A DNA stretch of 9,364 bases from Pseudomonadota bacterium (GTDB taxonomy: Bacteria > Pseudomonadota > Gammaproteobacteria > Burkholderiales > Thiobacillaceae). This document shows, in pieces, positions 1 through 9,364 of this stretch (positions within the stretch are counted from its first letter, which is position 1; every line of letters starts with the position of its first letter). Position numbers and translations under genes: made by a program. Location of the stretch: NCBI GenBank assembly GCA_021802595.1, contig JAJZRT010000101.1, forward strand, positions 1 to 9,364. Reading direction: 5' to 3'. The notes beneath the pieces are model-generated. The model searched no databases. It was not told where the DNA came from and saw only the letters and a program-made list of their open reading frames with translations.

Positions 1-1
1 C

Positions 2-58
2 ATCCTGGGTGGGGAGAGCTATCCCGCACTGGCCGAGGGGCTGCAGAACGCGCTCTTC
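2..58 (+). pseudogene. IS21-family IstA transposase fragment, cut by the transposon end
   Basis: The frame starting at base 2 reads ILGGESYPALAEGLQNALF and then runs straight into the 38-bp inverted repeat at base 59. The GGESYxALAxGLQNAL stretch is characteristic of the catalytic core region of IS21-family IstA transposases, where it is normally followed by (W)xLGGxPxEHRxD. Here the frame continues into transposon sequence and stops at 113-115. Only 19 codons are visible and the 5' part is outside the window, so neither the full element nor the presence of istB can be judged. The family call rests on motif memory over a short segment. It shows that the left flank of the transposon was an insertion sequence rather than merD, which forms the right flank. 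Confidence 0.7.
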
Positions 59-96
59 GGGGTCGCCTCAGAAAACGGAAAAAATCGTACGCTAAG
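59..96 (+). repeat. 38-bp terminal inverted repeat at the tnpA end of the Tn21-subfamily transposon
   Basis: The repeat begins GGGGTCGCCTCAGAAAACGG and ends GTACGCTAAG. It starts with GGGG and contains the TCAGAAAACGGAAAA core of Tn21/Tn501-type ends. It pairs with 5895-5932 in opposite orientation at 35 of 38 positions. The tnpA stop codon (TAG, - strand, bases 92-94) lies inside it, as in Tn21 and Tn501. Confidence 0.95.
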
Positions 97-3058
97 CCGG
101 TTGCAGCGGCCGTAGCGGCCTGAACTTGCCCGCGCCGATCTTGGCGCTGCTGCGCCAGAGGTAATCGCCGGTCAGGTTGATGTGTTCCCAGCCGAGCGGC
201 GACAGGTACTGCAACAGCGCCTCATCGACGGCATGACCGTTACCGCGCAGCGCATGCGCCGCCCGTTCCAGATAAACCGTGTTCCACAGCACGATGGCTG
301 CCGTCACCAGATTGAGGCCGCTGGCCCGGTAGCGCTGCTGCTCGAAACTGCGGTCGCGGATTTCACCCAGGCGGTTGAAGAAAACGGCACGAGCCAGCGC
401 GTTGCGGGCTTCGCCCTTATTCAGCCCGGCATGTACGCGGCGGCGCAGCTCGACGCTTTGCAGCCAGTCGAGGATGAACAGCGTGCGTTCAATGCGGCCC
501 AGCTCACGCAAGGCCACGGCCAGGCCGTTCTGGCGCGGATAGCTCCCGAGCTTGCGTAGCATCAGCGAGGCCGTCACCGTACCCTGCTTGATCGAGGTGG
601 CCAGCCGCAGGATTTCATCCCAATGGGCGCGGACGTGCTTGATGTTGAGCGCGCCGCCGATCATCGGCTTCAACGCCTCGTAGGTGGTATCGCCCTTCGG
701 TATGTAGAGCTTGGTGTCGCCCAGGTCACGGATGCGCGGCGCGAAGCGGAAGCCCAAGAGGTGCATCAGGGCGAAGACGTGATCGGTGAAGCCTGCCGTA
801 TCGGTGTAGTGCTCCTCGATGCGCAGGTCGGATTCGTGGTACAGCAGGCCGTCGAGCACGTAGGTCGAGTCGCGAACTCCGACGTTCACGACCTTGGTGT
901 GGAACGGCGCGTACTGGTCGGAGATGTGGGTATAGAACGTCCGTCCTGGGCTGCTGCCGTATTTCGGATTGATGTGGCCAGTGCTCTCGGCCTTGCTGCC
1001 GGTGCGGAAGTTCTGACCATCCGACGACGACGTGGTGCCGTCGCCCCAATGCTCGGCGAAGGGATGCCGGAGCTGCGCGTTGACCAGCTCAGCCAGCGCC
1101 GTCGAGTAGGTTTCATCACGGATGTGCCAGGCTTGCAGCCAGGCGAGCTTGGCATAGGTCGTACCGGGGCAGGATTCGGCCATCTTGGTCAGGCCGAGAT
1201 TGATCGCGTCGGCCAAAATGGTGGTCAACAGCAGATTCTTGTCCTTGGCCAAGTCGCCCGATTTCAGGTGCGCGAAGTGACGGGTGAATCCCGTCCATTC
1301 GTCCACCTCCAACAGCAATTCGGTGATCTTGACGTGCGGCAGAATCATCGCCGTCTGGTCGATTAGTGCCTGCGCGGTATCGGGCACCGCCGCATCGAGT
1401 GGCGTGATTTTCAGGCCCGACTCCGTGATGATGGCGTCCGGCAACTCGTTGGCCAGCGCCATGCGGTTAACGGTGGCGAGCTGCGTTTCCAGCAGCGTCA
1501 GCCGTTCATGCAGGTACTGGTCGCAGTCGGTAGCCACGGCCAGCGGCAATTCGCTGGCCTGCTTGAGGCTGGCGAATTTCGCGGGCGGCACCAGGTAGTC
1601 CTCGAAGTCCTTGAACTGGCGGGAGCCTTGCACCCAGATGTCGCCGGAAAGCAGCGCGTTCTTCATCTCCGACAACGCGCACAGCTCGTAGTAGCGCCGG
1701 TCGATGCCGGTGTCGGTCATGACCAGCTTCTGCCAGCGCGGCTTGATGAAGTCGGTCGGCGCATCGGCGGGCACCTTGCGGGCGTTGTCGCTGTTCATGC
1801 CGCGCAGCACCTCGATAGCGTTGAGTACGTCCTTGGCAGCGGGCGCGGCCCGCAGCTTGAGCACGTCGAGAAGTTCCGGCGCGTAGCGGCGCAAGGTCGC
1901 ATAGCTCTCGCCGATGCGGTGCAGGAAATCGAAGTCCTCTGGCTGGGCTAGCTTTTGTGCCTCGGTGACGCTTTCGGCGAAAGCGTCCCAGGACATGACA
2001 GACTCGATGGCGGCGAACGGATCGCGGCCCGATTGCTTGGCGTCGATCAGCGCCTGGCCAATGCGTCCGTACAGGCGCACCTTGGCGTTGATGGATTTGC
2101 CAGATGCTTGGAACTGCTGCTGATGCTTGTTCTTGGCGGCGTTGAACAACTTGCCCAGGATGCGGTCGTGCAGGTCGATGATTTCATCGGTGACGGTGGC
2201 CATGCCTTCGATGGCCAGCGCGACCAAGGTGGCATAGCGGCGTTTCGGCTCGAACTTGGCCAGGTCGGCAGGTGTCATCTGGCCGCCCTCGCGGGCGATC
2301 CTGAGCAAGCGGTTTTGGTGTACCTGCCGTTCGATGCCAGCAGGCAGGTCAAGTGCATGCCAGGCTTTGAGGCGTTCGATGTGTTCGAGCATGTGCCGCG
2401 AATTCGGCTTGGCCGGAGACTGGCGCAGCCAAGCCAGCCAGGTCATCTTGCCGTTGTCCCGGCGCTTGAGCAGATCGTCGAGGCGGCGGCGATGCGCGTC
2501 CGATAGCGGTTCCGCCAAGGCGTCGTATATGCGCCGGTTGGCGCGGGTGATCGCTTCGGCGCTCGCCCGCTCGACGGCGTTGAGGGCAGGCAGAATGACT
2601 GACTGCCGTCGCAAGTGCTCGATCAAGGCGCCGGCCAACACGATGCCCTTGTCGGTCTGCATGGCCAGCTCGGTCAACGTGTGGACGGCCTGCCGGTAGT
2701 GGCTCATGGTGAACGCCTGGAAGCCGAACACCGTTTGCAGCTCGACCAGGTGCTCGCGCCGGGTCTGCTCCCGCTGCCCGTACTCGTCCCAGCTTTCGAC
2801 GCTGACCTTGAGTTGGTCGGCGACCAGCTTCAACAAGGGCGGAAACGGCGGCTCTTCGACGCCAAGGATGGCACCGGGAAAGCGCAGGTAGCAGAGCTGC
2901 ACGGCGAAGCCCAGGCAGTTGGCAGGCCTGCGCCGCTGCCGAATGATGGCAAGGTCAGTATCGCTGAATGTGTAATGTCGAATCAGGTCGTCCTTGGTGT
3001 CCGGCAACGCCAACAGGCTTTCCCGCTCGGCGGCGGACAGTATGGAACGACGAGGCAT
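92..3058 (-). CDS. tnpA: Tn3-family transposase TnpA (Tn21/Tn501 type, full length)
   Basis: This 988-residue DDE transposase cuts and joins transposon ends to form the cointegrate in replicative transposition. The length equals that of the Tn21 and Tn501 TnpA proteins, and the N-terminus [19 protein letters not shown] and C-terminus [12 protein letters not shown] are typical of that subfamily. The N-terminal half should recognise the 38-bp repeats. The catalytic half has the expected triad: D680 in SSSDGQ, D753 in YTDTAGFTD and E883 in NKGEARNAL, spaced 73 and 130 residues as in relatives. No frameshift or stop is visible. It begins 2 bp after the tnpR stop, with no strong ribosome-binding site, so it is probably translated by coupling from tnpR mRNA. 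Its stop codon lies inside the left inverted repeat. Function is inferred from the family; integrity is directly visible. Confidence 0.97.
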
Positions 3059-3060
3059 TG

Positions 3061-3621
3061 CTATTGATCCAATCTCAAGTATTGATACAGGGTCTCCCGG
3101 CTGACACCAAATTCACGTGCCAGCTTCGCCTTCTGCTCACCGGCAGCGGCCCGCTGCCGCAGCTCGGCGACCTGTTCGGGCGACAATGCCTTCTTGCGGC
3201 CCCGGTAGGCTCCGCGCTGTTTAGCGAGCGCGATGCCCTCTCGCTGCCGCTCGCTTATCAAGGCCCGCTCGAATTCCGCGAACGCACCCATGACCGATAG
3301 CATCAAGTTCGCCATCGGCGAATCCTCGCCGGTGAAGGTCAGACTCTCCTTGACGAACTCGATGCGCACGCCGCGTTTAGTCAGCCTTTGCACAAGGCGG
3401 CGCAAATCATCGAGGTTGCGCGCTAGCCGATCCATGCTGTGAACCACCACGGTGTCGCCTTCGCGCACGAAGGCCAGCAGCGAATCGAGTTCAGGCCGCT
3501 GGGTGTCCTTGCCCGACGCCTTGTCGGTGAATACCCTGCCGACTTCGACATGCTCCAGTTGCCGTTCCGGGTTCTGGTCGAAGCTGCTGACCCGGACATA
3601 GCCGATGCGTTGACCCTGCAT
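3061..3621 (-). CDS. tnpR: Serine resolvase TnpR (Tn21/Tn501 type)
   Basis: This 186-residue serine recombinase resolves the cointegrate at res and normally represses its own promoter there. The N-terminal catalytic domain contains [10 protein letters not shown] with nucleophile Ser12, HSMDRLARN and the [22 protein letters not shown] segment. The C-terminal helix-turn-helix is [17 protein letters not shown], residues about 165-182. The frame is open 20 codons further upstream (to base 3681), but the start at 3619-3621 is preferred: GGAGG lies 7 bases before it, the protein then begins [12 protein letters not shown] like its relatives, and the upstream codons fall in res and the promoter. It is transcribed with tnpA, the genes being 2 bp apart. 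No key residue is missing, so it should be active. Confidence 0.96.
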
Positions 3622-3652
3622 GATGCCTCCAAACACGAAAGTGTCAGGAAGA

Positions 3653-3681
3653 AATCTATGACATTTCGCCGCAGGTGTCAA
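3653..3681 (-). promoter_or_regulatory. tnpR-tnpA promoter inside res
   Basis: Read on the - strand, a perfect -35 TTGACA (3676-3681) is followed after exactly 17 bp by TAGATT (3653-3658). It lies about 32 bases upstream of the tnpR start. It overlaps res subsites II and III, which would let bound TnpR repress its own operon, as known for Tn3-family resolvases. Promoter strength and the transcription start have not been measured. Confidence 0.65.
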
Positions 3682-3721
3682 TAAACGCGAAAGCCAACTC
3701 TATTCTGACGTTGCAGTGTGG

Positions 3722-3743
3722 CCTATCCTGACATCAGGATAGG
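3722..3743. repeat. Perfect 10-bp inverted repeat with a 2-bp centre beside the res crossover subsite
   Basis: CCTATCCTGA (3722-3731) and TCAGGATAGG (3734-3743) are exact reverse complements separated by CA. The right arm also forms the left half of candidate res subsite I. The perfect dyad may be an accessory binding site or an imprint of a recombination between related res half-sites. Confidence 0.8.
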
Positions 3744-3788
3744 GTATGCTTTATCTTGACATACCCGGTTCAAACGTATCGGATCATA

Positions 3789-3824
3789 ATATGAGTTGCA
3801 ATTCATATGTGTTGACACTAATAT
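3789..3824 (+). promoter_or_regulatory. Candidate promoter and operator of the cargo operon
   Basis: A 20-bp near-perfect palindrome, ATATGAGTTGCAATTCATAT (3789-3808), has one mismatched base pair and is the right size for a winged-helix ArsR-family dimer. Its centre TTGCAA (3796-3801) can act as a -35, followed after 17 bp by TAATAT (3819-3824). Transcription would then start near the regulator's ATG at 3831, giving a nearly leaderless message, which fits the lack of a clear Shine-Dalgarno sequence there. ATATGA recurs at 3821-3826. A TTGACA at 3812-3817 and another at 3756-3761 are alternative -35 boxes, but neither has a good -10 at normal spacing. This assignment is inference. Confidence 0.5.
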
Positions 3825-3830
3825 GATGGT

Positions 3831-4202
3831 ATGAAATTTCCAGAACGCGATCAAGAGCAAATCATTCCGGCGCTCAAAGTGCTGGGAGAACCAAATCGCC
3901 TCCGCATCTTGTGTGGCCTGGGCTTCGAATGCCGTCCGGTAACGGACATCATCAACGCGACGGGCCTGGCGCAAACCAATGTCTCGTTCCACTTGCGTGT
4001 GCTGCGCGAGGCGGGATTCGTCCGCGCGGAGCGGCGCGGGCCGTTCATCTATTACTGCCTTGCCGACCCGGAACTGCTGCGCATCCTGCGCGACCTCAAG
4101 CAATGGTTGGACACCCGCCAGACGCCGGTCGCGGGAATGTCCGATCAATCCAGCCGCCCAGCCGATCCCAAATCGGCGTTGGCAGAAACCGAGGGGGTGT
4201 AA
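3831..4202 (+). CDS. ArsR/SmtB-family metal-responsive transcriptional repressor, first gene of the cargo operon
   Basis: This 123-residue winged-helix regulator starts with the family pattern ALKVLGEPNRLRIL (residues 14-27). The helix-turn-helix follows, with recognition helix near QTNVSFHLRVLREAGFV (48-64), then the wing ERRGPFIYYCL (67-77). Family members dissociate from operator DNA on binding metal or metalloid ions. The usual ELCVCDL arsenic site is absent; the candidate soft-metal ligands here are C28, C34 and C76, so the inducer cannot be named. The C-terminal 30 residues are polar and probably flexible. It sits next to res, reads away from tnpR, and is followed 2 bases later by the SHOCT gene, so it should autoregulate the whole operon through the palindrome upstream. 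The start codon lacks an obvious ribosome-binding site, but no other in-frame ATG fits the family N-terminus. Confidence 0.88.
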   Translation: MKFPERDQEQIIPALKVLGEPNRLRILCGLGFECRPVTDIINATGLAQTNVSFHLRVLREAGFVRAERRGPFIYYCLADPELLRILRDLKQWLDTRQTPVAGMSDQSSRPADPKSALAETEGV

Positions 4203-4204
4203 TC

Positions 4205-4462
4205 ATGAGGCCTTATGGTCCGTGGGGATGGTTTCCTTTCATGTGGATATTTCCGCTGATCTTCCTGGTCGTGATGCTGATCCTCCTCTTCCGCGGCGAA
4301 CGCGGAGGCGGGGGTTGGCCGATGTGCGGCGGGTGGGGAATGCGTGATGAAGGAACGCGTGACAAGAAAGAAGAAAGCGCAAAAGACATTCTCGACCGGC
4401 GTTACGCCCGTGGGGAAATCACCCGAGAGGAGTATCAGCAAATGAAGAAGGAGCTCGAATGA
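4205..4462 (+). CDS. Small single-TM protein with a C-terminal SHOCT domain
   Basis: The protein has 85 residues. One hydrophobic segment (about residues 9-29, WFPFMWIFPLIFLVVMLILLF) is followed by a Gly/Trp/Met-rich linker with one cysteine (GGGGWPMCGGWGM, 34-46). A typical SHOCT motif ends the protein: AKDILDRRYARGEITREEYQQMKKEL (59-84). SHOCT domains occur in many small membrane or oligomeric proteins and have no catalytic function of their own. The frame is open far upstream, through the regulator gene, but the ATG at 4205 is preferred because GAGGGGG lies just before it and it begins two bases after the regulator stop. Its stop overlaps the next start as ATGA (4459-4462). The Met/Cys/Trp-rich linker might contact a soft metal, but that is speculation. 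Confidence 0.85.
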   Translation: MRPYGPWGWFPFMWIFPLIFLVVMLILLFRGERGGGGWPMCGGWGMRDEGTRDKKEESAKDILDRRYARGEITREEYQQMKKELE

Positions 4463-5064
4463 TGACGATTCAGGACAGGCTGTTTCCGGCCACGGTGATG
4501 CCCGACAGGAACTGGTGGCACGCCTTGTGGCCCGATCCCGACGGCGTGATCAAGGCGTTGGGTATCGCGCCCGGAATGACGGTCGTCGATCTGGGCTGCG
4601 GCTACGGCTACTTCACCGCCGCCATTGCGCGACAGCTTGGGCCGGGGCGCGTCGTCGGCTTCGACCTCGATCCAGACATGCTGGAGCAGGCGCAAGCGGC
4701 TTGCGAGGGGCTGGCGAACTGTGACTGGCTGCGCGGAGACGCCATGGAGCTAAGCCGCCTGGTGGGCGCGCCGGCGGACTATGTCCTGATCGCCAACACC
4801 TTCCACGGTGCCCCGGACAAGACGGCGCTGGCCCGAGAGGTTGCCGCCGCCTTAAAGCCAAATGGCCGTTTCGCCATTGTCAATTGGCATCCCCTGCCGC
4901 GCGAAGAGACGACCGTCCTGGGCCAGCCACGCGGGCCAAGCACCGAACTGCGCATGTCGCCGGAGCAGACCCGCGCGGTGGTTGAGCCGACCGGCTTCAA
5001 GCTGGAATCGCTGGTCGAGTTGCCGCCCTATCATTACGGGGTGATCTTTGTCCGCGCAAACTGA
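4459..5064 (+). CDS. Class I SAM-dependent methyltransferase
   Basis: This 201-residue protein has a Rossmann-type SAM-binding fold. Motif I is VVDLGCGYGYF (42-52). The acidic ribose-binding loop is GFDLDPDML (67-75), motif II lies near WLRGDAMEL (about 90-98), and a motif III-like strand is LKPNGRFAIVNWHP (about 132-145). It resembles the UbiE/Methyltransf_11 type. It is much shorter than ArsM arsenite methyltransferases and lacks their set of conserved cysteines: its only cysteines are C47, inside motif I, and two more near residues 82 and 89. Calling it arsM would therefore be wrong, though a metal, metalloid or small-thiol substrate is possible given the operon. Translation is probably coupled to the SHOCT gene through the ATGA overlap. 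It is followed 18 bp later by the CxxC gene. The substrate is unknown. Confidence 0.88.
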   Translation: MMTIQDRLFPATVMPDRNWWHALWPDPDGVIKALGIAPGMTVVDLGCGYGYFTAAIARQLGPGRVVGFDLDPDMLEQAQAACEGLANCDWLRGDAMELSRLVGAPADYVLIANTFHGAPDKTALAREVAAALKPNGRFAIVNWHPLPREETTVLGQPRGPSTELRMSPEQTRAVVEPTGFKLESLVELPPYHYGVIFVRAN

Positions 5065-5082
5065 TTCAAAAAGGAGTGAACC

Positions 5083-5361
5083 ATGGCCCACAATCATGAC
5101 GAAATCATCGAACACTACAACCGCTTTCATACGGCCGTCTACGGCCCCGATGGCGTATTGGACCGGAAGACGCGCCACCTGATCTGTCTCGGGGCGGCGC
5201 TGAGTGCGGGCTGCGAATTCTGCACGAAATACGCCCTCGGCGTGCTCCGGGAACTCCAGGCCAGCGATGCCGAGATCGACGAGGCGATCAGCGTCGCCAT
5301 GACCGTGGGCGCGAGCAACCCGAGGCTGCTAGCCAAGAAAGTCCGAGCTGAAAATCCATAG
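5083..5361 (+). CDS. Carboxymuconolactone-decarboxylase/AhpD-like protein with a CxxC pair
   Basis: This 92-residue, all-helical small protein matches the CMD domain: VLDRKTRHLICLGAALSAGC (25-44) is followed by C44-E-F-C47 and a helix TKYALGVLRELQASDAEIDE, then MTVGASNPRLL. In AhpD-type enzymes the pair is CxxCxxxH, and the cysteines with the histidine act in thiol-disulfide or peroxide reduction. Here the position of the histidine is Ala51, so classical AhpD chemistry is doubtful. The cysteine pair could still be redox-active or bind metal. The N-terminus MAHNHDEIIEHYNRFH is His-rich. A good ribosome-binding site (AAGGAG) precedes the ATG. It lies 18 bp after the methyltransferase and 40 bp before the Met-rich gene, all on one strand. 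CMD proteins often form trimers or hexamers. The partner reductase is not in the window. Confidence 0.85.
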   Translation: MAHNHDEIIEHYNRFHTAVYGPDGVLDRKTRHLICLGAALSAGCEFCTKYALGVLRELQASDAEIDEAISVAMTVGASNPRLLAKKVRAENP

Positions 5362-5401
5362 CGACGGCAGAACCAATCGAGTCATTCACCAGGAGACCAA
5401 C

Positions 5402-5794
5402 ATGGAACCGAAAGACCAGGACACCAAGGCAGGCGGCGAATCGCAGCCTGGGCAAGGCGGCGGATTCAATCCGATGGGCATGATGAAAAAGATGATGGAG
5501 AAAATGATGTCCGGCATGATGACGCCGGAGGACATGCCTCGCATGATGCAAACCATGATGGACAGCATATTCAAGGAAATGAGGGCGGAGGATCGAGCGG
5601 AATTCATGCAGAACATGATGCCGCGCTGCATGTCCATGATGTTTTCGGAACTGGATATGGAGGCGCGCCGAGCATTGGCTGAGGCGATGCTTCAGCGCAT
5701 GATGGACGAGCTGAAGGGTCAGCGTGATGCCGCCGCGCCGGCTGCTGGCCCCGCTGAAGGCGCTGCTCCTGCCGCCGGGATCGCCAAGGAATAA
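5402..5794 (+). CDS. Methionine-rich cytoplasmic protein, candidate soft-metal binder
   Basis: The protein has 130 residues, 26 of them Met (20%), including nine MM pairs. Pairs at 27/28, 31/32, 35/36 and 39/40 recur every four residues, and 48/49 and 52/53 continue this, which would line thioethers along one face of a helix. A single cysteine (C76) lies in NMMPRCMSMMF. The first 24 residues are polar and Gly/Gln-rich, and the last 22 are Ala/Pro-rich and low in complexity. There is no signal peptide or TM segment, so it should be cytoplasmic. Met clusters are known ligands for Cu(I), Ag(I) and Hg(II), but no function has been shown here and I do not recognise the family. AGGAG precedes the start, and it is the last gene of the cargo operon, ending 100 bp before the right inverted repeat. 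The coding call is strong; the metal-binding role is inference. Confidence 0.82.
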   Translation: MEPKDQDTKAGGESQPGQGGGFNPMGMMKKMMEKMMSGMMTPEDMPRMMQTMMDSIFKEMRAEDRAEFMQNMMPRCMSMMFSELDMEARRALAEAMLQRMMDELKGQRDAAAPAAGPAEGAAPAAGIAKE

Positions 5795-5894
5795 TTACCT
5801 GAGCACGGGTGTAACGGGTAATGCCAGACATTTCTCCGGCATCGTCGACGCCTGCCCTTGCGCGGGCTGATTACGTCATGGAGCTGAGGAACGA

Positions 5895-5932
5895 CTTAGC
5901 GTACGATTTTATCCGTTTTCTGAGACAACCCC
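5895..5932 (-). repeat. 38-bp terminal inverted repeat at the cargo end of the transposon
   Basis: On the + strand it begins CTTAGCGTACGATTTTATCC and ends TGAGACAACCCC. It is the inverse of 59-96 with three differences, at 5911, 5925 and 5927. The difference at 5911 (A on the + strand) creates an in-frame TAA for the truncated merD reading frame that enters it from the right. Confidence 0.95.
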
Positions 5933-5968
5933 ATTAAGGGCCAGGCGGGACACTGTGTAGGCGTTCAT
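5909..5968 (-). pseudogene. merD: merD remnant: first 12 codons joined to the transposon end
   Basis: Directly downstream of merA, a strong ribosome-binding site (AAAAGGAGG) is followed by an ATG at 5966-5968 and the codons MNAYTVSRLALN. This is the N-terminus of MerD from Tn501/Tn21-type operons, which continues DAGVSVHIVRDY. At codon 12 (bases 5933-5935) the sequence passes into the 38-bp inverted repeat, adding GVVSENG and a TAA at 5909-5911, so the product is a 19-residue peptide. MerD is a MerR-like co-regulator that helps switch the mer operon off. Its loss, together with anything downstream such as merE, should leave resistance working but may slow return to repression. The recognition of merD rests on known family sequence and on its position after merA. 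Confidence 0.9.
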
Positions 5969-5985
5969 CGAACACCTCCTTTTCC

Positions 5986-7734
<1,749 letters not shown>

Positions 7735-7742
7735 TCAGTGGC

Positions 7743-8018
7743 TCACTTCTTGACGCTGGACGGATACCCCGCGTCCTCAGTCGCCTTGGTCAGTTTCTGC
7801 ACGCTGGTTTTGGCATCATCGAAGGTGACAACCGCTTCGCGTGTCTCGAAGGTCACATCAACTTTGCTGACGCCTTCGACCTTGGAAATCGCCTTCTTGA
7901 CGGTGATCGGACAAGCGGAGCAGGTCATGCCCGGCACAGACAGCGTGACGGTCTGGGTGGCGGCCCACACGGGGGCAACAATCGTAGCGAGGGCGAGGGA
8001 TGCAAACAGTTTTTTCAT
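7743..8018 (-). CDS. merP: Periplasmic mercury-binding protein MerP
   Basis: This 91-residue precursor has a signal peptide of about 19 residues ending APVWA|A. The mature domain is a heavy-metal-associated ferredoxin-like fold with GMTCSAC, where C33 and C36 bind Hg(II) in the periplasm and hand it to MerT. The length matches the usual 91 residues of MerP. A strong ribosome-binding site (AGGAG) lies just before the ATG. It lies between merT (15 bp upstream) and merA, in the order merT-merP-merA typical of Tn501 and Tn21; the merC of Tn21 is absent. Nothing in it looks damaged. Confidence 0.97.
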   Translation of the reverse strand: MKKLFASLALATIVAPVWAATQTVTLSVPGMTCSACPITVKKAISKVEGVSKVDVTFETREAVVTFDDAKTSVQKLTKATEDAGYPSSVKK

Positions 8019-8033
8019 GATGAACTCCTGTGA

Positions 8034-8381
8034 TTAATAGAAAAATGGCATGACGTAGGGAAATCCGAGCGCGACCAGAACCAGCGCGGCCACTAACCAG
8101 AAAATGAGCTTGTAAGTAGCTCGCACTTGGGGAGTCGCGCAGATCTCACCCGGTTTGCAGGCTTGCGCTGGGCGGTAGATACGCCGCCAGGCAAAGAACA
8201 GCGCCACCAACGCCGCGCCGATAAAGATGGGGCGATAAGGTTCCAACACCGTCAAGTTACCGATCCACGCGCCGCTGAACCCCAAGGCGATCAAAACCAG
8301 TGGCCCCAGGCAGCAGGCCGAGGCGAGGATGGCGGCCAGCCCTCCGGCGAAGAGCGCTCCGCGCCCGTTTTGTTCAGACAT
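8034..8381 (-). CDS. merT: Mercuric ion transporter MerT
   Basis: This 115-residue inner-membrane protein has three hydrophobic segments (about residues 10-37, 52-66 and 90-112). The first carries the adjacent pair C23-C24, which receives Hg(II) from MerP. A second pair, C75 and C81, sits in the cytoplasmic loop and passes the ion to MerA. The usual length is 116 residues. The frame is open 22 codons further upstream, to 8447, but those codons cover the mer promoter and operator. The start at 8379-8381 is preferred because AGGA precedes it and the protein then begins MSEQNGRGALFAGG as in relatives. It is the first gene of the operon and is controlled by MerR through the promoter at 8417-8447. 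Confidence 0.97.
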   Translation of the reverse strand: MSEQNGRGALFAGGLAAILASACCLGPLVLIALGFSGAWIGNLTVLEPYRPIFIGAALVALFFAWRRIYRPAQACKPGEICATPQVRATYKLIFWLVAALVLVALGFPYVMPFFY

Positions 8382-8404
8382 ACGCTTGTCCTTTCGAATC
8401 TGAA

Positions 8405-8434
8405 TTGGATAGCCTAAGATTACTTCCGTAGTCA
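8405..8434 (+). promoter_or_regulatory. Candidate merR promoter, divergent from and overlapping the merT promoter
   Basis: TTGGAT (8405-8410) and TAGTCA (8429-8434) lie 18 bp apart on the + strand, at the place where Tn501/Tn21 operons have the merR promoter (-10 TACTCA in those). The -10 lies inside the MerR operator, so MerR binding should repress its own gene. The match is modest, and the call rests mainly on position in a well-studied operon. Confidence 0.5.
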
Positions 8435-8447
8435 TGTACGGAGGCAA
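8417..8447 (-). promoter_or_regulatory. merTPA promoter with MerR operator in a 19-bp spacer
   Basis: On the - strand, -35 TTGCCT (8442-8447) and -10 TAATCT (8417-8422) are separated by 19 bp, the over-long spacer that MerR-family activators untwist when Hg(II) binds. The spacer holds the dyad CCGTAC-ATGA-CTACGG (8426-8441). Classic operators read GTACGG in the right arm, so one outer pair is broken here. The -35 and -10 also differ from the Tn501 TTGACT and TAAGGT. GGAGG of merR (8440-8444) overlaps the -35. Confidence 0.88.
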
Positions 8448-8452
8448 GCGAT

Positions 8453-8881
8453 ATGCAAACTATTTTTGAGAATCTGACCATCGGCGTTTTTGCCAAGGCG
8501 GCCGGGGTCAATGTGGAGACCATCCGGTTCTATCAGCGCAAGGGCTTGCTGCCTGAGCCGGACAAGCCCTATGGCAGCATTCGTCGGTATGGCGAGGCGG
8601 ATGTAACGCGCGTGCGGTTCGTCAAATCAGCCCAGCGGCTGGGTTTCAGTCTGGATGAAATCGCGGAACTACTCAGATTGGACGATGGCACGCACTGCGA
8701 CGAAGCCAGTCACCTGGCCGAGCACAAGCTTCAGGACGTGCGCGAAAAAATGGCCGACTTGGCGCGCATGGAGACCGTGCTTTCCGAACTGGTGTGCGCC
8801 TGCCATGCGCGAGAGGGGAACGTATCCTGTCCGCTGATTGCGTCACTGCAAGGCGGATCAAACCTTGCAGTGACGGTGTAG
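8453..8881 (+). CDS. merR: Mercury-responsive regulator MerR
   Basis: This 142-residue regulator represses the merT promoter without mercury and activates it with Hg(II). The N-terminal winged helix-turn-helix (residues 8-40) has [20 protein letters not shown], followed by [14 protein letters not shown] and a dimerisation helix ending near residue 115. The three Hg(II) ligands are present: C82, C117 and C126 in the pattern known for Tn501 MerR. The start at 8453 is supported by GGAGG eight bases upstream. Relatives have about 144 residues; here the last residues after CPLIASLQG (GSNLAVTV) differ from the sequences I know, and the DNA encoding them forms a perfect 13-bp hairpin. This tail lies after the metal site and should not prevent function. 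It is transcribed divergently from merT. Confidence 0.96.
8841..8875. repeat. Perfect 13-bp stem, 9-base loop hairpin in the last codons of merR
   Basis: CGTCACTGCAAGG (8841-8853) is the exact reverse complement of CCTTGCAGTGACG (8863-8875), with a 9-base loop between them. It lies within the merR coding sequence, ending three bases before the stop codon. No T-run follows on either strand, so it is not a standard intrinsic terminator. It may be a rearrangement scar, a recombination target or a bidirectional RNA structure. Confidence 0.85.
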
Positions 8882-8917
8882 GGTAGTGGCTGGCTTTGGT
8901 ATGAAACCGTACCACCG

Positions 8918-9175
8918 TCAGGCATCGTATGGGAAGCGTGAGGTGCGGATGACCATTGACTGCCCGTCTACCTCCGAGTAGACAAGGAGCCTGGCGGCGG
9001 CCAGATCGAGCAAGGCAAACACGTATTGGTTGAGATAGGCGCCTGGCAGATCGATGAAGCGCTCGAGTACCACGATCCCGATCTCCTGGTTGCGTTCGCT
9101 CCAACGTTCGACGAAACGGATGAAGCCGATGCGCCGCCCGCGCGCAGTCGTAAGGGTGCGCAGGTTGACCGCCAT
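8918..9175 (-). CDS. Unrecognised small ORF between merR and an ISL3-like transposase
   Basis: The open frame runs on the - strand and stops at 8918-8920. The best start is ATG at 9173-9175, giving 85 residues from MAVNLRTLTTARGRR; a TTG at 9211 gives 97, and the frame stays open further upstream into the transposase gene. The sequence has a plausible protein composition (FIRFVERWSERNQEIGIVVLERFIDL; AYLNQYVFALLDLAAARLLVY), with no obvious signal peptide, membrane span or metal motif. I do not recognise it. It lies downstream of, and on the same strand as, the transposase fragment and could be an accessory ORF of that insertion sequence, a degraded gene fragment, or chance coding. Upstream, GGGGG sits too close to the ATG to be a good ribosome-binding site. 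The stretch 8882-9243 otherwise holds nothing I can identify. Confidence 0.3.
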   Translation of the reverse strand: MAVNLRTLTTARGRRIGFIRFVERWSERNQEIGIVVLERFIDLPGAYLNQYVFALLDLAAARLLVYSEVDGQSMVIRTSRFPYDA

Positions 9176-9243
9176 CCCCCTTCGCCGATAGCGAAGCCCC
9201 CTGGCGCGCAACCGCGCTTCGAATTTGAAACGAAAGAGGCTCC

Positions 9244-9363
9244 TCAGTAAAATTCGTGGGCGAGTTTCGGTTCGGGAAGCCTGCCCAGGGCATGTAATAG
9301 CGCCATTTCCAGGATCTCCGGGGAGCGGAATCCATAGGATTTTCGCAGGGTCAGTTTTGCCTT
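9244..9363 (-). CDS. C-terminus of an ISL3-family-like transposase (runs off the window)
   Basis: The last 39 codons of a larger gene are visible, ending KSYGFRSPEILEMALLHALG, RLPEPKLAHEFY and a TGA at 9244-9246. RKSYGFRxxxxLExALxHxLGxLPEP is the typical end of ISL3-family (DDE_Tnp_ISL3) transposases of proteobacteria. The catalytic residues lie outside the window, so activity cannot be judged. The gene reads toward merR, so one end of the insertion sequence should lie between 8881 and 9243. The family assignment rests on motif memory over a short segment. Confidence 0.6.
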   Translation of the reverse strand, partial: KAKLTLRKSYGFRSPEILEMALLHALGRLPEPKLAHEFY

Positions 9364-9364
9364 G

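Follow-up and report, generated by a model that had tools for sequence, protein, structure and literature searches.

A mobile methyltransferase cassette with an ArsR-type regulator on a Tn21-type transposon, tentatively linked to reactive sulfur

Known systems and the layout of the locus

Control by metalloregulator-family proteins and mobility are features of the mer, ars, cop and czc operons, and Tn21-type mercury transposons bear such cargo alongside tnpA, tnpR and terminal inverted repeats (IRs). Reactive sulfur is likewise served by ArsR-family switches; these are of the BigR/SqrR type, accompany persulfide dioxygenase operons and use a Cys pair in helices alpha2 and alpha5. Sulfide can itself be methylated: MddH and MddM1 are described as small S-methyltransferases acting on H2S and methanethiol (PMC12904073).

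The locus detailed here lies in a window of 9,364 nucleotides (the whole stretch of DNA analysed) and resembles the Tn21-type mercury transposons in its tnpA, tnpR, IRs and cargo position (Table 1), with TnpA, TnpR and paired terminal IRs all present as in other members of that type. A Tn3-family transposase/recombinase pair carried by Cupriavidus metallidurans plasmids shares 90% DNA identity with the tnpA/tnpR of the locus, and records annotated "Tn21 family" share 89%; for tnpR, an alternative TTG start at 3681 is likewise open. Unlike in the mercury transposons, however, the cargo within the IRs is not mer, and a 5-bp target-site duplication is absent at the ends of the element (left TCTTC, right ATTAA), so the present ends are not those of one simple single insertion.

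Five cassette genes make up the entire cargo, between tnpR and the right IR. All five reading frames are open and on the plus strand, with gaps of 2, -4, 18 and 40 bp, and each of genes 2-5 has an RBS-like stretch ahead of it (e.g., aaggag for the CMD gene and aggaga for the Met-rich gene); Pfam domains were found for four of the five proteins (HTH_5/HTH_20, SHOCT, Methyltransf_25 and CMD). The initial annotation, which had described five consecutive genes on one strand, an RBS or coupled start for each of the last four, and travel as a transposon cargo module, thus agrees with the reading frames and with the position of the cassette inside a Tn3-superfamily element. It had also noted that the cassette has no efflux pump or reductase, and indeed an efflux pump, a metal reductase and a metal ATPase are all absent there, which sets the cassette apart from the mer, ars, cop and czc operons. 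It further listed no classic ars, cop, czc or ter gene in the cassette, but overlooked a mer operon (5986-8881) that lies 53 bp beyond the right IR, outside the cassette.

Table 1. Features of the transposon and its cargo (positions in the window).
Feature	Position	Strand	Basis or remark
IRL, left terminal inverted repeat	59..99	+	41 nt, 90% complementary to 5892-5932
tnpA, Tn3-superfamily (Tn21-type) transposase, 988 aa	92..3058	-	Pfam DDE_Tnp_Tn3; NF033527
tnpR, serine resolvase, 186 aa from ATG 3621	3061..3621	-	Pfam Resolvase + HTH_7
Near-palindrome ATATGAGTTGCAATTCATAT, probable operator	3789..3808	+	9/10 pairs, read by eye; upstream of arsR
ArsR/SmtB-family regulator, 123 aa	3831..4202	+	Pfam and NCBIfam profiles; Cys34, Cys76 conserved
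Small membrane protein, C-terminal SHOCT domain, 85 aa (accessory)	4205..4462	+	PF09851
MT1, class I SAM-dependent methyltransferase, 201 aa (core)	4459..5064	+	Pfam Methyltransf_25; fold
CMD/AhpD-like small protein with CxxC, 92 aa (accessory)	5083..5361	+	PF02627, 52.6 bits
MetA, Met-rich protein, 130 aa (core)	5402..5794	+	26 Met; invariant Cys76; four helices predicted
IRR, right terminal inverted repeat; cargo boundary	5892..5932	+	Pairs with IRL

Recurrence and core of the cassette

All five genes recur in identical order in three other genomes (L001, L003 and L006), answering the question raised at the outset of whether they co-occur elsewhere; partial sets are found in L002, truncated at a contig end and without arsR, and in L044, a damaged copy. 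A description of the five-gene set with an assigned function was likewise sought, and none was found in a library of PMC articles. These searches brought up two selenoprotein reviews (PMC13188914 and PMC9312934) and PMC10694973, in whose passages the mentions are unrelated or belong to reference lists.

The core of the cassette consists of the ArsR regulator, MT1 and a Met-rich protein, with the SHOCT and CMD proteins as accessories. Across 369 genomes drawn from the class of a Halomonas, MT1 is present in 16 (17 copies) and MetA in eight, in all of which MetA lies 23-30 nt from MT1 (Fisher p 1.6e-12); the start and stop of the two genes overlap in L083 and L085. The same draw holds the regulator type (E <= 1e-22) in 14 genomes, nine of them with MT1, and in eight of these nine the two genes are 101-1188 nt apart (p 6.6e-11), a GST-type gene standing between them in three of the eight (Pfam was run for that of L083). 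MetA or another Met-rich form, MetB, lies near 11 of the 17 MT1 copies. MT1 is present in only 2/337 genomes of an alphaproteobacterial draw (class of G006) and in 10/300 genomes (13 copies) from the order of G001.

A broader survey of MT1 loci began with 89 sequences, of which 71, including the window, were kept and the rest removed by length or score (L044, L046, L048-L053, L057-L061, L079, L080 and L094-L096). Some Met-rich gene is found in 17 of the 71 loci, a count given for any Met-rich gene because the N-termini of MetA and MetB are alike and their labels overlap. CMD is present in five (window counted), SHOCT is also often missing, and 31 loci have none of the partners sought. The proposal that the cassette is one system thus holds insofar as the genes form a co-directional, recurring module, but not for all five as a unit, since the module is separable and SHOCT and CMD are accessory.

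We consider it very improbable that the five genes are unrelated hitch-hikers gathered by the transposon. The frequent absence of CMD and SHOCT would suit such an origin, as would the quite different cargo borne by related transposon backbones in L057 and L061; yet linkage within the core trio spans deep branches of the MT1 tree, also on contigs without nearby cassette-type tnpA/tnpR, and for the core this reading is contradicted by the adjacency of MetA and MT1 in 8/8 genomes. The core predates the transposon. Copies related to IRR are present in L002, L006, L057 and L060.

Wider searches returned little of the cassette. Among 20,395 E. coli records, neither the cargo (near search) nor the MT1-CMD stretch (distant search) was matched. 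Near search of 72,556 plasmids recovered 48 bp upstream of arsR and nothing more; distant search of the same set gave 94 records, the best being an arsR-shoct match of 73% in Ideonella and the remainder of the best 25 consisting of MT1 pieces or short end stretches, with no MT1 homologue of at least 60% in plasmids. No match was found among 50,697 phage records at E <= 1e-20, and viral contigs gave a single distant partial match. A protein search returned 1680 MT1 relatives at E <= 1e-20, which, where named among the 120 matches listed, bear generic names (UbiE-type labels or, e.g., "class I SAM-dependent methyltransferase"). The matches listed include relatives in Enterobacter hormaechei and Citrobacter at 78-88% identity, suggesting that the range of MT1 extends past mine sites.

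The regulator, its probable operator and neighbouring genes

The regulator passes the ArsR/SmtB profiles PF01022 (41.3 bits, cut-off 22) and NF033788 (74.1 bits, cut-off 55). It falls below the cut-offs for TsoR (NF045707; 69.3 bits against 115) and for the sulfite-sensing repressor BigR (NF040642; 36.9 against 155), and both assignments were rejected. Classical ArsR has a CxC metal site in helix alpha3; here, single Cys residues stand at 28, 34 and 76 without a CxC, and the protein was rejected as a classical arsenite sensor. Across aligned relatives, C34 is kept in 19/19 and C76 in 19/20, with no other Cys conserved. The ArsR fold and two conserved Cys recall BigR/SqrR-type switches, as does the occurrence of its relatives beside an operon for a metallo-β-lactamase-fold protein (MBL) and an MFS transporter; the regulator differs from that type in its C34/C76 pair, in its score for BigR and in having a methyltransferase operon as its commoner target.

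Five genomes with the regulator have no intact MT1: one has MT1 fragments at a contig end, two have neither MT1 nor the MBL operon, and in two (L151 and L152, the only such loci) the regulator stands back-to-back with the MBL + MFS operon. The MBL is a probable persulfide dioxygenase, judged by its best structural homologues: the L152 protein scores 145 bits with 3r2u and 141 with 3tp9 (MBL + rhodanese), 97 with 4ysb, 69 with BpPRF and 62 with ETHE1, a chain labelled persulfide dioxygenase in the PDB matches. Most of these chains we take to be persulfide dioxygenases. The name is less than firm for this MBL: a hydroxyacylglutathione hydrolase 3 chain (67 bits) scores above ETHE1, the other glyoxalase II chains reaching at most 51 bits, and among NCBIfam profiles GloB (71-76 bits) ranks above Blh (58-59 bits), both below cut-off.

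Upstream of arsR, the half-site ATATGAG occurs in 11 of 19 regions, where a Markov null gives 0.45, these regions sharing descent and the arsR starts of L024 and L084 being approximate; it lies fully upstream of the start in ten and overlaps the start codon in one (L151). An operator pattern of fixed spacing matched just 1/19 of the regions, and our claim is thus confined to the half-site. Near arsR, both strands have weak sigma-70-like sites. MBL-type spacers (L151, L152) and MT1-type spacers (L091, L084) have CTCATATGTGTAT-like DNA in common, with 0/200 shuffles equally good for each pair; the resemblance to L089 and L150 is less marked, as many as 40/200 shuffles being equally good.

The neighbours of MT1 point in two directions. 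In 17 MT1 windows (246 kb) compared with 20 controls (360 kb) at positions of our choosing in eight of these genomes, a metal gene set was found in 7/17 versus 1/20 (p 0.014, or 0.005 without RND pumps, both values being flattering because the queries were drawn from MT1 loci), and an MFS/MBL/YeeE/SQR set in 3/17 versus 0/20; among 47 contig loci the counts are 15 and 6, respectively. Dioxygenase-type MBL genes are found in 5/71 MT1 loci. Relatives of the MBL and MFS genes (E <= 1e-40) are found close to MT1 in L005, L082, L083, L085 and L142, in the last together with DsrE, and a haloarchaeal homologue (L054) has TusA, DsrE and MBL genes nearby; multicopper oxidases are also present in L054 and L055.

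That the regulator, in two genomes lacking MT1, adjoins the MBL + MFS operon with similar operator-like DNA is the reason we favour, tentatively, a mobile ArsR-controlled stress module for reactive-sulfur-responsive methylation, its substrate and inducer being our inference. Since metal genes are commoner neighbours than sulfur genes, a role with soft metals or metalloids is kept alongside it as a somewhat less likely reading; that the cassette serves against one or the other of these toxic stresses is probable. The regulator would then sense Hg, Cu, Ag, As or similar, the Met-rich protein would bind the ion and MT1 would methylate it, the product diffusing out or leaving via an ArsP-like permease, while CMD would provide reducing thiols in the manner of fused ArsM-AhpD selenoproteins. 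Both here and in L002 the cassette adjoins a mer operon; neighbours of MT1 include P-type ATPases (11/71 loci), SO_0444/ArsP_1-type permeases (L083, L085, L147), a MerC-type protein (L095) and multicopper oxidases (L005, L024); and in Thauera L060 cadR is followed by a MetB-type gene unaccompanied by MT1. These metal genes nevertheless vary by locus, and the appearance of the regulator type on the MBL + MFS operon weighs against the soft-metal sensing first proposed for the cassette, for which the frequency of metal neighbours still speaks.

The methyltransferase, the Met-rich protein and the accessories

The proteins themselves bear on both readings. The predicted model of MT1 (pLDDT 91) has a class I fold, with 3dh0 and mostly small-molecule methyltransferases as fold neighbours. 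ArsM binds As through Cys in its GCGNP and SNC motifs; MT1 keeps just one conserved Cys (Cys47, in motif I), so the As-binding Cys were rejected for it, as was its identity with canonical ArsM (NF008823; 50.1 bits against 263), and both points count against a soft-metal role. MT2, another methyltransferase encoded next to MT1 in other loci, reads AVGNP and SNG/SNA at the places of GCGNP and SNC in the ArsM-type gene of L004, and the absence of these Cys counts likewise. In favour of such a role, MT2 resembles the N-terminal domain of the selenoprotein NF041537, "arsenite methyltransferase/AhpD" (227-243 bits), and CMD its C-terminal domain (89.7 bits). The cassette differs from that protein in its split genes, in Cys for Sec and in the weak similarity of MT1 (52 bits), all far below the 510-bit cut-off, and was rejected as the fused selenoprotein.

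MetA has no match in Pfam (E <= 0.01), NCBIfam or the PDB. Methionine, which suits Cu(I)/Ag(I), makes up 20% of its residues (26/130), as a soft-metal role would lead one to expect, and its homologues have a single invariant Cys (Cys76) amid invariant Met. This last arrangement, with the constant adjacency of MetA to MT1 and the overlapping genes of L083 and L085, would also fit a role of MT1 in methylating the Met-rich protein itself (e.g., at Cys76), which would then work as a metal or sulfur buffer. We regard this as improbable: six of 17 MT1 copies, some at contig ends, have no Met-rich gene nearby, and the fold neighbours of MT1 offer no hint of such a protein substrate.

Under the favoured reactive-sulfur reading, Cys34 and Cys76 of the regulator would sense sulfide, persulfide or a thiophilic agent, releasing the repressor from ATATGAG-type operators. 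MT1, to which the Met-rich protein would be bound as a subunit, would transfer the SAM methyl group to sulfide, persulfide or a thiol, or alternatively to a thiol-bound soft element, yielding a less toxic, diffusible product. The CxxC dithiol of CMD may carry or re-reduce the substrate, and the SHOCT protein may anchor the system at the inner membrane. MddH and MddM1 provide a possible parallel, as small cytosolic SAM methyltransferases (MddM1 has 210 aa) linked to sulfide stress; the passages of PMC12904073 that describe them mention no Met-rich partner or CMD.

It is possible, if speculative, that MT1 and the Met-rich protein form a new two-subunit methylating enzyme, that the four-helix Met-rich protein represents a new family whose thioethers hold a soft ion or substrate during methyl transfer, that the C34/C76 ArsR proteins are a new sensor class controlling both the methylation and the oxidation (by persulfide dioxygenase) of reactive sulfur, and that the whole is a Tn21-type mobile cassette for sulfide (or organometal) tolerance. 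If true, this would give one testable function to a class of small methyltransferases, a Met-rich partner and a new ArsR sensor site, and would make sulfide or organometal methylation a mobile trait, borne by transposons of the type that carries mercury resistance.

As to CMD, in AhpD a proton-relay Glu and His flank the CxxC; alignment to 1vke places His32 and Ala51 at these positions, respectively, and the relay was rejected for CMD. The CxxC itself (C44/C47) is kept in 30/30 homologues inspected, of 39 found.

A recurrent mobile cassette

The five-gene cargo of the window, encoding an ArsR-type regulator, a SHOCT protein, a class I SAM-dependent methyltransferase (MT1), a CMD protein, and a Met-rich protein, is a real, recurrent, and mobile cassette that is undescribed as far as our literature searches reach; a search on the gene set found no paper describing it. 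All five open reading frames lie where the initial annotation had placed them, on the forward strand with gaps of 2, -4, 18, and 40 bp. Pfam recognized HTH_5, SHOCT, Methyltransf_25, and CMD domains, with no Pfam match for the Met-rich protein. A Tn3-superfamily element (see table) holds the cargo, with tnpR on one side and the right inverted repeat (IR) on the other; its tnpA/tnpR part shows 90% identity to plasmid records of C. metallidurans and 89% to records annotated as Tn21 family. No target duplication is present at the transposon ends (flanks TCTTC versus ATTAA). In its best plasmid matches, the window mer operon displays ~89% identity over 84% of the query. The terminal partial ORF matched neither Pfam nor NCBIfam profiles at E <= 0.01.

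Features of the window surrounding the cassette
Feature	Position	Strand	Remarks
Inverted repeats	59-99 and 5892-5932		41 nt each, 90% complementary to each other
tnpA	92-3058	-	
tnpR	3061-3621	-	
mer operon	5986-8881	merA, merP, merT on -; merR on +	53 bp beyond right IR
Partial ORF	8918-9364	-	at least 148 aa; runs off window end

An MT1 scan of genome contigs returned 53 loci, comprising relatives of at least 41% identity (L001-L047) and six weak matches. The same five-gene order was complete outside the window in L001, L003, and L006, bearing out the proposal that the set travels as a module; in L006, the Met-rich protein is of the B form (MetB; the window copy is MetA), and tnpR and a matching IR are present as well. 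In L002, all genes but arsR are present, the contig ending at that point, and the cassette-IR-mer order of the window recurs, merR being followed by another IR. The copy in L044 is damaged, with arsR cut by the locus start, MT1 split over two frames, and 510-aa and 258-aa ORFs preceding the CMD gene.

Three Enterobacter hormaechei protein entries, P0026 (MetB), P0123 (MT1), and P0169 (CMD), have a common longest contig of 9871 bases, which suggests a single cassette. Separately, Enterobacter ludwigii plasmid pEL-ars2 (L061) carries the same transposon backbone (TnpA 93%, TnpR 97%) with a cargo of ArsR, ArsC, a P-type ATPase, and a CBS protein instead.

Core and accessory genes

Among 369 genomes drawn evenly from the class of Halomonas genome G004, MT1 was present in 16 genomes (17 copies), with a Met-rich gene of either form near 11 of the 17 copies (1.5-kb flanks, some cut by contig ends). 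Searched alone, MetA was found in 8/369 genomes, its matched stretch lying 23-30 nt from that of MT1 in all eight (Fisher p 1.6e-12). The regulator (E <= 1e-22) occurred in 14 genomes, nine of which also encode MT1; the two lie within 101-1188 nt of each other in eight genomes of the 369 (p 6.6e-11), with a GST-type gene between them in three of these close pairs.

Across 71 MT1 sequences from all sources, a nonrandom set including the window, neighbours comprised the regulator (23), SHOCT (18), any Met-rich gene (17), P-type ATPases (11), a second, ArsM-like methyltransferase termed MT2 (7), CMD (5), dioxygenase-type metallo-beta-lactamase-fold (MBL) proteins (5), and permeases (3); 31 of the 71 loci had none of the searched partners, some owing to contig ends. 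Partners are scattered across deep branches of the MT1 tree, whereas CMD accompanies only MT1 sequences sharing 84% identity or more with that of the window, with a 38% relative in the damaged L044. The core is therefore the regulator, MT1, and the Met-rich protein, to which SHOCT and CMD are additions; the earlier view of five genes as one system is only partly supported. Core linkage is nonexclusive, as MT1 often occurs without these partners and a MetB-type gene is found without MT1 in Thauera.

On Thauera sp. K11 plasmid pTX1 (L060, 7266-8530), cadR, the MetB-type gene, and a GDCCVxC (seleno)protein gene extend up to a matching transposon IR, without MT1; in Halomonas locus L008, a MetB gene and one for a GDCCVFC-motif protein lie downstream of MT1. 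An Ideonella dechloratans plasmid (L079, 7958-11279) has the cassette arsR and SHOCT genes followed by an IS21-like element, adjoined by a chlorate reductase cluster.

Properties of the encoded proteins

MT1 has a predicted class I fold (pLDDT 91, pTM 0.89), for which the nearest structure, 3dh0, is itself of unknown function. Invariant residues across 46 sequences, and also in a 44-sequence set, include W19, D94, N113, H116, R158, R165, and H192, with no conserved Cys beyond motif I. As an arsenite methyltransferase, MT1 fails the curated cut-off. PMC12904073 reports MddH and MddM as S-methyltransferases acting on H2S.

MT2 proteins of L091, L045, and L015 match the N-terminal part of NF041537 (for that of L045, the related NF041536 fits slightly better) and CMD matches the C-terminal part; the two halves of this family thus occur separately beside MT1. 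The fused ArsM/AhpD family appears in a table of a 2026 review (PMC13188914). Unlike the ArsM-type gene of L004, MT2 is without two Cys, and so the "arsenite" of the fused-family name is not to be transferred.

The CxxC motif of CMD was kept in 30/30 homologues examined, of 39 found. AhpD proteins use Glu and His as relay residues; by alignment to 1vke, these correspond instead to His32 and Ala51 of CMD. The Met-rich protein (130 residues, 26 Met, a single invariant Cys76) has no PDB relative found by sequence; a modest model places helices at 24-39, 44-59, 62-81, and 86-110. Its two forms, A and B, differ C-terminally, with an N-terminus common to both in some copies. In L083 (9962-10117) and L085 (7806-7985), tiny Met/Cys-rich ORFs (51-59 aa; KMCKEMMANM...) are flanked by a GST-type gene on one side and the regulator on the other.

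In the regulator, C34 was kept in 19/19 and C76 in 19/20 aligned sequences. In winged-helix proteins, alpha3 is preceded by a strand that pairs with the final strand of the wing; judging from this general layout, C34 and C76 could be neighbours.

Candidate signals

While the set itself proved as real and mobile as first proposed, its function is something that we infer from linkage and operator-like DNA. The motif ATATGAG occurs near 11/19 regulator starts (0.45 expected), wholly upstream in 10; in L089, and also in L151, it overlaps the start codon. In five of the 369 genomes, the regulator is present and MT1 was not matched: (i) L150 has MT1 in pieces close to a contig end, (ii) in L151 and L152 the regulator is divergent from an MBL and MFS operon, and (iii) in L153 and L154 it has other neighbours. 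DNA resembling CTCATATGTGTAT is found both in the spacers between arsR and MBL in L151 and L152 and in those on the arsR side of MT1 loci L091 and L084, with 0/200 shuffles as good for each pair; in comparisons with L089 and L150, 0 to 40 of 200 shuffles were equally good.

The best PDB matches of the L152 MBL protein, among MBL and MBL-rhodanese proteins, were 3r2u (CstB; 145 bits), 3tp9 (141), and 4ysb (97), followed by BpPRF (69) and ETHE1 (62); most are presumably persulfide dioxygenases. Because a chain named hydroxyacylglutathione hydrolase 3 scores 67 bits and, in NCBIfam, GloB ranks above Blh (both under cut-off), the name persulfide dioxygenase is likely but not firm. MBL and MFS genes related to these are also found close to MT1 in L005, L082, L083, L085, and L142. 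On an Azotobacter salinestris plasmid (L057), a transposon with tnpA 85% identical over the longest piece and an IR one mismatch from the left IR of the window carries ArsR, DsrE, MBL, MFS, and rhodanese along with a distantly related methyltransferase (32%). Close to the haloarchaeal homologue (L054) lie TusA, DsrE, and MBL genes, yet a multicopper oxidase as well. L034 and L036 each have, downstream of MT1, a gene from one and the same cluster, the L036 member being TsuA/YeeE-like, below the TsuA cut-off. Taken together, the MBL/MFS context, operator-like DNA, and sulfur-gene neighbours favour reactive sulfur as the stress signal, a reading we advance tentatively.

Counting against the sulfur reading, and for a metal(loid) signal as originally proposed, metal genes are commoner than sulfur genes near MT1: the metal set was found in 7/17 MT1 windows versus 1/20 chosen control windows and the sulfur set in 3/17 versus 0/20, with queries drawn from MT1 loci, and in 15/47 and 6/47 contig loci, respectively. 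The cassette adjoins a mer operon in the window and L002; P-type ATPases occur in 11/71 MT1 loci, SO_0444 or ArsP_1 permeases in three, a MerC-type protein in L095, and multicopper oxidases in L005 and L024. In known systems, metalloids that have been methylated leave the cell through ArsP-type permeases, which makes a methylated metal(loid) product a serious competing explanation, to which we give somewhat less weight than to reactive sulfur.

Neighbours of the regulator in L153 and L154 are a small membrane protein and a long protein with matches to the NapH and GltD profiles, and a Cu-type ATPase is encoded ~5 kb away; these loci possibly represent a third setting of this regulator type.
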